From NCBI RefSeq assembly GCF_002970935.1, contig NZ_CP027194.1, positions 2,294,001-2,358,000 on the forward strand: a stretch of DNA of 64,000 nt, read 5' to 3'. Positions 1 to 64,000 of this stretch are shown here, piece after piece (the first letter of the stretch is position 1; every line of letters starts with the position of its first letter). The notes beneath the pieces are model-generated. The model worked only from the letters and a program-made list of their open reading frames with translations. It did no database searches and had not been told where the DNA came from. Made by a program: the position numbers and the translations under genes. Origin of the DNA: Lactobacillus sp. CBA3606 (GTDB taxonomy: Bacteria > Bacillota > Bacilli > Lactobacillales > Lactobacillaceae).

Positions 1-25
1 TGATTGGCACAATGTCGTTGAAACA

Positions 26-70
26 AAAAAATTACTGATGCCGTCGCATAAACGGTCATCAGTAATTTTT
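26..70 (-). terminator. Terminator after the small minus-strand gene
   Basis: A 14-bp stem (ATTACTGATG-CCGT against ACGG-TCATCAGTAAT, one bulged base) is flanked by A-rich and T-rich runs. It lies downstream of the 49-residue minus-strand gene and is followed on that strand by a T run. It could work in both directions. Confidence 0.75.
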
Positions 71-111
71 AAACTGTACAGCTAAGATCTATTAGGTTTA
101 ATTAATAATTT

Positions 112-261
112 TTAGGCTTGAGTTTTTAAGTTTGCAACTGCATCTTCGATTGTAACGCCTTCAGCGCGCAATTCTGGATGAAGTTTGTCAGTTGCAACGA
201 ATAATTGACGCTGTGTATCCAACACAATGTTGAACCAGCTATTAGTTGTTTGAAATTTCAT
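112..261 (-). CDS. Small 49-residue hypothetical protein
   Basis: An ATG with a strong AGAAGGGAG ribosome binding site 9 bases upstream opens a 49-codon frame that starts MKFQTTNSWFNIVL and ends at TAA just before a terminator. The protein is soluble-looking and has no signal peptide or membrane segment; its C-terminal half is predicted helical and slightly acidic. I do not recognise a family. The good start signal and the dedicated terminator make it a real small gene, transcribed divergently from the guanylate-kinase-like gene. Confidence 0.7.
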   Translation of the reverse strand: MKFQTTNSWFNIVLDTQRQLFVATDKLHPELRAEGVTIEDAVANLKTQA

Positions 262-413
262 ATGACAAAACTCCCTTCTGAAAATTGTTTGGTTATGCTA
301 CGAGATGCTTTCATCATCTGTGAACCTTACAAGTAAACTACTATACTCGGTTCGTTGATTTAATGCAAATGAAAAGCCTTACAGCGATAAATAAATTAGG
401 AGCGTTTTAAACC

Positions 414-992
414 ATGACGAGGAAACGAATTTTTGTAATTACTGGACCAACTGGCAGTGGTAAAACGACCGTTAGTCGGTATTTAAAAGACCATTATAAT
501 ATGCCACAAGTGATTACGCATACCACGCGAGCGCCCCGGCAAGGCGAAGTCGATGCAGTGGATTATTATTTTGAAACGGCAGCGAGCTTTGCAACTAAGC
601 ATTACTTGGAACATGTGACCTACAGTGGACAACAGTACGGGTCATCACGCGAGGGCTTAGCAGCGGCATGGGAAAAAGCGGCTAATATCAGCATTGTGTT
701 AGATACCGCGGGCGCGGTGACCTATGCGCGTGAGTTAGGTGAACAAGCAGTCATTATTTATCTTAAAGTCAGTCAACAACAGGCCTTAGTGGACCGATTG
801 ACGAAACGTGGTGATCCCCAATTACGAATTGAACGGCGCGTTGCAAGCAAAGAATATTTACGTGATCAACAGTTGCCAGCTGGTTTAGTGGGGGCGGCGC
901 AAGTCATTGTAAATGATGATTGGGCCACGACGACGGCCGCGCTGGATGCCTTAGTGGCACCGTATCAAAGTGCGGCAGAATCGGCTAATTAA
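414..992 (+). CDS. Guanylate kinase-like nucleotide kinase
   Basis: This 192-residue P-loop protein has Walker A GPTGSGKT at residues 11-18, followed by a TTRAPRQGEVDAVDYYF segment typical of the GMP-binding domain of guanylate kinases. Members phosphorylate GMP or dGMP with ATP in the cytosol. The canonical housekeeping Gmk of lactobacilli is slightly longer and lies near rpoZ/priA, so this is probably a second, divergent paralogue; substrate is uncertain. Start ATG 414 has a TTAGGAG site 9-10 bases upstream. It stands alone, followed by a Fur-family regulator gene with its own start region. Confidence 0.8.
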   Translation: MTRKRIFVITGPTGSGKTTVSRYLKDHYNMPQVITHTTRAPRQGEVDAVDYYFETAASFATKHYLEHVTYSGQQYGSSREGLAAAWEKAANISIVLDTAGAVTYARELGEQAVIIYLKVSQQQALVDRLTKRGDPQLRIERRVASKEYLRDQQLPAGLVGAAQVIVNDDWATTTAALDALVAPYQSAAESAN

Positions 993-1083
993 TTCACTTT
1001 TGGCTGGACTTATGCTAAACTAAATAGTAATCATTATGATTTAGCTTTAAGTAGTACTGACCAGAATGGAGGCCACGAACGAC

Positions 1084-1527
1084 ATGGAAGCAACGCTTGA
1101 ACAAGCAGTGTCGATTCTCCGGCGTAATCAATTAAAAATTACCAAGCAGCGACAAGCCTTGTTAGATTATTTAGTGACTTATCAAGAGCATTATGTGGCA
1201 ATTTCAGCGGTTGATGAGCATATGCGCACCCTATTTACGGGCATGAGTCATAATACAATCTATCGCAATATTAAAGAATTCGAAACTTTAGGGTTATTAG
1301 AATTAAAAGCCCAAGCCAATCAGACGTTGGTGAAATATCAATGTGATTTTGATCATCAGCATCACCATCACTTTGTTTGTTCAAATTGCGGCCGCGTGAT
1401 GGAGTTGGCAGCTTGCCCACTTGACGCCTATGAGGCCCAGCTACCCGGCTGTACGATTACGGGTCATCGGATTGAAATTTATGGATTATGTGCCGCCTGT
1501 ACTGCCAAACAAGCGACAGTGAAATAG
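1084..1527 (+). CDS. Fur-family metal/peroxide-responsive repressor
   Basis: The protein has an N-terminal winged helix (KITKQRQALLDYL, SHNTIYRNIKEFE) and a C-terminal dimerisation domain with two CxxC pairs (CSNCG and CAAC) that hold structural zinc, plus a His-rich stretch (DFDHQHHHH) likely in the regulatory metal site. It fits the Fur/PerR/Zur family; which metal or peroxide it senses cannot be decided from sequence alone. An upstream in-frame ATG at 1066 is part of ATGGAGG, which is the ribosome binding site for ATG 1084, so I choose 1084 (147 residues). A terminator overlaps the stop codon, so it is monocistronic. Confidence 0.85.
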   Translation: MEATLEQAVSILRRNQLKITKQRQALLDYLVTYQEHYVAISAVDEHMRTLFTGMSHNTIYRNIKEFETLGLLELKAQANQTLVKYQCDFDHQHHHHFVCSNCGRVMELAACPLDAYEAQLPGCTITGHRIEIYGLCAACTAKQATVK

Positions 1528-1552
1528 CTGACCATTTAAGTCAGCTTTTTTT
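1526..1552 (+). terminator. Terminator of the Fur-family gene
   Basis: AGCTGAC/GTCAGCT stem with a 7-base loop followed by seven T residues, immediately after the stop codon. Confidence 0.85.
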
Positions 1553-1696
1553 AACTGCGGATTTTGTGGGTACTGGTGTTAAACTGTTACTAAAGACTTT
1601 ATTAATTTCAATTGGAACTAATGCATTCTTAAGCTCAACATGGTTTAATTATTGATTGAGATTAGAGAATGATAGGCATAGAAGGGACTGACATTG

Positions 1697-2212
1697 ATGG
1701 CTTATCGAACACCACCATTTATTACACCATTTGCGATTGTGTCGATCGTGCTAGCACTTGGCGCGACGAACGTCGTGGTCAATAAAACCACGCATACAGT
1801 CAATGGTGCCAAGACTAGCAGTAGTGCAGTCGTAAAATCAGCCAGCAGTAGTACCACGGATAAAAATAAGGCTGATAAGGCATCTAGCGATAAAGACAAA
1901 GATAAAAATAAAGATAGTCGTTCGACTGATAGTAGCTCGGACGACACTAGTGATGATCAAAATAGTAGTAGTGCTAGCAGTAGTGACGATAATAGTAGTA
2001 GTACCACGGATGAGAGCAGTTCAAGTAGTAGTACGACCGCTAACAGTAGTTCAACTTCGACTAGCAGTAGTGACACGAGTTCTAGTTCAACGACCAGTTC
2101 ATCAACCGATGACACGACCGATGATGCGTCAAGTTCAACCACACAATCTAGTGCGGCGACCACGACGAGTGAAGCGACGACAGCCACTAGTTCTGACGAT
2201 GGGGGCGAATAG
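1697..2212 (+). CDS. Serine/threonine/aspartate-rich membrane-anchored protein
   Basis: The 171-residue product has one N-terminal hydrophobic segment (about residues 9-28) that can be a membrane anchor or signal sequence, then about 140 residues made almost only of Ser, Thr, Asp, Lys and Ala. There is no LPxTG motif, so it is probably anchored by the N-terminal helix with a disordered, possibly glycosylated, extracellular tail. ATG 1697 lies 7-8 bases after GAAGGGA; the TTG at 1694 is less likely. The gene ends three bases before the next start, so the two are co-transcribed and probably act together. No enzymatic domain is visible. Long overlapping frames here are by-products of the repetitive AGT/ACG codons. 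Confidence 0.7.
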   Translation: MAYRTPPFITPFAIVSIVLALGATNVVVNKTTHTVNGAKTSSSAVVKSASSSTTDKNKADKASSDKDKDKNKDSRSTDSSSDDTSDDQNSSSASSSDDNSSSTTDESSSSSSTTANSSSTSTSSSDTSSSSTTSSSTDDTTDDASSSTTQSSAATTTSEATTATSSDDGGE

Positions 2213-2215
2213 TTA

Positions 2216-3034
2216 ATGTTTAGTATTTTGGATATGATTAACCACGCCTTAGGTTATGTGAACGTTAACCTTAAAATTAAAAATCAGATTTACATCGGGA
2301 TTGGGATTGCTGGTAATCTTTATCTGGGTTATGTGGCGATTCGCTTGATGCAAAATGGCGCTTGGTTACGAGGTGCCTTGTATCTATTAGTCTTTTTAGC
2401 GCTAATTTATTTTATCGTTTTGAATTTTATTTATTACTTCACTCAAAAACGAGCTAAGTATGACCTATCACCTAAAATCGAAAAGTTATTAGGTGGTAAG
2501 CCTAAAGAAGTCTTAGCTGCTGAAAAGCAAGCTCAAAATGGGGCCCAACAACCTTATATTTCCGCTAATGGAATCTTTGATGGGCAGGAATTGTTGCCAG
2601 CTGCGGTTAAGACAACCAGCACGGAACAGCGCAATGTTCACCAGATTGTTGATCAATTACAGGCGACCAATGTGGTGCGGCTAGATTATGCGGGCATGAG
2701 TGATGCTGACATCATGCAACAAGTTAAGGCGACTGGTGAGCCGGTGTATGCGATTGGTCAAGGAATTCAGATTCCATATTCTGAATTACGTTTGGAAGAT
2801 CATAAGCTGGTCATCTATGCGGGGCTCAATCAAATTGATCAGCTGCCAGTCGGGCGCATTACTCGGGTCGGTTTGACGGATGTTCACGATGCGCATGAAG
2901 ATTACAAGTTATATTTGGCTTCTACGGTGATTACAGGCGGCATGGAAAAAATCGCCGGGCGCCAAGCAACAATTGAACAGCCAGGGGATTACCAAATTAC
3001 CGCCCAAGTAGCGTTTGAAGACCGCCAGGCTTAA
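2216..3034 (+). CDS. Two-helix membrane protein, possibly DUF6681-like
   Basis: The 272-residue protein starts MFSILDMINHALGYVN and has two adjacent membrane helices at about residues 28-48 and 55-77. A soluble domain of about 190 residues follows, without catalytic motifs that I recognise. It resembles an uncharacterised Lactobacillaceae family (I believe DUF6681, recalled and not checked). It starts at ATG 2216, only three bases after the serine-rich gene, so it is translationally coupled and likely works with that surface protein. A bidirectional terminator follows. Confidence 0.65.
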   Translation: MFSILDMINHALGYVNVNLKIKNQIYIGIGIAGNLYLGYVAIRLMQNGAWLRGALYLLVFLALIYFIVLNFIYYFTQKRAKYDLSPKIEKLLGGKPKEVLAAEKQAQNGAQQPYISANGIFDGQELLPAAVKTTSTEQRNVHQIVDQLQATNVVRLDYAGMSDADIMQQVKATGEPVYAIGQGIQIPYSELRLEDHKLVIYAGLNQIDQLPVGRITRVGLTDVHDAHEDYKLYLASTVITGGMEKIAGRQATIEQPGDYQITAQVAFEDRQA

Positions 3035-3070
3035 CTTTAAGTTGGTTAGTTTACCTAATGATTAGAATCT

Positions 3071-3117
3071 AAAAAGCGGTATCTCAGCGACAAGTCGTCG
3101 TGAGATACCGCTTTTTT
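3071..3117. terminator. Bidirectional terminator between convergent genes
   Basis: A 13-bp stem AAGCGGTATCTCA/TGAGATACCGCTT with an inner GCGAC/GTCGT extension, A run on the left and T run on the right, placed between two convergent genes. Confidence 0.9.
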
Positions 3118-3121
3118 GTGA

Positions 3122-3745
3122 TTAAAATAACTTTAAAAGATCAGTTGGTTGGTCAAAACGGTAAGTCGTTCGTTGATGGTTAGCATGGGGGTCCATCCCC
3201 CAGACTGCTAAGCCAAAGTCGACATTAGCGGCGGCCGCGGTCTGTTCATCGCTTAAAGAATCACCGATAAAGAGGGCCTTACTTGGTTGTACGTTTACTT
3301 TTTGTAGGGCCGTTAACAATGGTAATGGGTCGGGCTTGCGTTTGGGGGTATCGTCAGCGCTGATGGTGACGGCCATCCGTGACATGAACGTATAAGGCTG
3401 CATGCCAGCTTCGAGTTCGGTGCGGCGTTGCGAGGTCACGATACCTAGTTTTAGGTTAGCTGGCAATTGTGCCATGAGGGTGGTAATCCCAGGATAAAGG
3501 GCAATCTCATGGTAGTGCGCCGCCATCACTGCTTCGTAACGGGCTTGAAAGTGGTCGAAATCTGTGGCAGCAATCCCAAGGTGCGCCATTGCTTGTTCCG
3601 CAGCCATTGGAAACGTGGTTTGCGCGTCGCTGGCTGAAAAAGGTTTTTGATATTCAGTTAATACTTGGTGCATGACAGTCGCATAAACTGGCTGGCTGTT
3701 AGTTAGGGTACCGTCAATATCAAACATTAAAGCCTGATAAGTCAT
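3122..3745 (-). CDS. HAD-family phosphatase (phosphoglycolate phosphatase-like)
   Basis: This 207-residue haloacid-dehalogenase-type hydrolase has the nucleophile motif DIDGTLTNS (Asp9, Asp11), a helical cap, motif II Ser/Thr in VTSQRR, Lys in PKRKPDPLP and motif IV IGDSLSDEQTAA. It would hydrolyse a small phosphomonoester or pyrophosphate in the cytosol. The sequence resembles the Pgp/PpaX branch but substrate is not determinable. ATG 3745 follows an AAAGGACG ribosome binding site. It is divergently transcribed from the attenuated transaminase operon and shares the intergenic region with its promoter. Confidence 0.85.
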   Translation of the reverse strand: MTYQALMFDIDGTLTNSQPVYATVMHQVLTEYQKPFSASDAQTTFPMAAEQAMAHLGIAATDFDHFQARYEAVMAAHYHEIALYPGITTLMAQLPANLKLGIVTSQRRTELEAGMQPYTFMSRMAVTISADDTPKRKPDPLPLLTALQKVNVQPSKALFIGDSLSDEQTAAAANVDFGLAVWGMDPHANHQRTTYRFDQPTDLLKLF

Positions 3746-3796
3746 GAGGCATCGTCCTTTCAGTTCTGAATTAAGTTAAGTATACCAAATTTAGCG

Positions 3797-3825
3797 TTGA
3801 CAGTGATTCTTCGGATTGTTATAGT
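3797..3825 (+). promoter_or_regulatory. Sigma-A promoter of the transaminase operon
   Basis: TTGACA at 3797-3802 and TATAGT at 3820-3825 with a 17-base spacer give a near-consensus promoter. It predicts a transcript start near 3832 and an untranslated leader of about 340 bases before the aminotransferase. Confidence 0.8.
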
Positions 3826-3855
3826 TAGATTAATAAATGATGAGGAGCTAATGAT

Positions 3856-3918
3856 ATGTCATTACTATTGAACCACTCAAAAACTCAAACTAGTTTTTAC
3901 TTTTGGTATTTTCGCTAG
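3856..3918 (+). CDS. Leader peptide rich in aromatic codons (attenuator)
   Basis: A 20-codon ORF, MSLLLNHSKTQTSFYFWYFR, begins 24 bases after the predicted transcript start. A GAGGAG ribosome binding site lies 8-9 bases before its ATG. Codons 14-19 are TTT TAC TTT TGG TAT TTT, that is Phe-Tyr-Phe-Trp-Tyr-Phe, followed by CGC and TAG. Such a run is very unlikely by chance and lies upstream of an aromatic-type aminotransferase. I infer a regulatory leader peptide: ribosomes stall here when charged Phe, Tyr or Trp tRNA is scarce. Nothing suggests a function for the peptide itself. Confidence 0.75.
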   Translation: MSLLLNHSKTQTSFYFWYFR

Positions 3919-4103
3919 TGTTTGTGCCCGCAGTATAGGTGCAAACACGAATCTGATGTTTGCATCGATGCGGCTTGCCAAGAGCTTTTTGAGGTTCAAT
4001 GGCACCCATGGATGATTAAAATTCCAAGGGTGGCTAAAATAAAAAACGCTTTGATTGTTTGGCGTCGCCCGGAGAATTATTTTCTCGAGGACGACGTTTT
4101 TTT
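3919..4103 (+). promoter_or_regulatory. Attenuator with alternative hairpins in the transaminase leader
   Basis: Directly after the leader-peptide stop, 3919-3928 can pair with 3938-3947 (10 bp, two G-U pairs). The same 3940-3947 can instead pair perfectly with 3957-3964 (TGCAAACA/TGTTTGCA), so the two hairpins exclude each other. Further stems are 3976-3980 with 4000-4004 and 4003-4012 with 4023-4033 (CACCC-A-TGGA/TCCA-A-GGGTG). A terminator ends the region. No T-box sequence, S-box or lysine-riboswitch core was seen. A 76-codon frame crossing this region has no ribosome binding site and I do not call it a gene. Confidence 0.65.
4063..4103 (+). terminator. Leader terminator of the transaminase operon
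   Basis: CGTCG (4063-4067) pairs with CGACG (4092-4096) and GAGAA (4072-4076) with TTCTC (4082-4086), followed by seven T residues. It lies 72 bases before the aminotransferase start. An ACGC/GCGT pairing from 4046 to 4065 would compete with it. Confidence 0.7.
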
Positions 4104-4174
4104 GTTGGTATTGAGAGATTGGTTAATCATTCGGGAACCCCAAACCAATTAAATAGTCTAGGAGGAACCAATCT

Positions 4175-5374
4175 ATGTCAATTGAAAGTAAAGTTTTAGT
4201 TCAACGGATGAATCATCAGCTTGATGCCATCCAACCATCTGACATCTTAGCCTTTAACGCTGAAATTGCCAATATTCCGGGAATTATTCGGCTAACCTTA
4301 GGTGAACCTGATTTTAATACGCCTGAACATGTGAAAGCAGCTGCGATTAAAAGTATTGAAGATAATGAAAGCCACTATGCCCCTTCAAATGGGACGCTAG
4401 CTTTGCGGACCGCAGCGGCTAATTTTTTGGCGGCTAAATATGATGTGCATTACGATCCAGCTGATGAGGTCATTATTACGGCCGGGGCCACCGGTGGGAT
4501 TTACACGGCTTTGAGCTCAATCTTAAATCCCGGCGATGAAGTTTTAATTCCAACGCCAATTTTTCCGCTCTACATTGCGATTGCTAAGCTTAATGGGGCC
4601 GTTCCAGTTTTCATGGATACTTCTGATAATGGGTTTGTGTTATCACCAGCCCAACTTAGCGCGACTTTAGCGGCCCATCCGAAGGCCAAAGCCGTTGTCT
4701 TGAATTTCCCCTCAAATCCGACGGGGGTCACTTATCGGCAAGCAGATTTAAAGGCATTAGCGGCGGTTTTAGCGGACAAACCGGTCTTTGTGCTAGCTGA
4801 CGAAATTTATAGTGAACTGACTTATGGTGCGGCGCACGTGTCCATTGCCCATTACTTACCTGAGCAGACAATTCTCCTTAATGGGGTGTCCAAGTCGCAC
4901 GCCATGACCGGCTGGCGGATAGGAATTATGTGCGCCCCTAAAGTGATTACGGCTCAATTGGGAAAAATTCACCAATTCACGGTGACAACAACGACTGCTA
5001 ATGCGCAAGCAGCGGCGACTGAAGCATTGAATCATGGGCGTGATGATGCCCAAGTGATGAAAGCCGAATATCAGGCGCGGCGTGATTTCTTATTAACCAG
5101 TTTGAACCAACTAGGTTTCAAATCGGCGAAGCCAGAAGGGGCTTTCTACCTCTTTAGTAAGATTCCGGCTGGTTTGCCACAAGTTAGCATGGCTTTTTGT
5201 CGAGAACTGGCGCAGGAAGCCCGGGTTGCCTTGATTCCAGGGAGTTCATTTGGCCCCGGTGGTGAAGGCTATGTGCGGATTAGCTATGCGGCTTCAATGG
5301 CGGATTTACAGACGGCGGTGCAACGAATTGGGGCATATGTTGCGAATAAAGCGAAACAAGTGGAGGACAACTAA
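4175..5374 (+). CDS. Class I/II PLP aminotransferase, aromatic type
   Basis: The 399-residue fold-type I enzyme contains NFPSNPTGVTY around residue 185 and the PLP-lysine motif GVSKSHAMTGWRIG near residue 240, close to PatA/AraT transaminases. It would transfer the amino group of an aromatic (or similar) amino acid to 2-oxoglutarate in the cytosol. Ribosome binding site AGGAGG precedes ATG 4175. It overlaps by one base with a 2-hydroxyacid dehydrogenase gene, so amino acid to keto acid to hydroxy acid (for example phenyllactate) is a plausible joint pathway. The upstream leader with six aromatic codons supports aromatic substrates. The exact specificity is inferred, not shown. Confidence 0.85.
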   Translation: MSIESKVLVQRMNHQLDAIQPSDILAFNAEIANIPGIIRLTLGEPDFNTPEHVKAAAIKSIEDNESHYAPSNGTLALRTAAANFLAAKYDVHYDPADEVIITAGATGGIYTALSSILNPGDEVLIPTPIFPLYIAIAKLNGAVPVFMDTSDNGFVLSPAQLSATLAAHPKAKAVVLNFPSNPTGVTYRQADLKALAAVLADKPVFVLADEIYSELTYGAAHVSIAHYLPEQTILLNGVSKSHAMTGWRIGIMCAPKVITAQLGKIHQFTVTTTTANAQAAATEALNHGRDDAQVMKAEYQARRDFLLTSLNQLGFKSAKPEGAFYLFSKIPAGLPQVSMAFCRELAQEARVALIPGSSFGPGGEGYVRISYAASMADLQTAVQRIGAYVANKAKQVEDN

Positions 5375-6366
5375 TGAAAATTTTAATGTATAGCGTACGT
5401 GATGATGAAGAAAATGCGATTAAGGCTTGGGCGACTAAAAATAAGGTTCAAGTAGATACTAATGCGTTAGAATTTCATCCAGACACGGCTCAGTTGGTGC
5501 ACGGTTACGATGGCGTTGTGATCCAACAACGCAGTGCAATTGGTGGCGATGCCACATTCTATCAGCAACTTGCAGCTGCTGGATTGACCCAATTAACCAG
5601 TCGTACGGCGGGGGTTGATACAATTGATCTGCCAGCTGCAAAGGCAGCTGGTTTGACGGTGACGAATGTGCCAGCTTATTCGCCCAATTCAGTGGCTGAA
5701 ATGGCAGTGACCCAAACGATGCGATTAATTCGAAATTTAGAGTTATTTGATAGTCGCATTAGTCAGCAGAACTTCCAATGGGCTGGTTTACAAGCCCGTG
5801 AGATTCGATCATTGACGGTCGGTATTATTGGCGCTGGTCGAATTGGGGGGACTGTTGCAAAGTTATTCCATGGTCTGGGCGCTAAAGTGATTGCTTATGA
5901 TGTGGTTCGACATGCGGACTTAGAATCCGTTTTGACTTATGTCGATAGTAAAGAAGCGTTGTTGCAACAAGCCGACGTCGTGACGTTACATGTCGACCTC
6001 AATGCGACCTCCAAAGCTTTGATTGATGCGGCTGCGCTGAAACTAATGAAGCCGGATGCCTTTATCATCAATGCATCCCGAGGGCCCGTCATTGTGACGG
6101 CGGCATTAGTGGCCGCCTTAAAGGCTGGTGAAATTGCCGGAGCGGCGTTAGATACGGTTGAAGGTGAAGCGGCTTTATTTAACCAGAATCACCAAGGCGA
6201 AGTGTTACAAGATCCGTTAATTGCCCAATTAATGCAAATGCCTAATGTTATTTTAACGCCGCATGTTGGCTTTTATACGAATCTAGCTGTTCAAAATATG
6301 GTGGAGATTAGTCTGAACGATGTGGTGACCATTCTTAATGGTGGGCAAACTGAGCACGCTTGCTAA
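5374..6366 (+). CDS. D-2-hydroxyacid dehydrogenase (D-LDH/HicDH type)
   Basis: The 330-residue NAD-dependent dehydrogenase has the Rossmann motif GIIGAGRIGG near residue 150, substrate/catalytic Arg in NASRGPVIV and the catalytic His in ILTPHVGFYT near residue 297. Family members reduce 2-keto acids to D-2-hydroxy acids, regenerating NAD in the cytosol. Coupled by TAATG overlap to the aminotransferase, it likely reduces the keto acids that enzyme makes (phenylpyruvate, hydroxyphenylpyruvate or branched-chain keto acids). A strong terminator follows, so the operon has two genes and shares the attenuated leader. Confidence 0.88.
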   Translation: MKILMYSVRDDEENAIKAWATKNKVQVDTNALEFHPDTAQLVHGYDGVVIQQRSAIGGDATFYQQLAAAGLTQLTSRTAGVDTIDLPAAKAAGLTVTNVPAYSPNSVAEMAVTQTMRLIRNLELFDSRISQQNFQWAGLQAREIRSLTVGIIGAGRIGGTVAKLFHGLGAKVIAYDVVRHADLESVLTYVDSKEALLQQADVVTLHVDLNATSKALIDAAALKLMKPDAFIINASRGPVIVTAALVAALKAGEIAGAALDTVEGEAALFNQNHQGEVLQDPLIAQLMQMPNVILTPHVGFYTNLAVQNMVEISLNDVVTILNGGQTEHAC

Positions 6367-6397
6367 GCTCTCATTAGTATGTGAGGTTGATCAATTG

Positions 6398-6442
6398 AAA
6401 ACAGTTTGATGCCGAATACTAAACGGCTCAAACTGTTTTTTT
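6398..6442 (+). terminator. Terminator of the transaminase-dehydrogenase operon
   Basis: ACAGTTTGA-GCCG/CGGC-TCAAACTGT stem with a 9-base loop and a run of seven T residues. Confidence 0.85.
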
Positions 6443-6615
6443 GTGCGGTTTAGCTACTTGAATTTAGACAGTCGGGTAGATGGGCTAACTCCGAATAATA
6501 TTTACTGATGGCAGCAGTTTGTTCAAGTTAGTTGGTCTGATTCGGTTATTTTAACCTAAAGTTGGCTGAAAACTAGTCACTATTTTGGTGATTGCGAACA
6601 ATATTTGCTTGAATT

Positions 6616-6644
6616 TTGACAGATTTACTAATTATGTATTAAAC
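6616..6644 (+). promoter_or_regulatory. Possible promoter of the amino-acid ABC importer operon
   Basis: TTGACA at 6616-6621 is followed by TATTAA (15-base spacer) or TTAAAC (17-base spacer). The -10 assignment is uncertain. A small hairpin GTCAG/CTGAC at 6713-6730 precedes the first gene. The remaining 6446-6739 intergenic stretch shows no ORF. Confidence 0.45.
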
Positions 6645-6739
6645 TATTTAAGTAGCATTAACGAAGAATAAGAATTCTTTAACTTTTTATATTAATGCAA
6701 TAATCTAAACCGTCAGTTACGAGGCTGACAGAGAAAGCG

Positions 6740-7492
6740 ATGGTGACTGCGATGTCAATGATCGAATTTCACGACGTGGAGAAGTATTATGGTGATTTTC
6801 ACGCACTTAAGCATATTAATCTAACGATTGATGAAGGTGAAAAAGTTGTCTTGATCGGACCTTCTGGTTCTGGGAAGAGTACTTTAATTCGAACAGTCAA
6901 TGGATTGGAACGAGTTCAATCCGGTCAGTTACTCGTTAATGGCTATGATTTAGCGGATAAGAAAACTGATATGAACAAGATTCGCAAAAATGTGGGGATG
7001 GTTTTTCAACATTTCAATCTCTATGCGAATAAAACCGTGCTCGAAAATATTATGATTGCGCCACGATTGGTCTTAAAACGGCCGGAAGCTGAAAATAAAA
7101 AATTAGCGATGGACTTATTAGACAGTGTTGGTCTAGCTGATAAGTCGAATAGTTTACCAAGTCAGCTATCCGGGGGCCAATCACAACGGATTGCGATTGC
7201 GCGTTCGTTAGCGATGAAGCCTAAATGTTTGTTATTTGATGAACCAACTTCAGCGCTTGATCCCGAAATGATTGATGATGTTTTGAATGTTATGAAGAAT
7301 GTGGCGGCCGATTCAAGTATGACCATGTTAGTGGTTACGCATGAAATGGGCTTTGCCCGTGAAGTGGCCGACCGGGTTATCTTTATGGATGCTGGTGAGA
7401 TTCTGGAAGATGAACGAAAAGAAAAATTCTTTGACGGTGAACCGACTAATGAACGTGCCCGTCAATTTTTGAGCAAGATTTTGACACACTAG
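6740..7492 (+). CDS. glnQ: Polar amino-acid ABC transporter ATPase (GlnQ type)
   Basis: The ATPase has Walker A GPSGSGKST, the ABC signature LSGGQSQRIAIARSLA, Walker B LLFDEPTSALDP and an H-loop VTHEMGF; length 250 matches GlnQ/ArtP proteins. It energises the membrane complex encoded by the next three genes. Start codon is uncertain: ATG at 6740, 6752 and 6758 are all in frame, and none has a strong ribosome binding site. The family usually starts close to the last of these (MIEFHDVEKYYG). Likely imports glutamine, glutamate or aspartate. Confidence 0.88.
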   Translation: MVTAMSMIEFHDVEKYYGDFHALKHINLTIDEGEKVVLIGPSGSGKSTLIRTVNGLERVQSGQLLVNGYDLADKKTDMNKIRKNVGMVFQHFNLYANKTVLENIMIAPRLVLKRPEAENKKLAMDLLDSVGLADKSNSLPSQLSGGQSQRIAIARSLAMKPKCLLFDEPTSALDPEMIDDVLNVMKNVAADSSMTMLVVTHEMGFAREVADRVIFMDAGEILEDERKEKFFDGEPTNERARQFLSKILTH

Positions 7493-7512
7493 TCAGCCGG
7501 GGAGGGACAAGC

Positions 7513-8349
7513 ATGAAAAAGTTAAAGCGTTTCCTGGGTGTACTGGGCATGGTCGGCGTGTTAACCCTTGTTTTAACCGCTTGTGGATCACGACAAGCCC
7601 TATCAAAACAAGATGTGCTAACTAACGACAAAGCCAGTAATACCATTACATGGGGTGTGAAAGCCGATACGAAGTTATTTGGGTTAATGGACGTTAAAGA
7701 TAGTCAGATTAAAGGCTTCGATGCGGACATTGCCACGGCAATTACGAAAAAGATTTTAGGCAAAAATGGGCATGCCAAATTCGTGCAGGTGACAAGCCAA
7801 ACACGGATTCCATTACTTAAGAATGGGAATATTGATGCGATTATCGCTACGATGACGATTACTGCGCAACGTCAGAAACAAGTTGATTTTAGCGACTCCT
7901 ACTTCGATGCTGGGCAATCATTGCTGGTTAAAAAAGGAAGTTCAATTAAATCTGTTAAGGACCTAAATCGGACTGGTGTCAAAGTTTTAGGCGTTACCGG
8001 TGCTAATTCGGTTGAAAATATTAAAAAGTTTGCGCCGAAAGCGAAGGTGTTAGAGCTTTCCGATTATGCCCAAGCGATGACTGCCCTAAAATCAGGTCAA
8101 GGGGTCGCCTTAACGACGGATAATGGGATTCTTTACGGGATGGCGTCACAAAACCCAGGCTATGAAGTGGTCGGGGGCGCCTTTACGAAGGAACCTTATG
8201 GGATTGCCATTAATAAGGGGCAAGCACCATTTAAAAAGAAAGTTAATCAAGCTTTAAAAGAAATCGAAGCTGATGGGACGTACAACCGCATCTTAAAGAA
8301 GTGGTTCGGCAATGTCGCTGGCTTTGACTATAAGGAGGCGTCGCGCTAA
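7513..8349 (+). CDS. glnH: Amino-acid ABC transporter substrate-binding lipoprotein
   Basis: The 278-residue protein has a signal peptide with lipobox LTAC (Cys24), so it is lipid-anchored outside the membrane. It contains the type-3 periplasmic-binding fold of polar amino-acid binders (GFDADIATAI, ATMTITAQRQKQVDFS, VLGVTGANSVENI). It captures glutamine/glutamate-type substrates and delivers them to the two permeases. GGGGAGGG precedes ATG 7513; it follows the ATPase by 20 bases and overlaps the next gene. Exact ligand is not deducible with certainty. Confidence 0.87.
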   Translation: MKKLKRFLGVLGMVGVLTLVLTACGSRQALSKQDVLTNDKASNTITWGVKADTKLFGLMDVKDSQIKGFDADIATAITKKILGKNGHAKFVQVTSQTRIPLLKNGNIDAIIATMTITAQRQKQVDFSDSYFDAGQSLLVKKGSSIKSVKDLNRTGVKVLGVTGANSVENIKKFAPKAKVLELSDYAQAMTALKSGQGVALTTDNGILYGMASQNPGYEVVGGAFTKEPYGIAINKGQAPFKKKVNQALKEIEADGTYNRILKKWFGNVAGFDYKEASR

Positions 8350-8990
8350 TGCTGTATATTCTAACGCACTATTGGTCAGAGTTAATTCAAGGGCTCGGCT
8401 ATACCTTATTATCAAGTATCATTGCTTTGTTTTTTAGTACGATTATTGGGACCATGTTTGCGATTTTTGAAGTGCTACCTAATCGTGCGATGCGGATTAT
8501 TGGCCGGGTGTATATCGAAATTTTCCGGAATATCCCACTCTTGGTCATTGCGATGTTCTTCTATGTGATTATTCCACTGTATGTGGCTAAAATTGATGGC
8601 TTTACAGCTGGGACCATTGGCTTGACGATTTACACGTCGTCATTCATTGCGGAAACGGTGCGTGCTGGGATTTTATCCGTTGATGGTGGTCAAATGGAAG
8701 GGGCTCGTGCTAATGGGATGTCGTATTGGCAGGCCATGCGCTACATTGTGCTACCACAAGCCTTTAAGATTGTGATTCCACCACTTGGTAACCAATTCAT
8801 TAACTTAGTGAAGAACTCGTCCGTACTGGCGTTCGTGGCTGGTTTTGATTTAATGTATCAAGGTAATTCGATTGCGTCGTTATCGTTAGATACGATTAAT
8901 AGTTACGTCGTCGTCGGGGTCTTTTACTTAATTATTACGTTACCATTGAGCTATTACATGCGGCACTTAGAAAAACGGTTAGCAAACTAA
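8349..8990 (+). CDS. glnP: Amino-acid ABC transporter permease 1
   Basis: The 213-residue His/Glu/Gln/Arg-type permease has five predicted helices and the EAA loop GGQMEGARANGMSYWQAMRYIVLPQA that contacts the ATPase. It overlaps the binding-protein stop by one base (TAATG). It forms a heterodimeric channel with the second permease. Confidence 0.88.
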   Translation: MLYILTHYWSELIQGLGYTLLSSIIALFFSTIIGTMFAIFEVLPNRAMRIIGRVYIEIFRNIPLLVIAMFFYVIIPLYVAKIDGFTAGTIGLTIYTSSFIAETVRAGILSVDGGQMEGARANGMSYWQAMRYIVLPQAFKIVIPPLGNQFINLVKNSSVLAFVAGFDLMYQGNSIASLSLDTINSYVVVGVFYLIITLPLSYYMRHLEKRLAN

Positions 8991-9005
8991 AGGAGGCGGC
9001 TAATT

Positions 9006-9659
9006 ATGCAAAATTTTATTCAAGCTTATTCTTGGGTTAACCTGCGTTTCTTACTCGAAGGCCTCTGGGTAACTGTTGAAGTGTCGTTAATCTCAATCGT
9101 TGCCAGTTTTATTATCGGGTCAGTTTTGGGTGTGTTACGTTACGTTAAAATTAAATATTTATCTGCGGTCGTGGGTTTTGTTGTCGATATTGTACGGAAT
9201 CTACCATTGATTTTGATCATTTTCTTCACCTACTTCGGCCTGCCACATTTAGGCTTTAAACCAGGGATCATTTTTGCAGCGGTCCTTGCCATGACAATTT
9301 TTGAATCAGCGATGTTAGCGGAAATTATCCGTTCAGGCATTTTGGCGGTTGATTATGGTCAGATGGAAGGGGCCCGGGCAAATGGGATGACTTATGTGCA
9401 AGCCCTTTGGCACGTGGTCTTCCCGCAAGCGATTAAGAAGACGATTCCAACGATTGTTAGTCAGTTTATCTCTTTGATTAAGGATACGTCATTGGCAACC
9501 ATCATTGTGTTACCAGAACTTCTGAATCATGCACAAATTATCTACGGTCAAAATTCAGCGTACATTATTCCGATGTTCATTATGATTGCGTTGATGTATT
9601 TCATCATTTGTTACGCGTTATCCGTGTTGTCACGGGTGTTGGATAAAAAATTAGCATAA
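9006..9659 (+). CDS. Amino-acid ABC transporter permease 2
   Basis: A 217-residue paralogue of the preceding permease, with five predicted helices and an EAA loop (YGQMEGARANGMTYVQALWHVVFPQA). AAAGGAGG lies upstream. Having two distinct permeases plus one ATPase and one binding lipoprotein is the usual layout of the Lactobacillales glutamine/glutamate importer. It ends the operon; a palindromic repeat follows within a few bases. Confidence 0.88.
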   Translation: MQNFIQAYSWVNLRFLLEGLWVTVEVSLISIVASFIIGSVLGVLRYVKIKYLSAVVGFVVDIVRNLPLILIIFFTYFGLPHLGFKPGIIFAAVLAMTIFESAMLAEIIRSGILAVDYGQMEGARANGMTYVQALWHVVFPQAIKKTIPTIVSQFISLIKDTSLATIIVLPELLNHAQIIYGQNSAYIIPMFIMIALMYFIICYALSVLSRVLDKKLA

Positions 9660-9664
9660 GTGGA

Positions 9665-9774
9665 GTGCTCGCAATGCCGGTAAGCTACTGAGCATAGCCT
9701 AGCTAGTCATTTGATGCGGGCTTAGCATCGGATGACTAGCGTAGCTAAGCGGAAGTAGTTGGCATTGCGAACAC
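9665..9774. repeat. 110-bp palindromic repeat, copy 1 (full)
   Basis: The outer arms GCTCGCAATGCC and GGCATTGCGAAC pair, and an inner palindrome TAGCTAGTCATTTGATGC/GCATCGGATGACTAGCGTAGCTA forms the core. The full unit starts five bases after the permease stop. Related units occur at 9798-9879, 14833-14942 and 14961-15061. Confidence 0.85.
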
Positions 9775-9797
9775 GTTACGGCAATAAAGGTGGATTT

Positions 9798-9879
9798 GAG
9801 CTTAGCTAGTCATTTGATGCGGGTTTAGCATCAGGTGACTAGCGTAGCTAAGCGGAAGTAGTTGGCATTGCGAGCACGT
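9798..9879. repeat. Palindromic repeat, copy 2 (left arm missing)
   Basis: Shares the core and the right arm (AGTAGTTGGCATTGCGAGCAC) with copy 1 but lacks the left outer arm, so it is a tandem, 5'-truncated copy. Confidence 0.8.
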
Positions 9880-9902
9880 GGCTAATTTACTTATGGAAAA
9901 TC

Positions 9903-9943
9903 AAAAAATGAGCTTGGAGGCAAAAGCCTCCAAGCTCATTTTT
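9903..9943. terminator. Bidirectional terminator
   Basis: AAAATGAGCTTGGAGGC/GCCTCCAAGCTCATTTT with a 4-base loop, a 17-bp perfect stem between the importer operon and the convergent permease gene. Confidence 0.92.
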
Positions 9944-9947
9944 GATT

Positions 9948-11276
9948 TTAAAGGGTCGTTTGCCGACGTTGGTAGTAATAGACGGGCAGGCCTAGCGCAA
10001 CGATTAACAACGATAGTAAGACGCCAGGTAAGTCAGACCCAATCTCACTGACAATGACGAAGAGTGCCCCTAAAATGGCAATCAATGGCGTCAGTGGAAA
10101 CCAAGGCGTGGAGAAAGGCCGCGGTTGTCCTGCTTGACGATGACGCAGCAAGAAGACCCCGATGAAAGTTGCCACATAGAAGCAATAGACGGTGAAAATA
10201 CACAGGTCTGATAACCGATCGGGATTAAAGAAGAGAATCAGGATGCTGGCATAAGCCAAAATAACGGCTGTGGCGATAATTGGTTCGTGTGACTTTGGAT
10301 TTAAGTAACGAAGCTGTTTGGAGAATGGAAGTTGGTGACGGTCAGCCATGGCGTAGACGATTCGTGGAAAGGTCATGATTTTGCCATTCAGACAGCCAAC
10401 CATGGACACGATAATTCCGATATTCAGTAATCGACCACCGATTGTGCCAAAGGCAGCCTGGGCAAAGTATAGGGTGGTTTGTTGGCCGAGTTTGTGAATG
10501 GTTTCGGCGGGGACGAAGTGTAAAATCCCGTAGGTGACTAGCGTATAAGCGACCAAGACTAGTGAGATACCTAAGATGATGGCCCGGGGTAGCATTTTTT
10601 GCGGTTCTTTGATTTCGCCGCCCAAATTTGCGACTAAGATCCAACCATCATAGGCGAATAAAGTAGCTAAAACGGCGACACCAAAAGTGCCATTACTTTG
10701 ACTGACCGATTGTAAAGTTTGCCCAAAAGCGGCTTGATTACCGAAGAACAACCCAAAGATAATGATGGCGATAATGGGTAAGAGCTTGCCCAAGGTTGTC
10801 ACCATCTGAAAGGCCGCACCCCAGCGATTTTCAAACATATTTAAAATTCCGATTAAGACGATGACGCCAATTGAAAGTGGCGCTTGCCATTGGCTGGATA
10901 AATTGAAAAAGCCAACGAGTAAAATACCAAGATAAGCCCCAATGGAAGCAATAATTGCCGGCCCATAGATGACGACTTGCATCCAGCCGGATAAGAAGCC
11001 CCACAGCTTACCATAGATGGCTTCCATATAGACGTAAAGACCGCCTGTATGAGGCATTTGTGCCCCAACTTCAGCAATCGTTAGGCCAGCGGTTAACGTG
11101 ATGAGGCCACCTAGTAGCCAAGCTAACAAGGCATTAGTAGTGGAGCCAGCACTGTCTAGAACGGATGACTGTTTGAAAAAAATCCCGGAACCAATAACGG
11201 TCCCGACAACTAAGGATAATGCGGACCAAAAGCCTAACGAACGGTTAAGCTTGGTCTTAGAGTTAGCAGCTTGCAT
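9948..11276 (-). CDS. APC-family amino acid permease
   Basis: The product (442 residues from the chosen start) has about 12 membrane helices and the APC-superfamily N-terminal motif GTVIGSGIFFKQ in helix 1, plus LFAYDGWILVANLGGEIKEPQKMLPRA in the helix-6 region. It resembles LAT/SteT-like serine/threonine or amino-acid exchangers of Firmicutes; substrate is unknown. I choose ATG 11276 because AGCGAGG lies about 11 bases upstream. A longer reading to 11324 would begin close to the leader terminator and has no ribosome binding site. Expression may be attenuated by the leader hairpin at 11335-11396. Confidence 0.85.
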   Translation of the reverse strand: MQAANSKTKLNRSLGFWSALSLVVGTVIGSGIFFKQSSVLDSAGSTTNALLAWLLGGLITLTAGLTIAEVGAQMPHTGGLYVYMEAIYGKLWGFLSGWMQVVIYGPAIIASIGAYLGILLVGFFNLSSQWQAPLSIGVIVLIGILNMFENRWGAAFQMVTTLGKLLPIIAIIIFGLFFGNQAAFGQTLQSVSQSNGTFGVAVLATLFAYDGWILVANLGGEIKEPQKMLPRAIILGISLVLVAYTLVTYGILHFVPAETIHKLGQQTTLYFAQAAFGTIGGRLLNIGIIVSMVGCLNGKIMTFPRIVYAMADRHQLPFSKQLRYLNPKSHEPIIATAVILAYASILILFFNPDRLSDLCIFTVYCFYVATFIGVFLLRHRQAGQPRPFSTPWFPLTPLIAILGALFVIVSEIGSDLPGVLLSLLIVALGLPVYYYQRRQTTL

Positions 11277-11334
11277 GAAATGATAGCCTCGCTTTCGTTG
11301 AACAACCGGTGTAATTGAATGCATTTAGCATACC

Positions 11335-11396
11335 AAAAAAAAGTGATTATCGCAATTGGAAAAATGACGAATTTGCCCTTTTTTAGCCTTAATCAC
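11335..11396 (-). terminator. Terminator-like hairpin in the leader of the APC permease
   Basis: On the minus strand GTGATTA pairs with TAATCAC, with an inner GCAAATT/AATTGC stem, followed by eight U residues, about 60 bases upstream of the permease start. An upstream CGAACTT can pair with AAGTTCG next to the stem base, a possible antiterminator. It suggests conditional termination. No T-box or known riboswitch core was recognised. Confidence 0.55.
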
Positions 11397-11513
11397 GAAC
11401 TTATTAACTGATTGAAAGAATAAAAGTTCGACAAAATCACTTTTTGATATTTAGATAGCACTAAAATGTTCGCTTTTTATAATTATCCTAATGGCTGACG
11501 GCGACTGGCGATT

Positions 11514-11542
11514 TTGGCAGGGCTGATGAAGTCGAGTATAAT
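11514..11542 (+). promoter_or_regulatory. Promoter of the TSUP exporter gene
   Basis: TTGGCA (11514-11519), 17-base spacer, TATAAT (11537-11542). It predicts transcription from about 11549, which rules out the longer reading frame starting at 11514. Confidence 0.75.
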
Positions 11543-11570
11543 GCTAGCATATGAGAGCGAGGAACGCAGA

Positions 11571-12458
11571 ATGGTTATTGCAATTGTGACGATCCTGACA
11601 CTGACCAGTGTTGGGTTATTTGGGCTGTTAGTCGTAACGGCTCATCGGCGCCAGGTGAAGTTAAGTGGTCGTGAATTTGGTATCGGGATAGGTATCGGAG
11701 CGGTGACTGACTTTTTGGATACGTTGGGGATTGGGAGCTTTGTGACGACGACAGCTATTTTTCAGGCGACTCATTATCTAAAAGATGAACGCAAGTTACC
11801 GGGGACCCTGAATACGGGACATGCCATTCCAACAGCCGTTGAGGCGCTGTTCTTCGTAACGACAGTTAAGGTTGAGGCTTGGACCTTAATCAGTCTGGTC
11901 TTAGCCGCCGCGATTGGTGCGGTACTAGGAAGTGAAGTAATGGTCAAGCTCAATCAACGCCGAATTCAGCTCATCATGGCGGGGGCCTTGGTCGTGACGG
12001 CAATCTTGATGGCGGCTAAGTTAGCCGGGTGGATTAGTCTCTTGGGGATTGCCAATCATGCGACTAGTTTACGTGGCTGGCCATTGGCAATTGGGATTGT
12101 TGGTAATTTTATTTTGGGATTATTGATGTCTGCTGGGGTTGGTCTATACGCCCCTTGCATGGTGATGGTGTATTTTCTAGGTTTGACGCCGATTGCTGCT
12201 TTTCCGATTATGATGTTGTCATGTGCGTTGCTCATGCCGAGTTCAGCCTTGAACTTTATTCGCCGTGACCGCGTGGATTATCGGGGCTTGTTTGGGATTA
12301 TTTTGGGCGGCATTATCGGCGTTGTTTTAGCTGCAACTGTCGTTAAATCATTATCACTGACAGCTATTAGCTGGCTGATTGTGTGTGTGAGTCTTTGGAC
12401 GGCGCAGTCATTATGGCGGGCGGTGGTTCGAACCCGTAGTGGGATGTCAACGAATTAA
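11571..12458 (+). CDS. TSUP (TauE/SafE) family membrane permease
   Basis: The 295-residue membrane protein has about eight helices and the two-repeat layout of the sulfite exporter TauE/SafE family; GIGIGAVTDFLDTLGIGSF is its N-terminal signature. Family members move small anions such as sulfite, sulfoacetate or organosulfur compounds; substrate here is unknown. ATG 11571 has GCGAGGAA 8 bases upstream and lies just after a clear promoter. A bidirectional terminator follows. It is monocistronic and divergent from the APC permease. Confidence 0.83.
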   Translation: MVIAIVTILTLTSVGLFGLLVVTAHRRQVKLSGREFGIGIGIGAVTDFLDTLGIGSFVTTTAIFQATHYLKDERKLPGTLNTGHAIPTAVEALFFVTTVKVEAWTLISLVLAAAIGAVLGSEVMVKLNQRRIQLIMAGALVVTAILMAAKLAGWISLLGIANHATSLRGWPLAIGIVGNFILGLLMSAGVGLYAPCMVMVYFLGLTPIAAFPIMMLSCALLMPSSALNFIRRDRVDYRGLFGIILGGIIGVVLAATVVKSLSLTAISWLIVCVSLWTAQSLWRAVVRTRSGMSTN

Positions 12459-12504
12459 GGTTAAGCTAAAAGGCGGCTGTGACACAACTAGCCTTTGAAA
12501 AGTG

Positions 12505-12546
12505 AAAATGGACGTCCAACCGGGTTTTGGTTGGACGTCCATTTTT
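12505..12546. terminator. Bidirectional terminator
   Basis: A perfect 17-bp stem AAAATGGACGTCCAACC with its complement, 7-base loop, between the convergent exporter and hflX genes. Confidence 0.92.
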
Positions 12547-12561
12547 GATTGTATCGCTAGC

Positions 12562-13848
12562 TTAGGCTGGTGTGACTTCGTAATGTGCATACCGTTGGGC
12601 GTCAACTGGCGTTAATTCTACCGTCAATTGCGTCCCATCAGCTAAATAATCTGTCTTTAAAATGTTGGCGTGGTCATTCAAGTAGGCCACGACTTCACCG
12701 TCATTAAATGGAATCAGTAAAGTTTTGGTGACAAAGTTCTTGAAAACTTGCGCCTTGATAATCTGGGTCAAAAGTTGTAGCGATTTTTCATCCTTGGCCG
12801 CATAGATGAGTTGATCATCTTGCTGCGTGGGATAGGTCGCTTCGGTTAAGTCGGCTTTATTATAGGCATAAATCATTGGGACGTCATGCACGCCAATCGC
12901 CTTTAAGGTCGCTTCTGTGGTAGCCATCATTTCCTTGTAATGTGGATCCGAATAGTCGATTACTTGAATCAGTAAGTCGGCATTGGCGGCTTCTGACAAG
13001 GTTGACCGGAACGCATTAATTAAGTTATGTGGCAAGTTGCTAACAAAACCAACAGTATCACTTAAAAGCAACTGTTTGTTATCTGGAAAAGTTAACTGGC
13101 GAATACTGGTATCCAAGGTGGCAAATAGCATGTCTTTTTCAAAGACTTGCTTGTCATCACCTTTACCAAATAACCGGACCAAACCGTTCATGGTCGTTGA
13201 CTTACCAGCATTGGTATAGCCAACTAAAGCGACGTTCGGCAGATTGGCCTTATCCCGTTGAGACCGGCGAACTTCTTCGTCCTTGTTCAATTCCTTTAGT
13301 TCATGCTTAGCATGGCTAATACGGTCTTGAATCGTCCGGCGATTTAATTCCAGTTGGGTTTCACCAGAACCACGGTTGGTATAGCCACCGCCACCACCAG
13401 CAGCGGCCCCGGCCTGTTGGTCAAGTCGGTTGGCAATACTGGTTCGTAAGCGCGGCAATTGATATTGGAGTTGGGCGATTTTTACTTGGAGCTGAGCTTC
13501 TTTACTACGAGCTCGATTCCCGAAAATCTCTAAAATAAGACCAGTCCGGTCGATGATTTGGAGCCCGGTTTCAGTTTCTAAGTTACGAACCTGACTAGGG
13601 GTTAAATCAGCGTTGACGACCATGACGTTTAATTCCTTGGCTTCAGCGATTTCTTTGATTTCAACCACTTTACCTTTACCGAAATAGGTTGCGCGGTTCG
13701 GTTTTTCTAAATTCTGATCGATGCGTAAAGCAGTCTGCATATTGTTTGCTTCAACTAAGGCTTCCAACTCAGACATCGCATAGTCATAATTGGTCATGGT
13801 TTTACCCATGCCGGCAATAATGACGGGTTGTACGATTGGTTCGGACAT
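12562..13848 (-). CDS. hflX: GTPase HflX
   Basis: The 428-residue product has the N-terminal HflX domain (ATYFGKGKVVEIKE, NLETETGLQIIDRTGLILEIF), the Gly-rich linker AAAGGGGGYTNRGSGETQLE and a GTPase domain with G1 GYTNAGKST, G3 DTVGF and G4 NKAD. HflX binds stalled 70S ribosomes, splits them and helps heat-stress recovery. Length is typical. ATG 13848 is preceded by AGGAGTGTG. The gene is transcribed alone, divergently from a Nudix gene. Confidence 0.93.
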   Translation of the reverse strand: MSEPIVQPVIIAGMGKTMTNYDYAMSELEALVEANNMQTALRIDQNLEKPNRATYFGKGKVVEIKEIAEAKELNVMVVNADLTPSQVRNLETETGLQIIDRTGLILEIFGNRARSKEAQLQVKIAQLQYQLPRLRTSIANRLDQQAGAAAGGGGGYTNRGSGETQLELNRRTIQDRISHAKHELKELNKDEEVRRSQRDKANLPNVALVGYTNAGKSTTMNGLVRLFGKGDDKQVFEKDMLFATLDTSIRQLTFPDNKQLLLSDTVGFVSNLPHNLINAFRSTLSEAANADLLIQVIDYSDPHYKEMMATTEATLKAIGVHDVPMIYAYNKADLTEATYPTQQDDQLIYAAKDEKSLQLLTQIIKAQVFKNFVTKTLLIPFNDGEVVAYLNDHANILKTDYLADGTQLTVELTPVDAQRYAHYEVTPA

Positions 13849-13938
13849 TCAATCACACTCCTGACGTGTTATAGTTACATCAAGTATAACATGCCTAATC
13901 AAAATATTAGCGATTAGCGAATTAGGGAAGTGATAAGT

Positions 13939-14382
13939 TTGGGGTATGTGTTAGATTTACGGCAAAAGGTGGGGCATCGGCCATTAGTCGTGGTCGGTGC
14001 CGCCATCATGGCGCAAAATGTAGCGGGACAATTGTTACTGGTACATCGTACAGATAATCAGTGTTGGGGATTGCCGGCTGGCTCGACCGAACCGGGGGAA
14101 GCAGTCACGACGACTGCTCGCCGTGAATTACAAGAAGAAACTGGGCTCACCGTTGAGACATTAACGTTAATGACGGTTTTTAGCGGGCCAAAAATGCACT
14201 ACGTCTATCCGAATGGCGATGTGATTGATAGTGTCACGGTCTTATATCGTGGGCTGGTGACGGATGGAAAATTAATAACGCAACCCAATGAAACGGATGC
14301 GGCCACTTTTTTTGCTCCGACGGCATTACCGGCACCACTAACCCCGTTAACCGCTTGGATGTTACAGAATCTACCGGATTGA
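13939..14382 (+). CDS. Nudix hydrolase
   Basis: A Nudix box matching GX5EX7REUXEEXGU is visible as GSTEPGEAVTTTARRELQEETGL, so the enzyme cleaves a nucleoside-diphosphate-linked substrate in the cytosol. The rest (VLYRGLVTDGKL) fits bacterial ADP-ribose/NTP Nudix proteins but the substrate is unknown. I prefer TTG 13939 (147 residues) because AGGGA lies about 10 bases upstream; the GTG at 13930 is too close to that site. Confidence 0.85.
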   Translation: MGYVLDLRQKVGHRPLVVVGAAIMAQNVAGQLLLVHRTDNQCWGLPAGSTEPGEAVTTTARRELQEETGLTVETLTLMTVFSGPKMHYVYPNGDVIDSVTVLYRGLVTDGKLITQPNETDAATFFAPTALPAPLTPLTAWMLQNLPD

Positions 14383-14420
14383 CTGTGTTAATTAAATTTG
14401 CTATATTAAAAGGACTAATT

Positions 14421-14495
14421 AAACAGAACTGTCACCGGACAGCGTCGAACTAACTTCCTTAGGTCATTGCGGAGGTTAGGCGGCGCTGTCTTTTT
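14421..14495 (+). promoter_or_regulatory. Riboswitch-like leader of the SMR transporter gene
   Basis: CTGTC-ACCG-GACAG (14429-14442) forms a hairpin whose 3' arm GACAG (14438-14442) can instead pair with CTGTC at 14486-14490 as the base of a long terminator (GACAGCG/CGCTGTC plus CTAACTTCC/GGAGGTTAG) followed by five T residues. The two folds exclude each other, as in riboswitch expression platforms. Because the downstream gene is Gdx-like, a guanidine riboswitch is the first candidate. I could not match it with confidence to guanidine classes I-III; class IV (mepA type) should be tested. Confidence 0.65.
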
Positions 14496-14515
14496 AGTTG
14501 AGGAGGAAATTTAGA

Positions 14516-14830
14516 ATGACTTGGATTTATTTAATCATTGCTGGTATTTTTGAAGTTGTGTGGGCGACGATGATGAAGTTAAGTGACGGGTTTAGTCAAA
14601 TTGGCTATGCCGTTGCGACGATTATTGGGATGATTTTAAGTTTCGGCTTTTTAGCGCTAGCCACGAAACACTTACCGTTGAGTATTGCGTATCCAATCTG
14701 GACGGGGATTGGCGCAGTTGGCGCAATTCTGGTTGGCGTCGTCATATTTAAAGATCAGATTGCACCGCTAACATGGGTGTTTATTGCCATGTTGGTGATT
14801 GGAATTGTCGGGATTAAGGTTACTAGTTAA
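14516..14830 (+). CDS. SMR-family transporter, guanidinium exporter (Gdx/SugE) type
   Basis: The 104-residue protein has four predicted helices. Helix 1 holds the essential acidic residue in GIFEVVWATMMK, and TGIGAVGAILVG marks the second half; both fit the Gdx/SugE subtype better than the multidrug EmrE subtype. Gdx proteins export guanidinium in exchange for protons as dual-topology dimers, and here no partner gene is present. ATG 14516 follows GGAGGAAAT; a longer reading from 14498 would include the ribosome binding site and is rejected. The gene directly follows the riboswitch-like terminator. Confidence 0.87.
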   Translation: MTWIYLIIAGIFEVVWATMMKLSDGFSQIGYAVATIIGMILSFGFLALATKHLPLSIAYPIWTGIGAVGAILVGVVIFKDQIAPLTWVFIAMLVIGIVGIKVTS

Positions 14831-14832
14831 GA

Positions 14833-14942
14833 GTGTCAGCAAAGCCGGTTAGCCACCGAGCATAGCCTAGCTGGTGATTTGATGCGGGTTTAGCATCAGA
14901 TGACTAGCGTAGCTAAGCGGAGGTTGCTGGCTTTGCTGGCAC
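14833..14942. repeat. Palindromic repeat, copy 3 (full)
   Basis: Same core as copies 1 and 2. The outer arms read GTCAGCAAAGCC and GGCTTTGCTGGC, that is, different bases from copy 1 but still complementary. Starts right after the SMR gene stop. Confidence 0.85.
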
Positions 14943-14960
14943 GTTTCGAATAGACAAGGG

Positions 14961-15061
14961 GATCCGGTTAGCCACCGAGCATAGCCTAGCTAGTGATTTG
15001 ATGCAGGTTTAGCATCAGATGACTAGCGTAGCTAAGCGGAGGTTGCTGGCTTTGCTGGCAC
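14961..15061. repeat. Palindromic repeat, copy 4 (left arm missing)
   Basis: Tandem with copy 3. It keeps the core and the right arm (GGTTGCTGGCTTTGCTGGCAC) but lacks the left outer arm, exactly as copy 2 does relative to copy 1. Confidence 0.8.
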
Positions 15062-15080
15062 GTTTCGACGATATTGATAC

Positions 15081-15129
15081 AAAAAACAGCCACTACCAGA
15101 AGTGTCAAAACTTCTGGTAGTGGCTGTTT
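15081..15129 (-). terminator. Terminator of the phosphatase gene pair
   Basis: A 19-bp stem AACAGCCACTACCAGAAGT with its complement, T run on the minus strand, 56 bases after the stop of the minus-strand phosphatase gene. Confidence 0.88.
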
Positions 15130-15184
15130 GGCAGCAATCATTGAGCGGGGGACGAAATGTCGTCCCAACTTTTTGGCAACTTGC

Positions 15185-15838
15185 TTAAATTAAGTCTTCA
15201 GCGTAGTTGACCACGTGAATCTGGTCACCCTCCACGTCTAGGCGAGTGACGCTCCCATTTTTAGGACCAGTTGTGATATCCATATCAGGGGCAAAATGAG
15301 CCACAATGCTACGAATTGTCGTGCCATGTGAGACTAACAAGATTTTTTCATGATGATCATGATGGGCTTTTAGATAATCAAAGCCTTGGTTGACCCGCGC
15401 CCAATAGCGAGCTTCGTCTTCGGCTTCGTGAAAGGGATCGATTGTCCGCATTAAGTCGCGGGTTTTGTCGATTGGCAGGTAAGCCAATAGTTCATGTAAA
15501 CTAGTGACGCCATAGTCTTTGCCGACGAGTGACCACGTCCGACTAGAATCATCGCCTTCAAAATAGCCATAAAAGACTTCGCGAAAATTGGCGAGGGTGG
15601 TGACGGTCGGCTGCTTTGTTGGTGCGGCGGCCATGATTAAGTTAGCAGTATCAATTGCGCGTTTAGAGTCACTGGCGTAATAATGGGCAAAATTAACAGG
15701 TGCTAAAGCCTGGCCAACTTGGGTCGCCATCGCTTGGCCGCGTTCGGTTAAAGGCGAATCCGACCAACCTTGCATCCGATTGAATACATTAAAATAAGTC
15801 TGGCCGTGGCGCACCAAATAAATCGAAAATTGTGACAT
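15185..15838 (-). CDS. Histidine phosphatase (phosphoglycerate mutase-like), paralogue 2
   Basis: The 217-residue protein belongs to the branch-1 histidine phosphatase superfamily: LVRHGQTYFN carries the catalytic His near residue 10, EVFYGYFEGDD the acid/base region and LLVSHGTTIRSI the second catalytic His. Such proteins are mostly cofactor-independent phosphatases on sugar phosphates or nucleotides, and not glycolytic mutases. AAGGAG precedes ATG 15838. It follows a close paralogue by 15 bases, an evident tandem duplication. Confidence 0.88.
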   Translation of the reverse strand: MSQFSIYLVRHGQTYFNVFNRMQGWSDSPLTERGQAMATQVGQALAPVNFAHYYASDSKRAIDTANLIMAAAPTKQPTVTTLANFREVFYGYFEGDDSSRTWSLVGKDYGVTSLHELLAYLPIDKTRDLMRTIDPFHEAEDEARYWARVNQGFDYLKAHHDHHEKILLVSHGTTIRSIVAHFAPDMDITTGPKNGSVTRLDVEGDQIHVVNYAEDLI

Positions 15839-15853
15839 TACACTACTCCTTCG

Positions 15854-16510
15854 TTAGTTGAGCTGGTCCTTTTTTCCAAAGTAATCAACGTGAATCGTAT
15901 CATCGCTAATGGTGAATTTCGTGACACTACCGTTTTGAGGGCGATCTGGTGAGGTTAGGTGTCCATATTTAGCGGCCATGCTAAAGATGGTATTACCGTG
16001 GCTAACTAATAACACCTGATCGCCGTCATGGTGGGTGGCCCGTAGTCGGGCAATGCCACCGTTAACGCGGGTCCAAAACTCGGCGTTATCTTCAGCTTGG
16101 TGGAAAGGATCAGCCGCCTTAGCGAAGTCCTTGGCTTTTTCAATGCCATACTTCTCAATAATTGCAGATAGGGTCGGTGCTTGATGGGGCGCACCAATCA
16201 TGTACCAGGTCTGCGAAGTATCATCACCTTCAAAGTAACCGTAGAAGGCTTCGCGAAAAGCTGGCATCGGGGTAACGGCAAGTGAAGCATTACCGCTACT
16301 AGGCAAAATTAAGTTGGCGGTTGTCATGGCACGTGACATGTCACTGGCGTAAGCCGCATCAAAATGAATACCCGCTAATAATTGACCGGCTTTTTTAGCA
16401 TCAGCCTCACCAACGGCTGTTAGTGGCGAATCACACCAGCCTTGCATACGGCGATATTTATTAAAGTAAGTTTGACCGTGACGAATCATATAAACAGAAA
16501 AAGTAGACAT
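15854..16510 (-). CDS. Histidine phosphatase (phosphoglycerate mutase-like), paralogue 1
   Basis: The 218-residue protein is very similar to its downstream neighbour (MIRHGQTYFNKYRRMQGWCDSP; FREAFYGYFEGDDTSQTW; LLVSHGNTIFSM). Both catalytic histidines are present. The start at 16510 has TTGAGGAG 7-8 bases upstream; five extra codons up to 16525 would cover that ribosome binding site. Co-transcribed with paralogue 2; substrate unknown. Confidence 0.88.
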   Translation of the reverse strand: MSTFSVYMIRHGQTYFNKYRRMQGWCDSPLTAVGEADAKKAGQLLAGIHFDAAYASDMSRAMTTANLILPSSGNASLAVTPMPAFREAFYGYFEGDDTSQTWYMIGAPHQAPTLSAIIEKYGIEKAKDFAKAADPFHQAEDNAEFWTRVNGGIARLRATHHDGDQVLLVSHGNTIFSMAAKYGHLTSPDRPQNGSVTKFTISDDTIHVDYFGKKDQLN

Positions 16511-16570
16511 GTCTAAACTCCTCAATCCTCATTTTTCGGGCTAAAAGCCCCGTTAGTTCATTCTAGCATA

Positions 16571-18427
16571 TTAGTTGACAGTCGCTAAGGCTTGTCGGAT
16601 AAGTGGCGCCGCTTGCTTGCTCCCCGTAAAGATTAACCGATCCCCATACTGAATTGTGGTACTACCATTGGGCACGATGACGCGGCGATTGCGGATCACC
16701 TGACTAATGGTAATATCTTTAGCAAATTGGAGATTCTTAATCTGAACATTGGTGTATAAGCGGTTGGCGACACGGACTTCGTAAATACTATTCTCAGTAT
16801 CGCGTAACATCAACAAGGTCGATGGTGATTCGATGAGTGACCGGAGTAATGTAATGTTAGCTTCCGGGGTGTTGTAAACTTCAACGCCCAAGTCGCGTAG
16901 TTCGTCTTCATGTTCATTCAATACGTTACGGTCTTCAAAGCGAACGATAATCCGGCGAACACCATACGTATTAGCTGCTTTGGCCAACTCATAGTTCCGT
17001 TCGGCATCAATATGACCGAGCACTAAAATGTCGGTATCAAAGACGCCTTGCGCTTCAAGTTCTTCGGCGGTAAAGTTCTCCAGCAGTTGAACGGGGGCTT
17101 GGGCATGATAGGTCTTGTAATTTTGCGGATGATTGGTAAACATTTGTACATCGTACCAGCCTTTACGTAATTGTTGGGCGACCGGCACGGTACTGAGATT
17201 GGCACCGATAAAATGGACCGATGTCTTGACCAAATCTTCTTTTTCAGCGGAATAAAATTTATTAAAAATTAATGGTGAGACGACACAAGTTAATAGGGCG
17301 GCCAACAGGAATGCCCCGGATTGGTCGGTCGTAATCGTCTTCATTGACTTGGCAACCCGTAAAATAGCTAAGACCATTGTCATGGTGGTGGCAGTTAGTG
17401 CGGTTCCGGCCAAGGCATTGGCTTGTTTGAAGCGTAGTTTTAGGACCCAGTAACCACCGAGCTTCGCAATCATATAGGCGAAGAAAAACAATGGAATCAG
17501 CAGTAGCGTCTTCCCACTCGTTAGTAAAGTACGCAAATTTAGGTCGACACCCGTGGAAATAAAGAAGATCGGAATAAAAAAGCCATAACCAATCGAGTCA
17601 AGTCGTTCGCGAGTACTTTCATTTGGTTGCAGTAATTTAAGGACAATCCCGGCGACGAAAGCGCCTAAAATATTTTCAGCGCCCACAGATTCCGCAACGG
17701 TGACCATGGTGACGATTAAGAAAAAGGCCAGCCGGATATCCAATTGAGTGGTTGATTTATTGATATTTTGATAAAAATGGAAAAAAGGTTTAAACCGCAA
17801 AAGTAAAACTGCGGCGACGGCTAAAATTAATAATAAGAGCCATAAACTTTGAGAATTACTCCCAAAAATAGAGGCGTACAAAGTCAGGCCCATCATCGGG
17901 ATCAATTCCCCAAAGACAGAAATTAGGAGGATTGTTTGCCCGAAGGCTTTACTGAGCAGTTCCTTTTCTTTGAGCGCTGCAATGACGATGCCTAAAGAAA
18001 TCGTGGCAAATAAAATTGTCGCTAGCCCAAAATCGCTGAACAAGCCGGTGACTTTGAAAGTGGCTGCTAGTAATAATGATAAAATCAAGACTGTACTATA
18101 GGCATAGACCGATAGCCGAACTGGGGAATACTTTGGTAAACTCCCGGCTTGTTTTTGTTCCAATGGTGTTAGTGCGGCGCGCCGTTTTTTAAATAAGCTG
18201 AAATCAATTTCGAGCCCACTTAAGAATAATAAGACAATGACGCCAATCGTGGATAATTGAGAAATTGACGTATTCATTGAGACCAGATTGAATAGGCTGG
18301 GACCGAGAATAATCCCAACAATAATTTCCATAACGGCGGTTGGCAAGCTATTGATTTTGAATTTTGCCATCACCAATGGGATGAGTAATGCGGCAAATAA
18401 AATAATGACTAATGATACTTGATCCAT
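16571..18427 (-). CDS. CPA2-family monovalent cation/proton antiporter with TrkA domains
   Basis: The 618-residue protein has an N-terminal membrane domain of about 12 helices (PTAVMEIIVGIILGPSLF; GAENILGAFVAGIVLKLL) like KefB/Nha-type CPA2 exchangers. A cytosolic RCK/TrkA-N-like part follows at about residues 400-520 (VHFIGANLSTVPVAQQLRKG) and a TrkA-C domain at the end (VRVANRLYTNVQIKNL...GDRLIFTG). It would exchange Na+ or K+ for H+ and be gated by a nucleotide ligand (c-di-AMP and NAD(H) are known ligands in this class). TrkA-C domains are known c-di-AMP sites. TTGAGGAA precedes ATG 18427. Confidence 0.85.
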   Translation of the reverse strand: MDQVSLVIILFAALLIPLVMAKFKINSLPTAVMEIIVGIILGPSLFNLVSMNTSISQLSTIGVIVLLFLSGLEIDFSLFKKRRAALTPLEQKQAGSLPKYSPVRLSVYAYSTVLILSLLLAATFKVTGLFSDFGLATILFATISLGIVIAALKEKELLSKAFGQTILLISVFGELIPMMGLTLYASIFGSNSQSLWLLLLILAVAAVLLLRFKPFFHFYQNINKSTTQLDIRLAFFLIVTMVTVAESVGAENILGAFVAGIVLKLLQPNESTRERLDSIGYGFFIPIFFISTGVDLNLRTLLTSGKTLLLIPLFFFAYMIAKLGGYWVLKLRFKQANALAGTALTATTMTMVLAILRVAKSMKTITTDQSGAFLLAALLTCVVSPLIFNKFYSAEKEDLVKTSVHFIGANLSTVPVAQQLRKGWYDVQMFTNHPQNYKTYHAQAPVQLLENFTAEELEAQGVFDTDILVLGHIDAERNYELAKAANTYGVRRIIVRFEDRNVLNEHEDELRDLGVEVYNTPEANITLLRSLIESPSTLLMLRDTENSIYEVRVANRLYTNVQIKNLQFAKDITISQVIRNRRVIVPNGSTTIQYGDRLIFTGSKQAAPLIRQALATVN

Positions 18428-18444
18428 ATTAATTCCTCAATTCA

Positions 18445-19383
18445 TTAATAAACTTTAAGTTGATTATCTTCGAAACCCCAGAAAGCTTCATTTAAGTTGG
18501 GGTCGGTAAAGACTTTTAATAATTGGGCGATTCCAGGCGCTAACTTGGCGGTTGCCAGAGTAGTCAATGGGTGCCAACTGATGGCGCCCTCATAGGACCC
18601 AGCGAGGAGGTTGCCAGTGTAATCGGTGGTCGTGTACAGTGTCCCTAAAGACACATCACCAGCGGCATTTTCAACCCAGGTAACGGTCCCTACGAGTTTT
18701 AGGTGTGATACTGTGAGACCCGTCTCTTCACGAACCTCACGCTGCATGGCGGTGACTTGGCTTTCGCCGGGGTCAACATGTCCACCTGGTAAAGTTAACC
18801 CGGGCCATTGTGAATCGATTTTATTTTCAACAACGACTTCATGGGTGACGGGATTCATGATTAAGCACATGTTAACGAGTTCCGCCCGCACGGTGCGATC
18901 GTGATGTTCATGTGTCGCTTTTGTTAATAACCACTCGCTAGCTTTGCCGTTGATACTAGTGATAAAGAGGGATTTTGCGGCATAGTAGTCCGGTACCGCT
19001 GCAGCTTTAGTCCGCACCGCAGTATATTTACGACTATCCGTACGATGGGCGTTCAAATAATCCCGAAAATTAATCAAGCGCTGATATTGCGTGGCGTCAG
19101 TGAAAAAAATCAACTGAAAGGCCTGCCCCTGAATGGTTAGCTGATAAGTCTGGGGCTGATTAGGCACTGGTGTCGCAGCTAAAGCCTTAGTAGCGGCCGT
19201 CATGTCGGTTACCAGAAGCGCAATATCAATAATTGGTTGTGCCGGAATGGTTGGAATTGCGGTACTACCAACGTGACTGCTGGCTTTGAACCAAGGTGAT
19301 AGCGATTGTTTTAATTGTTGCTGAAAATTGGTCGCCGCAGTTTGCCAACTAGGTCGGTAAGCGACGAATTGCCTCGTTTGCAT
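18445..19383 (-). CDS. GrpB-like (UPF0157) domain fused to a Nudix hydrolase
   Basis: Residues 1-150 resemble the GrpB/UPF0157 nucleotidyltransferase-like family: HVGSTAIPTIPAQPIIDIALLV matches its glycine-serine signature, and RDYLNAHRTDSRKYTAVR follows. Residues 165-312 are a Nudix domain with the box GGHVDPGESQVTAMQREVREETGL. Both halves are full length, so this is a true domain fusion. A minimal hypothesis is that a nucleotide derivative made or recognised by the first domain is hydrolysed by the second; no activity can be assigned. GGAGG lies about 10 bases upstream of ATG 19383. Confidence 0.78.
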   Translation of the reverse strand: MQTRQFVAYRPSWQTAATNFQQQLKQSLSPWFKASSHVGSTAIPTIPAQPIIDIALLVTDMTAATKALAATPVPNQPQTYQLTIQGQAFQLIFFTDATQYQRLINFRDYLNAHRTDSRKYTAVRTKAAAVPDYYAAKSLFITSINGKASEWLLTKATHEHHDRTVRAELVNMCLIMNPVTHEVVVENKIDSQWPGLTLPGGHVDPGESQVTAMQREVREETGLTVSHLKLVGTVTWVENAAGDVSLGTLYTTTDYTGNLLAGSYEGAISWHPLTTLATAKLAPGIAQLLKVFTDPNLNEAFWGFEDNQLKVY

Positions 19384-19513
19384 GCGTGCAACACCTCCAA
19401 AATATTATAATCCTATGAAAGGATACACTTTTTGTAAATATTTTGAAAGGATTTACCTAGGGTATAGCTTGAGTCACACTGTAAAAATTTAATACTGAAG
19501 TTGGATGGAGAAT

Positions 19514-19554
19514 AAAAAAAGTTGCTGCAAGAATTGACAACATCTTGCAACAAC
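19514..19554 (-). terminator. Terminator of the dedA gene
   Basis: GTTGTTGCAAGA/TCTTGCAGCAAC (minus strand) followed by seven T residues, downstream of the DedA gene. Confidence 0.85.
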
Positions 19555-19621
19555 TGTCTGGCATCAATCATCAAATGGATTGAAATACGTTCTGAAAGTT
19601 AAGGTTTATTTTCTAATTAAG

Positions 19622-20257
19622 TTAGATGGATGCGCGTCGTCGCAGGGTTTTGAATAAGGTAATCCCAATCGCTGGAATTAAAGCACAAGCGAGAATTCCT
19701 AAGAAGAATAGTGATAGATGCGCCTGCACAAAGCTGATGGAACCAAAGAAATAACCTAGTGAACAGCCAACGGTTACCCACAGGCCAACACCGACTAGAT
19801 TCCAAATGGCGAACGCTTTTTTAGGCATTTTAGCCGAACCAGCCATTAGTGGGACGAACGTGCGAATTAAAGGAACGAACCGGCCTAACATAACGGCGCG
19901 GGACCCATACTTCGCAAAGAATGTTTGGGCTAGTCGTTGTTTGTCAGCTGGCAAATGGCGTTGTAGCCACGGCCATTGAATGAGATGATGACCGATTTCA
20001 AAATTAACTGTATCACCGATTACCGCTGCAAAGAAGAAGACTGGTACTAAAATTTGAATGTTTAAAGTGGTGTGGGTCGCAGCCATCGTACTGGCTAAAA
20101 AGATTAACGATTCGCCGGGTAAAAATGGAAAGACCACCATCCCAGTTTCTAGGAAGATGACCGCAAATAGCGTGATATAACTCCAGTTGCCCAACGTGAC
20201 TAATAGGGGACCGATGAATTGTTCTAAATGGGTTAAAATCTCGATTAGATTGGTCAA
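19622..20257 (-). CDS. DedA-family membrane protein
   Basis: This 211-residue DedA/VTT-domain protein has 4-5 membrane helices, with the conserved FLETGMVVFPFLPGESLIF and ...FFAKYGSRAVMLGRFVPLIRTFVPLMAG segments (the second carries the conserved arginines). Known family members include undecaprenyl-phosphate flippases (UptA) and phospholipid flippases; role here is inferred as lipid-carrier recycling. The TTG start at 20257 is chosen because GGAGG lies 7 bases upstream; the ATG at 20263 is too close. A CcpA-type cre box lies upstream. Confidence 0.82.
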   Translation of the reverse strand: MTNLIEILTHLEQFIGPLLVTLGNWSYITLFAVIFLETGMVVFPFLPGESLIFLASTMAATHTTLNIQILVPVFFFAAVIGDTVNFEIGHHLIQWPWLQRHLPADKQRLAQTFFAKYGSRAVMLGRFVPLIRTFVPLMAGSAKMPKKAFAIWNLVGVGLWVTVGCSLGYFFGSISFVQAHLSLFFLGILACALIPAIGITLFKTLRRRASI

Positions 20258-20315
20258 AGGCATCACCTCCAATAAAGTTATATCTATTTTAGTCGCTTCA
20301 AAGATGAAATGCTAG

Positions 20316-20329
20316 TGTAAGCGTTAACA
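20316..20329. promoter_or_regulatory. Putative CcpA cre site upstream of dedA
   Basis: TGTAAGCGTTAACA agrees fully with the catabolite-responsive consensus TGTAANCGNTNACA. It lies 59 bases upstream of the dedA start, where it could repress or activate dedA. The divergent helD gene starts about 160 bases away. Confidence 0.6.
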
Positions 20330-20486
20330 CTTTGGCTAATTTAACTGAATCATAACTTCGATAATGGAATGTTTATACTTTAACCACATTAATTGTGGAA
20401 ATTCAGGCAACTGGTGGGTTATTGATTGAGTCATGGCCGGGATAGTGCTAAACTTATTCATCGATATTTAGGAATGGAGGACTCTG

Positions 20487-22799
20487 ATGGCAAAGTCAAT
20501 TAAAGCTTCAGAACAACAGCATCTGGACCACGTTGTGGCAAAGATTCGAATCGCCGAGGACCAACAAAGTCATACCATTGAACGGTCCGAACACGATCAG
20601 GCTGATATTAAGCAAAACTTTTATAATGATGTCAATATTAAGACTGATAGTTATGAAGGCATGATGGAAACCGGGTTGTCAGTTCGGCAGCAACAACAAA
20701 TGTTGGATGAGCGCCAAAATAGTTGGCAACATGCGACTAAACAGTTGTCCACGCTGAAAAAGTTAGAAAAAAATGCGTATTTTGCGCGATTGGATTTTCA
20801 TGAAGCGGGTGAACCAGCCACTGAAACCATCTACATTGGCTTGAGCTCTTTTTCCGATACGCCGGATCATTTCTTGATTTATGACTGGCGGGCTCCAATT
20901 TCCAGTATTTATTACGATGGTGGTTTAGGACAAGTTACTTACCAAACACCGGATGGGTTACAGCAAGTTGATGTGCAATTAAAACGCCAATTAATGGTGG
21001 CTGATGGTCAGATTGTCACTGTCTATGATACGGAAGAAGCCGTGGGAGATTCGATGCTCCTTGAAGTGTTGGATGAAAAATCTGATGTTAAGATGAAGAG
21101 CATCGTCACGACGATTCAAAAAGAACAAAATACGATTATTCGTGATACGAGTTCCGATTTACTCTTCGTGCAAGGGGCGGCCGGTTCTGGGAAAACTTCA
21201 TCCGTGCTGCAACGAGTGGCTTACTTGCTTTATCGGTATCGTGGCAAGCTGAATGCGGGCCAAGTTATTTTGTTTTCACCAAATCAATTATTTAATGATT
21301 ATATCAATCAGGTGTTGCCAGAATTAGGCGAACAAAACATGGTCCAGATGACATATTATCAGTACGCGTCATATCGATTACCACAGATGCAAGTCGAAAC
21401 ATTACAACAACGATTTGAAACTGAAAATACGGCGACGATGGCTAAAATCACTAAATTAGAAGGTAGCTTAGCCTTCTTTAAAGCGGTGACTACCTATGGC
21501 CGTCATTTGGAACGTGCCGATATGCGGTTCCGGAATATCACATTGAATGACGACGTGATTATTCCACGGGCTAAAATCAAAGAAATTTATTATTCATTTA
21601 ATGAAAACTATCATTTAGGGAATCGGTTATCAGCGACTAAGGAAGCACTCATTAAGATTTTGAATCGAAAAGTTCAATCTGAAATGCGGACCAAATGGGT
21701 TGAAGAAACGGTTCAAGATTTGTCGCGTGAAGAACAAAATGAATTATATGGCAATCAACCACGAGAATTTAAAAACGGGGATGAAGAGTTTAACTTTTTA
21801 GCCCGTAAGATTGTCATGCAACGGTTGGGACAAGCACGTACGCAAATCGTCCGTAACCGATTTTTAAGTATTAACATGCAATATGCCCACTTTTTGCGGC
21901 AAGTTCCTGAAATCTTAGATCTGACCCAATATGACATCACCCCTGCCGAATGGGAGGCTGCGGTGGTTCGTAAGCTGGCTGAAGTTAAAGAACGGCATAT
22001 CTCGTTGACGACTGTTTCGGCGTATATGTACTTGCATGATTTAATGACTGGAAAAAAAGGGCAACGGGATATTCGGTTTGTCTTTTTAGATGAAATTCAA
22101 GATTACAATGCGTTTCAGTTGGCGTTCTTGCAATTTAGTTTTCCACAGGCTCGGTTTACCATGCTCGGTGATTTGAATCAGGCTATCTTTACTAAGGAAA
22201 ATAGCCATACCTTGATTGGCGAGTTGGAAACGTTGTTCGATCCAGAAAAAACGCGAGTCGTTCAATTAACGAAGTCGTATCGGTCGACGCAACAAATCAC
22301 TGATTTCACGAAAGAAATCTTAGTGAACGGGGAAGCTGTCACGGCCTTTGATCGCCAAGGTGACTTGCCTAATCTAGCGGTTACTGCAAACTTTGAGCAA
22401 GCAGTTGATCAAGTTGTGCAACAACTGGCCGCTAACGAGTCCGATCGGGATACAACGGCTATTATTGGGAAAACGCTGGCGGAATGTGAACAACTCACCA
22501 CGGCCTTAAAGGCGCGCGGTGAGCATGTGACGTTAATTCGCACCGAAAATCAACGACTGGCGCCGGGCGTCATTGTAGTGCCATCGTTCTTAGCTAAGGG
22601 CTTGGAATTTGATGCGGTCATTGTGTGGAATGTGAATGCTGAAAACTATCAACGTGAAGATGAACGACAGTTGCTGTATACGATTTGTTCACGGGCCATG
22701 CATGAATTGACGATTGTCGCAATTGGGGCGCTTTCACCACTGTTAGCACGCGTGGATGCGCAACTTTATACGATGGCTGCCATTAAAGTGGAAAAATAA
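20487..22799 (+). CDS. helD: HelD-type RNA polymerase recycling helicase
   Basis: The 770-residue superfamily 1 protein starts with a helical arm (residues 1-90), has Walker A GAAGSGKTS near residue 231, Walker B FLDEIQDYN near residue 533, LGDLNQAIF, and the late motifs KSYRSTQQI and YTICSRAMHEL. It is longer than a classical UvrD core only at the N-terminus, as in Firmicutes HelD, which inserts into the RNA polymerase channels and clears stalled complexes using ATP. AATGGAGG precedes ATG 20487. A terminator follows. Confidence 0.88.
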   Translation: MAKSIKASEQQHLDHVVAKIRIAEDQQSHTIERSEHDQADIKQNFYNDVNIKTDSYEGMMETGLSVRQQQQMLDERQNSWQHATKQLSTLKKLEKNAYFARLDFHEAGEPATETIYIGLSSFSDTPDHFLIYDWRAPISSIYYDGGLGQVTYQTPDGLQQVDVQLKRQLMVADGQIVTVYDTEEAVGDSMLLEVLDEKSDVKMKSIVTTIQKEQNTIIRDTSSDLLFVQGAAGSGKTSSVLQRVAYLLYRYRGKLNAGQVILFSPNQLFNDYINQVLPELGEQNMVQMTYYQYASYRLPQMQVETLQQRFETENTATMAKITKLEGSLAFFKAVTTYGRHLERADMRFRNITLNDDVIIPRAKIKEIYYSFNENYHLGNRLSATKEALIKILNRKVQSEMRTKWVEETVQDLSREEQNELYGNQPREFKNGDEEFNFLARKIVMQRLGQARTQIVRNRFLSINMQYAHFLRQVPEILDLTQYDITPAEWEAAVVRKLAEVKERHISLTTVSAYMYLHDLMTGKKGQRDIRFVFLDEIQDYNAFQLAFLQFSFPQARFTMLGDLNQAIFTKENSHTLIGELETLFDPEKTRVVQLTKSYRSTQQITDFTKEILVNGEAVTAFDRQGDLPNLAVTANFEQAVDQVVQQLAANESDRDTTAIIGKTLAECEQLTTALKARGEHVTLIRTENQRLAPGVIVVPSFLAKGLEFDAVIVWNVNAENYQREDERQLLYTICSRAMHELTIVAIGALSPLLARVDAQLYTMAAIKVEK

Positions 22800-22857
22800 C
22801 TGTTGTTTTCTGAAAATTAGTATTATCGACTTCAAATAAATTTGTGTGTATTAATAG

Positions 22858-22899
22858 ATCGACACGGTGACCATTGAACGGCCACTGTGCCGATTTTTT
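22858..22899 (+). terminator. Terminator of helD
   Basis: ATCGACACGGTGACC/GGCCACTGTGCCGAT stem and seven T residues; the stem contains one mismatch. Confidence 0.85.
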
Positions 22900-23084
22900 A
22901 GTTTGAGTGATTTAAGCTAAGGTTAACGTTGGAACCGACCAGTTTTCTGGGAGTTCAGTGGTCGCTTTGCTACTAAGTGGTCGTGTCACGGCACCATTGC
23001 CCGGATTGTTGCGACCTTTTATTGCACAACCATTGGCTCGTCGAGAGTTAACGTCAGTTGCGACTGATTTTTAAAAGGAATTTA
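22900..23084. other. Intergenic region upstream of coaA
   Basis: No gene is supported here. On the minus strand a stop-to-stop frame of about 53 codons (22912-23072) lacks a start codon and a ribosome binding site. It could be a decayed gene end but is not called. Confidence 0.4.
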
Positions 23085-23093
23085 TGCTATAAT
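23085..23093 (+). promoter_or_regulatory. Extended -10 promoter of coaA
   Basis: TGCTATAAT contains the extended TGN motif and a perfect TATAAT, 33 bases before the coaA start. No good -35 is seen. Confidence 0.65.
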
Positions 23094-23125
23094 CAACCCA
23101 TTAATTTAGTAATGGTGGCCGACAG

Positions 23126-24052
23126 ATGATGGAAGAACAATTGAATTATTACCGCTTCTCACGGGCGCAATGGCAACAATTTTATCGGGATGGTCATGTG
23201 CCCCTCACAGCGGAAAATTTACACGAAATTAAAGCGTTTAATGATCAAATTAGTTTACAAGACGTGCAAGAGATTTACTTGCCGGTGGCCCATTTATTGC
23301 AGGCCAAGTTCGAGCATTATTTATCCTGGCGTGAGACGGAGTCCGTCTTTTTGCACCGGCAAAATAAACAATCACCGTTCATTATTGGCGTTTCTGGGAG
23401 TGTGGCTGTGGGTAAGACGACCACTGCACGGCTGTTAGAAATTCTATTTAAATATTTATATCCGGATCGACGGACGCAATTGATTACGACGGATGGTTTT
23501 TTATATCCGAATGCTGAGTTGAAACAAAAACAGTTAATGGAACGCAAAGGGTTTCCGGAGAGCTATGATATGCCACGGCTGATTCAGTTTTTAAATGACG
23601 TCAAAAGTGGGCAACCATTGGCGAAATCGCCGGTATATTCGCATCAGACTTATGATATTGTGCCGAATCGCTACCATGTGATAACGCACCCTGATATTTT
23701 GATTGTCGAAGGAATCAATGTGTTACAGTTGCCGACTAATCAGCATATTTATATTAGTGATTTCACTGATTTTTCGGTGTATGTGGATGCGGATGCCGAT
23801 TTAGTGGAGACCTGGTACTTAGATCGGTTTGAGGCCTTAATGAAAACTGCTTTTCAAGATCCTAAAAATTATTTCTATCCGTGGGCGATTGGTAGTCATG
23901 CAGACGCAATGGCCATGGCGAAACGTGTTTGGCGAGATGTGGATCTGAAAAACTTGAATGATTATATCCTCCCAACTCGGAATCGTGCGGATTTGATTTT
24001 ACACAAGGTCGCTCAGCATCGGATTGATACGATCTACTTTAGGAAGTATTAA
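23126..24052 (+). CDS. coaA: Pantothenate kinase, type I
   Basis: The 308-residue enzyme has the P-loop GVSGSVAVGKTTTAR near residue 90 and the type I PanK motifs DGFLYPN and ESYDMPRL. It phosphorylates pantothenate with ATP, the first and usually rate-limiting step of coenzyme A synthesis, in the cytosol. Length matches E. coli-type CoaA. ATG 23126 is chosen; a second ATG follows at once. It lies just upstream of guaA in the same direction, an arrangement I recall from L. plantarum. Confidence 0.93.
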   Translation: MMEEQLNYYRFSRAQWQQFYRDGHVPLTAENLHEIKAFNDQISLQDVQEIYLPVAHLLQAKFEHYLSWRETESVFLHRQNKQSPFIIGVSGSVAVGKTTTARLLEILFKYLYPDRRTQLITTDGFLYPNAELKQKQLMERKGFPESYDMPRLIQFLNDVKSGQPLAKSPVYSHQTYDIVPNRYHVITHPDILIVEGINVLQLPTNQHIYISDFTDFSVYVDADADLVETWYLDRFEALMKTAFQDPKNYFYPWAIGSHADAMAMAKRVWRDVDLKNLNDYILPTRNRADLILHKVAQHRIDTIYFRKY

Positions 24053-24147
24053 ACTGATTAAGAAATTTCTCATAGTTATTGACCGAACGTTTAGAAATCA
24101 GTATGATAGAGCTATTGAACAACAATTAATCCAAAGGAGTGAACAAC

Positions 24148-25704
24148 TTGGCAAAAACGGACACCGCGTCATTCGACTCAATTTTAGTGTTGGATTTTGG
24201 GAGTCAATATAATCAATTGATTACCCGGCGCATTCGTGATTTCGGCGTTTATTCGGAACTATTACCGAATACAATTACTGCCGACGAAATCAAAGCCCGC
24301 CACCCGAAGGGGATTGTCTTTTCCGGTGGCCCCAATAGTGTTTACGATGATGGCGCCTTTCGGGTTGATCCTGAAATCTTTAAGTTGGGCATTCCAATTT
24401 TAGGGATTTGTTATGGGATGCAACTGATGACTTACTCACTGGCTGGTGGGAAAGTCGAATCAGCTAACAACCGTGAATATGGGAAAGCTAATATCACCGT
24501 CACTAGTGATAACGCAACTTTATTTAAAGCTACGCCAACTGAACAATCTGTCTGGATGAGCCATGGTGACTTAGTGACGCAAGCACCAGATGGATTTGAG
24601 GTAGTTGCCACTTCGAAGAACTGTCCAATTGCGGCGATTCAAAATGTTGACCAGAAGATGTATGGCATTCAATTCCATGCGGAAGTTCGGAATACGGACT
24701 ATGGGAACGACATTTTGCGTCACTTTACGTTTGACGTTTGTGAAGCAACGGCGAACTGGTCAATGGACGATTTCATCGATATGCAGATTGACAAGATTCG
24801 CGCCCAAGTTGGCGATAAGAAAGTTTTACTCGGTTTATCTGGTGGCGTGGACTCCAGTGTCGTGGGTGTCTTATTGCATAAAGCCATCGGGACCCAGTTA
24901 ACGAGTATTTTCGTGGATCATGGCTTATTGCGTAAGGGTGAAGCTGACCAAGTTATGGCGAGTTTGGAAGGTAAATTTGGCTTAAACATCATCAAAGTGG
25001 ATGCCAAAGACCGTTTCATGAGCAAGCTAGCAGGTGTTAGTGATCCTGAAAAGAAACGTAAGATTATTGGTAATGAATTTATCCAAGTCTTTGATGAAGA
25101 AGCTACGAAGTTAAATGGGATGGAATTCTTAGCGCAAGGGACGTTGTACACGGATGTCATTGAAAGTGGCACGTCAACGGCACAAACGATTAAGTCGCAT
25201 CATAACGTCGGTGGTTTACCAGACGACATGCAATTTAAGTTGATCGAACCTTTACGGACTTTGTTTAAAGACGAAGCACGTGAATTGGGCGAAAAGCTAG
25301 GGATGCCTTCTGCATTAGTTTGGCGCCAACCATTCCCAGGTCCTGGTTTGGGGATTCGGGTGATTGGTGAAATTACTGAAGCTAAGCTTGAAATCGTACG
25401 TGATAGTGATTACATTCTCCGTGATGAAATCAAGAAAGCCGGCTTAGATCGAGAAATCTGGCAATACTTTACTGTGTTACCAGGGATTAAGAGCGTCGGT
25501 GTCATGGGTGATGGTCGGACCTACGACTATACAGTCGGTATTCGGGCGGTAACCTCGATTGATGGGATGACTGCGGACTTTGCCCGCATTCCTTGGGATA
25601 TCTTACAGAAGATTTCGGTGCGTATCGTCAATGAAGTCGATCACGTGAACCGCATCGTGTATGATGTGACGAGTAAGCCACCTTCGACAATTGAGTGGGA
25701 ATAG
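24148..25704 (+). CDS. guaA: GMP synthase (glutamine-hydrolysing)
   Basis: The enzyme is full length (518 residues from TTG 24148). The N-terminal class I amidotransferase has GICYGMQ with the nucleophile Cys and FHAEV with the catalytic His. The ATP-pyrophosphatase domain has LSGGVDSS, and the C-terminal dimerisation domain ends KPPSTIEWE. It aminates XMP to GMP. AAAGGAG lies about 9 bases before TTG 24148, which I prefer to GTG 24139. The 3' end is intact despite insertion of a mobile element directly behind it. Confidence 0.96.
25693..25704 (+). other. Putative attL of the integrative element (3' end of guaA)
   Basis: The last codons of guaA, GAGTGGGAATAG, abut the integrase gene, which is transcribed towards guaA. 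The 3' end of guaA is an established integration site for ICEs and islands in Firmicutes. The matching direct repeat (attR) should lie beyond position 64000 and is not in this window. The exact core length cannot be determined here. Confidence 0.65.
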
Positions 25705-25727
25705 TAGAAGCTAAGATATAAATACCG

Positions 25728-26963
25728 TTATACCGGCGTTTCTTGACTCTTTTCTTCTGTATTTCCCGTTGCTGGCACCGAAATGGCACCAGTAATGTGT
25801 TTCTTGCCCGTAAACTGATTACGAGTGGGGACAACGACTGAATGATCCGCCGGAGTGAAATCAACTAGACCATTAAGGTGTTGTGCTGTCTCAAAGTTAC
25901 TATTTGGATATAGATGTCCATAAGTTCCTAAAGTTGTTTGAATGTCTTCATGTCCCAAACGTTCCTTAATAATTAATGGGTTTTCCCCAATACTAATTAA
26001 CAAGGAAGCATGAGAATGTCGAAGCGCGTGGACACGAATTCGATGAACATTCGCGGCCTTAGAATAGACGTTGATTACTTGAGACAGTGATCCGCGAGTA
26101 GTTGGCACACCATTGTATGAAAGCACAAAATCTGTTTTAACTTCAGACGCTTGAATCTCTTTCCACTCGGAGAGATATTCAAGTGTCTTTTTGTCTAACG
26201 GAACTGTCCGAGCACTGGCGCGAGTTTTGGGTGAAGTAAATTCATAGTTAAACGCATTTAAATAATAAAGTGTTTTGTTGATCCGGATCGTACCGGCTTT
26301 AAAATCAACGTCTTCCCACTGAAGAGCGGTTGCTTCACCGATGCGGGCACCGGTCATAAATAGAAGCCAAATTGTGGTGAAATTGAAACGCTGATAGTAG
26401 TCATTAAGATCCATTAAGGAAATAACTTTCTCAAACTCGGCTTTAGTCCAGAAATCGACTTTCTTCTTTTCCTTCTTTAAATTGCCAACAATTTTTGTTG
26501 GATTCTCTTCACAGAATCCTAGTACAATTGCACGATCAAAAACCAAAGATAACAAGCATTGAACTAGGCGGGTGTATGAATTACTTACTTGACTCTTCAT
26601 CATGATTTGCCATTTCTGTATGTCCACCGGCGTAATTTTGTTAATGAAATACTTGTTAAATCCTTTGAATTGCTTTCGAAAGACGCTAACGCGACTGTCA
26701 AAAGTAGCCTTTTTGACATGACCTTCATACCAAGGAATAAAGAATTGCTGGCAGAAGTCACCAAAGGTAATCTGATCTGTTGAACCTTCTTTAACCCCAT
26801 TCGCCATTAAATCACGATAAGCAGTCTTTGCTTCACGCATTGTTTTAAATCCGCTACGGCGTTTTTGGACACGTTTACCAGTTCGTTCATCCACACCAAT
26901 GTTGGCACGGAAATAATAGGTGCCGTCTTTTGCTTTTTTTATTACTTCGGTTGTCTTTGTCAT
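25728..26963 (-). CDS. int: Tyrosine recombinase (ICE integrase)
   Basis: The 411-residue phage/Tn916-type integrase has an N-terminal arm-binding AP2-like region (DGTYYFRANIGVDERTGKRVQKRRSG), a SAM-like core-binding domain (residues 65-170) and a catalytic domain with the conserved Arg in TGARIGEATALQW, HALRHSHASLL, LGHEDIQTTLGTYGHLY (His and the nucleophile Tyr). It would cut and join the guaA attachment site with the circular form. It overlaps the upstream DUF3173 gene by one base and is read towards guaA. All catalytic residues are visible, so it should be active. Confidence 0.93.
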   Translation of the reverse strand: MTKTTEVIKKAKDGTYYFRANIGVDERTGKRVQKRRSGFKTMREAKTAYRDLMANGVKEGSTDQITFGDFCQQFFIPWYEGHVKKATFDSRVSVFRKQFKGFNKYFINKITPVDIQKWQIMMKSQVSNSYTRLVQCLLSLVFDRAIVLGFCEENPTKIVGNLKKEKKKVDFWTKAEFEKVISLMDLNDYYQRFNFTTIWLLFMTGARIGEATALQWEDVDFKAGTIRINKTLYYLNAFNYEFTSPKTRASARTVPLDKKTLEYLSEWKEIQASEVKTDFVLSYNGVPTTRGSLSQVINVYSKAANVHRIRVHALRHSHASLLISIGENPLIIKERLGHEDIQTTLGTYGHLYPNSNFETAQHLNGLVDFTPADHSVVVPTRNQFTGKKHITGAISVPATGNTEEKSQETPV

Positions 26964-27211
26964 TATGATTGCTCCTCTGACGCAGATGCACCGATTTTAG
27001 CTAACTCTGAAAGAGTTCGCGCATTGAGCGTAAGACCTAATACTTCTTCAACCGCAGTTACTGGAACGCGGCCTAGCTTTGGTGACTCGTAATATGGACA
27101 GCCTTTCTGGACCATTAACAGCTTTGCACGTCTGATAATGTCTTTAGAAGCCCAAGGTCCATATCCTAAAGCCACAAGTTCATGTTTAGTCATAGTGACA
27201 ACGTGAACCAT
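26963..27211 (-). CDS. DUF3173 family protein, likely excisionase/recombination factor
   Basis: The 82-residue protein (ELVALGYGPWASKDIIRRAK, CPYYESPKLGRVPVTAVEEVLG) fits DUF3173, a small helix-turn-helix-like family found beside ICE integrases. By position it probably acts as recombination directionality factor; this is inference. A longer frame reaches 27346, but GAAAGGAGG precedes the ATG at 27211, which I choose. TAATG coupling with the integrase. Confidence 0.82.
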   Translation of the reverse strand: MVHVVTMTKHELVALGYGPWASKDIIRRAKLLMVQKGCPYYESPKLGRVPVTAVEEVLGLTLNARTLSELAKIGASASEEQS

Positions 27212-27585
27212 AATTAGCCTCCTTTCGCTGGAAGCTAGACCGTATATCTTAGCTTCCATATTAACAGGATTGGGGAATAAGTGCAGCTCAATTGTGTCGG
27301 AAAACTTGCTACCCAGTTCCGTCACTAACGGACATAGGAATTTCACCTCTCCTGCTTACGTGGGAGCCTCGCGGAAGTATCATTATTGACTTAACTTGTA
27401 CGATCATCAGTTAAAAATCGTAATCAAAGTGTGGGAGGCGCTCGCACTTCTGGTCATGGCGTCCGCAGATCAACAGTTCAAGTAAAGTCAGAAAGTCAGG
27501 GTAGCAATATTCAGTTTTCAAAGGACTCACAGGTGTTATTGCCTGCTCACTATATACATACAGATAAAAATAGAAAATGAAACCC
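27212..27585. other. Non-coding region between recombination module and ars cargo
   Basis: Nearly 500 bases (27212-27699) lack a supported gene. Directly upstream of the DUF3173 start is an 8-bp hairpin GGAAGCTA/TAGCTTCC (27230-27257). Further GC-rich repeats around 27335-27460 (for example GTGGGAGGCGCTCGCAC) could form hairpins and may be regulatory or recombination sites. Their role is not visible. Confidence 0.45.
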
Positions 27586-27620
27586 AAAAAGCAAACTAAT
27601 CGAAAAAAGATTAGCTGAAA
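27586..27620 (-). repeat. Hairpin repeat bracketing the ars/cad cargo, left copy
   Basis: AAAAAGCAAACTAATC-GAAAAAA-GATTAG forms a minus-strand terminator (stem CTAATC/GATTAG, then TTTGCTTTTT). A very similar sequence in the same orientation lies at 35486-35520. Confidence 0.65.
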
Positions 27621-27626
27621 TAATGC

Positions 27627-27680
27627 TTGACGTTTACATAGATATAGGTCTATATTGTAGATATAGATACGTGTCTATAT
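27627..27680 (+). promoter_or_regulatory. Promoter and ArsR operators of the ars operon
   Basis: TTGACG (27627-27632), 18-base spacer, TATATT (27651-27656). Two imperfect palindromes ATAGATATAGGTCTAT (27638-27653) and ATATAGATACGTGTCTATAT (27661-27680) overlap or follow the -10, as expected for ArsR-binding sites. Confidence 0.75.
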
Positions 27681-27699
27681 TTGTGAGGGGAGAACGTCA

Positions 27700-28059
27700 A
27701 TGGATTATCAAAATTATGTGCTAATGCTAAAAGCAATGGCTGACCCTAATCGTCTCAAAATCATTGATTTACTTTCCTGCGGTTCGCTTTGTGCCTGTGA
27801 TATTTTAGAACATTTTGATTTTTCACAACCAACGTTATCGCACCACATGAAAGTTTTACAAAATGCTGGGATCGTCACGGCACGTAAAGAGGGTAAGTGG
27901 CAGCATTATACATTGCAGGCTGAATTTACGGCTAAATTTAGGCAAGGGACTGAACTACTTTTAGCCAGCAATGAAGAATGCGTTTGTCATGGTGACGATT
28001 GCATAGATCAGCAGACAAGTCATTCCAGAAAGGTTGTTATCACTAATGAAAAAAGTTGA
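27700..28059 (+). CDS. arsR: Arsenite-responsive repressor ArsR
   Basis: The 119-residue winged-helix ArsR/SmtB protein has CACDILEHF in the DNA-recognition region, the classic CxC part of the As(III)/Sb(III) sensor, followed by SQPTLSHHMKVLQNAGIV. Metalloid binding releases it from the operators just upstream, so the operon is self-regulated. More Cys residues near the C-terminus (ECVCHGDDC) could add metal ligands. GAGGGGAG precedes ATG 27700. The end overlaps arsD. Confidence 0.92.
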   Translation: MDYQNYVLMLKAMADPNRLKIIDLLSCGSLCACDILEHFDFSQPTLSHHMKVLQNAGIVTARKEGKWQHYTLQAEFTAKFRQGTELLLASNEECVCHGDDCIDQQTSHSRKVVITNEKS

Positions 28060-28405
28060 ATTATTTGAACCAGCGATGTGCTGTTCTACCGGGGTTTGTG
28101 GGCCAGCGGTCAATGAAGATCTATTAATGATCACTTCAGCGTTTGACGCGTTACAAGGTGTTTCCAGCGTTGAAGCCGACCGGTATAATCTTAGCAATAA
28201 TCCAGATGTCTTTAGTCAGCGGGCCGATATTCTAGCTGCAATCAAGGATGATGCCGATGCAACATTGCCGATCACTGTTGTCGACGGCAAAATTGTTAAA
28301 ACCGGCGCTTACCCAACAATTGATGAGTTATCGGAATATACTGGTTTAGTTTTCGTGCCGGCTGATCAATCAAGCGGCTGTTGTGGTGGAAGTGGCTGCT
28401 GCTAA
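28046..28405 (+). CDS. arsD: Arsenic metallochaperone ArsD
   Basis: The 119-residue ArsD has Cys12-Cys13 and Cys18 in MCCSTGVCGP, the triad that binds As(III) and passes it to ArsA, plus vicinal Cys pairs at the C-terminus (SSGCCGGSGCC). Thioredoxin-like fold. It starts at ATG 28046 inside the arsR end, so translation is coupled; the longer frame from 28034 lacks a ribosome binding site. Confidence 0.93.
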   Translation: MKKVELFEPAMCCSTGVCGPAVNEDLLMITSAFDALQGVSSVEADRYNLSNNPDVFSQRADILAAIKDDADATLPITVVDGKIVKTGAYPTIDELSEYTGLVFVPADQSSGCCGGSGCC

Positions 28406-28485
28406 TTTTTTGGTTGAAGCAAGAAATGGCACAGCCGTTTCTTTTAAATTATATATAGATGATTATCTATGTTAGGAGAATATAT

Positions 28486-30216
28486 ATGCGCGAATATCAA
28501 CCACAAAATGCTAATTTAACTCATTATTTATTTTTCACTGGTAAAGGGGGCGTCGGTAAGACCACAACGGCTAGTGCCACCGCCATCAATCTAGCTGATA
28601 GCGGTCAGCAAGTGATGCTGGTCTCCACTGATCCAGCTAGTAATTTACAGGATGTATTTGATACTGATTTGACCAATAAACCCAAGGCAATCACCGGTGT
28701 GCCCGGTCTATTTGCCGCTAACTTTGATCCGGTGACTGCTGCCGGTGAATATCGGGAAAGCGTCGTTGGTCCTTACCGCGGCGTGTTACCGGATGCAGCA
28801 GTCAAAAATATGGAGGAACAGTTGTCTGGTTCATGTACGGTCGAGATCGCATCGTTTAATGAATTCGCTAAATTTTTAACTGATCCCGCTGTCGATCAGC
28901 GCTTTGATTATATTATTTTTGATACAGCGCCGACTGGTCATGCGTTGCGTATGCTGCAATTGCCCTCAGCTTGGAATAATTACTTGGCGGAAAATGATCG
29001 TGGGGCTTCATGCTTAGGCCAACTAGCCGGGATGGGCGACAAAAAAGCAATTTACGCCAAGGCTGTGGCTACTTTAAGTAATGGCGAATTGACCACCTTA
29101 ATGTTAGTCACGCGTCCCCAAAAAGCATCATTACTGGAAGCGGCGCGGGCAGCCCAAGAATTAGCTGATATTGGCATGCAAAATCAACAATTAATTATTA
29201 ATGGAACGTTGAAAACACCGACTGATCGTGCTTCCCATGCTATTTTTGAGCAGCAGCAGACTGATTTGCAACAGATGCCAGCAACATTACAGGCGTTGCC
29301 CCAAGCAGAAGTACCGTTACGAGCGTACAATGTTACTGGCCTAGATAAGTTAAGATTAGTTTTACAACCGGAACAACCAAGTTTAGCAACTTATCCGGCA
29401 ATTACCAATCACTATCCTAATTTAGATACCATTGTTGCTGATTTAATTAAGACTAACAAAAAAATTATTTTCACCATGGGTAAAGGCGGCGTAGGTAAAA
29501 CTACGGTGGCCGTGCAGATCACTAAAAAGCTGGTGGCCCAGCATAAAACCGTTCATTTAGCCACCACTGATCCGGCTGATCATCTTGATTTCTTTAACAC
29601 AGATGATCCTGCAATCACCATCAGTCATATTGATGAACAGCAGGTACTTAAGGACTATCAAAATGAAGTGCTGACGACGGCGCGTCAAACCATGAAATCG
29701 GCCGATGTTGACTATGTGGCTGAGGATCTACGCTCACCATGTACGCAAGAAATTGCCGTTTTCCGCGCTTTTGCTAACATTGTCGCCCAAAATGATAGTG
29801 ATGTTGTAGTCATCGATACGGCGCCAACCGGCCATACGCTACTGCTACTGGATTCGACTCAAAGCTATGCCAAAGAAGTCAAACGCACTGCCGGTGATGT
29901 GCCTCAAGCAATCGTTGATCTGTTACCGCGGCTACAAGATCCAGCGCAGACTGAAATTGTAATGGTGACTTTACCGGAAACAACGCCAGTTTATGAGTCG
30001 ATGCGCTTGAATGATGATCTAGATCGGGCCCAAATTGCGCACACCTGGTGGTTGGTCAATCAAAGTATGCTGGCAACGGAAACAACGCATCCTTGTTTGC
30101 AGGCCCGGGCGCAAAATGAAGTTGAATGGATCGAAAAGGTTAAGCAGATTTCCAATGGTCATTTTGCAGTTGAACAATGGCAACCAGATTTTGAGCAGGC
30201 GTTATTAACGATTTAG
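28486..30216 (+). CDS. arsA: Arsenite efflux ATPase ArsA
   Basis: The 576-residue two-domain ATPase carries two P-loops, GKGGVGKTT near residue 19 and GKGGVGKTT/V near residue 333. It also has DTAPTGHALRML and DTAPTGHTLLLL signal sequences. Cys residues in GSCTVEIAS and SPCTQEIAV form the metalloid site. It energises ArsB for As(III)/Sb(III) efflux. ATG 28486 follows TTAGGAG; the frame from 28459 adds an unlikely N-terminus. Confidence 0.94.
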   Translation: MREYQPQNANLTHYLFFTGKGGVGKTTTASATAINLADSGQQVMLVSTDPASNLQDVFDTDLTNKPKAITGVPGLFAANFDPVTAAGEYRESVVGPYRGVLPDAAVKNMEEQLSGSCTVEIASFNEFAKFLTDPAVDQRFDYIIFDTAPTGHALRMLQLPSAWNNYLAENDRGASCLGQLAGMGDKKAIYAKAVATLSNGELTTLMLVTRPQKASLLEAARAAQELADIGMQNQQLIINGTLKTPTDRASHAIFEQQQTDLQQMPATLQALPQAEVPLRAYNVTGLDKLRLVLQPEQPSLATYPAITNHYPNLDTIVADLIKTNKKIIFTMGKGGVGKTTVAVQITKKLVAQHKTVHLATTDPADHLDFFNTDDPAITISHIDEQQVLKDYQNEVLTTARQTMKSADVDYVAEDLRSPCTQEIAVFRAFANIVAQNDSDVVVIDTAPTGHTLLLLDSTQSYAKEVKRTAGDVPQAIVDLLPRLQDPAQTEIVMVTLPETTPVYESMRLNDDLDRAQIAHTWWLVNQSMLATETTHPCLQARAQNEVEWIEKVKQISNGHFAVEQWQPDFEQALLTI

Positions 30217-30250
30217 CGTTATTAAAATTTGAAATAAAGGTATCAATTAA

Positions 30251-30270
30251 TCAGGGTAGCAATACCCTGA
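30251..30270 (+). other. Intercistronic hairpin between arsA and arsB
   Basis: TCAGGGTA-GCAA-TACCCTGA, followed by four T residues, could attenuate or stabilise the transcript ahead of arsB. Weak T run. Confidence 0.5.
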
Positions 30271-30291
30271 TTTTGGTAGTTGGGAGGAACC

Positions 30292-31587
30292 ATGCAAGTC
30301 TTTTTCGCCGTTTTTATATTTTTACTGACATTATTATTTGTTATTTGGCAACCTAAGGGACTATCAATTGGCTGGACTGCGATTGGTGGTGCCGTTCTAG
30401 CACTATTATTCCGGGTGGTCACGTTTAAAGATGTTGGCACTGTCACCGGAATCGTTTGGAACGCGACTTTATCTTTCGTCGCAATTATTTTGATCTCACT
30501 AATTTTGGATGAGATTGGTTTTTTCGAGTGGGCTGCCTTACATATGGCGCGGCTAGCTAAAGGTAATGGCGTGCGCATGTTCATTCTGATCGCCGTTTTA
30601 GGTGCAATTGTCGCCGCCTTATTTGCTAACGATGGTGCAGCGTTGATTTTAACGCCGATCGTCTTGGCAATGGTCCGTGCGTTACATTTCGATGAAAAGC
30701 GGGTTTTCCCATTTATCATTGCTAGTGGCTTCATCGCTGATGCAACATCACTACCGTTAGTTGTCAGTAATCTAGTCAATATTGTATCAGCTGATTTCTT
30801 TGGTATCACATTTTCGGAGTATGCGCTACGGATGTGGCTACCGGGTCTTTTTTCATTAGTTGCTAGCATCGGTATTTTGTACTTATATTTTCGTAAGGCG
30901 TTACCTAAACACTATGATGCCAGCCAAGTTGCTGAACCAAAATCGGCGATCAAGGATCAACGATTATTTAAATTTTCTTGGGTCGTGCTGGCAGCGTTAT
31001 TGATTGGTTACTTTAGCAGTAGCTTCCTAAATATTCCAGTTTCGATTATTGCTTTGACGATTGCCTTGATCTTTTTGCTAGTCGGTCAGCTAAGTCATCA
31101 CGTCAATACCAAGGCCGTTATTAAAGGTGCACCGTGGAATATTGTTTTCTTCTCAATTGGAATGTACGTGGTGGTTTATGGCCTACAAAACGTTGGCTTA
31201 ACGGCATTGCTTGCGGGAATCATTGCTAAAATGGCAACTGGTGGGCGTTTTGTCGCCACCATGGGCATGGGCTATATGGCTGCGTTCTTGTCGTCGGCCA
31301 TGAATAACATGCCAACTGTGATGATCAATGCTTTATCGATCAAAGGGGCGAATGTCTCTGGCTTAATGCACCAAACCTTAGTTTATGCTAATATTATTGG
31401 TTCTGATCTAGGACCAAAAATTACGCCAATCGGTTCATTAGCAACTTTAGTTTGGCTACATGTTCTAGCGCAAAAGGACGTTAAGATTGCTTGGGGCACT
31501 TATTTTAAAATTGGTATCACGATCACGATTCCAGTTTTATTCATTACACTATGTGGTTTATGGTTATCGTTAAGTATCTTTGGTTAA
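30292..31587 (+). CDS. arsB: Arsenite efflux permease ArsB
   Basis: The 431-residue membrane protein has about 11-12 helices and ArsB-family motifs ([52 protein letters not shown]). It exports As(III) or Sb(III), alone by proton motive force or with ArsA. GGGAGGAACC precedes ATG 30292. The GC content and codon style match the ars genes around it. Confidence 0.94.
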
Positions 31588-31603
31588 GGAAGGATAGCTG
31601 ATT

Positions 31604-31948
31604 ATGATGCAAACTAAATATGAGCAACAGAATTCATTGGGTAATAGTCTAAACATAATCGATACTTTGGTGAAGCAAGTTGTAAGTGCAGAAATAGAAG
31701 CAATTTCTGCGGCGTATCTGATTCAAGCCAATCAATAAATTAATCTGCTTGAATTAAAATATAGCCATGAACTAGTAATTCAACAGAACTTGTCTCAGGT
31801 GGAAACGGCCTTTTTGCAAATCAATTAGTTAATTCTAGATAATTTAGCGGTTAGTTATTTTCGTGACTATACTCAAGTGGAGAAAGAGTTTGATCATTTT
31901 GACCGCCTGATAGGTGAGGTAAAAGATGATCAAAATAGAGATTTTTGA
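31604..31948 (+). pseudogene. Small helical protein gene with two in-frame stops
   Basis: A frame begins at ATG 31604 with AAGGAAGG upstream and runs in one phase for 115 codons to TGA 31948. It is interrupted by TAA (31736-31738) and TAG (31826-31828). The conceptual protein is mostly helical and Glu/Gln-rich (EAISAAYLIQANQ*INLLELKYSH; VEKEFDHFDRLIGEVKDD), so the phase looks protein-coding throughout. Only the first 44 residues can be made. No family recognised. It overlaps the start of the second arsD. Confidence 0.6.
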
Positions 31949-32255
31949 AGCAGCAATGTGTTGCGCAACTGGTGTTTGTGGGCCAAGTGTTAACAAGAAA
32001 CTTATTCAAACGACTGCAATTCAGCGTCATGTTAATGCAGACAGCAAAAACAGAATCACACGTAAAAATCTAGCACAAAACCCAGATGCCTTTGTTCATA
32101 GTCAACAAGTGCATGACTTATTAGAAAAGTATGGCGTCGCAATTTTACCAATTACTATGGTCAATGGTAAAATCGTTAAACAAAAAGATTATCCAACTTT
32201 TCAAGAGTTCTCAGACTACCTACAGCAAGATTTAAGTCGGGCACGTGTTCATTAA
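31926..32255 (+). CDS. arsD: Second ArsD-like metallochaperone
   Basis: The 109-residue ArsD paralogue keeps MCCATGVCGP (Cys11, 12 and 17, one residue earlier than in the first copy) and the thioredoxin-like body (LPITMVNGKIVKQKDYPTFQEF). It lacks the C-terminal Cys pairs of the first copy. The N-terminal Cys triad is sufficient for As(III) transfer in studied ArsD proteins. AGGTGA precedes ATG 31926. Confidence 0.88.
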   Translation: MIKIEIFEAAMCCATGVCGPSVNKKLIQTTAIQRHVNADSKNRITRKNLAQNPDAFVHSQQVHDLLEKYGVAILPITMVNGKIVKQKDYPTFQEFSDYLQQDLSRARVH

Positions 32256-32278
32256 CCGGAGTGAAAGGAATTAATTAA

Positions 32279-33679
32279 ATGGTACGTGATGCAGAAAAAT
32301 TATTGATCATCGGTGGTAGTGACGCTGGTATTTCAGCGGCCTTAAAGGCCAAAGAACTTAAACCGCAACTAAGAGTTCAAGTATTATTGGCAGATGAGTA
32401 CCCTAATTTATCAATTTGTGGATTGCCCTATGCAGTTAGTGGGGAGGTACCCAATTGGCATTCATTAGCTCATCGGGATTTACAAGAATTAACGTCGACT
32501 GGCGTTGAGTTTCAAATGAATATGATTGCTAAGAAAATTGATCCGCAGCAACATGAAGTTATCGCGCATTCGTTTGCGGGTGAATTACAAATTTATCATT
32601 ATGATCATTTGGTTGTAGCCACTGGAGCCAAGCCAAAATTATCTGGTATTACAGGGATAGACTTAGCGCGTACACAACAGCAGAATAGTAAAGTTCGTGT
32701 TTTGCATACGATGGCAGATTATTTTGCGCTTGAAACGAATTTGACTACAAACAGTGTGCAAAATGTGGCTATCGTAGGCTCCGGCTATATTGGGATTGAA
32801 ATGGCGGAGGCGTTGCAGAAACGTCATTTAAACGTGACTATTTTTCAACGTGGCGCAGAGATACTATCAACGGTCGATGCTGATTTAGGCCAAATCGTTC
32901 ATCAAAAATTAGTTGCTAATGATGTTCAGGTTGCAACTAACTTAACTGTTTCAGAAATTAATGAAACTGAAACTAAGGTGAAGGTTGTTGGTGTGAATGC
33001 GGATCAAAAGATAAATACTTATGATTTTGATTTGGCTTTAGTTGTGGTTGGTGTTCAGCCGAATACTGATTTATTAGTCGCAGCTGGTTCCGAAACTGGA
33101 ATTGCTGGTGCCGTCAAGGTTGATCAATATATGCAAACTACGTTACCAGATATATGGGCGGCCGGTGATTTAGTTGAAACAAAACATCATTTGTTAGGGA
33201 AGGCTTACTTACCGCTGGGCACAACGGCACACAAACAAGGGCGAACTGCCGGGTTCAATGTTGCTGGTGTTCCACGTACCTTTAAGGGTAGCATTGGGAC
33301 TCAAGTGCTAAAGGTATTTGATCTAGTAGTTGCGCGGACTGGATTATTAGCAAAGGAGGCCATACAGGCAGATTTTGCGCCATTTACTGTAACAACCGAC
33401 GTCGATGATCATAAAGCGTATTTTCCGGGTGCACATAAGATTAAGATCAGGATTACCGGTGATCAACATACCGGCCGACTTTTAGGCGTACAGGTAATTG
33501 GTTATTACGGTAGTGAAGTTGCCAAACGTTGTGATATTTTTGCAGTGGCAATTTTTAATAATATGACGGTGGCGGAAATTAGTGATTTAGATTTATCCTA
33601 TTCACCACCAGTTGGCTCACCTTGGGATGCAGTACAGATTGCGACTCAGAATTGGGAGCAACAAAGTTTGAAATATTAA
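32279..33679 (+). CDS. FAD-dependent pyridine nucleotide-disulfide oxidoreductase of the ars operon
   Basis: The 466-residue flavoprotein of the CoA-disulfide reductase/NADH oxidase class starts with IIGGSDAGISAAL (FAD), has the redox Cys in SICGLPYAVSG, the NAD motif IVGSGYIGIEMAEAL and the FAD-binding WAAGDL. A C-terminal dimerisation domain is present. Similar genes often close ars operons of lactobacilli, probably supplying thiol reduction during arsenic stress; the substrate is unproved. It ends at a strong terminator, which closes the operon. Confidence 0.85.
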   Translation: MVRDAEKLLIIGGSDAGISAALKAKELKPQLRVQVLLADEYPNLSICGLPYAVSGEVPNWHSLAHRDLQELTSTGVEFQMNMIAKKIDPQQHEVIAHSFAGELQIYHYDHLVVATGAKPKLSGITGIDLARTQQQNSKVRVLHTMADYFALETNLTTNSVQNVAIVGSGYIGIEMAEALQKRHLNVTIFQRGAEILSTVDADLGQIVHQKLVANDVQVATNLTVSEINETETKVKVVGVNADQKINTYDFDLALVVVGVQPNTDLLVAAGSETGIAGAVKVDQYMQTTLPDIWAAGDLVETKHHLLGKAYLPLGTTAHKQGRTAGFNVAGVPRTFKGSIGTQVLKVFDLVVARTGLLAKEAIQADFAPFTVTTDVDDHKAYFPGAHKIKIRITGDQHTGRLLGVQVIGYYGSEVAKRCDIFAVAIFNNMTVAEISDLDLSYSPPVGSPWDAVQIATQNWEQQSLKY

Positions 33680-33697
33680 TTATTTATTTAAAATATT

Positions 33698-33751
33698 CCA
33701 ACATCCAGTTGAAGCTTATATTTTAAGCGTCAACTGGATGTTGGCGTTTTA
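33698..33751 (+). terminator. Terminator of the ars operon
   Basis: CCAACATCCAGTTGA/TCAACTGGATGTTGG, a 15-bp perfect stem, followed by GCGTTTTA. Confidence 0.85.
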
Positions 33752-33808
33752 TAACCTAGTTATTTTTGTGATGGAGTTTCAATTACTAATATTAAGTGTA
33801 AAATATGG

Positions 33809-33846
33809 TTCACCATTAAACTATTACATGATATAATGTAATAGTT
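33809..33846 (+). promoter_or_regulatory. Promoter and operator of the cadmium operon
   Basis: The perfect 10-bp inverted repeat AACTATTACA (33819-33828)/TGTAATAGTT (33837-33846) contains the -10 TATAAT (33832-33837). A weak TTCACC -35 lies 17 bases before it. The palindrome is the probable binding site of the ArsR/SmtB-type regulator encoded next. Confidence 0.75.
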
Positions 33847-33881
33847 GGTCGTCACATAATTGTATTACAAGGAGGATACGC

Positions 33882-34238
33882 ATGATAAAAGTAGACTGTT
33901 GTCCGGATAAACCAGAATTAGCTAGCCGTGATTTACTGAGTGAAGAGAACGCAAGTGAGATCGTCTTACTTTTTAAAGTTCTATCCAATGATACAAGATT
34001 AAGAATTTTACATTGTTTAACGCGCGAGCCTAAAATATCAGTTGGCAAGATTGCGGCTAGGCTTAATATGAAAACTGCAGCTATTTCTAACCAGTTGCAG
34101 CGATTAGTTGATCAAAAAATTGTGAAAACTGAACGTGATGGAAATTTCATCAACTATGAAATTATTGATGAATGTACTGCTATTCTATTAGAACGTGCTT
34201 GGTGTTTAGCAGAAGACACAGGTAAAATTACGGGTTAA
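33882..34238 (+). CDS. ArsR/SmtB-family metal repressor (CadC/CmtR-like)
   Basis: The 118-residue winged-helix regulator has a DCC motif at residues 5-7, the recognition helix KTAAISNQLQRLVDQKIV and a further Cys in RAWCLAEDTG near the end. Those thiols are probable Cd/Pb/Zn ligands, but the CxC recognition-helix site of ArsR is absent, and it differs from classical CadC. Its position upstream of cadD supports cadmium sensing. AAGGAGG precedes ATG 33882. Confidence 0.83.
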   Translation: MIKVDCCPDKPELASRDLLSEENASEIVLLFKVLSNDTRLRILHCLTREPKISVGKIAARLNMKTAAISNQLQRLVDQKIVKTERDGNFINYEIIDECTAILLERAWCLAEDTGKITG

Positions 34239-34263
34239 TAAATATGTGAAATGGGATGTTGCT

Positions 34264-34878
34264 ATGATTAAAACCATTATAACTGGTATTGTGCTATACG
34301 CCTCCACCGCGATTGATTTATTAGTTATTCTGATGTTATTATTTTCAAAATATCGGTCAACAAAACATAAGCAACAAATTTATATTGGTCAATTTTTAGG
34401 TTCATACACATTGATAGCAATCAGTCTTTTTTTTGCGTTAGTACTTCACTATGTGCCTGCTAAGTGGATTCTTGGATTTTTAGGTTTAATACCGATTGGC
34501 TTTGGGATTAAATATATCCTGAGTGACGAAGATGAAGCCGCTGAGGTTGATGAAAAAATCGAACAGCGAAAAGACAAAAATTTGATCGCAACGGTTGCTT
34601 TAATCACCGTTGCATCTTGTGGCTCTGATAACATTGGACTTTTTGTGCCTTACTTTGTATCGTTAACAATCGAACAACTAATAACGACGTTTATTGTTTT
34701 TACATTCTGTATCTTCATACTTGTCTATTTGGGTGATAAATTTTCGCGTGTGAAGATTGTTAAGAAATTGTTAGATAAATTTGGTAATTGGATTATGGCA
34801 ATTATTTATATTGGATTAGGCATGATGATTATTTTAGAGAGTGACACAATTTCACATCTTATTAAAATACTTTTTTGA
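34264..34878 (+). CDS. cadD: Cadmium resistance transporter CadD
   Basis: The 204-residue membrane protein has five or six helices and the CadD features STAIDLLVILMLLF, IYIGQFLGSY and ASCGSDNIGLFVPYF. CadD proteins confer cadmium resistance as efflux permeases in Gram-positive bacteria. ATG 34264 fits family length; the longer frame from 34246 is unlikely. It is cotranscribed with the regulator. Confidence 0.9.
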   Translation: MIKTIITGIVLYASTAIDLLVILMLLFSKYRSTKHKQQIYIGQFLGSYTLIAISLFFALVLHYVPAKWILGFLGLIPIGFGIKYILSDEDEAAEVDEKIEQRKDKNLIATVALITVASCGSDNIGLFVPYFVSLTIEQLITTFIVFTFCIFILVYLGDKFSRVKIVKKLLDKFGNWIMAIIYIGLGMMIILESDTISHLIKILF

Positions 34879-34918
34879 AAAAATAGGATATCTTTTTTGT
34901 TTATATAGAGGTGTTATA

Positions 34919-35026
34919 GTGGCATCAGAGAATTGGTTACTTGCAAAAAAAATTGTTTCGAATTACGGGTGTGGATTTGAAACATATTATAATATGAAAG
35001 TGAACGACGATCTTAGCTTAGCGTGA
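34919..35026 (+). CDS. Possible 35-residue peptide
   Basis: GTG 34919 has GAGGTG 4-9 bases upstream and opens 35 codons (ASENWLLAKKIVSNYGCGF...). No family recognised; it may be a remnant. Little supports it apart from the start signal. Confidence 0.3.
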   Translation: MASENWLLAKKIVSNYGCGFETYYNMKVNDDLSLA

Positions 35027-35485
35027 TATTCTACGTAAAACTGAGACTTTTTGTTATTTAGGGGGCGGTAGGAGAAACATTTTGTTTTGTCTGGATTGAT
35101 GGCGTACACGAGACAATTTTAGTTTTGACCATACAAGAAAGCTGTTATCACGAAAGAAGAGACAATTATGGTCAGAATTAAATAAGGAACGATATTATTG
35201 GTGATTAAAAACTTAGTTTGATGACTAATACTGATCCAACTACATTATCAGATATGAATACAAGTAGTTTCATGATAGACACTATGTTTCAACGACTTTT
35301 GAAAGAAGGTTCAGAGCTTTCTAACAATTTCATGGATGTCCCAGATTTAAAAGCGGATACGAGTCGTATGTTATTCAGTGTGAAAAAATGAAAACAGCTG
35401 TTTGTCCAGATTAGTGGTTCAAAACAGTAATTCTGTTCGTTGCGCATACAAAAAAGATCCGTTGACTCCGCTACACAAGAATAAT
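35027..35485. other. Degenerate region at the end of the ars/cad cargo
   Basis: About 460 bases hold no supported gene. A plus-strand 56-codon frame (35221-35391, MTNTDPTTLSDMNTSSFMI...) has no clear ribosome binding site and looks like a gene remnant. The composition is AT-rich and the region probably marks a cargo junction. Confidence 0.4.
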
Positions 35486-35520
35486 TAAAAAAGCAAATTA
35501 ATCGAAAAAAAGATTAATTT
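35486..35520 (-). repeat. Hairpin repeat bracketing the ars/cad cargo, right copy; terminator
   Basis: AAAAAAGCAAATTAATC-GAAAAAAA-GATTAA is a minus-strand terminator (stem TTAATC/GATTAA then TTTGCTTTTTT) directly after the Orf8-like gene. It closely matches 27586-27620 in sequence and orientation. Confidence 0.7.
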
Positions 35521-35531
35521 ACTTTCAGTGA

Positions 35532-35732
35532 TTACTCTAGATAGCGTTCTAAATTGAATTTATGAACAGTGTGGATAAAGTGTTCGTTTAATATTTGGTA
35601 ACGATCCTCGTCAAAATATGAATGGCCCCAAGTAGTGATGTTGATAATTAATGGCTGAAATTCTTTAATAAGCTTTGCCATGGCAATTGGATCACCTTGT
35701 TGAGCTGCACAAATCGTTTCGGTATAATTCAT
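35532..35732 (-). CDS. Helix-turn-helix protein, Tn916 Orf8-like
   Basis: The 66-residue protein (CAAQQGDPIAMAKLIKEFQPLI, DEDRYQILNEHFIHTVHKF) resembles the small helix-turn-helix/sigma-factor-like proteins encoded by orf8 of Tn916-type elements. These pair with Orf7 in control of transfer. AGGAG precedes ATG 35732; a terminator follows. Confidence 0.7.
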   Translation of the reverse strand: MNYTETICAAQQGDPIAMAKLIKEFQPLIINITTWGHSYFDEDRYQILNEHFIHTVHKFNLERYLE

Positions 35733-35810
35733 CGCTATTCTCCTCGTAAAGTTAGATTTGGGTCGTCTAATTCTTATGGAGGAGGGGGTGAACGAATCTT
35801 GATGACTAAA

Positions 35811-36203
35811 TTAGTCGAAGAAAGTAGCAGCAATTTTGCTTAAGACCTTGCGATGCTGTTTAGAAATCGCTTGACTACTAACGTGCAAGATTTGTCCGAT
35901 AGCTTTATCCGAAAGCTGCTCAACATATTTATAATAGAGTAATTTCTTTTGTGGATCGGTCAATCTGGCTATTGAAATAACCAGCCTTTCATTGATGAAA
36001 TACTCTTCAAGGTGTGCTGCTTGTTCCGCTTTAATTAATTTAACGCCCGGTAGCATCTCATCAATCAGGTATTCCAGCGTTTCCTCATTTAGTGGAACTT
36101 CAGGAACTTTGTGCTGCTCCTCCACATAAAGTGAGCGAGTCTTGTTTACCAGTGATAGCTTGGCATAATGCGAAAATGCTTGTTTGACATCTTGATCAGA
36201 CAT
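35811..36203 (-). CDS. Sigma-70 region 4-like regulator, Tn916 Orf7-like
   Basis: The 130-residue protein has a C-terminal sigma-70 region 4 fold (LTDPQKKLLYYKYVEQLSDKAIGQILHVSSQAISKQHRKVL). It resembles Orf7 of Tn916 elements, a positive regulator of excision and transfer. ATG 36203 is chosen because AAAGGAGG lies 9 bases upstream. Gene order and direction (towards xis/int) match Tn916, but here the ars/cad block separates it from the recombination genes. Confidence 0.72.
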   Translation of the reverse strand: MSDQDVKQAFSHYAKLSLVNKTRSLYVEEQHKVPEVPLNEETLEYLIDEMLPGVKLIKAEQAAHLEEYFINERLVISIARLTDPQKKLLYYKYVEQLSDKAIGQILHVSSQAISKQHRKVLSKIAATFFD

Positions 36204-36589
36204 AACAAATCCTCCTTTTACCAAACAAATACTAAAAATTGTTGCAAAATGAAACCGTTTTATAAACTTGTATAAATAGATTATAAAATAAAGTCAGTCA
36301 ATAATCTCAATAAATATTTTAGTTTGTCGAGGAAGTAAAAAAAATAAGTTCTAGGTGCATGTTTGTGACAAATTGTAAATAATCATTTTTGTGTTGGATA
36401 GTTCTGTTGCTTTATTTCAATTGATTAAATATAGGTGTTCAGGAAAAGACTTCATTAAAAATATTTGTATGAATAGGTTTCAATACAATAAGTTCATTGA
36501 TTTAAAAAAAGTTGAACTAAAATGCTAAACCAACAAATTAACTCCATAAATACAATCTACAATGAATATAGAAAGTGAGGTTTTTAATT
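36204..36589. other. AT-rich intergenic region
   Basis: About 380 bases between the divergent Orf7-like gene and the first copper-cluster gene contain no ORF with a start signal. Promoters for both directions are expected here but no clear consensus stands out. Confidence 0.45.
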
Positions 36590-37060
36590 TTGATTATTAT
36601 AGCATTAATGGTTTTAGCGCTTATATCATTGGCTGTGTTTCATGTATGGCAAGAATCACGACTTTTATGGAAATCCAATTATATGGTAACTGTTGCTATA
36701 AGTAATATTTTATTTTTAGTTCTTGCTTTTATTATGTGGATTCCGGCTAGAAATAATATTTTGCTCAGTGCATTGTTGGCCATTTTAATACTTCTTGGAC
36801 TTATGTCGGGGGTTAGTGGCGTCGCTAAGGATGGATTTATGATATCGGGTCTGTTGCCAACTTTAATTGACTTTAAGGACATTCAACAAATAAGTATGAT
36901 GAACAAACAAATTGCACCCGATAAAACAGTTTTAGTGATCACGGGTCAGTCAAAACGGAACAAACGGTTTAGTTTTATCTTCAAAAGTAATTCAGTTGAA
37001 GTACAGAACTTTGTCAATAAACACATTGCTGATCATGCTTCTGTTCAGAGTCATGAATAA
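36590..37060 (+). CDS. Membrane protein of the copper cluster, unknown function
   Basis: The 156-residue protein has three hydrophobic helices within the first 85 residues and a soluble C-terminal domain of about 70 residues with a PH-like look (LIDFKDIQQISMMNKQ, KRFSFIFKSNSVEVQNFVN). Family not recognised. TTG 36590 has GAGG 10 bases upstream; GTG 36575 is too close to that site. It precedes a CopY-type gene but ends before the cop boxes, so it may be independent. Confidence 0.6.
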   Translation: MIIIALMVLALISLAVFHVWQESRLLWKSNYMVTVAISNILFLVLAFIMWIPARNNILLSALLAILILLGLMSGVSGVAKDGFMISGLLPTLIDFKDIQQISMMNKQIAPDKTVLVITGQSKRNKRFSFIFKSNSVEVQNFVNKHIADHASVQSHE

Positions 37061-37079
37061 TTTTTTTTGCGTTTTCGTT

Positions 37080-37115
37080 TACAAATGTAATCATAAATGC
37101 TATGTTACAGATGTA
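37080..37115 (+). promoter_or_regulatory. Two CopY operators (cop boxes)
   Basis: TACAAATGTA (37080-37089) and TACAGATGTA (37106-37115) match the CopY consensus TACANNTGTA, 26 bases apart. They lie directly upstream of the CopY-type gene, so the copB operon should be copper-induced. Confidence 0.88.
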
Positions 37116-37137
37116 GTCATCAGTAGAGGTGATGGTT

Positions 37138-37509
37138 TTGTTAAATCGCGAAGTTTGTTGTGTGACCAATGCTGAATATGAAGTCCTGCGAATTATTTGG
37201 CACTATCCGGGAATTTCAACCAAAGATATTTGTAAGGAAATAAAAAAGCGAAAGAATTGGCAACTTAGTACTATAAAGACATTATTATTACGACTTGAAA
37301 ATAAGACTTTGATTGTTAAGAATACCTACTATCATCAGGCTCATTATTATGCCCAATATAGTGAATCAATAGTCGTCTCTGCCTTTATCAAAAGGTTGCT
37401 TTCTAGGCGAGAAACCTTGTCACAAGAAGAATTCTTAGAACTTGTGGAAAATAATCTCCAAAATAACTCCAGTGACATTGGTGGGCTGAAAATAAATGAA
37501 AAAACTTAA
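37138..37509 (+). CDS. copY: CopY/BlaI-family copper repressor, copy 1
   Basis: The 123-residue winged-helix protein (TNAEYEVLRIIWHYPGISTKDICKEI, WQLSTIKTLLLRLENKTLI) belongs to CopY/BlaI. It lacks the C-terminal CxC metal hook of Enterococcus CopY, and has only CC near its N-terminus; metal sensing may differ. TTG 37138 lies 6 bases after GAGGTG. The end overlaps the next gene by 14 bases. Confidence 0.82.
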   Translation: MLNREVCCVTNAEYEVLRIIWHYPGISTKDICKEIKKRKNWQLSTIKTLLLRLENKTLIVKNTYYHQAHYYAQYSESIVVSAFIKRLLSRRETLSQEEFLELVENNLQNNSSDIGGLKINEKT

Positions 37510-37747
37510 ACTTACCCTTGATAAAATGTGCTGTGAAAATGCTGTAAAAAGAATTTTTTTTGAGTTACATTCAATTAATGGAGTAGAGGAGACCCATTTT
37601 GATTTGGCGAGTCGTTCAGTGTTGATTTATCTTCAAGCAGGCACTTTACCGGCAATAGAGAGTAAATATCAGGATGAAAATTTGATTAATAAAGGATGTA
37701 AACAAGATGAAAAACAAAAAAAAGAAACAACAAAATCATGGAGATAA
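37496..37747 (+). CDS. Small HMA-like metal-binding protein (CopZ-like)
   Basis: The 83-residue protein follows the HMA-fold pattern (LDKMCCENAVKRIFFELHSINGVEETHFD) but has MCCENA in place of GMxCxxC. It could carry copper to the P-type ATPase encoded next. Its last 40 bases overlap copB, in another frame, so the C-terminal 13 residues are probably unconstrained. ATG 37496 lies inside the copY gene end. Confidence 0.65.
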   Translation: MKKLKLTLDKMCCENAVKRIFFELHSINGVEETHFDLASRSVLIYLQAGTLPAIESKYQDENLINKGCKQDEKQKKETTKSWR

Positions 37748-39794
37748 TGATATGCAATCAATGGATCATACTCATATGAATATGGAATCCAATGGTGGCG
37801 ACATGATGCAACACGGTGGACAAATGATGCATATGGGGAATATGAAACGTAAATTTTGGGTATCACTGATTTTTTCACTTCCAATCATTGCATTATCACC
37901 TATGCTAAAATTCAGCTTTATGCCTAATCTAGTTTTTCCAGGTTCAGAGTGGTTAGTATTGATCTTGGCTACTTTTCTTTATATTTATGGTGGTGCACCA
38001 TTCATTAAAGGTGCAAAAGCCGAATTAAAGGAAAGAAAACCAGAAATGATGACGCTTGTAGCGTTAGGCATAACTGTCTCCTATTTCTATAGTCTCTATG
38101 CTTTCACTATAAATCAATTTTTTGTAGCAGATACCCACGTTATGGATTTCTTTTGGGAGTTAGCTACATTGATCGATATCATGTTGCTAGGTCATTGGAT
38201 TGAAATGGATGCCGTTATGGCAGCAGGAAATGCACTTGAAAAAATGGCGGCTTTGCTACCTAATACTGCTACTATTGTTGCTGATAACGGTGATCATATT
38301 GAAAAACCACTAAATGAAGTTGTGATTGGTGAATCAGTAATTGTTAAGGCAGGTGAGAAAATACCTACTGATGGTATTATTCTTGATGGAAATACAACTG
38401 TGAATGAAGCTTTAGTCACCGGTGAATCTAAAGCAGTAACTAAAATGAAAAATGATAAGGTTATTGGTGGATCCACTAACGGCTCTGGTGCCATTATGGT
38501 TAAGGTAACTGGAACTGGACAGTCTGGCTATTTAGCACAAGTTATGCAAATGGTAAGTAACGCACAAAAGGAGCAGTCTAAGGCAGAGGGCGTTGCTGAT
38601 AAAGTTGCAGGACTATTGGTTTACGCAGCAGTTAGTGCTGCTATTCTTACCTTTATTGTGTGGTTATTGGTTTCAGGTGACTTTAATCTGGCATTAGAAC
38701 GTACCGTTACGGTTCTGGTTATTGCATGCCCACATGCTTTAGGTCTTGCCATTCCGCTAGTAGTTGCGCGTTCAACCTCAATCGGTGCACAAAATGGATT
38801 GTTAACTAGAAAACGCCAAGCGTTAGAAGATGCTACTGAGTTAGATGCTATTCTTATGGATAAGACGGGTACTCTGACTGAAGGTAACTTTGCAGTAAAT
38901 GACTATAAGGCTACAGACACAGCATATTCAAATGAACAAATTCTATCGTTGATGGGTGCACTTGAATCTGGCTCAAGCCATCCATTATCGGTTGGTATCT
39001 TGTCAAAATTAAAAGAGCTAAATTTAAAAACTATTAAAGCAAAAAATATTCAAAACCTTCCTGGCGTAGGAATACAAGGCGAAATTAATAAAAAAAATAT
39101 GACGATTGTTAATGAAAAGTATTTGCGTGAAAATAAAATCAAGTACGACAAAAATACAGCCAGTAAGTTAGCGTCTGCTGGTAACACAGTTAGTTTTCTC
39201 CTTGTTGCAAATATTAATGTTGGTTTTGTGGCCCAAGGTGACCAAATTAAACCAGCGTCAATAGCATTGATCAATGGACTTAAAGCACAGCATATTCGTC
39301 CAGTTATGTTGACTGGAGATAATCAACAGGTGGCACAGCAAGTGGCTGAACGTCTTGGAATTGATCGACAGGATGTTCATGCCGAATTAAAGCCTGATGA
39401 TAAGGAGAAGATAGTTAAGCAATATCAAGATAAGGGGTTTAAGGTTGCTATGGTTGGTGACGGTGTTAACGACGCGCCAAGTCTGGTTCGGGCAAATGTT
39501 GGGATTGCAATTGGTGCTGGAACCGATGTAGCGGTTGATTCTGCCGATATTGTTTTGGTACGAAGTGATCCGGCTGACATACTGAACTTTCTAAAGTTGG
39601 CAAAGCATACGACTAGAAAAATGGTACAAAACTTGTGGTTTGGTGCAGGGTATAACATTTTTGCTATTCCATTAGCTGCCGGAGTATTGGCATTTGCAGG
39701 AATTGTATTAAGCCCAGCTTTAGGTGCTGTTCTTATGGGGCTTTCAACTATTATTGTTGCTATCAACGCGCAGACATTACGAATTGGCAAGTAA
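37707..39794 (+). CDS. copB: Copper P-type ATPase CopB (P1B-3)
   Basis: The 695-residue ATPase has a His/Met-rich N-terminus (HTHMNMESNGGDMMQHGG), the CPH motif (VIACPHALG) in place of CPC, phosphorylation site DKTGTLTEG, and GDGVNDAP. Together these mark the CopB/P1B-3 class that pumps Cu (or Ag) out of the cytosol. AAAGGATG lies upstream of ATG 37707. Its length is typical. It is followed at once by a multicopper oxidase, so exported Cu(I) can be oxidised outside. Confidence 0.93.
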   Translation: MKNKKKKQQNHGDNDMQSMDHTHMNMESNGGDMMQHGGQMMHMGNMKRKFWVSLIFSLPIIALSPMLKFSFMPNLVFPGSEWLVLILATFLYIYGGAPFIKGAKAELKERKPEMMTLVALGITVSYFYSLYAFTINQFFVADTHVMDFFWELATLIDIMLLGHWIEMDAVMAAGNALEKMAALLPNTATIVADNGDHIEKPLNEVVIGESVIVKAGEKIPTDGIILDGNTTVNEALVTGESKAVTKMKNDKVIGGSTNGSGAIMVKVTGTGQSGYLAQVMQMVSNAQKEQSKAEGVADKVAGLLVYAAVSAAILTFIVWLLVSGDFNLALERTVTVLVIACPHALGLAIPLVVARSTSIGAQNGLLTRKRQALEDATELDAILMDKTGTLTEGNFAVNDYKATDTAYSNEQILSLMGALESGSSHPLSVGILSKLKELNLKTIKAKNIQNLPGVGIQGEINKKNMTIVNEKYLRENKIKYDKNTASKLASAGNTVSFLLVANINVGFVAQGDQIKPASIALINGLKAQHIRPVMLTGDNQQVAQQVAERLGIDRQDVHAELKPDDKEKIVKQYQDKGFKVAMVGDGVNDAPSLVRANVGIAIGAGTDVAVDSADIVLVRSDPADILNFLKLAKHTTRKMVQNLWFGAGYNIFAIPLAAGVLAFAGIVLSPALGAVLMGLSTIIVAINAQTLRIGK

Positions 39795-39812
39795 GTGCGA
39801 GGAGGGATTGAT

Positions 39813-41264
39813 GTGCAACGCAAACGGCTTTATTTAATACTCATTGGCTTTATTATTATCGTGATCGGACTCAATGTGTTTTGGTTAATTAAATTTAAGC
39901 AATCGCCAGTTAAAGCAGGAATGATGCCAAATACAAGCTCACAAATCACTAATAATAAGGAAAAACAAAGAATATTGAACATTCCTCCTGTATTAAAACC
40001 AGATTCAACTGATGCTAACAATGTTTATTACACTTTGCGAGCACAAACAGGTATGACACAGTTAGTATCTGGGGAAAAAACAAAAACGTATGGTTATAAT
40101 GGCCCATTTCTCGGCCCAACGATTCGAGTTGAAAGAGGGCAGAATATCCATATTCATACTCAAAACCGTTTAAAACAAGCAACTTCTTTTCATTGGCATG
40201 GTGCTATTTTAGATGATTCAAGTGATGGTGGTCCACATCAAACAGTTGCAGCAGGACAGAACAAGTTGATAAGTTTTAAAGTTAATCAACCTGCTGCTAC
40301 GCTCTGGTATCATCCTCATGCTGTTGGTAGTACGGCTAGTCAAGTTTACAATGGACTAGCTGGTTTTTTGTTAGTTGATGACCAAAATAGTCGGCAACTA
40401 AAACTACCTAGAAATTATGGCAAAGATGATTTTCCAATTGTAGTACAAGATCGAAGCTTTGATAAAAATAATCAGTTAGATTATAAAAAAATTGTATCTA
40501 GTAATGGTACGTTGGGCAATACGTTACTAATAAACGGTACTCAAAATCCATATATCGAAACAACTACTAAATATGTTCGGTTACGCTTATTAAATGGTTC
40601 CAATGCTCGTGAATATACCTTTAAATTAGATGATCGTAGTTCCTTTTACCAGATTAGTACTGATGGAGGATTTTTGAAAAAACCGGTCCAAGAAAATAAA
40701 ATTACGCTTGCACCGGGTGAACGAGCCGAAATCGTTGTTGATTTAGGTCACTATTCACAGGGAAGTCAGGTCAAACTCAAGTCGGCAGACAGCAACATTC
40801 TGACGATGAAGGTGAAGAATAATCATGACGGGGAAACAAAATTACCACGACAACTGACTAATCTTCAGACAGTCACTAAGTCAGGACAAAAAGTAACACA
40901 AAATATTGCTTTATCGGATATGGGACATATGGTAAGCATCAATAATAGGCAGTTTTCAATGAATCGAATTGATTTGAAAGTAAAGCAAAATACGACGCAG
41001 GTTTGGAAGATCCGCAATAAAAATAATATGATGGGTGAAATTCATCCTTTTCATATCCATGGTGTTCAGTTTCGATTATTGAGTATTAATAACAACGCAT
41101 CACCAAGCAACATGCACGGTTGGAAAGATACGATCATGACAAGACCGGGTAACCAATACAAGATTTTGATTAAATTCACACAAACCGGAGTTTTCATGTA
41201 TCATTGTCACAATCTTGAACATGAAGAGGCTGGAATGATGGGTCAAATTAGAGTTGTGCCGTAA
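39813..41264 (+). CDS. Membrane-anchored multicopper oxidase
   Basis: The 483-residue protein starts with an N-terminal helix (LYLILIGFIIIVIGLNVFWLI) anchoring it outside, then cupredoxin domains with all four copper motifs: HWHGAIL, WYHPHAVG, HPFHIHG and YHCHNLEHEEAGMM. It is CotA/CueO-like and probably oxidises Cu(I) to the less toxic Cu(II) or phenolics. GTG 39813 follows GAGGAGGG; the extension to 39795 contains that site. It lies in the copB operon. Confidence 0.9.
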   Translation: MQRKRLYLILIGFIIIVIGLNVFWLIKFKQSPVKAGMMPNTSSQITNNKEKQRILNIPPVLKPDSTDANNVYYTLRAQTGMTQLVSGEKTKTYGYNGPFLGPTIRVERGQNIHIHTQNRLKQATSFHWHGAILDDSSDGGPHQTVAAGQNKLISFKVNQPAATLWYHPHAVGSTASQVYNGLAGFLLVDDQNSRQLKLPRNYGKDDFPIVVQDRSFDKNNQLDYKKIVSSNGTLGNTLLINGTQNPYIETTTKYVRLRLLNGSNAREYTFKLDDRSSFYQISTDGGFLKKPVQENKITLAPGERAEIVVDLGHYSQGSQVKLKSADSNILTMKVKNNHDGETKLPRQLTNLQTVTKSGQKVTQNIALSDMGHMVSINNRQFSMNRIDLKVKQNTTQVWKIRNKNNMMGEIHPFHIHGVQFRLLSINNNASPSNMHGWKDTIMTRPGNQYKILIKFTQTGVFMYHCHNLEHEEAGMMGQIRVVP

Positions 41265-41267
41265 ATA

Positions 41268-41405
41268 TTACTTAATTCGCTTAATGAAATTAAGCCAAGT
41301 TTGTCTAATGGTATCAAGCTGTTGCGGTGGAATTAAGCCTAGCATCATGATAAATAGTAACAATGGGCAGAGGATAATCAGAAGAATTGTTGCTAGCATC
41401 CACAT
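41268..41405 (-). CDS. Small single-helix membrane protein (antisense)
   Basis: The 45-residue frame begins MWMLATILLIILCPLLLF and ends in a basic tail (WLNFIKRIK); it has a GAAGTG site 10 bases upstream. A hydrophobic helix with flanking basic residues is typical of a real membrane peptide. It is convergent with the multicopper oxidase gene, its stop lying three bases from the other stop. A plus-strand 75-codon frame over the same region has no sensible protein features. Confidence 0.65.
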   Translation of the reverse strand: MWMLATILLIILCPLLLFIMMLGLIPPQQLDTIRQTWLNFIKRIK

Positions 41406-41487
41406 ATTTATTCACTTCTTTTTCTTTTTGATAATTATGCCAGATGTGTATGGAGATTATATGCAAAATATATGGAGGTAGAAAAAT

Positions 41488-42180
41488 TTGACAAAAATTT
41501 TAGTTGTTGACGATGAAAAGAAAATTGTAGATATTGTTACCGCCTATCTAATTGCGCAAAAATTTGAAGTTGAAGTAGCCTATTCTGGAACGGAGGCCTT
41601 AACAAAGTTTTATAAGGGACAGCCTAATTTAGTAGTGCTTGATCTTATGCTGCCAGATTTGGATGGTAATGAAGTAACTAAAAGAATACGGCAGGATAGT
41701 AAAACACCAATAATTATGTTGACTGCCAAATCAAGCGATGAAAGTATTGTTAATGGACTAAAATCTGGAGCAGATGATTATGTGGTTAAACCTTTTAGTC
41801 CACGAGTAGTAGTGGAACGGATAAAAACTGTACTGCGACGTGTCACAGAGGAACAAGTAGAAAAAGTACTTTCTTTTAATAAGGGACAGTTAAAAATAAA
41901 ACTAGAATCTCAGCAAGTTTTTGTTTGCGACGCAGAAATTGCACTCACACATACAGAGTACGATATTCTGTCAACAATGGCGACCTATTATAGACAAATA
42001 TTCACTCGTGAACAGTTGATTGATTCAACAAGAGGTATTGACTATGACGGATTAGACCGAATGATTGACTCACATATTAAAAATTTAAGGCGGAAAATTG
42101 AAGATGATAGTACTAAGCCAGTTTTTATAATAACTGTTCATGGCCGCGGTTATCGTTTTGGTGGGAGTAAAGACGAATGA
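41488..42180 (+). CDS. OmpR-family response regulator
   Basis: The 230-residue regulator has a receiver domain with phosphoacceptor Asp in LVVLDLMLPDLDG, Lys in YVVKPFSPR, and an OmpR winged helix (HTEYDILSTMATYYRQIFTREQLI, HIKNLRRKIE). GGAGGTAGAAA precedes TTG 41488. The next gene, its partner kinase, overlaps by four bases. Position between copper genes suggests metal or envelope-stress sensing. Confidence 0.9.
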   Translation: MTKILVVDDEKKIVDIVTAYLIAQKFEVEVAYSGTEALTKFYKGQPNLVVLDLMLPDLDGNEVTKRIRQDSKTPIIMLTAKSSDESIVNGLKSGADDYVVKPFSPRVVVERIKTVLRRVTEEQVEKVLSFNKGQLKIKLESQQVFVCDAEIALTHTEYDILSTMATYYRQIFTREQLIDSTRGIDYDGLDRMIDSHIKNLRRKIEDDSTKPVFIITVHGRGYRFGGSKDE

Positions 42181-43532
42181 AGCGGCAGATTCGAACACAG
42201 CTAATAATCTCTTTTCTATTTTTGGTGTTGTTGATTGTTGGTTCAATTAGTTTAATGACAGTAAGCCTGGTCAGTGATCATTTTGATAAATATGTGCAAC
42301 AAAAACATGATACAACGCTCACTGCATATAAAAATGAATTAATGGTTAGTTATCTGACTAGCAATGGTACTTGGAAACAATCTAAAGTTAAAAAGATTGG
42401 TGCTAGAGCACTACAGGATGGCCTTATTTTAGTTTTAAAAGACGCTGATAATAAAATCGTATGGGAACCAAGTCAGACCTTGTTACATAAGGCCACTAAT
42501 GCTAAAAATATCGATAGTATGAATAAAACGACTGAGGCCATCAAGATTAATTCTAAACAAATTGCCCAAGCACAATTCTCACATAATGATGCTTTAGGTT
42601 ATACACGACATGATGTGGCGTTTATCAATGATTTACGAATTAGTTTGGCCGGTATCTCGGCCTTTGTTTTTTTAGTCGCGATAATTATTGCGGTATGGAT
42701 AGCCCGTGATCTAAGTAAGCCGTTACGACAAATTGTATCCTTTACTCAAGCGGTTGCATCTGGTGATTATCGAAATCAATTACCACAACAAACCCAAATT
42801 GTAGAAATAAACGCGCTAATAAATGTAACTAATGAGCTCTCACGTCAGTTATCCAAGAATCAGGCTCTGAGAGAACGCTTATCTTCCGATATTGCTCATG
42901 AATTACGAACGCCTTTAACAACGATCCAAGGTTCGTTAGAGGCGATGATCGATGGTATTTGGCCAATTAGTGAGGCTAGGTTGGTTAGTTTAAATGATGA
43001 AGTCATAAGGCTGACCCACTTAATCAATAACATTGAAAATATCGCTTCAATTGAACATAGTGAGGATAAGTTAATTAAGGTTGATACAGATCTTAGTAAA
43101 TTAATACAACAAGTTTTAAGTAACTTTCAGAGTAACCTTGAAGAGAAAAAAATAACACTTGATTATCATACTGAGAAAGTTATTGCCGTGATAGATCCAG
43201 ACAAAATAAATCAGGTTATTACAAATTTATTGTCAAACGCCATAAAATTTACACAAACAAGAGGCAAAATAATAATTAAGTTAAAACGAATATCGGATAA
43301 CATTGTTTTGACTGTAGAAGATAATGGTAGTGGTATTGCGGAAAAAGACGTACCACATATATTTGATCACTTCTATATGGCTGATCCAGCACGAAATCGA
43401 CAACAAGGTGGGCAAGGAATTGGTTTAGCAATCGTTAAGACAATTGTGGTGGCTCATGGTGGCTCAGTTTCTGTTGATAGTAAATTAGGTATTGGGACGA
43501 TTTTTACAGTTAAACTACCATTAAATAACTAA
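42177..43532 (+). CDS. Sensor histidine kinase
   Basis: The 451-residue kinase has a first helix at residues 8-31, an extracellular domain to about residue 155, a second helix, HAMP, H-box [14 protein letters not shown] near residue 240 and an ATP-binding domain ([25 protein letters not shown]). The extracellular domain has no copper-type Met/His cluster. It is paired with the regulator through an ATGA overlap. Confidence 0.9.
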
Positions 43533-43546
43533 GAGGGGATGATTAT

Positions 43547-44350
43547 ATGGGGGCATTAAATCCGATTGCGTTTAAACTAGGACCTTTTCTGGTTCATTGG
43601 TATGGCATTATTATTGCTAGTGGTGCAGTGCTTGGCGTACTACTTGCAATTAAAGAGACTAAGCAGCAAAAGATTTCTGCGGATGATATTTATGATCTGA
43701 TACTCTGGGCTTTACCAATTGGCCTGATAGGTGCACGACTTTATTATGTTATTTTTGAATGGTCGTATTATTCGCAACATTTAAATGAGATCATTGCAAT
43801 TTGGCAAGGCGGAATTGCAATTTATGGCGGTTTGATTGCTGGTGGTATTACATTGATTATCTTCTGCCGGCGACGTGGCCTGTCAATTTGGCAAGTTTTA
43901 GATGTTGTTACGCCAGGCATCATGCTAGGACAAGTTATTGGGAGATGGGGGAATTTTATTAATCAGGAAGCTTTTGGTACTGTCGTCTCACGTGGCTTTC
44001 TGCAGCAGCTCCATTTACCCAATTTTATCGTACAGCAGATGTATATCGGTGGTGCGTATCATCAACCGACATTTCTATATGAATCGGTATGGAATCTTAT
44101 TGGATTGATTTTACTTATTAGCTTACGACATAAAAAAGGGCTTTTTAAACGAGGAGAAATTGCGTTAAGCTATGCAATTTGGTATTCGTTTGGTCGATTT
44201 TTTGTTGAAGGAATGCGGACTGATAGCCTGTACCTATTTGGACAAGTACGAGTCTCACAATTATTATCATTAGTTATTTTTGTTGTTATGATAATTATCT
44301 TCGTTTATCGACGAAAGCAACAAAAGATCTCTAATTATTTAATCAGCTGA
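43547..44350 (+). CDS. lgt: Prolipoprotein diacylglyceryl transferase, accessory copy
   Basis: The 267-residue membrane enzyme has seven helices and the signature [13 protein letters not shown], plus [10 protein letters not shown] and the C-terminal [15 protein letters not shown]. Lgt attaches diacylglycerol to the Cys of lipoproteins. The chromosome surely carries its own lgt, so this is an extra copy carried as cargo. It follows the kinase by 14 bases. Its presence suggests demand for lipoproteins under the same regulation, which is inference. Confidence 0.9.
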
Positions 44351-44380
44351 CCAATATTTGATAGAGGATGATGCTAAATT

Positions 44381-44788
44381 ATGATTAATTTATATTTTCA
44401 TACCAGTGATCCAGCAAAAAGAAAAATGTTGGATTGGTTTCGTTGTCAAAAAATAGAAACACAAACCAGAAATATTATGCAAAAACGCTTAACAAAATTA
44501 GAAATTAGACATTTATTTTTGCTGTCTGATAATGGTAGTGATGATTTAATTGCAACACGTTCAAAGACTGCTCGAGAATATACTTTCGATAATAGTTTAA
44601 CCTTTGATCAATTAGTTACTATCGTGTATAAGCATCCTAAAATCATGAAAAATCCAATTGCTTTTAATGAGAATAATTTAATTTCTGGATTTAATCTTGA
44701 AGATATCGGTGTTTTCATACCACGAATACAGCGTAAACGTGAGCGCTTGTCACTGTTTAGTAAATTATATACCGTGGAGTTTGGTTAA
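44381..44788 (+). CDS. Spx/ArsC-family protein without the CxxC switch
   Basis: The 135-residue protein aligns along its length with Spx: SDNGSDDLIATRSKT, NPIAFNENNLISGFNLEDIGVFIP. Classical Spx has CxxC at residues 10-13; here the region reads FHTSDPAKRKMLDW, so the redox switch is missing, although the RNA-polymerase-binding side may be kept. GAGGATG precedes ATG 44381. It may be a constitutive transcription partner or a paralogue with changed sensing. Confidence 0.78.
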   Translation: MINLYFHTSDPAKRKMLDWFRCQKIETQTRNIMQKRLTKLEIRHLFLLSDNGSDDLIATRSKTAREYTFDNSLTFDQLVTIVYKHPKIMKNPIAFNENNLISGFNLEDIGVFIPRIQRKRERLSLFSKLYTVEFG

Positions 44789-44846
44789 GGAGATTACAAC
44801 AACAATCAGTTCCGAAAAGAAACTAAAATTTTTTAATTTTTGTGTT

Positions 44847-44893
44847 TACAAATGTAAACAATAAAGGTATGATACTTTGTGTTTACAAGTGTA
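44847..44893 (+). promoter_or_regulatory. Two CopY operators of the second copper operon
   Basis: TTTACAAATGTAAA (core 44847-44856) and TTTACAAGTGTAAA (core 44884-44893) match TACANNTGTA and flank the probable promoter (GTATGATAC). They control copY copy 2, the cupredoxins and copA. Confidence 0.9.
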
Positions 44894-44906
44894 AATTAAG
44901 CGAGGA

Positions 44907-45362
44907 GTGGTTAATCTGGATAAAATTAATATAACGTTCATGACACCTTCTGAATGGGAGGTGATGCGCATCATTTGGACTAAGAGAAGTGTAAGCAGCC
45001 TTGATGTTATTGAAGTGATGCAGCGAAAACGTGATTGGTCGGAATCTACAATCAAAACTTTACTTGGTCGGTTGACTAAAAAAAATATTTTGGCAACAAC
45101 TAAAGAAGGTCGTCATTTTAATTATCGACCTACCGTGCCAGAAACAGCCGCAATGGACGAAACTGTGACGGAATTATTTCAACATCTCTGTGATATGAAA
45201 AAAGGAGCCGTCATCATTAATCTGTTAGCTAAGTTAAATCTTAGTAAAGGTGATATTGAGCGTATGCAGGCTCAGCTTGATAAAAAACTAAAGGATGCGC
45301 CTAGCACAATTAACTGCAACTGTTTGTATAGTGGAAAAAATGATTGTTATATGACTGATTGA
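44907..45362 (+). CDS. copY: CopY/BlaI-family copper repressor, copy 2
   Basis: The 151-residue protein has the winged helix (MTPSEWEVMRIIWTKRSVSSLDVIEVM, DWSESTIKTLLGRL) and a C-terminal Cys motif (CNCLYSGKNDC) that resembles the CxCx4-5CxC Cu/Zn hook but lacks one Cys. Copper would replace zinc and release the repressor from the two upstream cop boxes. Start is uncertain: GTG 44907 is close to AGCGAGGAG; CTG 44916 or ATG 44940 are alternatives. Confidence 0.87.
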   Translation: MVNLDKINITFMTPSEWEVMRIIWTKRSVSSLDVIEVMQRKRDWSESTIKTLLGRLTKKNILATTKEGRHFNYRPTVPETAAMDETVTELFQHLCDMKKGAVIINLLAKLNLSKGDIERMQAQLDKKLKDAPSTINCNCLYSGKNDCYMTD

Positions 45363-45393
45363 AAAATAATTTTTATAAGAGGGAAGTCTGATT

Positions 45394-45765
45394 ATGGATA
45401 AAATTTTGGTAACAATAATAGCCGGTCTATTAGTTGGGTTTATTGTCTGGTGGTTCTTCGGCAAACATGTGACTAAGGAGGTTGCAGCTGATGTAACAGG
45501 TAATGAACAAGATGTTAGTGTGGTTGTTAATGGCGGTTATACACCTAGTACTGTGGTTTTGAAACGTGGTATTCCCGCCCAAATTACGTTTAACCGTAAA
45601 GATCCCTCAAGCTGTTTAGAACAAGTTGTTTTCGAAGACTTCGGCATCAATGATTTTTTGCCACAGAATAAGGATCATGCAATCGACATTGATACAAGTA
45701 AACCTGGTGAATACAACTATGCTTGTGGAATGAATATGTTTCATGGAAAAGTGATCGTTAAATAG
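45394..45765 (+). CDS. Membrane-anchored cupredoxin-like copper protein
   Basis: The 123-residue protein has an N-terminal helix (residues 4-22) and a cupredoxin domain with ligands Cys in PSSCLEQVVF and C-GMNM in YACGMNMFHGKVIV. It resembles CupA-type copper chaperones of streptococci, which hand Cu(I) to CopA. AGAGGGAAG precedes ATG 45394. It is 31 bases after copY. Confidence 0.85.
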   Translation: MDKILVTIIAGLLVGFIVWWFFGKHVTKEVAADVTGNEQDVSVVVNGGYTPSTVVLKRGIPAQITFNRKDPSSCLEQVVFEDFGINDFLPQNKDHAIDIDTSKPGEYNYACGMNMFHGKVIVK

Positions 45766-45801
45766 AAAATTTAGCTTATAAAAATATTGGAGGTAGTTAT
45801 T

Positions 45802-46074
45802 ATGGCAGAAAAGAAACAAAGTATTGTGGTGGTTGTTGATGGTGGCTATCATCCAGATACAGTGAAACTAACTAAAGGAATTCCCGCGGAAATTATTTTT
45901 AAGCGGATCAGTGATAAGGGATGTGTAGATACGATTGTATTTCCAAAATTTGGTATTAAGCGTTTCTTACCAATAAACGAACAACAAATTTTCTCGATCA
46001 ATACAGATAAGGCCGGTGAATATCAATTTCATTGTGGGATGGACATGGTTTATGGAAAGGTGGTTATTAAATGA
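45802..46074 (+). CDS. Soluble cupredoxin-like copper protein
   Basis: The 90-residue paralogue of the previous domain lacks the membrane helix and keeps CVDTIVFPKFGIKRF and FHCGMDMVYGK. It likely binds Cu(I) in the cytosol and passes it to the ATPase. GGAGG lies 8 bases before ATG 45802; the frame from 45787 adds residues with no signal. The end overlaps copA by four bases. Confidence 0.85.
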   Translation: MAEKKQSIVVVVDGGYHPDTVKLTKGIPAEIIFKRISDKGCVDTIVFPKFGIKRFLPINEQQIFSINTDKAGEYQFHCGMDMVYGKVVIK

Positions 46075-47990
46075 GTATTCGAAATCGTTTTATATTCTCT
46101 TTAATTGTTTCTACCCCGATACTAATAAACATGGTTGCTAGCCCGTTTGGTTTTAAATTGCCGGGAGATATGTGGACACAGTTTCTACTCACAACCGCAG
46201 TTATGGTAATTTCTGGACGAGCATTTATACAAAGTGCTTGGGCATCATTTCGTCATCATCACGCCAATATGGACACTTTAGTAGCTATTGGCACGGGAAC
46301 GGCCTATTTATATAGTATTTATGCAATGTTTAGTAACCAAGACGTTTTCTTCGAAGATGCAGCCCTTGTCATCACCTTAATTTTATTGGGCCAAGTTTTT
46401 GAAGAAAACATGAAACGTAATGCGTCTGGTGCTGTGGCAAAGCTATTGGATTTACAAGCGAAAGAAGCCGAAGTTTTGCGTGGTGGAGAAATTATTAAAG
46501 TTCCAATGGCTGAAGTTATCGTAGGCGATATTCTTCGTGTTAAACCAGGACAAAAAATTGCTGTAGATGGCGTAATTACTGAAGGTAGTTCGACAATTGA
46601 TGAATCAATGGTTACAGGTGAAAGTATGCCGACTGAGAAAAAAGTTGGCGATACGGTAATTGGCTCAACAATGAATAGTACTGGAACATTTATGTTTAAA
46701 GCTAGTAAAGTAGGCAATGATACATTACTAGCACAAATTGTTGAAATGGTAAAAAAAGCTCAAACTAGTCATGCACCAATTCAAAAAACTGTTGATAAGA
46801 TTTCCGATATCTTTGTTCCTGCTGTTCTAATTATTGCAATTCTGGCCTTTTTCGTTTGGTATGTTTTACTTGGGGCCAGCGTAGTAACTGCCATGCTATT
46901 TACTGTTTCGGTAATCATCATCGCTTGCCCTTGTGCATTAGGAATTGCTACGCCAACGGCTTTGATGGTTGGTACCGGACGCAGTGCTAAGATGGGTATT
47001 CTAATTAAAAACGGTGAAGTGCTGGAGGCTGTCAATACAATCAAAACGGTTGTTTTTGATAAAACAGGTACGATTACAGTTGGAAAGCCAAAAGTAACGG
47101 ATATTATTGGTGATGAACAAATGGTACTTGACATAGCAGCTAATCTTGAGGCTTCTTCGGAACATCCTTTAGCCGCAGCAGTGTTAGAAAAAGCTAAGGA
47201 ACAAGACATCACACCTAATTCTGCACAAAATTTCAAAGCAATCGAGGGTAAAGGTGTACAAGCACAGATCAATGGTAAAAAAGCCTTCATTGGCAATGAT
47301 AAATTACTTGATAATTATAAGCTTACTGATCAATTAACAGCTAAAATGGTACAGTTGCAAAGCGAAGCCAAAACAGTGGTAATTGTTGGCTACGACGATA
47401 AAATTGTTGGGTTAATTGCTATTCAAGATGCGCCAAAGCAAAGCTCAGCTACAGCAATTGCGGCCTTGAAGAAACGTGGCTTACGTCCAGTTATGTTAAC
47501 TGGTGATAATGAACGAGTTGCTCGGGCAATTGCTGATCAGGTTGGCATTGATGAAGTAATTGCCGATGTACTACCTGGTGATAAGGCCGATCATGTAAAA
47601 CAGCTTCAACAACAGGCACCAGTTGCGTTTGTTGGTGATGGCATTAACGATGCACCGGCATTAACAACAGCTGACGTTGGAATCGCCATGGGATCAGGAA
47701 CAGATATTGCGATTGAATCAGGCGGTATTATCTTAGTCAAAAATAACTTATTGGATGTTGTTAATGCACTTGAATTAAGTCAAAAGACGTTTAATCGAAT
47801 TAAGTTGAACTTGTTCTGGGCATTTATATATAATTCACTGGGCATTCCTGTCGCTGCTGGTATTTTTGTCGGACTTGGTTTGATCTTAAGCCCAGAGCTG
47901 GCTGGTTTGGGGATGGCATTGAGTTCATTATCCGTTGTTGCGAGCTCGTTGATGCTTAATAAAACCAAGTTAACCACTGTAACTGCGTGA
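46071..47990 (+). CDS. copA: Copper-exporting P-type ATPase CopA without N-terminal metal-binding domains
   Basis: The 639-residue P1B-1 ATPase has the CPC motif (IIACPCALG), DKTGTITVG, SEHPLAAAVL and GDGINDAP. It lacks the usual N-terminal HMA domains: the first helix begins within ten residues. In this operon the two separate cupredoxins could replace them. Exports Cu(I) from the cytosol. It overlaps the upstream gene by ATGA. Confidence 0.93.
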   Translation: MSIRNRFIFSLIVSTPILINMVASPFGFKLPGDMWTQFLLTTAVMVISGRAFIQSAWASFRHHHANMDTLVAIGTGTAYLYSIYAMFSNQDVFFEDAALVITLILLGQVFEENMKRNASGAVAKLLDLQAKEAEVLRGGEIIKVPMAEVIVGDILRVKPGQKIAVDGVITEGSSTIDESMVTGESMPTEKKVGDTVIGSTMNSTGTFMFKASKVGNDTLLAQIVEMVKKAQTSHAPIQKTVDKISDIFVPAVLIIAILAFFVWYVLLGASVVTAMLFTVSVIIIACPCALGIATPTALMVGTGRSAKMGILIKNGEVLEAVNTIKTVVFDKTGTITVGKPKVTDIIGDEQMVLDIAANLEASSEHPLAAAVLEKAKEQDITPNSAQNFKAIEGKGVQAQINGKKAFIGNDKLLDNYKLTDQLTAKMVQLQSEAKTVVIVGYDDKIVGLIAIQDAPKQSSATAIAALKKRGLRPVMLTGDNERVARAIADQVGIDEVIADVLPGDKADHVKQLQQQAPVAFVGDGINDAPALTTADVGIAMGSGTDIAIESGGIILVKNNLLDVVNALELSQKTFNRIKLNLFWAFIYNSLGIPVAAGIFVGLGLILSPELAGLGMALSSLSVVASSLMLNKTKLTTVTA

Positions 47991-48006
47991 GACTGGAGGT
48001 CATAAA

Positions 48007-48108
48007 GTGGAAAATCAAAATTCAAAGAAATCTACAGTAATAACAGTTGCGGTAGCAGTTATCTATACTATTGTTGCAATTTTTGCTGGAATACTCTTGT
48101 TAAATTAA
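48007..48108 (+). CDS. Single-helix small membrane protein after copA
   Basis: GTG 48007 with GGAGG 7 bases upstream opens 33 codons (ENQNSKKSTVITVAVAV...), a short polar N-terminus and one hydrophobic helix. It is 16 bases after copA, so it is probably co-translated and may regulate the pump, as small membrane peptides do for other P-type ATPases. Too short for most gene finders. Confidence 0.65.
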   Translation: MENQNSKKSTVITVAVAVIYTIVAIFAGILLLN

Positions 48109-48223
48109 CTACGAGTTTGAATTAAAGAAGTAGAAATTTAAATCTTGTTATACTGTTTTTGGTTTAATTTTCTGGGATTTCATTAAACAATAAATGTAGA
48201 GTTTTTTTGAGAGGATGAGAGCA

Positions 48224-48811
48224 ATGCAATCTCGAAGATTTAAGCCTTGGTGGGTTGTTTTAGTAGTATCTTTAGGCATTTTTGTTGTTATAGGAGCGAT
48301 TAGTGTTGGTACCTATAATAATTTAGCTAAACAGAATCAAGAAGTTGAAGCGCAATGGAGTCAAGTAGAGAACGTGATGCAACGACGCTATGATTTAATT
48401 CCAAACTTGGTAAGTGCAGTTAAAGGAAGCATGAATCAGGAACAGAAGGTTTTTGGTCAAATTGCTGATGCACGGAAGAGTTATGGCAGTGCGACAACAG
48501 TTAAGGAAAAGGCTAATGCTGATAATAAAATCAATAGTTCAGTTGGTACTTTGATCAATGTGATCCAAGAAAATTATCCTAATTTGAAGTCGAATACCAA
48601 TGTTGCGACGTTAATGACCCAACTAGAGGGATCTGAAAATCGTATTGCGGTTGAACGACGTCGTTATATTCAGCAAGTTAAGACTTATAATCAAAGTGTG
48701 GTTACTTTTCCTAAAAATATTTTTGCATCTACAATGGGCTTAGGTAAAAAGACTGAATTTAAAGCAAATTCAAATGCAAGCAAGGCTCCTAAAGTTGATT
48801 TTAACAACTAG
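48224..48811 (+). CDS. LemA-family protein
   Basis: The 195-residue protein has an N-terminal membrane helix (residues 9-30) and a helical LemA domain (VEAQWSQVENVMQRRYDLIPNLVSAVKG). LemA proteins commonly pair with TPM-domain proteins, as here, but their function is unknown. ATG 48224 has GAGAGGATG 6-12 bases upstream. It starts an operon with the next gene. Confidence 0.87.
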   Translation: MQSRRFKPWWVVLVVSLGIFVVIGAISVGTYNNLAKQNQEVEAQWSQVENVMQRRYDLIPNLVSAVKGSMNQEQKVFGQIADARKSYGSATTVKEKANADNKINSSVGTLINVIQENYPNLKSNTNVATLMTQLEGSENRIAVERRRYIQQVKTYNQSVVTFPKNIFASTMGLGKKTEFKANSNASKAPKVDFNN

Positions 48812-48823
48812 GAAGTGGACACA

Positions 48824-49612
48824 GTGAAACGAAAAAAGACGAATATCTGGCTGTGGTTATTATTATTACCATTTTTGTCACTGTTCCAAACTACTCTTGT
48901 TCAGGCAGCCAGTTTACCTAATACGCCAGCTGAAAATTATTTTGACCAAGTGAATTTGCTAGATTCACAGACACAAAATTTAGTTAATGCTAAGAACCAA
49001 CAATATGAAGGAACCAAGGCTAAACCACAAATTATGTTGGCTGTGGTAAAATCTACTGGCGATACCGATATAGACCAGTATGCAGCTGATTTATTTTCAA
49101 AATGGAGAATTGGTCAAAAGAATTCGGATAATGGTATTCTAATTCTTTACGCCTTAAATGGTGGGAAACGTAATGTTCGTATCGAGGTTGGTTATGGATT
49201 AGAAGATGTGGTTACAGATAGCCAATCTGGACAAATTTTGAACAATAATACGGCAGAATTGAAATCTACTTCCTCTACAATCGTAAACCAGGGATTGCAG
49301 AAAACATTCGATAGCGTAGCAACATTAGTTGATAAACATTATGGCTATAAAAATAATAAAAGTGCAATTTCTGGTAATGAAAATCAGAATGTAGTTAAAT
49401 CTGATCGTAATCTTTTCAATTGGAAAAATATTTTGCAACTAATCGTTTTGCTTATTTTTATCGGTTTTATAATCAGTCCTTGGGGTCGCAGTTGGCAATT
49501 CTGGTCAATAATAGCTTGGCTTTTCAATAATAATAATGATCATTTTGGTGGCTTTGGTGGTGGTTCTTCAGGTGGTGGTGGATCCTCTGGCGGTGGTGGT
49601 GCAAGCATTTAG
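48824..49612 (+). CDS. TPM-domain (YgcG-like) membrane protein
   Basis: The 262-residue product has a signal peptide, an extracytoplasmic TPM domain (ENYFDQVNLLDSQTQNLV, DNGILILYALNGGKRNVRIEVGYGLEDVVTDSQSGQIL), a membrane helix at about residues 205-225 and a Gly/Ser-rich tail (GGGSSGGGGSSGGGGAS). Some TPM proteins are linked to repair of photosystem or membrane proteins. Paired with LemA here. GTG 48824 follows AGGAAGTGG. Confidence 0.87.
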   Translation: MKRKKTNIWLWLLLLPFLSLFQTTLVQAASLPNTPAENYFDQVNLLDSQTQNLVNAKNQQYEGTKAKPQIMLAVVKSTGDTDIDQYAADLFSKWRIGQKNSDNGILILYALNGGKRNVRIEVGYGLEDVVTDSQSGQILNNNTAELKSTSSTIVNQGLQKTFDSVATLVDKHYGYKNNKSAISGNENQNVVKSDRNLFNWKNILQLIVLLIFIGFIISPWGRSWQFWSIIAWLFNNNNDHFGGFGGGSSGGGGSSGGGGASI

Positions 49613-49772
49613 ATTCTAGAATATTTAAGATTTATTTTCCGTTTATTTTTCCATTTGGAATACCGAGATAATATTTACGCTTAAAATATCGTAGTATTTG
49701 CGGACTATGATGTAATAATAGTTATTTATAGTTTCTAAAAAGCAAAAGTGTGAAAAAGAGAGATGAAAATAG

Positions 49773-52046
49773 TTGATTATTTTTAGTGAATTATTGCAGC
49801 AAACGCCAAGTGTATCTGCAATATCGCATTCGAGAATTGGTGTAGAGCGCGAAAGCCAGCGAGTAACTTTAGACGGAAAGTTAGCTGGTACTGATCACCC
49901 GATCGTATTTGGTAGTCGTCGGTTTCATCCCTATATTAAAACAGACTTTGCCGAGACACAGTTAGAAATCGTAACCCCGGTAGTGGATACTGTGAATGAT
50001 TTGTTCCATTGGTTGGCTGCATTACATGATGTGGTCTACCAGTCATTACCAACTAATGAAATGTTGTGGCCTCTTAGCATGCCACCAGCATTGCCAAGTT
50101 GTGAAGATCAGATTAGCCTAGCTAAGTTACCCGACTTTAAGGATGTTTTGTATCGACGTTATTTGGCAAAAACTTATGGTCGGCGTAAACAGATGATCAG
50201 TGGCTTACATTTTAATTTTGAGCTTCCGGCTGTGTTGGTTGAAGCATTGTATCGCCAACAATGTGAAATTAAGGATCTTGCCTGTTTTAAAACAACTCTC
50301 TATTTAAAAATAGCGCGTAATTATCTGCATTACCGTTGGGTGATTACTTATTTGTTCGGTGCATCTCCTGTTGCCGAACGTAACTACTTTAAGCACCATG
50401 AAGAGAAGCCCCAGAAGATAGTTCGAAGCATTAGAAACAGTGAGTTCGGTTATCGCAATAAAGAAAATGTTCAAGTATCGTTCGAATCATTGAAAATCTA
50501 TCTCAGTGATATCGAATCTCAAATACGCAAAGGTAATTTACTTGAAGAGAAAGAATTTTATTCTTCAGTTAGGTTGCGCGAGAGCCAAAATATAGTCAGA
50601 TGTAAACAAACAAAAATTGATTATCTTGAGTTAAGAAATATCGATATTAATCCATTTGAACGATATGGAATTAGTAAAAATCAGATTGTGTTTATGGAAC
50701 TATTTATGCTATTCATGCTTTGGACAGATGAGAAGAAAAATGGTGATGATTGGATAGCAACTGGTAATCAAACCAATAATGAGGTGGCGCTTGAGTCACC
50801 ATTAGCACCAACTTGTTATCGAACAAACGGCCTTAAAATAATTAATTTAATGAAAAAAATGACAAAGCAGTTGAATTTAAATGGTTATGAAGAAGTGCTA
50901 CAACAGTCCCAGGACATGCTCATAGATGTTACAAAAACGATTGGTGGACGAATGACGAAGGGGTTAATGGCCACTAAACAATCGGATTTGGCAACAGCAA
51001 TCGGATTAAAGAATCGTAGGGTTACCATGCAGGTACCTTATCAATTAAACGGCTTTGTCAATATGGAGCTATCAACACAAATCTTAATGTTTGATGCAAT
51101 TCAAAAAGGTATTATGGTGGACATGGTCGATGAAAATGATCAGTTATTAAAACTACAATTGGGTCACCAAATTGAGTATGTTAAGAATGGTAATATGACA
51201 AGTCGAGATAGTTATATTGTGCCGCTGATCATGAAAAATAAGACGGCTACTAAAAGGATTTTGGTCACGGCGGGGTTTAATGTTCCAATCGGAGTTGAAT
51301 TTGTTAACGCGGACACGGCTTTAGCGGCCTATTCAAGATTTGTGGGTGAACCGATTGTGATTAAGCCCCAGTCGGCTAATTACGGTAGGGGAGTTTCCGT
51401 ATTTCAGTTTTCTCCTTCTCTAGCTGATTATCAACAAGCAATTCGGCGAGCATTTACTGAATGTTCGACTGTACTGGTTGAGAATTTTTTTGCAGGGCCT
51501 GAATATCGGTTTTTAGTAATTAATGATAAAATAAAGGCAGTATTATTACGAATTCCAGCTAATGTTATTGGTGATGGGCATCATACAGTAAAACAGTTAG
51601 TTGCAATTAAAAATAAGAGTACTTTACGTGGCCTGAATGATCGAACACCGCTTACAAAGATTTCTTTGGGTGTGGTCGAACAAGCCATGTTGAAAAGCCA
51701 AAGCCTTACGGTTGATTCAATTCCGGTGGTTGGTAAGCGCACCTATCTTAGAAAAAATTCAAATATCAGTTCCGGTGGTGATTCCATTGATGTAACTGAT
51801 CAAATTGACTTTACTTACAAGGAAAAAGCTGTAGCTGCTGTGAAGTGTTTAGGTGCAAAAATATGTGGAATTGATTTGATTATTCCAGATAGATTAGTTC
51901 CGGTTTCTAGTCACGAGTCCTACTCAATTATCGAGGCCAACTACAATCCGATGATGGATATGCATTGCTATCCCTATAAGGGTAAAAAACGTCGAGTAAC
52001 AGTAGACGTGTTAGAGTTCCTGTTTCCACAACTAACCAATTTGTAA
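49773..52046 (+). CDS. gshF: Bifunctional glutathione synthetase GshF
   Basis: The 757-residue protein has an N-terminal glutamate-cysteine ligase domain (SRIGVERESQRV, YIKTDFAETQLEIVTP) and a C-terminal ATP-grasp domain (PIVIKPQSANYGRGV, CGIDLIIP, NYNPMMDMHCYP). Together they make glutathione from Glu, Cys and Gly. Glutathione buffers Cu, As, Cd and Hg, so it fits the neighbouring genes. TTG 49773 is the start; a weak AGAGAG lies upstream. A terminator follows. Confidence 0.92.
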   Translation: MIIFSELLQQTPSVSAISHSRIGVERESQRVTLDGKLAGTDHPIVFGSRRFHPYIKTDFAETQLEIVTPVVDTVNDLFHWLAALHDVVYQSLPTNEMLWPLSMPPALPSCEDQISLAKLPDFKDVLYRRYLAKTYGRRKQMISGLHFNFELPAVLVEALYRQQCEIKDLACFKTTLYLKIARNYLHYRWVITYLFGASPVAERNYFKHHEEKPQKIVRSIRNSEFGYRNKENVQVSFESLKIYLSDIESQIRKGNLLEEKEFYSSVRLRESQNIVRCKQTKIDYLELRNIDINPFERYGISKNQIVFMELFMLFMLWTDEKKNGDDWIATGNQTNNEVALESPLAPTCYRTNGLKIINLMKKMTKQLNLNGYEEVLQQSQDMLIDVTKTIGGRMTKGLMATKQSDLATAIGLKNRRVTMQVPYQLNGFVNMELSTQILMFDAIQKGIMVDMVDENDQLLKLQLGHQIEYVKNGNMTSRDSYIVPLIMKNKTATKRILVTAGFNVPIGVEFVNADTALAAYSRFVGEPIVIKPQSANYGRGVSVFQFSPSLADYQQAIRRAFTECSTVLVENFFAGPEYRFLVINDKIKAVLLRIPANVIGDGHHTVKQLVAIKNKSTLRGLNDRTPLTKISLGVVEQAMLKSQSLTVDSIPVVGKRTYLRKNSNISSGGDSIDVTDQIDFTYKEKAVAAVKCLGAKICGIDLIIPDRLVPVSSHESYSIIEANYNPMMDMHCYPYKGKKRRVTVDVLEFLFPQLTNL

Positions 52047-52100
52047 TGCTTCATTCAATAATGATAATAATGATGAGTACGCAAAAATAAATATATAGTA

Positions 52101-52161
52101 AAAGGCAATCATAATTTCCAATTTGGAGTACATCCTTTTGGAGGATCATGATTGCCTTTTT
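52101..52161. terminator. Terminator of gshF
   Basis: AAAGGCAATCAT/ATGATTGCCTTT stem with a 35-base loop and T run; works in both directions. Confidence 0.7.
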
Positions 52162-52175
52162 AAACGCTTGTATGT

Positions 52176-52466
52176 TTAAGGCTTTACAAGAGAGTTATCT
52201 GGTGTGGTAGACTTATTACTACTTTTTATCGTTATAATTAGACGGTGAGAAAGACAAATACTTTGTTGACCTGGTTTACTAATCCAACCAGTATTGACAG
52301 CAATCTGGTCTGGTGTATTGTCTTCCTTGTCTCGAATGCGTGTCCCATTAACTTCTATAATATTATATTCACCAGAGTGTGGGTGTAAGGTAAATAATTT
52401 ATGTGGTGTTTTTTTTGATAATTTAATTTTTTTTGGGTCTTCGGAATATATAGTGGAATTACTTTT
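52176..52466 (-). pseudogene. Truncated gene of unknown function
   Basis: A minus-strand frame of about 96 codons has no start codon and begins after an in-frame stop. The reading is protein-like throughout (HKLFTLHPHSGEYNIIEVNG; TPDQIAVNTGWISKPGQQS) and ends at TAA 52176. It appears to be the C-terminal part of a gene whose 5' half was lost. I do not recognise the family. Confidence 0.55.
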
Positions 52467-52597
52467 TTAATAGTTTAAAAACAACTGGTGTTTAAATCGG
52501 ATTTTCTAGTGGGATGTTAGGACAATCAATAGTATTATAAAAGTATCAATCACATACGAGTGATACGTTGGGGAAAAAATAAAATAGTCCAATTTAC

Positions 52598-52629
52598 TTG
52601 ACCGTGTACTATGGTACACGGTTTATAAT
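52598..52629 (+). promoter_or_regulatory. mer promoter and MerR operator
   Basis: TTGACC (52598-52603) and TATAAT (52624-52629) are separated by 20 bases. The spacer holds the perfect dyad CCGTGTAC-TATG-GTACACGG. The long spacer with a dyad inside is the hallmark of MerR-family promoters, which the activator untwists when Hg(II) binds. Confidence 0.92.
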
Positions 52630-52648
52630 ATTCATGGGGTGAAATAAG

Positions 52649-53041
52649 ATGATTTACCGCATTAGTGAGTTTGCAGAAAAATGTGGCGTTAATAAAGAAA
52701 CGATTAGATATTACGAGCGAAAAAATTTACTACAAGAACCTCACCGAACGGAAGCTGGTTATCGGATATATTCATATGATGACGTTAAGCGTGTTGGGTT
52801 TATTAAACGAATACAGGAACTTGGATTTTCTTTAAACGAGATTTATAAATTACTTGGTGTTGTAGATAAAGATGAAGTTCGTTGTCAAGATATGTTCGAA
52901 TTTGTTTCTAAAAAACAAATGGAAGTTCAAAAACAAATAGAGGATTTAAAACGAATTGAAACTATGTTAGACGACTTAAAACAACGATGTCCAGATGAAA
53001 AGCAATTACATTCGTGTCCAATAATAGAAACATTAACATGA
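52649..53041 (+). CDS. merR: Mercury-responsive regulator MerR
   Basis: The 130-residue MerR-family protein has a winged helix (NKETIRYYERKNLL) and the three mercury-binding cysteines at positions 79, 114 and 123, as in the Bacillus MerR. It represses without Hg and activates with Hg at the upstream dyad. ATG 52649 follows GGGGTGAAATAAG. It lies in the same operon as merA. Confidence 0.94.
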   Translation: MIYRISEFAEKCGVNKETIRYYERKNLLQEPHRTEAGYRIYSYDDVKRVGFIKRIQELGFSLNEIYKLLGVVDKDEVRCQDMFEFVSKKQMEVQKQIEDLKRIETMLDDLKQRCPDEKQLHSCPIIETLT

Positions 53042-53065
53042 GAGATTAACGAAAGGGGCTTTATT

Positions 53066-54706
53066 ATGAATAAATTTAAGGTAAACATTCAAGGAATGAC
53101 CTGTGCGGGTTGTGAAAAACACGTTGAATCAGCACTTGAAAAGATAGGTGCTAAAAATATTGAGTCTAGTTTTCGTCGTGGTGAAGCAGTATTTGAACTA
53201 CCCAATGAAATTGAGGTTGAAAGTGCAATAAAGGCGATTGATGAAGCAAATTACAAAGCCAGAGAAATTGAAGAAGTATCATCACTAGAAAACGTGGCGT
53301 TAAGTAATGAAGACAATTATGACCTTCTTATTATTGGTTCTGGTGCTGCTGCCTTTTCATCGGCAATTAAAGCTATAGAATACGGTGCAAAAGTTGGAAT
53401 GATTGAGCGTGGAACGGTTGGGGGAACCTGTGTGAATATTGGCTGTGTTCCGTCAAAAACTCTTCTTAGGGCAGGGGAAATCAATCATTTATCAAAAGAC
53501 AACCCGTTTATAGGTTTACAAACATCCGCTGGAGAAGTGGATTTAGCTAGTTTAATCACGCAAAAGGATAAATTGGTGAGCGAACTTCGGAATCAAAAAT
53601 ATGTGGATTTAATTGATGAATATAATTTTGATTTAATTAAAGGTGAAGCAAAATTCGTTGATGCTAGTACGGTTGAGGTCAATGGGGCAAAGTTATCTGC
53701 AAAACGCTTTTTAATTGCAACAGGTGCATCTCCTTCATTGCCCCAAATTTCAGGACTTGAAGAAATGGACTATTTAACTAGTACAACACTTCTTGAGTTA
53801 AAGAAAATACCAAAACGATTAACTGTAATTGGTTCAGGATACATTGGAATGGAGCTTGGACAACTATTTCATCATTTAGGTTCAGAAATAACGCTTATGC
53901 AAAGAAGTGAGCGACTTTTAAAGGAGTATGATCCTGAGATTTCAGAGTCAGTTGAAAAAGCGTTAATTGAACAGGGGATAAGCCTTGTCAAAGGGGCAAC
54001 TTTTGAGCGTGTTGTACAAAGTGGAGAGATAAAAAAGGTTTACGTAACAGTAAATGGCAGTAAAGAAGTTATTGAATCAGATCAGTTACTTGTTGCCACT
54101 GGAAGAAAACCAAATACGGATTCTTTAAATTTAAGTGCGGCAGGTGTTGAAACCGGAAAAAATAATGAAATCCTGATCAATGATTTTGGTCAAACAAGTA
54201 ATGAAAAGATTTATGCAGCAGGAGATGTGACGTTAGGACCGCAATTTGTATATGTAGCAGCCTATGAAGGTGGAATTATTACTGATAATGCTATCGGTGG
54301 GTTAAACAAAAAAATAGATTTATCGGTAGTTCCTGCTGTTACGTTTACGAATCCAACGGTTGCAACGGTTGGTTTAACAGAAGAACAAGCAAAAGAGAAA
54401 GGGTATGATGTGAAGACATCTGTATTACCTTTAGATGCTGTTCCAAGAGCAATTGTAAACCGTGAAACAACCGGTGTATTTAAACTAGTAGCAGATGCAG
54501 AAACACTAAAAGTATTAGGGGTTCATATTGTATCTGAGAATGCAGGAGATGTCATCTATGCAGCATCATTAGCTGTTAAATTTAACTTAACGATAGAAGA
54601 TTTAACAGAAACCCTAGCACCATATTTAACAATGGCTGAAGGGCTAAAATTAGCTGCACTTACGTTCGATAAAAATGTTTCGAAATTATCTTGTTGTGCA
54701 GTCTAA
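53066..54706 (+). CDS. merA: Mercuric reductase MerA
   Basis: The 546-residue flavoprotein has an N-terminal HMA domain with GMTCAGC (Cys13/16), the redox-active [17 protein letters not shown] motif [25 protein letters not shown] and the C-terminal Cys pair LSCCAV. It reduces Hg(II) to volatile Hg(0) with NADPH. Full length. No merT/merP/merB transport or lyase genes lie nearby, so this is a minimal merRA operon. Confidence 0.95.
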
Positions 54707-54735
54707 GGGAACTTTTTTTACAATTCCCTATTCAA
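54706..54735 (+). terminator. Possible terminator of the mer operon
   Basis: AGGGAA/TTCCCT with a T-rich loop follows merA; weak stem, no following T run. Confidence 0.4.
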
Positions 54736-54790
54736 GTGAACCAGCTAATACTGTACTAAAGTGTGCAGTAGTTTAGCAAAGTCTACAAAA

Positions 54791-56292
54791 GGATTTCATA
54801 CACTATTTTGCGATCACCCATTATATAAATGCTTTAAGGGATTTTCTAAGTGCATTTCTGGTCACAAAAATAATTTAACACTGATGATTTCGACATCAAA
54901 TCTATATTTGATACCTTAACACCGCAGAGTAATAAAGGATGAACAATATGTCAGACTTATTATCCCTACCAGACATTAAAACAATAGAATCACCACAAGA
55001 AAATGAAACCGATATGATGTTTAAAGTTGAAGCAGTCGGACCACCTGAACGTTGTCCTGAATGTGGTTTTGACAAGTTGTACAAACACAGTTCAAGAAAT
55101 CAACTAATTATGGATTTGCCCATTCGTTTAAAGCGAGTGGGCTTACAATTGAACCGTAGACGATACAAGTGTCGTGAATGCGGATCTACCTTCTGGGAAC
55201 GCCTAGTATCTGTAGATGAAAAGCGTAGTATGACCAAAAGGCTTTTAAAGTCTATTCAAGAGCAATCCATGTCTAAGACCTTTGTAGAAGTCGCAGAAAG
55301 CGTTGGCGTTGACGAGAAAACTATTAGGAACGTTTTTAAGGACTATGTGGCACTCAAAGAACGTGAATACCAGTTTGAAACTCCTAAGTGGCTTGGGATA
55401 GACGAGATACATATTATCCAAAGACCTCGGCTTGTATTGACTAATATTGAACGCAGGACTATTTATGACATCAAGCCTAACCGTAACAAGGAAACAGTCA
55501 TCCAACGTCTTTCAGAAATTAGTGACAGGACTTATATTGAGTACGTCACAATGGATATGTGGAAGCCCTACAAAGACGCAGTGAACACTATCCTTCCACA
55601 CGCTAAAGTGGTCGTAGATAAGTTTCATGTAGTTAGAATGGCTAATCAAGCCTTAGATAACGTCAGAAAGTCTTTGAAAGCTCATATGAGCCAAAAAGAA
55701 AGACGTACCCTTATGCGTGAAAGGTTTATCCTTCTAAAGCGTAAACACGATCTAAATGAACGTGAATCATTCCTCTTAGAGACTTGGTTAGGTAATCTTC
55801 CTGCCTTAAAAGAAGCCTATGAACTCAAAGAAGAGTTTTACTGGATATGGGATACTCCTGATTCAGATGAAGGTCGTCTTCGTTATAGTCAATGGAGACA
55901 CCGTTGTATGTCCAGTAACTCTAAAGATGCATATAAAGACCTCGTGAGAGCCGTAGACAACTGGCATGTCGAAATATTCAACTACTTTGATAAAAGGCTC
56001 ACTAACGCTTATACGGAGTCAATTAACAGCATTATTAGGCAGGTAGAGCGAATGGGTAGAGGTTACTCGTTTGATGCCTTACGAGCCAAAATCCTTTTCA
56101 ATGAGAAGCTCCATAAAAAGCGTAAGCCACGATTTAATTCAAGTGCTTTCAATAAAGCTATGTTACACGATAATTTCAATTGGTATGAAGTGAATGATCA
56201 TAACATTACAGACAACTTTGGTGTCGATTTTTCCACACTTATTAAGAATTTGGAGAAGGGTGATTTATAAGCCCTTTTCCACCATAAAATCC
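54791..56292 (+). mobile_element. ISL3-family insertion sequence (ends tentative)
   Basis: A transposase gene sits in the element. GGATTTCATA at 54791 and the complement ATAAAATCC at 56284-56292 are candidate imperfect terminal repeats and would give a length near 1.5 kb, typical of ISL3 elements. No 8-bp target duplication is seen; the ends are uncertain, and the left flank does not carry the rest of the interrupted NusG-type gene. Confidence 0.55.
54948..56270 (+). CDS. ISL3-family transposase
   Basis: The 440-residue protein has an N-terminal zinc-finger domain (CPECGFDKLY...CRECGSTFW), a helix-turn-helix (VAESVGVDEKTIRNVFKDYV) and a DDE domain (LGIDEIHI, MDMWKPYKDAV, HVVRMANQALD, NAYTESINSIIRQVERMGRG). 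It appears intact. ATG 54948 has AAAGG nine bases upstream; ATG 54939 overlaps this site. Confidence 0.92.
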   Translation: MSDLLSLPDIKTIESPQENETDMMFKVEAVGPPERCPECGFDKLYKHSSRNQLIMDLPIRLKRVGLQLNRRRYKCRECGSTFWERLVSVDEKRSMTKRLLKSIQEQSMSKTFVEVAESVGVDEKTIRNVFKDYVALKEREYQFETPKWLGIDEIHIIQRPRLVLTNIERRTIYDIKPNRNKETVIQRLSEISDRTYIEYVTMDMWKPYKDAVNTILPHAKVVVDKFHVVRMANQALDNVRKSLKAHMSQKERRTLMRERFILLKRKHDLNERESFLLETWLGNLPALKEAYELKEEFYWIWDTPDSDEGRLRYSQWRHRCMSSNSKDAYKDLVRAVDNWHVEIFNYFDKRLTNAYTESINSIIRQVERMGRGYSFDALRAKILFNEKLHKKRKPRFNSSAFNKAMLHDNFNWYEVNDHNITDNFGVDFSTLIKNLEKGDL

Positions 56293-56492
56293 GAATACCC
56301 TTTTTTTATTACTTTTTTATCAATAGAAATTTCAGCATAGATAATTGGTTTAGTATTATTATCGGCTGCTGCGGCCAATTGTTGCTTTTGAGAATATCCA
56401 AATATGGCTAATGGTATAAAGGAAACTATTAATAATATGAGAAAAATTATATAATCCCAAGGACGCACTTGTTTTTTTAGATTTTTAAACAT
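56265..56492 (-). pseudogene. NusG domain II-like membrane protein, 3' end cut off by ISL3 insertion
   Basis: The first ~64 codons (VRPWDYIIFLILLIVSFIPL, a membrane helix, then IIYAEISIDKKVIKKG) match the start of NusG_II-domain proteins, which are usually 110-130 residues long. After KKG the frame runs into the insertion sequence and ends within it (YSDFMVEKGL). The 3' part is missing from the other side of the element, so the insertion was accompanied by a deletion. Confidence 0.7.
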
Positions 56493-56510
56493 TTTTATTT
56501 ATCGACATAA

Positions 56511-57646
56511 TTAAAAGACACGAACTGCGAATGAGGGAGAAAAATAACTATTGATCGTGCGAATTCCAACTGAATCACTAGGTTTTGGTGAATCTATATA
56601 TTGATTATTACCAATATAAATAGCGTCATGGTAGCTGGCACCAGGTTCTCCCAGAAAAGAATATCACCTGGTTGCAGATTATCTAGACTAACTTTAGTAC
56701 CAGCACTTTCCTGAGCAACGGTGTAACCGCCAACTTCTTTCCCTGCTTGGCGAAACGCATAGCCAACTAGGCCAGAACAATCGAATCCGCTTGGTGTTTT
56801 TCCACCCCACACATAAGGAACACCAATTTGTGCTTCTGCTGCATTAATAATATTTTCTATAGTAGATTGTGAGGCAGCGTTTGTGTTAGTAGTTTTTTGT
56901 GCTCCTGTATTAGCAGCAGCCGAACTTTGATTGTTGACCGATTGTTCTTGCGGTAGAGCCGATTTAGTTGTTTGCATAATATTTGAACTAGTTGAACTTT
57001 GTGCAGCTGTAGTGGGGGCAATCGTATCATCGCTTGAATCATTGGTACTAACTGTTTCAGAAGTAGCGCTTTGTTGCGGAGCTGATAATTGTTTTGTTTG
57101 AGAATTAATATAGTAAGGGGTTCCATTGTTATCAGACGCTAAGTATGTTTCTGGTACCCATCCTTGATCAATTCGGAACCAAGTCACACCATTTATTTCT
57201 TGCTGCCCTTGAATAGTTATGGCAGTACCATAAGATAAGTATTCTCCAGTCGGCGTAGTACCAGCTGAATCAGTCCAAATAGTGATTGCGGCATCTTTTA
57301 AGTTTGCAACTACCGTTTTGGTTGTGGCTGTTGCCGTGGGTGTAACCGTAGTTTCCTGAGCCATTTTTAAATATGTTTCTGGTACCCATTGATTTTCTGC
57401 TAATTGATACCAGTTTACTTTGTTAACACTTTTTTTAACATCAAGGGTAACTTTTGAATTAGGAGCTAAATAACTAATTGGCTTACTAGAATAGCTTGGA
57501 CTACTCCAAACTGTAGTAGCACCGATTTGATAGGAAACTGTAGCTTGAGTTGTAGCTGCCTCAGCTGGTTTTCCTGTGAAAAGTACAATACCAGTTAATG
57601 ATAGTGCTGTAACTAAAATAGGTGTATTTTTTTTCATTAATTTCAA
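56511..57646 (-). pseudogene. NlpC/P60 endopeptidase with SH3 repeats, frameshifted
   Basis: A signal peptide, two SH3-like repeats (each ending WVPETYL), a Ser/Thr/Gln-rich linker and an NlpC/P60 domain with nucleophile Cys in GFDCSGLVGYAF are readable. After GDILFW, one base is missing in a short G run (minus strand, about 56656): reading on in the next phase gives GEPGASYHDAIYIGNN (catalytic His) to a stop at 56511. As sequenced, the protein ends wrongly at 56594. True frameshift or sequencing error cannot be separated. TTG 57646 follows GGAGGACATAAAG. Confidence 0.8.
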
Positions 57647-57755
57647 CTTTATGTCCTCCAATTATGCAATATACTTCATTTAAACAATTTAATGTGTAAT
57701 AAATATGGAGAAATATACAAAAAAGGAGTGCTTGAGATAAGCACTCAAAATTGAA

Positions 57756-58052
57756 TTATTTGATGTCAACTACGCCGATAAATTCAACATCACTTATTGC
57801 GGTTAAATAAAAACTATCGGTTGATTCTAACACAGCAACTTGACCGCTTTGAATAGTATATTCCTGATCTGGTGTGGTTAACTTTACCTTTCCTTTCAAA
57901 GGAATAAGAACTATATTTCCAGGTACTGGATGAAATTCGCCATTATTTGTCACGGTATTTTTCTTTAATTTACGATGACCAATCCGTCTTGGACCACTTT
58001 CATAAAGATGTTCATGAACTTCATTGTCATGACTGCCAGTTAATATTTGCAT
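57756..58052 (-). CDS. Small cupin-like protein
   Basis: The 98-residue protein is a single beta-barrel domain (HPVPGNIVLIPLKGKVKLTT, IQSGQVAVLESTD) with several His residues at the N-terminus (HDNEVHEHLYESG). Looks like a cupin-fold sensor or metal-binding protein; function unknown. GGAGG precedes ATG 58052. It is co-oriented with the small Met-rich protein behind it. Confidence 0.7.
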   Translation of the reverse strand: MQILTGSHDNEVHEHLYESGPRRIGHRKLKKNTVTNNGEFHPVPGNIVLIPLKGKVKLTTPDQEYTIQSGQVAVLESTDSFYLTAISDVEFIGVVDIK

Positions 58053-58066
58053 ATAATACCTCCAAG

Positions 58067-58234
58067 CTAATTGACTTTTTTACGTGGTTTTTCAGTGTTG
58101 CTGGAATCTTGTTGGGTATGATTTCCGCAGCCATTCATACTACCAGAATTCCCATGCATCATACCTTTATGCATAAATAGCATCATGAGTGGATGTGCTA
58201 AAAGAATAAGAGCTATTAGAATCCATTGTGACAT
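58067..58234 (-). CDS. Met/His-rich small membrane protein
   Basis: The 55-residue protein has one hydrophobic helix that runs into a Met/His/Cys-rich stretch (MMLFMHKGMMHG, GCGNHTQQ) and a basic tail. Such motifs bind copper or other soft metals. ATG 58234 has AGGAAGTGAAG upstream; the longer frame is unlikely. It fits the metal-resistance setting; possibly related to DUF2933-like short proteins. Confidence 0.65.
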   Translation of the reverse strand: MSQWILIALILLAHPLMMLFMHKGMMHGNSGSMNGCGNHTQQDSSNTEKPRKKVN

Positions 58235-58444
58235 AACTTCACTTCCTTTCGTTTTTGATTCTAGAATAAGTATAAAATAGAAGTGTGTCATTTCTATGTT
58301 GCAGTGGGTTTATTCATAATTATAAACATTCCTTTCGCGTACCGCTCAAGGCACAAAACGCAATGAAAAAGCGTTTGCCTGCAGCGGTATTTCTTTGTAT
58401 ATTTAACTTGTGATCGTACCTTGTACACTACAAATCACGTGGAG

Positions 58445-58598
58445 ATTAGTAGCACTGACGTTAGCGTTAGTGCTGAATAATTATATGTGTAGGTTGTCCT
58501 TTCAAGCACAAATAAGTGTGACTTTGAGCACGCAAACTTATCTTTGTTTAAACTACTCGTTTAATGCTGGACAACTAGTCCCTACTTTGTGGGATCAC
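58445..58598 (+). ncRNA. Candidate bridge RNA of the IS110 element
   Basis: The 5' non-coding end has a 10-bp hairpin AGCACTGACG/CGTTAGTGCT (58451-58474, one G-U) and a large hairpin closed by GTTGTCC (58493-58499)/GGACAAC (58569-58575) with internal loops. IS110 recombinases are guided by bridge RNAs encoded in the non-coding end, and this architecture and position fit. No core or guide loops were assigned. Confidence 0.45.
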
Positions 58599-58621
58599 AA
58601 TCTTGAGGGAGGTACAAGACA

Positions 58622-59857
58622 ATGCTAAAAATTGTCTATCAGAACTGTTGTGGCTTAGATGTTCACAAAACTTTTGTGGTTGCTTGTTTGGCCATCACTG
58701 ATGGCCACGGTATTACCACCTACAAGCGTCACCGCTTCTCGACCTTCACTAACGGCCTGCGGTCGTTAGCTGATTGGTTAGAGCTATACTCATGTTTTGA
58801 TCTCTGTATGGAATCCACCGGTAAATACTGGATCCCCGTACACAATATTTTAGAAAAACGTGATATTCGGATCACTTTGGCCCACCCCAAGTATGTCAAA
58901 GCGATTCGCGGTAAGAAGACCGATAAGAAAGATGCCCAATGGATCGCAGATTTATTTAAACACGATCTCGTTGCTGGTAGCTTTATGCCACCGGCAGATA
59001 TTCGCCAATTACGTGATCTGCTACGTTATCGGTTTAAACTGACTAATTTTACTTCAAGTGAAAAGAATCGGTTTCAAAATTCATTAACGGTCTCTAACAT
59101 TCAATTAGCTAGTGTGGTTTCCGACACTTTCGGAAAAAGTGCGTCCAAAATTATTGAGCGCATCCTAGAAAATCCGTTAGAACCTGATGTGGATTTGCCA
59201 AGTTTGATTCACGGTAGCCTGAAGAAAAAATTACCAGAATTAGAATTAGCGATTGATGGCGTCATTACTCCTGAACAAGCAGAGAAAATGAAGCTTATCA
59301 AGCAACACTATGAACAGCTGGTTGCCAATAAACAAGCATTAGAAACAATCATCCTAGAATTGGCTAAACCTTATGCCAAAGAAATTGAATTGATCCAAAG
59401 CACACCGGGCTTTGGTAGTTCTATGATGTCATCCATTAGTGTCATCTCAGAAATTGGTGTTGATATGACTAAGTTCTATTCAGCTAAACATCTTTGTTCT
59501 TGGGCCGGCTTAACGCCAACTAATAACGAAAGTGCGGGTAAAAAGCACTCGGTTCGTATCTCACGTGCTGGCTGCTATCTCAAGCCATTACTCGTTCAAA
59601 TAGCCAATGCAGTTGTTCGGAGTCCGAAACACCCCGAAATTCGCAATCGCTATTTAGCGCTCAAGAAACGGCGCGGCCATAAACGGGCAATAATCGCCAT
59701 TGCCCGGCAATTATTAACCGCAATTTATCACATGTTGAGTGAACATGTGGTCTATACGCCGCCGGTGATTAAAGAACAAAACCAACCAACACGCGCAATG
59801 ACCGTTGAAGCCGCAATCCAATTTGCGAAACAGCACGGCTTTAGGGTAACTGCTTGA
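58622..59857 (+). CDS. IS110-family transposase (DEDD recombinase)
   Basis: The 411-residue protein carries the RuvC-like DEDD residues in GLDVHK, MESTGKYW and KTDKKDAQWIADL, a helical linker, and the C-terminal Tnp domain with the motif LTPTNNESAGKKHSVRISRAG, which holds the serine needed by IS110 enzymes. Full length and apparently intact. GAGGGAGGT precedes ATG 58622. Confidence 0.92.
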   Translation: MLKIVYQNCCGLDVHKTFVVACLAITDGHGITTYKRHRFSTFTNGLRSLADWLELYSCFDLCMESTGKYWIPVHNILEKRDIRITLAHPKYVKAIRGKKTDKKDAQWIADLFKHDLVAGSFMPPADIRQLRDLLRYRFKLTNFTSSEKNRFQNSLTVSNIQLASVVSDTFGKSASKIIERILENPLEPDVDLPSLIHGSLKKKLPELELAIDGVITPEQAEKMKLIKQHYEQLVANKQALETIILELAKPYAKEIELIQSTPGFGSSMMSSISVISEIGVDMTKFYSAKHLCSWAGLTPTNNESAGKKHSVRISRAGCYLKPLLVQIANAVVRSPKHPEIRNRYLALKKRRGHKRAIIAIARQLLTAIYHMLSEHVVYTPPVIKEQNQPTRAMTVEAAIQFAKQHGFRVTA

Positions 59858-59879
59858 GGGAGGTCAAATTCTGAGGTTT

Positions 59880-60157
59880 ACCCACCTTTATTTAAGTTGG
59901 CCTTTTTTCAATTAATTAGGTTGACTGCTAATATCTGTTTTTTTCAAACTTAAAATCTAGAGCGCAAACCGATATTACTGAACACCGCAAGAGAATAAAA
60001 ACGAACACGAATTTTATCACCAATATCAGGCATTACGCAAGTATATTTATTCAACATGAGCAGAAGAAGACGATAAACTCGATGCTAAGTAATCATGACA
60101 ACTAAAGACTGTAAATATAAAATAAATTAATTGTTATTTAAAGCATATTATGTATTC
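59880..60157. other. Intergenic region between the IS110 element and the transfer genes
   Basis: No gene with a start signal is visible. A short plus-strand stop-to-stop run of about 25 codons (ENKNEHEFYHQYQALRKYIY) might be a gene remnant. The rest is AT-rich. Confidence 0.35.
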
Positions 60158-60187
60158 ACGGCATTCATTTGAACGCCGTGGTTTTTA
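60158..60187 (+). terminator. Terminator facing the transfer genes
   Basis: CACGGC/GCCGTG-type stem with TTTTT on the plus strand, one base before the stop codon of the tcpC-like gene. It would stop transcripts coming from the IS110 side. Confidence 0.6.
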
Positions 60188-61462
60188 CTATAAACCAGAC
60201 TTAATTGTCCAGTTTGAACCTGCTTTTTCTAAAATAAGAGAGTACTGTGAATATTGGGTCATATCGGTTTCACTATCGAGGAACTTGACGGTCGCGTCAA
60301 CTCGAATGTTGTCGCCTTGACGATGGAAGGTGGGATTGACCAGTTCCGCAAAACGGTAGTCTTTATTTAGTGGTTTTGTCCCTCCATCGACATAATATTT
60401 CAGTTCATTGGTGGTGCCGCTAGGATAAAGGGTGAAGAAAGTCGTTAGAAATTTAGTGATGCTACTGGTGGTTTCGGCATCAATTGAACTATCTGTTTGA
60501 AGCTGTTTTTCTGTTGCTTTGGCCTTAGACGGAGCTGCCGCAATCGTTGGATTAGTCACAATCACCATGTCACCATCTTTATTTTTCATAACATTCAATG
60601 AGTAGGTGGACTCGATTGCTTTTGCGGCGTCTTCTTTTTGACTGTTTTTGATCTGCTGATTAACGGTGAATAAGACTTCATTGACTTGATTCTTTTTAGC
60701 CTCAACTTTCCAAATTCGAATATCAGACACAGTGGAAGTTGTCGGAATATCTGAACGCAAAGCATCGGCATTCAGGGTCACCAATCCATTTAACATAAAT
60801 TTACTAAGATCTTTTTGTCGGTTTTCTAATTTTTCCTGGTTAGGTTCCCATGTGTAATAGACTTTGGCAAAGTCGGTGATGAATGCTTCAATCGCGTTGG
60901 TATCAGTCAACTTAACTTTCACTACTTCACGTTCATGGACTGTGTGTTTATTGATGGCAGTGAAATTCTTGTACACGCCAAAACTCACACTAGCGATCAA
61001 GATCAACCAACAGAACCAAGTAGTTTTTCGCCGGATGCCAACGCGAGGTTGTTTTAACTTGCGGGTTTTTTTTTCTTTCATCGGTTTTGGTTGGCGCTTT
61101 GGTGGTCGTTGTCGTTTGACTTTTTTACGCGGCCGCTTGGGACGGGCTTTCTTATGTGAAGCGATCTGATGCTTGGCTGGACGTTCGTTGTATTCATACT
61201 GTAGATCGTGTTCACTTTCTCGATCATAGGATGACCGTGGTTCACGTTGTTGTTCAAAGTCGTGGGGTGGGTAACGCTCATCGCGATAATCATCTGGTGG
61301 TCGGCGATAGTTGCGTTCGTCCCGTTCCTGTATTCGCTGCGGTGGTCGATCCTCATAATCTTCATGATACTGTGGTCGCGGGCGTTCCGCATAGCGATGA
61401 TCACGGGGATCTTCGTAGTCGTCGTACTCATAGTCGTAGTCTTCATAATCTTGACGGGCCAT
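60188..61462 (-). CDS. Conjugal transfer protein TcpC/Orf13-like
   Basis: The 424-residue protein has a long charged cytosolic N-terminus (residues 1-140, first rich in Asp/Glu/Tyr/Arg, then very basic), one membrane helix (WFCWLILIASVSFGV) and an extracellular two-domain part (TCP-C type, VYYTWEPNQEKLENRQK...FLTTFFTLYPSGTTNEL). It matches TcpC/Orf13 of Tn916-type ICEs, a VirB8-like part of the transfer channel. GGAGG lies about 8 bases before ATG 61462. The N-terminus seems longer than I recall for family members. Confidence 0.83.
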   Translation of the reverse strand: MARQDYEDYDYEYDDYEDPRDHRYAERPRPQYHEDYEDRPPQRIQERDERNYRRPPDDYRDERYPPHDFEQQREPRSSYDRESEHDLQYEYNERPAKHQIASHKKARPKRPRKKVKRQRPPKRQPKPMKEKKTRKLKQPRVGIRRKTTWFCWLILIASVSFGVYKNFTAINKHTVHEREVVKVKLTDTNAIEAFITDFAKVYYTWEPNQEKLENRQKDLSKFMLNGLVTLNADALRSDIPTTSTVSDIRIWKVEAKKNQVNEVLFTVNQQIKNSQKEDAAKAIESTYSLNVMKNKDGDMVIVTNPTIAAAPSKAKATEKQLQTDSSIDAETTSSITKFLTTFFTLYPSGTTNELKYYVDGGTKPLNKDYRFAELVNPTFHRQGDNIRVDATVKFLDSETDMTQYSQYSLILEKAGSNWTIKSGL

Positions 61463-61488
61463 GGATTGTTCCTCCTTGTGGATCAGAT

Positions 61489-62085
61489 TTACCATTTAAG
61501 TTTAGTGGCGAGATTAGCTACACTATTTTGTTGCAAGATGGCAAGGTGATTATTTTTTTGATAGTTGTGGTCCAGTTCATAACACTGATAAAATTTGGGA
61601 TAGTCATTGCGAAAGCGGTCAAATAACTGGCGTAGACGGACTTGGGTGTAGCCGCGATAGTCTAGTTCACTATAAAGATCGTATTTGTCATCGTTGGTGA
61701 AAAATTCTTCGGCAAGGTGTAGTTCTCGATCTAAAATGTATTGGCGGTCTTCCTCACGAAACTTAGTATTGCCTAACCACTCTTTGACGTTTTGTTCATG
61801 TTCTAAAGCTAAACGGAACTCACGACGTTTACCAAATTCAAATTGCGGCAGTTCGGCGACAAAGTAATCAATCGCTTTGACTAGATCATTAACATTCGGT
61901 TCATGTTGTTCAAAAAACTTGATGCGTTCCCATTCGGCTGAAGCGTGATCGAGTTGTTTGTTACGTAATAAGCGATTATCGCCGTAATTCAAATCAATCC
62001 GACTTTCAACCAAAGTATGATCAATAGCGTTAGTTAACAGGTCCATCCAGTGGTCGTAGCTATAGCCGTTCTCACTTAAGGTCAT
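61489..62085 (-). CDS. Unknown protein of the transfer operon
   Basis: The 198-residue acidic, soluble, helical protein (DHTLVESRIDLNYGDNR, DYFVAELPQFEFGKRREFRLAL, YTQVRLRQLFDRF) has no recognised domain. It sits between Orf14- and Orf13-like genes, where Tn916 has no extra gene, so it is likely an accessory of this ICE branch. GAGGTGATTATCC precedes ATG 62085. Confidence 0.7.
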   Translation of the reverse strand: MTLSENGYSYDHWMDLLTNAIDHTLVESRIDLNYGDNRLLRNKQLDHASAEWERIKFFEQHEPNVNDLVKAIDYFVAELPQFEFGKRREFRLALEHEQNVKEWLGNTKFREEDRQYILDRELHLAEEFFTNDDKYDLYSELDYRGYTQVRLRQLFDRFRNDYPKFYQCYELDHNYQKNNHLAILQQNSVANLATKLKW

Positions 62086-62096
62086 GGATAATCACC

Positions 62097-63095
62097 TCAT
62101 TTCTTGATGCGACCAGCACCAACAAGGTGTGCTTGCCAGTAGGCGGTATTTAAGTTAGCGTAGCCAAGGGGATCGCCAGCATTATACATGCGCATATTAC
62201 CGACATAGATGCCAACGTGGGTAATGTAATCTGAAGTTGCGTAAGTGCCTTTGAAAAATACTAAGTCACCGGCCTTGGAGTTTTTGATACTGATATGTTG
62301 GGTCACATTATATTGCGCTTGGGCGGTACGCGGGAGCTTAATACCAGCCTTGGCGTAAGCCCAACTGGTTAACCCAGAACAATCAAAACCTGTGGTTGGC
62401 GTTGAGCCGCCAAAAACATAGGGCGTGCCTTGGTATTTAAGTGCTTCGGTCATTATGGCTTTGACCGTTTTATCACTGAAGTTAGCCACAGTCGGGCTAA
62501 GATATTGGCTGACTAAACTTACATAGAACATATTGCCATAAGCGTAGCGCCAACCTTCATCAGAAACTGGATTGGTGTAAGTGACTTTTTTGCCGCCGGC
62601 CTTTTCTTTAGCGAAATCACTGGCTATTTGTAGCGAATATTTCTTACCATGCGTAGCCACATAATTAATAAAAGCGCCACCGAAGTTGTAACTTTGAATA
62701 GCTGTATTTAAATCAGTTTTGGTTGTTTTCATGGATTTGATTAAACTAGCAAAGTATTTCACGCCTTGTTTGATCGAAGCATCCGGCGATAAACTACTGG
62801 GAGCTTGGCCCAGTGATTCACTAGACTGCATGACATCGCTACCTTTACCGCCAGATTCAACTTGCATAATCGCGAGAATCACGGTTACTTGATCAGGAAT
62901 ACCAAACTCCTTGCAATATTTTTCAACGGTACTTTTGTACTTGAGTACTTCTGCGGAAAGGTTCATCGAATCAACCACTAACTCAGTAGAATCGCTACTA
63001 TCATCGTCATCAGCTGTCATTGCCACTGAAAAGAACAACAAGCTAATGAGTATGATCGGCAAAACGGCTAGGCCTAACCATTTCTTATTCATCAT
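62097..63095 (-). CDS. Cell-wall hydrolase with lysozyme and NlpC/P60 domains (Orf14-like)
   Basis: The 332-residue protein has an N-terminal membrane helix, a lysozyme-like domain (VEKYCKEFGIPDQVTVILAIMQVESGG..., AIQSYNFGGAFI) and an NlpC/P60 domain (YVFGGSTPTTGFDCSGLTSWAY, THVGIYVGN). It is the counterpart of Tn916 Orf14, which opens the peptidoglycan for the mating channel. The start ATG 63095 lies inside the end of the preceding gene; ribosome binding site is weak, suggesting coupling. Confidence 0.9.
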   Translation of the reverse strand: MMNKKWLGLAVLPIILISLLFFSVAMTADDDDSSDSTELVVDSMNLSAEVLKYKSTVEKYCKEFGIPDQVTVILAIMQVESGGKGSDVMQSSESLGQAPSSLSPDASIKQGVKYFASLIKSMKTTKTDLNTAIQSYNFGGAFINYVATHGKKYSLQIASDFAKEKAGGKKVTYTNPVSDEGWRYAYGNMFYVSLVSQYLSPTVANFSDKTVKAIMTEALKYQGTPYVFGGSTPTTGFDCSGLTSWAYAKAGIKLPRTAQAQYNVTQHISIKNSKAGDLVFFKGTYATSDYITHVGIYVGNMRMYNAGDPLGYANLNTAYWQAHLVGAGRIKK

Positions 63096-64000
63096 GTTTT
63101 TGCCTTGGCTTGACCAGCAATTTACGGTGCATGGTTGTTTTATTGACAACGAGATTCAGTGGCTTGTCAGTTGTCGGTTTGAATTGCCGTTTCTCACCAG
63201 TTTTGGGTGCAGTCGTGAATGATTGTTTGGGCCGTGATGTTGGCTTTTCTATTGGTGTTTTAGTATGTGGTAGTTTAGTGGTACTGGGATCGCGTGGCTT
63301 TGGTTGCGTGACTGGAGAAACTGCCGACTTTTTCTTGATCGGATCAGAATTAGACGGTTGCCGTGGATTCTTTGGCGGATCAACCACTAATTTACGCCGT
63401 TGCATTTCTTCCCGACGTTTTTTAGCGGCCAGTTCGCGTTCTGATTGATTGTCTTGACGCTGATTTTTCAACCCATTTTTGAAATCACCAATACCTTTTT
63501 TAGCCGTTTCTTTACCTTGATGTAACCCATATTTTGTATTGGTTGGCAGATCCTTTAACTGTTCTTTGGTGTGTTTCGCAGTTGCGGCCATTTTCTTTTT
63601 GGTATCTAATGCAGCACCCACTTTTTTACCAGCACGGGTCATCTTGCTAGTGGTGGCATCGCGTTTATTGGGCTGTGGTCGTTTTGAATTACCTTTACCG
63701 GTTGCATCAGTACCAGTTTCAGTCTGCGGCTGTGGACGTGGTTTTAAACCGCGTGCGAGCATACCACCCATTGCGGCGTTGCCCATGACCTGCCGGATCA
63801 AACGGCTACTACTGCGGCGCAAGCGACTAGCACCAGCTTGGGAGTCAGAACTTTTAAGCTGCATCATGCCCATTAAATCGCCGAGCTTCATCCAGATGCC
63901 GGCAAAGATGACGATTTGGAGAAAGGCGACCAGAAAGAATGGGGTGGTGGTCGATAGCCCATAGATCATGGTGGAAAGGCAGAACGTCAATGTTAGGACA
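63085..64000 (-). CDS. Conjugal transfer membrane protein, Orf15-like (partial, C-terminal part)
   Basis: The window ends inside the gene. The visible part has a hydrophobic helix (FLVAFLQIVIFAGIWMKLGDLMG) and a long Arg/Lys/Pro/Gln-rich C-terminal tail of more than 200 residues (GKGNSKRPQPNKRD, PIEKPTSRPKQSF). It fits the large membrane protein Orf15 of Tn916 (VirB6-like). Stop overlaps the next gene. N-terminus unseen. Confidence 0.75.
   Translation of the reverse strand, partial: VLTLTFCLSTMIYGLSTTTPFFLVAFLQIVIFAGIWMKLGDLMGMMQLKSSDSQAGASRLRRSSSRLIRQVMGNAAMGGMLARGLKPRPQPQTETGTDATGKGNSKRPQPNKRDATTSKMTRAGKKVGAALDTKKKMAATAKHTKEQLKDLPTNTKYGLHQGKETAKKGIGDFKNGLKNQRQDNQSERELAAKKRREEMQRRKLVVDPPKNPRQPSNSDPIKKKSAVSPVTQPKPRDPSTTKLPHTKTPIEKPTSRPKQSFTTAPKTGEKRQFKPTTDKPLNLVVNKTTMHRKLLVKPRQKHDE

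Follow-up and report, generated by a model that had tools for sequence, protein, structure and literature searches.

The leader locus

The window, a 64,000-nucleotide stretch of the genome of Lactobacillus sp. CBA3606, carries near its start a gene pair encoding an aminotransferase and a D-2-hydroxyacid dehydrogenase, preceded by a promoter and a short open reading frame (ORF) that ends in a run of aromatic codons. Counted from the first nucleotide of the window, these features are as follows.

3797–3825, + strand: sigma-70-type promoter, TTGACA-17-TATAGT; both hexamers invariant in a 21-genome alignment
3842–3847, + strand: leader ribosome-binding site, GAGGAG; invariant in the same alignment
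3856–3918, + strand: leader peptide ORF of 20 codons, MSLLLNHSKTQTSFYFWYFR, with the stop codon TAG at 3916–3918
3895–3912, + strand: aromatic run Phe-Tyr-Phe-Trp-Tyr-Phe (codons 14–19), followed by Arg and the stop codon
4175–5374, + strand: class I/II PLP-dependent aminotransferase (PF00155; best NCBIfam model PRK07309)
5374–6366, + strand: D-isomer specific 2-hydroxyacid dehydrogenase (D-lactate dehydrogenase group)

A preliminary description of this DNA had placed a consensus promoter ahead of a well-signalled 20-codon ORF with aromatic codons 14–19, and both readings hold. The promoter is an 11/12 match to consensus with a TG before the second hexamer; since a scan returned four promoter-like sites against 5.5 in shuffles, i.e. 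no excess, its weight rests on its conservation. The ribosome-binding site lies 8 nt ahead of the ATG at 3856. Gene pairs of the type found downstream are makers of phenyllactate and indolelactate, compounds that have drawn interest in food preservation and in gut biology. The aminotransferase scores 550.9 bits against the PRK07309 equivalog model, below the curated cutoff of 576, and its relatives in the PDB include 4my5, a putative amino acid aminotransferase, and 1dju, an aromatic aminotransferase.

Divergent from the leader promoter lies a gene for a HAD-family hydrolase (3122–3745, − strand). Elsewhere in the window, at 27332–27386 on the − strand, there is a match to the pemK RNA, a described cis-regulatory RNA (RF02913, 48.7 bits).

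In the window's genus, Lactiplantibacillus, leader DNA was matched in 21 of 21 genomes, in 19 of which the match ends short of the terminator, and SFYFWYFR with TAG after it is encoded in every one of the 21. In their alignment, little or no variation is seen in the two promoter hexamers, the ribosome-binding site, the run of aromatic codons or the first three RNA arms described below; the codons ahead of SFYFWYFR differ in sequence and by one in number, and the terminator changes in sequence but not in shape. A search of named genomes with the leader pattern returned 15 stretches, 14 from Lactiplantibacillus species, including L. plantarum, and one from the metagenome-assembled genome of an uncultured Lactobacillus.

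Distribution across the Lactobacillaceae

The leader occurs more widely than the preliminary description had it, in much of the family Lactobacillaceae. A search with the aminotransferase gave a match in 297 of 301 genomes of the family, and the 110 best loci (30 plus 80) were read; these are high-scoring matches, at least 56% identical, among the matches listed, rather than a random sample of the family. Eight of the 118 listed places fall outside the set that was read, four with the leader pattern and four without. A fixed criterion, comprising an ORF of 7–45 codons, at least five aromatic residues in six and a Shine-Dalgarno-like site, identified a leader at 60 of 80 aminotransferase loci and at 0 of 80 on the reverse strand, which, together with the conservation of the leader, speaks against chance.

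A leader-like ORF lies ahead of the aminotransferase at 94 of the 110 loci (88 by the fixed criterion and six by eye), in 17 of 20 genera. The first labelling had given 89, namely those 88 and G128 by eye, and a second look at 13 of the 21 loci first labelled leaderless added five more divergent leaders. The preliminary description had named relatives that keep the downstream genes and lose the ORF or its aromatic codons as the finding that would speak against it, and at most loci both are retained. No leader was found at the remaining 16 (the second g3 copy, five; g22, three; g15, three; g10, two; g27, two; g17, one), eight of which carry their first labelling; at L093 and L098 of g27, 700 nt upstream were read, and a leader further up would be missed. 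L124, from g17, has no recognisable leader at its aminotransferase, unlike its close relatives. In a protein tree of 97 of the 110-locus aminotransferases, leaders are found on most branches, and in four g25 genomes the motif lies 193–196 nt upstream of the aminotransferase, as judged by coordinates.

The dehydrogenase adjoins the aminotransferase at 82 of the 110 loci, 79 of them with a leader, the other three being those of g15. Fifteen leader loci have no dehydrogenase within the DNA read, some of them at contig ends, which suggests that the leader goes primarily with the aminotransferase. Outside the family, aminotransferase homologues were present in all 44 genomes searched from other families of the order, and the 30 loci read there gave no convincing leader and no adjoining dehydrogenase (three weak ORFs in two loci were judged to be chance, and one locus had only 171 nt upstream).

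The aromatic run, with the start and stop codons, was expected to be conserved across Lactiplantibacillus genomes with synonymous changes only. Start, stop and run are kept among the leaders, with synonymous codon changes in the run, but Trp is not universal: at run position 4 it is replaced by Arg, Lys, Tyr or Leu in 16 of 67 leaders, and Phe and Tyr interchange at positions 1 and 5. Positions 3 and 6 are constant in 67 of 67 by construction, being fixed in the search expression, and the criteria demanded most of the run. A second leader type, FYFYF(A/T)W, with arms matched by eye, accounts for four of the 89 first-labelled leaders; a search for it in 295 genomes of the order gave two matches, neither leader-like by frame.

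Leaders of several genera (among L083–L162) have Gln-Leu-Asn a few residues ahead of the run, a stretch that could reflect ancestry, RNA or tunnel contacts. In L035 (G128), whose aminotransferase is 83% identical, the run has drifted to Phe-Ala-Leu-Trp-Tyr-Phe, and the codon arm described below still pairs downstream. At L037, from g27, a PTS_EIIC_2 gene (PF13303, L037:434–1477) stands between a second-type leader and the aminotransferase-dehydrogenase pair, and its product is possibly a transporter for an aromatic compound.

Pattern matches in g4 (TTCTATTTTTGGTTTTTT) were rejected as leaders: L062–L064 have no leader-like ORF, and the gene downstream of them is presumably rpoB, while the other g4 loci (L065–L069, L072 and L075) have the same short frame, ending FYFWFFFA. 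The other matches among L051–L082 at a distance from the aminotransferase were assessed by their open frames. The leader pattern as such occurs in 152 of 301 genomes, a figure that includes the g4 matches and so overstates the number of leaders.

Amino-acid control in lactobacilli is attributed for the most part to T-boxes and DNA-binding regulators, and the CBA3606 genome has 27 T-box matches, nine of them above the Rfam cutoff, as would suit an ordinary structured 5′ untranslated region or T-box in which the short ORF is incidental. Such a reading is scarcely credible here, as an Rfam scan of the window gave no family at gathering score at the leader site, none of the 27 T-box matches falls there (C1:2297780–2298180), and 17 genera retain the ORF, its ribosome-binding site and the aromatic run in spite of changes in the sequence of the RNA.

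A relay of alternative hairpins

Between the aromatic run and the aminotransferase gene, the leader RNA can be divided into arms that pair in alternative combinations, the first of them lying inside the run itself.

3900–3907, + strand: arm A (CTTTTGGT), part of the codon run, with arm B as its partner
3918–3928, + strand: arm 1; pairs with arm 2, and would be covered by a ribosome that has reached the stop codon
3938–3948, + strand: arm 2; pairs with arm 1 or arm 3
3957–3979, + strand: arm 3; pairs with arm 2 (through 3957–3966) or arm 4 (through 3963–3979)
3977–3984, + strand: arm B (GCCAAGAG); pairs with arm A and overlaps the end of arm 3
4001–4014, + strand: arm 4; pairs with arm 3 or arm 5
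4022–4034, + strand: arm 5; alternative partners are arm 4 and, in the antiterminator, arm 6
4061–4076, + strand: arm 6; forms the 5′ side of the intrinsic terminator, or else joins arm 5 in the antiterminator
4081–4103, + strand: arm 7; 3′ side of the terminator, with the U tract

Two mutually exclusive hairpins had been proposed previously, and they recur near the same places (3918–3928 with 3938–3948, and 3938–3947 with 3957–3966), as does a terminator claimed at 4063–4103: the segment 4062–4103 folds at −18.4 kcal/mol, and is absent from the results of a simple terminator scan of the window. The proposed reading as an attenuator is likewise supported, with the amendment that the relay has more arms (4001–4014 and 4022–4034) and begins inside the codon run. 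As a whole, the RNA at 3919–4104 (186 nt) has a better fold than any of 200 dinucleotide shuffles (z = −3.99), and the seven successive pairings in the window (A:B, then 1:2 to 6:7) have energies of −11.1 to −18.5 kcal/mol, matched by 0–26 of 1000 shuffles.

Four alignments were used to follow these pairings: A1, from the window's genus; A2, with 29 sequences from five genera (29 of 32 kept, L101, L105 and L126 having been left out ahead of counting); A3, with 13 g17 sequences; and A4, from g31. In A1, paired cells number 231 of 231 for 1:2 (invariant), 210 of 210 for 2:3 and 272 of 273 for 3:4 (both nearly invariant), and 188 of 189 for 4:5, where one pair varies between A-U, G-U and G-C; these counts cover 1:2 to 4:5, and 5:6 rests on folding of the window. 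Near-invariance of arms 1–5 is expected if each has two partners, but it is still not covariation, so pairing within the genus rests on conservation with one compensated pair.

A shorter form of the relay is found in g5, g12, g13, g14, g17 and g21, with five arms after the run, in which 1:2 and 3:4 exclude 2:3 and 4:5, and 4:5 is itself the terminator. The longer form, in the window's genus and g31, has two additional arms. With arm columns picked on the same alignments, which favours the percentages paired, the terminated fold is paired in 97.2% of cells in A2, 98.8% in A3 and 91.8% in A4, and the readthrough fold in 96.0% in A2 and 87.2% in A3; one sub-helix of each A4 fold is paired in only 63% of cells, and slid versions of the arms reach at most 58% in A2, A3 and A4.

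The preliminary description had also anticipated that helix pairs would covary. They do so in both folds of A2 and A3 and in the terminated fold of A4, measured against shuffles that sequence relatedness alone can beat: covariation is 0.425 against 0.203 for the A2 terminated fold (seven pairs changed on both sides, 61 such cells), 0.202 against 0.148 for the A2 readthrough fold (17 such cells), 0.240 against 0.188 and 0.214 against 0.167 for the terminated and readthrough folds of A3, and 0.160 against 0.082 for the A4 terminated fold, with 0 of 500 shuffles reaching the observed value in each case. The A4 readthrough fold barely covaries (0.051 against 0.046 in shuffles, one slid version giving 0.067). 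Counts of further pair types were reached by 119, 447 and 500 of 500 shuffles for the readthrough folds of A2, A3 and A4, respectively, and by 229 of 500 for the A4 terminated fold; counts of pairs changed on both sides were reached by 61 of 500 for the A2 terminated fold and by 90 of 500 for the A4 readthrough fold.

The codon run as an RNA arm

Pairing of the aromatic codons with downstream RNA was absent from the preliminary description. In the window, the A:B duplex has an energy of −11.1 kcal/mol, and 0 of 1000 shuffles are as low. More generally, the stretch C-TTT-TGG-T of the run pairs with a GCCAAAAG-like sequence about 10 or about 56 nt past the stop codon, and where codon 4 of the run is swapped the partner often follows: AAG occurs with ACTTAAAG, CGT with AACGAAAG, CGC with AGCGAAAG and TTG with GCAAAGAG.

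This correspondence was assessed by swapping codon 4 in silico, a locus passing when its own codon ranked among the best five of 61 for pairing with its own downstream RNA. All 21 loci within the genus pass, their sequences being nearly alike, as do 48 of 69 outside it; by residue, the latter are Trp 38 of 52, Lys 5 of 5, Arg 4 of 6, Leu 1 of 1 and Tyr 0 of 5. When the RNA of another genus was supplied, the own codon was in the top five in 18% of 370 draws, a control that comes from an earlier run than the 48 of 69 and in which L035 was one base out of frame. The test failed in g31 (0 of 13), in g12 (0 of 4), largely in g3 (1 of 3) and in all five Tyr leaders. The match between codon 4 and its downstream arm indicates that the run is tied into the RNA switch, as in the classic attenuators.

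A T-box apparently in place of the leader

The three g15 loci (L163, L164 and L165) have no leader, and in all three a T-box match lies upstream of the aminotransferase. At gathering score these loci have no Rfam match; the T-box appears at a relaxed threshold, where the three score 78.3, 75.1 and 72.8 bits (gathering score, 93) with E-values of 4e-16 to 3e-15. In the longer loci, L163 and L164, the T-box stands just before trpS (named in L164 by TIGR00233), which directly precedes the aminotransferase, and the L164 alignment has UGG at what we take to be the specifier position. A plain loss of control in g15 was considered and rejected, given the T-box match in each of the three loci, and the T-box apparently stands in for the peptide leader. 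T-boxes answer to uncharged tRNA, switching genes on and controlling a terminator, and the substitution thus points to shortage as the inducing signal.

These observations bear on whether the leader might sense excess, a nascent aromatic peptide arresting the ribosome when a free aromatic amino acid or derivative is in surplus, in the manner of TnaC. An aminotransferase together with a D-hydroxyacid dehydrogenase would ordinarily suggest catabolism, and the two families found here by profile would suit such a sensor, as would the Gln-Leu-Asn stretch ahead of the run, which resembles what conserved tunnel residues might look like. Fixed contacts with the tunnel are, however, hard to square with a fourth run residue that may be Trp, Tyr, Arg, Lys or Leu and with Phe and Tyr swapping at positions 1 and 5; codon 4 is moreover tied to RNA pairing, and the system that replaces the leader in g15 is one that answers to uncharged tRNA. 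An excess sensor is accordingly judged unlikely.

Ribosome position and the predicted direction of the response

The effect of ribosome position was computed by folding the transcript as far as the first arm of the terminator, with pairing forbidden under a ribosome placed at each codon, at footprints of 9, 12 and 15. At footprint 12, a ribosome on codons 1–5 of the run favours 1:2 and the antiterminator in A2 and A3, and one at the stop codon favours 2:3: the mean number of antiterminator pairs is 7.8–8.4 with codons 1–5 in the A site against 2.7 at the stop in A2, and 4.3–5.0 against 0.2 in A3. Over all three footprints, codons 1–4 give means of 6.3–8.4 against 2.3–2.9 at the stop in A2, and 3.0–5.0 against 0.0–2.3 in A3. 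With no ribosome, A3 is wholly in the terminating fold and A2 is mixed. A reading with arms only after the stop codon, which predicts readthrough without translation, is contradicted by this result in g17, and it was through this contradiction that the arm inside the codon run was recognised.

In A1, the computed switch is nearly flat at footprint 12, with mean antiterminator pairs of 4.4–5.8 over all states (codons 1 and 3, 4.5; Trp, 5.8, the highest; stop, 4.5; no ribosome, 4.7) and medians of 2.5 at codon 1, 3.3 at codon 3, 5.8 at Trp, 2.1 at the stop and 4.4 with no ribosome. For a long relay that forms as it is transcribed, nested folding at equilibrium may give poor guidance.

The sign of the switch could in principle be reversed, with a stalled ribosome covering arm 1 and causing termination, such that a catabolic operon would be off in starvation. 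A ribosome on the last codons of the run does cover part of arm 1, the A2 antiterminator drops at codon 6 with a footprint of 12 and from codon 5 with a footprint of 15, and the computed switch in the window's genus is too weak to fix the sign. Set against this, codons 1–4 keep the antiterminator in A2 and A3 at all three footprints, and the T-box stand-in of g15 suggests that shortage means on; the reversed sign is considered very unlikely. Mask folding in A2 and A3 and the g15 T-box together favour induction of the genes by aromatic shortage.

The leader is predicted, with considerable confidence, to be a ribosome-mediated transcription attenuator, in which translation of the leader very probably decides, via the alternative hairpins, whether transcription continues. 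RNA polymerase would make the leader with a ribosome following; we infer that this ribosome, when charged tRNA is short for Phe, Tyr or, where it is coded, Trp, stops within the codon run. There it would cover arm A, which could then no longer pair with B, and leave arm 1 free, so that 1:2 and 3:4 would form, and the antiterminator (5:6 in the window, 3:4 in the shorter versions) would capture the 5′ arm of the terminator and allow transcription of the aminotransferase and dehydrogenase genes. When amino acids are plentiful, the ribosome would reach the stop codon and cover arm 1, leading to 2:3 and 4:5 and to the terminator (6:7, or 4:5 in the short versions). In the absence of translation, A:B would form, and the readthrough fold is then predicted to be blocked in g17 and, in part, elsewhere.

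Induction by shortage is a non-obvious logic for genes usually read as catabolic, and this counts against the attenuator as proposed. A fuller reading, which taken jointly we consider somewhat better than an even proposition, is of a Lactobacillaceae-specific, pan-aromatic attenuator in which the sensed codons would be a co-evolving arm followed by five to seven further arms, the gene pair would serve salvage under shortage and not catabolism alone, and g15 would have exchanged the leader for a Trp T-box via linkage to trpS; as part of the same reading, the amino acid at run position 4 would be free to change mostly if the RNA follows. The model predicts that aromatic amino acids in the medium lower transcription of the gene pair.

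Comparison with known systems

Several known systems share parts of this arrangement. The TnaC-type arrest peptides (PMC8429421) also combine a short leader peptide, ribosome stalling and an aromatic ligand, and are reported to sense free tryptophan, whereas the fourth position of the present run varies among loci. Histidine leader-peptide attenuators are described from the Bacillus cereus group and other Firmicutes (PMC2965389, PMC9413887), and are alike in placing repeated-codon leader peptides in Gram-positives where the T-box is usual; they differ in concerning histidine and the his genes, with the Lactobacillales there having T-boxes. The words aromatic, aminotransferase and phenylalanine are absent from the main text of PMC2965389. 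Branched-chain leader peptides of Staphylococcus aureus and Listeria (PMC5794164, PMC5864092) similarly represent leader-peptide control of amino acid genes in Firmicutes and reportedly concern branched-chain amino acids, other targets and other clades. PMC8632094 deals with other upstream-ORF motifs. A published report of the present leader element was not found among the entries listed from the literature searched, which covered few subscription papers.

Among tRNA-responsive systems, the T-box (RF00230) likewise senses a shortage of aminoacyl-tRNA and controls a terminator, and lies upstream of the same aminotransferase in g15; it differs in binding tRNA directly without a leader ORF, and no T-box match occurs at the window site. 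A leader attenuator retained in much of one family, with an apparent exchange for a T-box, would amount to a natural experiment on the replacement of one sensing system by another.

There is a likeness, too, to the enterobacterial trp, pheA and pheST attenuators, which similarly consist of a short ORF rich in the sensed codons, a codon run that doubles as the first RNA arm, an alternative antiterminator and an intrinsic terminator. The present element differs from these in its clade, in its mixed Phe/Tyr/Trp run and in its aminotransferase-hydroxyacid dehydrogenase target, and, where the trp leader has four arms, it has five to seven in addition to the codon arm and its partner. Within the literature searched, it is new in its target, its mix of amino acids, its clade and the length of its relay.
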